Origin: Pseudomonadota bacterium
GTDB lineage: Bacteria > Desulfobacterota > Syntrophia > Syntrophales > JADFWA01
Length of the DNA: 5,403 bases
Direction: 5' to 3'
Assembly: GCA_030610915.1 (NCBI GenBank)
Contig: JAUWQS010000144.1
Span: 1 to 5,403, forward strand
This document shows positions 1 to 5,403 of the stretch, piece after piece. Each line of letters opens with the position of its first letter. Position 1 is the first letter of the stretch. Below the pieces are notes generated by a model. It worked only from the letters and a program-made list of their open reading frames with translations, was not told the DNA's origin and did not search any database. A program made the translations under genes and the position numbers.

Positions 1-504
1 GAGATACATAGCGATTCGTTCGATTCCATAGGTTATTTCAGCGCATACAGGATTCAGATCTATACCTCCCACCTGCTGAAAGTAGGTAAACTGGGTTATT
101 TCCATCCCGTCGAGCCAGACCTCCCATCCCAAACCCCAGGCACCCAGAGTGGGAGATTCCCAGTCATCTTCTACAAAGCGTATGTCATGATCAAGTGTGT
201 TTACTCCGAAGCTTCTCAGCGAATCAAGGTAGATATCCTGTATGTCAAGTGGTGACGGCTTCATGATAACCTGATACTGGTAATAGTGCTGGAGTCTATT
301 CGGATTCTCTCCGTACCTGCCGTCAGTGGGTCTACGGGAAGGCTCAACATATGCGACATTCCATGGTTCCGGGCCGAGAGTCCTGAGAAAGGTTGCGGGA
401 TTGAATGTCCCTGCTCCTACCTCAATATCATATGGCTGCTGGATAATGCATCCCTGATCTGCCCAGTATTTTTCAAGGGCAAATATCAATTCCTGAAATG
501 TCAC
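1..504 (-). CDS. glyQ: Glycyl-tRNA synthetase alpha subunit, N-terminal part (cut by window edge)
   Basis: This is the catalytic alpha subunit of the alpha2-beta2 bacterial glycyl-tRNA synthetase, a cytoplasmic class II enzyme that charges tRNA-Gly with glycine using ATP. The 168 codons visible align by eye along their whole length with the E. coli protein. Landmarks are [10 protein letters not shown] near residue 17, [11 protein letters not shown] near 29, [19 protein letters not shown] at 54-72, the class II segment [13 protein letters not shown] at 73-85, [18 protein letters not shown], and [16 protein letters not shown] near the edge. The family is about 290-300 residues, so about 57% is present and the rest, probably followed by glyS, lies to the left. 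The start is the GTG at 504-502, chosen because homology begins there and a strong Shine-Dalgarno sequence lies directly upstream. No ATG is available at the N-terminus. It is separated from recO by a repeat-filled gap, so an independent promoter is likely. Identification is secure. Confidence 0.97.
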
Positions 505-507
505 TTT

Positions 508-515
508 CCCTCCCC
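508..515 (-). promoter_or_regulatory. Ribosome binding site of glyQ
   Basis: Read on the minus strand, GGGGAGGG is followed by AAA and then the GTG start of glyQ. This is the strongest Shine-Dalgarno sequence in the window and it fixes a non-ATG start. The spacing is on the short side. Confidence 0.75.
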
Positions 516-550
516 GAATATAAAAAACATTTGTAGCTACTCAGGTTGAT

Positions 551-584
551 TAGGCTGTTAGATTACAGACTAACATACAGCCTA
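551..584. repeat. Bulged palindrome upstream of glyQ
   Basis: TAGGC at 551-555 pairs with GCCTA at 580-584, and TGTTAG at 556-561 pairs with CTAACA at 570-575. A four-base bulge interrupts the right arm. An alternative uninterrupted 8 bp stem pairs 551-558 with 577-584. The right edge carries two heptads (CAGCCTA, CAGCCAG, 578-591) related to the CAGCC heptads near 3792-3805. No U-run follows in either direction, so a terminator is unlikely. It lies about 47 bases before the glyQ start. Confidence 0.5.
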
Positions 585-600
585 CAGCCAGAATAGTTAT

Positions 601-626
601 GCACGGACAAACGAGTTTGTCCATGC
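601..626. repeat. Short palindrome (hairpin repeat)
   Basis: GGACAAA at 605-611 pairs with TTTGTCC at 616-622 around the loop CGAG. After one mismatch the stem continues with GCA/TGC (601-603 with 624-626). It has no U-run, so it looks like a dispersed palindromic unit rather than a terminator. Confidence 0.5.
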
Positions 627-703
627 CACCCGTCCACTATTTCATTTTAAATACTGATATTTACATTTCCTTTAGCCTATCTACCTAACCCGGACAAGCC
701 GGA

Positions 704-741
704 AAAGCTCAAAGTTCGAAGCTGAAAGCCCAAAGCAAAAA
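704..741. repeat. Degenerate heptanucleotide tandem array
   Basis: Consecutive seven-base units read AAAGCTC, AAAGTTC, GAAGCTG, AAAGCCC and AAAGCAA, with consensus RAAGYYS followed by an A-rich tail. The period is exactly seven through five units. It is one of several heptad arrays in the window with different unit sequences. Confidence 0.55.
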
Positions 742-788
742 ACAGAGCATCGCTATAAGTTTGAGGCATTCGCAAAAAGTCCACACAG

Positions 789-830
789 TGTCATTCTGAG
801 GAGCTCCTCGCTCATGTCATTCTGAGGAGC
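789..830. repeat. 16 bp direct repeat, two copies
   Basis: TGTCATTCTGAGGAGC occurs perfectly at 789-804 and 815-830, separated by ten bases. The second copy is the left end of the larger REP-like element, so the first is probably a truncated copy of the same dispersed element. Confidence 0.8.
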
Positions 831-942
831 GAAGCGACGAAGAATCTGTGGCTCAGGATAAACTCCGCTACGAAGAATCTCAATGATATTAGATTCTTCG
901 CTATTGCTCAGACGCTGTCCTGAGCGAAGCGAAGGAATGACA
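815..942. repeat. REP-like inverted element with TGTCATTC ends
   Basis: The element begins TGTCATTC (815-822) and ends with its complement GAATGACA (935-942). Inside, CGAAGAATCT at 871-880 and AGATTCTTCG at 891-900 form a perfect 10 bp inverted repeat with a ten-base loop. The right half folds on its own: CTTCGCT (896-902) pairs with AGCGAAG (928-934) and GCTCAG (906-911) with CTGAGC (920-925). The core, GTCATTCTGAG...GAAGCGA...GAAGAATCT, is a kind of dispersed intergenic repeat that recurs in many environmental bacterial genomes. That recurrence is a recollection, not something shown here. Two head-to-head units would match a REPIN-type arrangement. Confidence 0.65.
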
Positions 943-1009
943 GCGGATATGACAACAAATTCTTTTGCCATTTTTACGCGAATTTCACAACTAAGGAACC
1001 AAACGATTA

Positions 1010-1038
1010 AAATTAACATTGTGAATGATCTATGTCAA
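1010..1038 (-). promoter_or_regulatory. Possible sigma-70 promoter reading towards glyQ
   Basis: On the minus strand a perfect -35 box TTGACA (1038-1033) is followed by 17 bases and a weak -10 box TAATTT (1015-1010, 3 of 6 matches). It would give glyQ a leader of about 500 bases that includes the REP-like element. The exact -35 and ideal spacing support it. The poor -10 and long leader count against it. Confidence 0.25.
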
Positions 1039-1089
1039 TGTGAAAAATCCGGCATTGTCTATAATGGTCTTACGTCTGAACGTTTACAA

Positions 1090-1878
1090 TCAAATCCCCA
1101 TTTCTTTGATCTGTTTGAGCACATTTAGAGATTTCAGCTCCTTTCCCAGAATATGCCGGATGAAGCGGTTAAGGATCTCTCTGATCTCGAATGCGGCTTG
1201 TTCAGAAAGTCTCAATCGGTCAATCTTGTCAATCCCCATCTTTTCCCCCATGAGGAGTGTCTTGATTGTTCCAAGGGAAACCGGAAATGAGTCCCGATTG
1301 TTGAAGCTGCACCTGGGACATTTTATCCCCCCGTCGGCCGGATTGAACATAAAGGACATATCGCAATACGCACTTAGGTCGTCAACGGGTGTCCTGCAGG
1401 CAGTGCACCTATCTAAGACCGGCTCAAATCCTGTAAGTTTCAGCAACTGTAATTCAAAGAGACTCATCATTGTCTCTGAACCGTTTCCGGTCTCAAGAAG
1501 TCCAAGAAAATCATGCAACAATTGAAACAAGTTCCGGTTTTTTTTGCCTTCCCTTGTAAACTGATTAACAAGATCAACAAAATAGGATGCGATAAGAGTC
1601 CCTTCCATATCTGATCTGATGCCGGAATAATAGTTTGTCACGTCACAACCTTCAACCAGTGCGAGTCCTCCTCTTCTGCTCCTGGAAAAGAGAATATTGG
1701 AGCAGGAAAACAATTCAAAGGCGTTAGGGAATCTCTTTTTGCTGCGCCTGGCTCCCTTTGCAATCCCCTTCAGCTTGCCGAAATTATCTGTATAGAAGGT
1801 TATAATCCTGTCAGATTCTTCATAATCCAGAGAACGGAGAACGATAGCAGAAGCCTTATTGCTGGTTCTCGGAATCAT
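1090..1878 (-). CDS. recO: DNA repair protein RecO
   Basis: RecO is the cytoplasmic mediator that, with RecR and RecF, loads RecA onto SSB-coated single-stranded DNA and can anneal strands, in gap repair by homologous recombination. The 262-residue product has the usual family length. Residues about 6-80 form the N-terminal OB fold, with AIVLRSLDYEESDRIITFYT and GKLKGIAKGARRSKKRF as typical strands. A helical region follows. A zinc ribbon is completed by Cys158-x2-Cys161 and Cys187-x2-Cys190, with another Cys at 172. The C-terminal helices contain FIRHILGKELKSL. The ATG at 1878-1876 is chosen because the OB fold begins a few residues later. The ribosome site before it is weak (TTAAAGAT). Neighbours are mgtE 470 bases upstream and glyQ 585 bases downstream, so it is probably transcribed alone. 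Nothing in the protein looks damaged. Confidence 0.96.
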   Translation of the reverse strand: MIPRTSNKASAIVLRSLDYEESDRIITFYTDNFGKLKGIAKGARRSKKRFPNAFELFSCSNILFSRSRRGGLALVEGCDVTNYYSGIRSDMEGTLIASYFVDLVNQFTREGKKNRNLFQLLHDFLGLLETGNGSETMMSLFELQLLKLTGFEPVLDRCTACRTPVDDLSAYCDMSFMFNPADGGIKCPRCSFNNRDSFPVSLGTIKTLLMGEKMGIDKIDRLRLSEQAAFEIREILNRFIRHILGKELKSLNVLKQIKEMGI

Positions 1879-1893
1879 ATCTTTAACTGCTCA

Positions 1894-1914
1894 GGTTCAC
1901 GGTTCAAGTTCGTA
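1894..1914. repeat. Short heptad run (GGTTCAC)
   Basis: GGTTCAC, GGTTCAA and a diverged GTTCGTA follow each other at seven-base spacing. The motif GGTTCA has an inverted partner, TGAACC, at 2339-2344, directly beside the mgtE stop codon. It is the outermost layer of the mirrored block, though at six bases it is not significant on its own. Confidence 0.4.
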
Positions 1915-1931
1915 GGGTTGATTAAGGAGCG
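1912..1931 (+). repeat. Diverged copy of the GTAGGGT-GATTAAG repeat
   Basis: GTAGGGTTGATTAAG followed by GAGCG matches, with few differences, the complement of 2313-2334, which reads GTAGGGTGGATTAAG then CGAAGCG. The two copies are inverted about the centre of the gap. The left copy has lost the far hairpin arm seen on the right. Confidence 0.6.
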
Positions 1932-1932
1932 T

Positions 1933-1974
1933 AATAATGTAAATATTAAATTTTAAAATGAAAAACGTAAAATG
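1933..1974 (-). repeat. AT-rich heptad array, left arm
   Basis: Read on the minus strand from 1974, the units are CATTTTA, CGTTTTT, CATTTTA, AAATTTA, ATATTTA and CATTATT, with exact seven-base spacing. The CATTTTA-like units correspond to the plus-strand array at 2255-2303, so the two arrays are inverted relative to each other. Low complexity weakens the comparison, but the shared period and unit are clear. Confidence 0.5.
1943..1971 (-). promoter_or_regulatory. Possible recO promoter inside the AT-rich heptads
   Basis: On the minus strand TTTACG (1971-1966) and TAATAT (1948-1943) are separated by 17 bases. Each matches the sigma-70 consensus at four of six positions. Transcription would begin near 1936, giving recO a leader of nearly 60 bases. 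AT-rich sequence produces such matches easily, so this is tentative. Confidence 0.2.
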
Positions 1975-2011
1975 CAGACCTTGTCAAGTGGTCGAGTGGT
2001 CAAGTAGTTGG
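1975..2011 (+). repeat. CAGACC-octamer element, copy 1 (diverged, plus orientation)
   Basis: The copy starts CAGACCTTGTCAAGTG and contains the octamers GTCAAGTG (1983-1990), GTCGAGTG (1991-1998) and GTCAAGTA (1999-2006). It aligns base for base, with scattered substitutions, to the complement of 2190-2235. It therefore forms an imperfect terminal inverted repeat with that copy around the interval 2012-2189. Confidence 0.65.
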
Positions 2012-2027
2012 TATTATTCAAGTTATG

Positions 2028-2158
2028 AAGTGCCTAAAGTGAGCTAAAGTTAAGGAATGGACGTATCGGCGCTGCCAATTCCAGAGGTGAATTAATGGAG
2101 CGAAGCAACTCCTTTAACTTTAGGCACTTTAATATACTTTAGCTCACTTTAGGCACTT
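2028..2158. repeat. Perfect 23 bp inverted repeat built from 9-10 bp units
   Basis: The left arm 2028-2050 (AAGTGCCTAAAGTGAGC...) is the exact complement of the right arm 2136-2158. Both arms are made of units AAGTGCCTA and AAGTGAGCTA. On the complement, the right side continues through AAGTATATTA to a second AAGTGCCTA, so it has five units against three on the left. A second partner (13 bases at 2117-2129) can also pair with 2028-2040, giving alternative folds. The loop, 2051-2135, holds no gene. In RNA or cruciform DNA this is the strongest secondary structure in the window. Confidence 0.85.
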
Positions 2159-2189
2159 ATTTGTGTAATGTATTGAATTGTTGGTGATT

Positions 2190-2235
2190 TTTTCCCACTC
2201 GACTACTTTCCCACTCGACTATTTAACGAGGTCTG
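2190..2235 (-). repeat. CAGACC-octamer element, copy 2 (46 bp, exact duplicate of copy 3)
   Basis: The 46 bases are identical to 3834-3879, in the same orientation, on the opposite side of mgtE. On the minus strand the copy starts CAGACCTCGTTAAATAG and contains the octamer GTCGAGTG twice, 16 bases apart, each followed by GGAAA. It is the inverted partner of the diverged copy at 1975-2011. Confidence 0.9.
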
Positions 2236-2254
2236 AAAATGAAAAAACACCCTG

Positions 2255-2303
2255 CATTTCTCATTTCTCATTTCTCATTTTAGTATTTTCATTTTTCAGT
2301 TTT
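2255..2303 (+). repeat. AT-rich heptad array, right arm
   Basis: Seven consecutive seven-base units read CATTTCT three times perfectly, then CATTTTA, GTATTTT, CATTTTT and CAGTTTT. This is the longest heptad array in the window and mirrors the array at 1933-1974. It lies about 45 bases beyond the mgtE stop codon on the downstream side. Confidence 0.7.
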
Positions 2304-2304
2304 C

Positions 2305-2330
2305 GGTGGATTCGCTTCGCTTAATCCACC
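2305..2330. repeat. GGTGGATT hairpin repeat downstream of mgtE
   Basis: GGTGGATT at 2305-2312 pairs with AATCCACC at 2323-2330 around a ten-base CGCTTCGCTT loop. It ends 18 bases from the mgtE stop codon. In the direction of mgtE transcription it is followed by A-rich rather than U-rich sequence, so it is not a standard terminator. The sequence resembles a palindromic intergenic repeat found in several bacterial groups (recollection, not checked). Confidence 0.65.
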
Positions 2331-2348
2331 CTACACCCTGAACCATAG

Positions 2349-3716
2349 TTATATCAATAATTTCAGAAAGATAGTTGCCAGACCGAGAAAGGACAAAAAT
2401 CCAAAGGCATCTGTCAAGCCGGTAACAAACATATTGGAGCAGAGGGCAGGATCGATTCTCAACCATTTCAAACTCAGAGGTATTAATGTTCCTATCAACG
2501 TGCCCCAAAAAATGTTAATTATCATCGCCAGGCCAAGCACAACGCCCAATACAGGCATGCCTTTCCAGAGATAACCTATGATTCCGGTAACTACACCTAC
2601 TGCCACACCGTTTGATAGACCTACGAATATCTGTGTGTAAAGGACTTTTTTCGAATTTTCAAAGGTTATCTCTCCCAGGGCCAGACCCCTTACGATCAAG
2701 GCAATAGACTGGGCTCCCGCATTTCCGCCAAGCCCTGCCACCACAGGCATAAAGACAACCAGGGCCACCAGCATCTTGATTGTATCTTCAAAAAATCCGA
2801 TCACAAAAGCAGAAAAAGAGGCCGTGAGGAGATTCAGGTAAAGCCACGGCAGCCTTCTTTTTATAGCCTGAGCGGGGTTGCTGAAAACACTATCATCTTC
2901 ACCCAGACCTGCCATCCTGTAAAGGTCTTCTGATGTCTCCTCTTCTATGACATCAACTACGTCATCTACGGTGATCCTTCCTATCAATTTGTCCTCATGA
3001 TCAACAACAGGAAGAGAGACAAGGTCATACTTCCCAAACATTCTGGCAACCTCTTCCTGATCCACATCAACGTGAACGCTCGGCATGTTTTTATCCATGA
3101 CTTCGGACACCGAAATGTTCGGTTTGGTCGTGACGAGTTGTTGGAGAGGCACTGTCCCGATCAGCCTGTTTTCTTTGTCTATAATGAATACATTGTAGAT
3201 GTTTTCAATCTCTTCTGATTCCGATGCCTTGATAACGGCCTGAATGGCATCCCGGATAGTGGCTCCCTCCCGAACAGAGGAAAGTTCCGACTGCATGATG
3301 CCGCCGGCGCTGTCCTCTTTATATTTCAGGAGTTGCTTCACATCCTCGGAATCCTCCGGTTCGATTCCTTCAAGGACAGCCCTGGCCTGCTCATCGGAGA
3401 GATCGGCGATCAGATCGGCGGCGTCATCCGACTTCATTTCATCGACGATCTCGGTCAGTTTTTTGTCGGAGATGTCTTCTAATATCTGTTCCCTGGAAAC
3501 GTCGCTCAACTCCAAAATGACGTCAGAGGCCTTCTCAATATCCAGCAAAGCAAATAGACGGATCTTCTCTTCCTCTCTCAGATGATCGATCAGATCAGCA
3601 ATATCAGCAGGGTGGAGTCGCGTGAAGAGATCGATAATATCGAACTCCCTCTTGAGGTCGATCCACTCCCTCAACTGTTGAAGATATCTTGCTTGCTCCG
3701 TCTTTTCCTTTTTCAT
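2349..3716 (-). CDS. mgtE: Magnesium channel/transporter MgtE
   Basis: MgtE is a homodimeric inner-membrane Mg2+ channel that closes when its cytoplasmic domains bind Mg2+. Co2+ can also permeate some members. The 455-residue length matches the family (450 in Thermus thermophilus). Residues about 25-130 form the acidic helical N domain (LHPADIADLIDHL, SDDAADLIADL). CBS 1 starts near SAGGIMQSE (136-144) and CBS 2 near VSEVMDKNMPSV (203-214), ending at DDVVDVIEEE. The membrane domain, about 287-455, has roughly five helices. It carries VAGLGGNAGAQS (326-337) and the pore helix IDPALCSNMFVTGLTD (421-436), whose Asp436 corresponds to the Mg2+-binding Asp432 of Thermus. The ATG at 3716-3714 has no good ribosome site, which is odd, but there is no better start. 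No M-box or ykkC-type leader is recognisable upstream; a terminator-like hairpin lies there instead. Identification is secure. Confidence 0.97.
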   Translation of the reverse strand: MKKEKTEQARYLQQLREWIDLKREFDIIDLFTRLHPADIADLIDHLREEEKIRLFALLDIEKASDVILELSDVSREQILEDISDKKLTEIVDEMKSDDAADLIADLSDEQARAVLEGIEPEDSEDVKQLLKYKEDSAGGIMQSELSSVREGATIRDAIQAVIKASESEEIENIYNVFIIDKENRLIGTVPLQQLVTTKPNISVSEVMDKNMPSVHVDVDQEEVARMFGKYDLVSLPVVDHEDKLIGRITVDDVVDVIEEETSEDLYRMAGLGEDDSVFSNPAQAIKRRLPWLYLNLLTASFSAFVIGFFEDTIKMLVALVVFMPVVAGLGGNAGAQSIALIVRGLALGEITFENSKKVLYTQIFVGLSNGVAVGVVTGIIGYLWKGMPVLGVVLGLAMIINIFWGTLIGTLIPLSLKWLRIDPALCSNMFVTGLTDAFGFLSFLGLATIFLKLLI

Positions 3717-3736
3717 AGTAAAAACCGCGTGGAGGC

Positions 3737-3790
3737 AAAAAAGTGGTCAGTGGTCAGTGGTCAGAAAATACTGTTCACTGACCACTGACC
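3737..3790 (-). terminator. Terminator- or attenuator-like hairpin just upstream of mgtE
   Basis: On the minus strand GGTCAGTGGTCAG (3790-3778) pairs perfectly with CTGACCACTGACC at 3764-3752, or seven bases further on at 3757-3745. The second register is followed by AC and six T (3742-3737). The 13 bp stem plus U-run fits a rho-independent terminator. The U-run ends only 20 bases before the mgtE start codon, leaving no room for a promoter between them. It would therefore either end transcripts arriving from upstream or attenuate mgtE. The heptad repeats could also form such a stem by chance of their sequence. Confidence 0.45.
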
Positions 3791-3805
3791 TTCAGCCTTC
3801 AGCCT
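3743..3805. repeat. Two opposed heptanucleotide arrays
   Basis: GTGGTCA occurs three times in perfect tandem (3743-3763). After seven further bases come CTGTTCA, CTGACCA, CTGACCT, TCAGCCT and TCAGCCT (3771-3805), again at exact seven-base spacing. The second array is the approximate complement of the first, which creates the hairpin. TCAGCC is shared with the CAGCC heptads near 578-591. Confidence 0.75.
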
Positions 3806-3833
3806 AAACAACCTAATGAAATCGTTTGTGGTC

Positions 3834-3879
3834 TTTTCCCACTCGACTACTTTCCCACTCGACTATTTAACGAGGTCTG
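3834..3879 (-). repeat. CAGACC-octamer element, copy 3 (exact 46 bp duplicate)
   Basis: It is identical over 46 bases to 2190-2235 and in the same orientation, starting 1,644 bases further along. The pair brackets mgtE. Bases immediately outside differ, so the match ends sharply on both sides. No inverted partner of this copy was found in its own gap, unlike copy 2. Confidence 0.9.
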
Positions 3880-4066
3880 TAATGATGACGGTTTCGTAAA
3901 AAGCCGAAATTGCTCCCTCTCCCCCGACAGGAGGGTTAGAGTGATGGTGAATAGAAAGTTATTTCACTCACTTACATCCCCCTCCCTTTAATCCCCTTCC
4001 TTTAGGGGAGAAAAGAAATCTGACTTCCAAGTAACTTACACGAAATCGCACCCAGTAAGTGACTAC

Positions 4067-4085
4067 GTCGGGCGAGACGCCCGAC
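4067..4085. repeat. GC-rich hairpin repeat
   Basis: GTCGGGCG (4067-4074) pairs perfectly with CGCCCGAC (4078-4085) around an AGA loop. No U-run follows on either strand. Its form matches dispersed GTCGGGCG...CGCCCGAC palindromes of other genomes (recollection). Confidence 0.6.
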
Positions 4086-4117
4086 CTACTGCGGGGAAAA
4101 ATACCGACCAGCCGCAG

Positions 4118-4136
4118 GACAGGCATCCTTCCTGTC
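4118..4136. repeat. Small hairpin repeat
   Basis: GACAGG (4118-4123) pairs with CCTGTC (4131-4136) around a seven-base loop. It lies 32 bases from the previous hairpin and has a similar layout with a different sequence. Confidence 0.45.
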
Positions 4137-4363
4137 TATAAAAATGAATGTGACCTGGCATTAGATTCAAGTTTCTTCCCATTACAATGCCGTAAAACGG
4201 CATAGCGGAGCTTTTTACGAGATCACCAATGATAATATAAGCCTCGGAATCTGTCAACAGATTGAATGAAACCCTGAACACGCAGCCCCATATACTGACC
4301 TGCAATTCCTGGTATCCTCCCGAAAAGGCAATAATTATACATAATGGGTATCAGCTCAATGAA

Positions 4364-4421
4364 TAGCGGAAGGCATATGGCAGAAGCATGTAGCGGAAGG
4401 CTTCAGCCTTCCATGTGCTTC
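4364..4421. repeat. TAGCGGAAGGC repeat with hairpin
   Basis: TAGCGGAAGGC occurs at 4364-4374 and 4391-4401. In the second copy GGAAGGC (4395-4401) pairs with GCCTTCC (4406-4412) around TTCA, and an outer stem pairs GAAGCA (4383-4388) with TGCTTC (4416-4421). The first copy lacks its partner arm, suggesting a partial duplicate. Confidence 0.55.
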
Positions 4422-4445
4422 AGTCATACTGTGTTACGTGAATAT

Positions 4446-4463
4446 GGAGACATGAAGGTCTCC
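4446..4463. repeat. GGAGAC hairpin
   Basis: GGAGAC (4446-4451) pairs with GTCTCC (4458-4463) around ATGAAG. A run of eight G follows at 4470-4477. Confidence 0.4.
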
Positions 4464-4493
4464 ACTACAGGGGGGGGCTGCGCAAAGCTCAAA

Positions 4494-4510
4494 GGCGTAA
4501 CCTCTACGCC
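4494..4510. repeat. GGCGTA hairpin
   Basis: GGCGTA (4494-4499) pairs with TACGCC (4505-4510) around ACCTC. On the minus strand it is about 95 bases beyond the tonB stop and is followed by TTTGAGC, too few consecutive U for a confident terminator call. Confidence 0.4.
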
Positions 4511-4603
4511 CAAACCCCGCTTCCGGAAGATAGAGGCGGCTACGTGTCTGGACTTGCCCCTATTTATTGAGCTATTACACTTCTTTCTTCTGACCCACCG
4601 ATT

Positions 4604-5293
4604 TCATCGATTCATCCCCGTATCATTCAAAACAAATCTTACAGGAACATCGACACGCATGGTTACAGGATACCCCATCCTTCTTGCCGGTTCAAATTTC
4701 CATTTCTTGACCGCCTTCAGAGCTGATCTGTCCAGAATGTTGTGCCCCGATGACTTTTTTGTCTCCAACGCCCCAACACTGCCGTCAACAAGTATCTCCG
4801 CCGAAATCAGCACGACGCCCTCGTACCCTCTCCTGCGGGCAACGGACGGATAGATGGGAGGTGTGTTTTCATTGTACCGCGGCACGGCCATGATCACCTT
4901 TGCCACCTCTGTGCCTTCTCTCGCCGGAGCGGCAGGCGGCGGAGTTGTTGCCCCGATAGACGGAGCGGCGTTTGAAGAAGCCTCAAGTCTCTCCGGTAAA
5001 GGTGATTCTATTATCTCCTTTTTGGGGGATATCGGCCTGCTCCGTTTATCCGGCTTGATTATCTTCCTTTCTTTCCTGACCACTTTCTTTACAGGAGGGA
5101 CCACAGATGGCTTTTTCACCTCCATAGTATCGGCCGTGACCACAGATATCTCAAGATGACCATGTTTTTCTGCCTTAAAACTGAGGGGACGCGGAGCAAT
5201 AAGAGGCATGTGAGTAAAGACAATCCCGGCATGGATGGCCAGCGCAATCATGGCCGCAAAAAGAAAATCCTTTTCAAATGTCACTCTTTCCAT
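4604..5293 (-). CDS. tonB: TonB-family energy-transducing protein
   Basis: TonB spans the periplasm and passes proton-motive energy from the inner-membrane ExbB-ExbD motor to outer-membrane receptors for iron complexes, cobalamin and similar substrates. The 229-residue product has the full architecture. A short cytoplasmic start is followed by one membrane anchor at about 10-30, with His21 at the place of the functionally important TonB anchor histidine. A periplasmic spacer at 57-125 is rich in Lys, Pro and Ala. The C-terminal domain at about 146-222 carries YPSVARRRGYEG, VDGSVGALETKKSSG, LDRSALKAVKKWKFEPA and PVRFVL. The ATG at 5293-5291 directly precedes the anchor and has GGAAA six bases upstream, inside exbD. 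The 13 bp overlap with exbD implies translational coupling. TolA is the main alternative but lacks this C-terminal signature. The transported substrate cannot be read from the sequence. Confidence 0.93.
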   Translation of the reverse strand: MERVTFEKDFLFAAMIALAIHAGIVFTHMPLIAPRPLSFKAEKHGHLEISVVTADTMEVKKPSVVPPVKKVVRKERKIIKPDKRSRPISPKKEIIESPLPERLEASSNAAPSIGATTPPPAAPAREGTEVAKVIMAVPRYNENTPPIYPSVARRRGYEGVVLISAEILVDGSVGALETKKSSGHNILDRSALKAVKKWKFEPARRMGYPVTMRVDVPVRFVLNDTGMNR

Positions 5294-5403
5294 TTTGTTT
5301 CCAGTGACAGATTGACAATTCCGGATTTTCTAACCACATCCATAACCGAGATGACCAGTTCATAAGATGCTCTTTTATCTCCTGTAATAATGACTTTTTT
5401 ATC
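5281..5403 (-). CDS. exbD: ExbD/TolR-family protein, C-terminal 40 residues (cut by window edge)
   Basis: This is the end of a proton-channel subunit that works with ExbB to energise TonB in the inner membrane. The frame runs from the window edge to the TGA at 5283-5281. It reads DKKVIITGDKRASYELVISV and then MDVVRKSGIVNLSLETKWKE. That matches the periplasmic C-terminal domain of ExbD/TolR: a strand, Asp, Tyr, a helix, then GIVNLSLET. The membrane anchor with its essential Asp lies beyond the window. The overlap with tonB favours ExbD over TolR. exbB is expected further upstream but cannot be seen. Confidence 0.88.
   Translation of the reverse strand, partial: DKKVIITGDKRASYELVISVMDVVRKSGIVNLSLETKWKE

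Follow-up and report, generated by a model that had tools for sequence, protein, structure and literature searches.

The recO-mgtE gap and its mirrored layers

The window, by which we mean the whole 5,403-nucleotide stretch of DNA analysed here, carries glyQ, recO, mgtE and a TonB-like gene, all on the minus strand; database sources give the name RecO to this protein in relatives as well. The genes recO and mgtE have the same orientation. Both frames are open, and the 470-bp gap between them consists of five nested element families whose arms mirror each other. From the outside inwards, the layers are called A (the GGTTCA frame), R (the REP pair), H (CATTTTA-like heptads), C (CAGACC octamers) and K (the 23-bp inverted repeat). 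A scan of a genome collection for MgtE gave seven loci. Genome G001 (isolate CSMAG_486) was among their genomes, and through it we reached a family of four genomes, namely G001, G008, G009 and G010. The features of the window, with counterparts in this family, are as follows.

1-504, minus strand: glyQ, named from its translation
1090-1878, minus strand: recO, a 262-aa open frame whose start codon lies 4 bp from layer A
1883-1906, plus strand: left end of layer A, TTAACTGCTCAGGTTCACGGTTCA (family end GTAACTACTCAGG); 1884-1906 agree at 22 of 23 bases with three G010 loci, e.g. L091 and L106
1907-1931, plus strand: left half of layer R, the first half of the left REP of a GTAG-tagged pair, cut in the loop; 96% identical over 25 bases to G010 L074 and L104
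1932-1974, plus strand: left arm of layer H (CATTTTA-like heptads); 95% identical over 43 bases to G010 L063 and L068
1969-1974, plus strand: left-hand AAAATG of the 6-bp duplication that flanks C
1975-2022, plus strand: left arm of layer C (CAGACC octamer element); 1975-2008 pair with 2202-2235 (82% over 34 bases); 81-83% identical to G010 copies
2028-2158, plus strand: layer K, perfect 23-bp inverted arms at 2028-2050 and 2136-2158, with a core that varies elsewhere; whole-unit relatives in G001, G008 and G009
2176-2235, plus strand: right arm of layer C; 88% identical over 60 bases to G010 L045 and 92% over 63 bases to window 3820-3882
2236-2241, plus strand: right-hand AAAATG of the 6-bp duplication that flanks C
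2236-2298, plus strand: core and right arm of layer H (AAAATGAAAAAACACCCTGCATTTCTC...), continuous with the left arm in nine G010 copies
2299-2334, minus strand: right half of layer R, a complete right REP; 97% identical over 38 bases (2298-2335) to G010 L078 and L079
2339-2352, minus strand: right end of layer A, shortened (TGAACC-ATAGTTAT), compared with the family end by eye; overlaps the mgtE stop codon at 2349-2351
2349-3716, minus strand: mgtE, open frame of 455 aa, named from its translation
3820-3882, plus strand: additional half copy of layer C, consisting of the right arm; it lies upstream of mgtE in another repeat context
4604-5293, minus strand: TonB-like gene, named from its translation

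The original prediction had described five mirrored sequence pairs in this gap, and all of them are present where it placed them, which confirms the nest. The 23-bp arms and the CAGACC arms were equalled in none of 500 dinucleotide shuffles each, while one shuffle of 500 was as good for the GTAGGGT/GATTAAG arms and four of 500 for the heptad arms (two of 300 with a second cut, 1933-1974 versus 2236-2303). Since all 500 shuffles matched GGTTCA, this word alone is uninformative. Whether the outer layers resemble each other more than shuffled sequence does had been put forward as a decisive point, and layers A and R taken together (1879-1932 versus 2304-2348) were equalled in none of 300 shuffles. 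The outer layers gain their credibility as families that are also found elsewhere. An automatic chain search, with cut-offs below which the two outer layers fall, recovered three nested arm pairs in the gap (the heptad, octamer and 23-bp layers) with a score of 44, while 200 shuffles of the gap scored at most 20 with at most two pairs. The minus-strand RNA of the gap, i.e., the transcribed one, folds into one long interrupted hairpin of -161.5 kcal/mol, compared with -94.5 kcal/mol (sd 6.25) for 100 shuffles (z -10.7); the opposite strand reached a z of -8.4 (16 shuffles).

Other parts of the window also carry repeats. The glyQ-recO gap (505-1089) is another mosaic, with AAAGCTC words at about 704-736, a twice-repeated TGTCATTCTGAGGAGC (789-804 and 815-830), an A-like end GTAGCTACTCAGG at 533-545, and a hairpin GCACGGACAAACGAGTTTGTCCATGC at 601-626 that also occurs beside or inside C elements of G010. 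Upstream of mgtE, an inverted GTGGTCA pair (3745-3764 and 3771-3790), CAGCCTT words and the half copy of C lie side by side, not nested, within 3741-3882. Furthermore, CGTCGGGCGAGACGCCCGACCTAC at 4064-4089 looks like a GTAG-tagged palindrome on the minus strand, and locus L001 has a similar GTAGGGTCGGGTTTTACACCCGACC upstream of mgtE.

The layers as separate families and their hosts without inserts

The mgtE-recO junction was compared at nine distinct loci, six with recO after mgtE and three (L004-L006) without recO there. A relative with an empty gap had been named as support for a mobile unit, and the nest is indeed missing from the junction in all six relatives, which are other species, with recO after mgtE. 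G001 and G008 have a 4-bp overlap of the two genes, and the spacing is 7 bp in G009, 31 bp in L002, 40-46 bp in L007 and 54 bp in L003. Therefore, the nest was added to a naturally tight junction. G010 gave a match to neither the MgtE nor the RecO protein. Apart from the window's own protein, the closest RecO matches were P0002 (89%) and P0003 (88%).

The GGTTCA layer turned out to be the end of a longer element, TAACTGCTCAGGTTCACGGTTCA (1884-1906), whose right partner in the window is short (TGAACC-ATAGTTA). The pattern TAACTACTCAGG occurs 51 times in G010, 15 times in G009, nine times in G001, 44 times in G008 and not at all in G002, and the reversed control pattern gave 0, 0, 1, 0 and 0 in the same genomes. 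At up to two mismatches, GTAACTACTCAG ends formed 46 non-redundant inverted pairs (terminal inverted repeats at both ends), some being alternative pairings of one element and some coming from regions chosen for carrying both ends. An 8-bp target duplication (at least seven of eight bases identical) was present at 15 of these 46 pairs, against 0.3 expected from mixed flanks, and there was no comparable excess among the pairs at 3-7 or 9-12 bp. The 15 duplicated elements measure 83-321 bp and have very different interiors. Layer A is thus a real transposon end. The copy in the window is worn, its right end being without some bases, and by eye its ends show no clear 8-bp duplication. Among the loci examined, four A-ended pairs were 700-5000 bp apart, each with at most three of eight flank bases alike. 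The duplicated elements at L149, L172 and L254 contain words such as CCACAGATTCACACAGATGAAC or CTCTGCGTTCTCTG, which we take to resemble repeats of many bacterial phyla.

A transposase partner of layer A was not found, and searches with PF03050 and PF05717 gave no IS66-type protein with A ends. In assemblies that may be incomplete, PF03050, the IS66 transposase, gave one weak match (25 bits) in five genomes, with no A end (at up to two mismatches) in the surrounding 3,022 bases, and PF05717 gave none in four genomes. The weak PF03050 match is a 555-aa frame at 409-2076 of L274 (contig C175 of G001).

Layer R is a GTAG-tagged palindrome in inverted pairs, GTAGGGTGGATTAAG ... CTTAATCCACCCTAC, of which G010 holds eight. 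Seven of these are uninterrupted and the eighth (L108) has a different palindrome in the same spacer, so H lies inside none of them. At C66, C137 and C169 of G010, the REP pair follows a GGTTCA stretch with a nearly identical joining sequence, which indicates that the two-layer composite of A and R has itself multiplied; at C137 both A ends are present, with seven of eight bases duplicated. At the R-H boundary of the window, H begins in the loop of the left REP and stops before the right REP, and about 26 bases of the pair are missing, so that the entry of H into R was not a clean insertion. In G010, six of nine H copies are immediate neighbours of a REP, their orientation being one that the window does not show, and H and REP may therefore have travelled together. 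In the search of the order, which scored no more than four candidates per genome, the right half of R matched G103, G119, G131, G132, G146, G147 and G073, which makes R more widely spread than H and C. Scans of all loci for flank duplications gave no pairs at H ends and ten pairs at R ends, with one 6-bp match (0.1 expected) and no clear peak.

For the insertion of C into H, the host is available without its insert. None of the nine clear H copies among the G010 loci examined contains C, and two degenerate copies are likewise without it; weak H-like matches in G008 reached 83-85%. When C and one AAAATG are removed from the window, the remainder equals G010 L063 with one mismatch in 53 bases, followed by a 14-bp difference in heptad number and then agreement. 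The C element of the window begins with CAGACC, ends with GGTCTG and has AAAATG at both sides, and a 261-bp block with 6-bp flank identity occurs at only two of 5083 window positions, the C site included. As read from these letters, the window is the product that a clean insertion of C into H would be expected to leave, and AAAATG is likely the target duplication of this event. It is likely rather than proven, because it concerns one locus (n = 1) and AAAATG is among the tandem words of H itself, so that slippage could mimic a duplication. The G010 copies of C that were compared have one arm missing or an arm end that is not recognisable, hence the single locus, and a scan of all loci for flank duplications at C ends with four mismatches was swamped by chance pairs (535).

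The interior of C is K in the window and other repeats in C258 of G010; other repeats also adjoin the single right C arms at C249, C25 and window 3820-3882. On contig C114 of G001, words like the C octamers match eight places, one of which (2312-2347) lies inside a predicted gene, and therefore the words alone do not amount to element C. At 847-2356 of L035, which belongs to the same contig, two predicted proteins carry translated C-like octamer words close to the N-terminus (TTRLLDYSTTRLLD, TTRLLDHLTR). It seems that a C-like repeat has entered coding sequence there, in a flagellar-looking cluster.

Layer K has a different distribution. Among the G001 matches to the gap, 52 of 57 pieces are K (the two orientations of a place counted separately, and 40 of the 64 candidates scored), and K also matches G008, G009 and the order members G021, G027, G037 and G103, with variable cores between the arms. 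At E 1e-3, neither H nor R matched any of 36 loci from these K-carrying genomes (G001, G008, G009 and other genomes of the order), C matched only three loci of contig C114, and no A end was situated within 300 bp at any of 32 loci with a K arm. As far as these sequences go, K is independent of the other layers. G010 has one K-like arm, which runs into another repeat beside a C arm between nrnA-like and truB-like genes. This junction, whose genes point in one direction, holds a hybrid mosaic of K, AAAGCTC and C repeats (1087-1253 of L129, in C25), and mgtE-recO is therefore not the sole junction invaded.

Regarding the generality of nesting, gaps were sampled from stretches whose choice followed contig number and took no account of their content. 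Two or more nested arm pairs formed a chain in 4 of 54 gaps of G010, 6 of 61 of G009 and 0 of 52 of G002, compared with 0.2, 0.0 and 0.0 in shuffles. None of these sampled gaps has three nested pairs; the window, which was itself picked as striking, has three. One G010 gap exceeds the window in chain score (46 from a single long pair, against 44), so it is only by its count of nested pairs that the window ranks first. The median fold z-scores were -2.1 in G010 (37 gaps, 7 at or below -4), -1.6 in G009 (43 gaps, 11) and -0.6 in G002 (36 gaps, 4), so that folding alone does not separate the genomes sharply. A search of 149 order genomes, with at most four candidates scored in each, gave matches in 14 genomes, and every match covered just a piece of the gap. 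The anticipated recurrence of one layer order at several loci did not materialise: among the candidates scored (40, or four per genome) in the four family genomes and the 149 order genomes, excluding the window's own, no order beyond two layers was found again.

Probable sequential insertion and the alternative explanations

Combined, these comparisons make it very probable that the gap is a nest of non-autonomous palindromic elements produced by sequential nested insertion. A host version without the insert exists for H without C (nine of nine), for the REP pair without H (eight of eight in G010) and for the junction without the nest (six of six). Of the explanations first offered, the repeated insertion of one repeat into another is thereby upheld by empty sites for the whole gap and for C in H, with weaker support at the other levels.

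In the proposed course, the genes of the ancestral mgtE-recO junction would have overlapped or been some tens of bases apart. The first arrival would be an element with GTAACTACTCAG ends, from a family that transposes with an 8-bp target duplication. This A frame would hold the GTAG-tagged REP pair R, which H would then interrupt. The CAGACC-ended element C would in turn have interrupted H, leaving the 6-bp AAAATG duplication, and the CTAAAGTG element K would occupy the interior of C. The mirror order then arises automatically and needs no special mechanism, because each element inserts between the arms of the previous one. We infer that the layers arrived in this time order, one by one at this site rather than partly pre-assembled. 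Their ends would be recognised by transposases supplied in trans, and the hairpin would now separate recO expression from that of mgtE. Intergenic elements may serve as safe targets, or palindromes as preferred ones.

It is possible, although on the unlikely side, that the nest was built elsewhere and moved to the junction in one transposition of the A frame with the inner layers as cargo. The multiplied A and R composite at C66, C137 and C169, the duplicated copy with both ends at C137, and the 15 duplicated A-ended elements with their very different interiors speak for such a history. Against it, the window itself shows no clear 8-bp duplication, and the order of more than two layers did not recur among the candidates scored. 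The earlier suggestion of a composite non-autonomous mobile element accordingly holds for A and R at three G010 loci but not for a five-layer unit, which was found nowhere else among the candidates scored.

A broader reading, which we consider rather doubtful, is a family-wide modular hairpin system. Short constant ends (GTAACTACTCAG and a few others) would suffice for transposition, interiors would be freely refilled by hairpin elements of 7-10-bp tandem words because elements preferentially land between earlier arms, intergenic regions would grow as nested hairpins, and multi-layer composites would move as units.

Replication template switching between short tandem words could also have built the mirror in place without transposition. 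The arms do consist of 7-10-bp tandem words of variable number, hybrids occur (e.g., K words running into AAAGCTC words at C25 of G010), and bases were lost at the R-H junction. However, the duplication peak of the A ends at 8 bp only and the C-in-H junction look like transposition, which leaves this mechanism improbable. Still less can be said for a conserved regulatory hairpin, such as an attenuator or an mRNA processing site of an mgtE-recO operon. The transcribed strand folds very strongly, but the hairpin is missing in six relatives with the same gene order, the window is without a match in Rfam at gathering scores, and simple scans of 1860-2370 gave no promoter-like or terminator-like site; we regard this as very unlikely.

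A single inverted duplication that decayed from the outside, also among the original suggestions, is hardly tenable, because the layer families occur independently and in different genome sets (H and C are mainly in G010, K is in G001, G008, G009 and elsewhere in the order) and the junctions of six relatives are without the nest. Arm identity does fall outwards as predicted, from 100% in the innermost layer to 82%, then 78%, and short matches outside. The gradient is nevertheless no proof of decay and was rejected as such, since the arms of H and of the REP pair already differ from each other in their G010 copies and the left H arm is 95% identical to G010 over 43 bases.

With nested insertion as the preferred reading, the five-family nest and the empty-site comparisons give a relative insertion order within a bacterial intergenic region. 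They also connect orphan heptamers and octamers with frames whose transposition produces an 8-bp duplication. The junction is shown to tolerate a 470-bp hairpin between its genes, and gaps of such a kind should not be taken for conserved regulatory RNAs.

Comparison with known elements

The ends of layer A invite comparison with IS66-family elements, for which the available part of PMC11946415 gives ends of 20-30 bp starting with GTAAGCG and 8-bp direct repeats. Like elements mobilised by IS66 as described there, the ends of layer A begin with GTAA, are inverted and are accompanied by 8-bp duplications. However, the layer A end continues with CTACTCAG instead of GCG and is about 12 bp long. 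Our literature search found no published mention of this 12-base end.

GTAG-tagged REPs and REP dimers are covered in the accessible portions of PMC3733652 and PMC2817692. The palindrome of layer R resembles the REPs described there in its GTAG tag, its inverted pairing and the outward position of GTAG. Two-layer nests are reported in the same part of PMC3733652, where REP dimers of A. variabilis and H. neapolitanus have inserted into long palindromes. Compared with those dimers, five families of different kinds are nested in the window, where one element encloses the REP pair and another splits it. The term GTAGGGTGG is absent from the main text of PMC3733652 as far as it was available.

Tandem words in small elements have precedents as well. 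The excerpted text of PMC4596501 presents BrickBuilt of Porphyromonas gingivalis as a MITE containing a minisatellite and remarks that IS elements nest in others. Tandem words within an inverted-repeat element are thus shared with the window, but BrickBuilt, as presented in that excerpt, is one family, whereas in the window the tandem words form the inverted arms and several families are stacked. Intergenic heptamers such as TAACTGA in Beggiatoaceae, nearly all direct (169 sets and one indirect), are documented in the available text of PMC4679880. The window has in common with them tandem words of about seven bases between genes; the heptads of layer H, in contrast to those nearly all direct sets, form inverted pairs that frame other elements. 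The cyanobacterial STRR presumably are likewise intergenic tandem words of about seven bases. The Chunjie MITE of Geobacter uraniireducens was inserted into an operon, according to the accessible part of PMC10969869. As far as that description goes, it is similar in being a small palindromic element among genes read one way. Chunjie is said to comprise one family and to show no nesting.

Transposons nested in one another are well known from plants. In the case of bacteria, the open-licence literature searched, mostly as titles and abstract openings, yielded no multi-layer MITE nest of such depth. Each kind of part assembled between recO and mgtE is known, and it is so deep a mixed nest in a bacterium that looks unusual.
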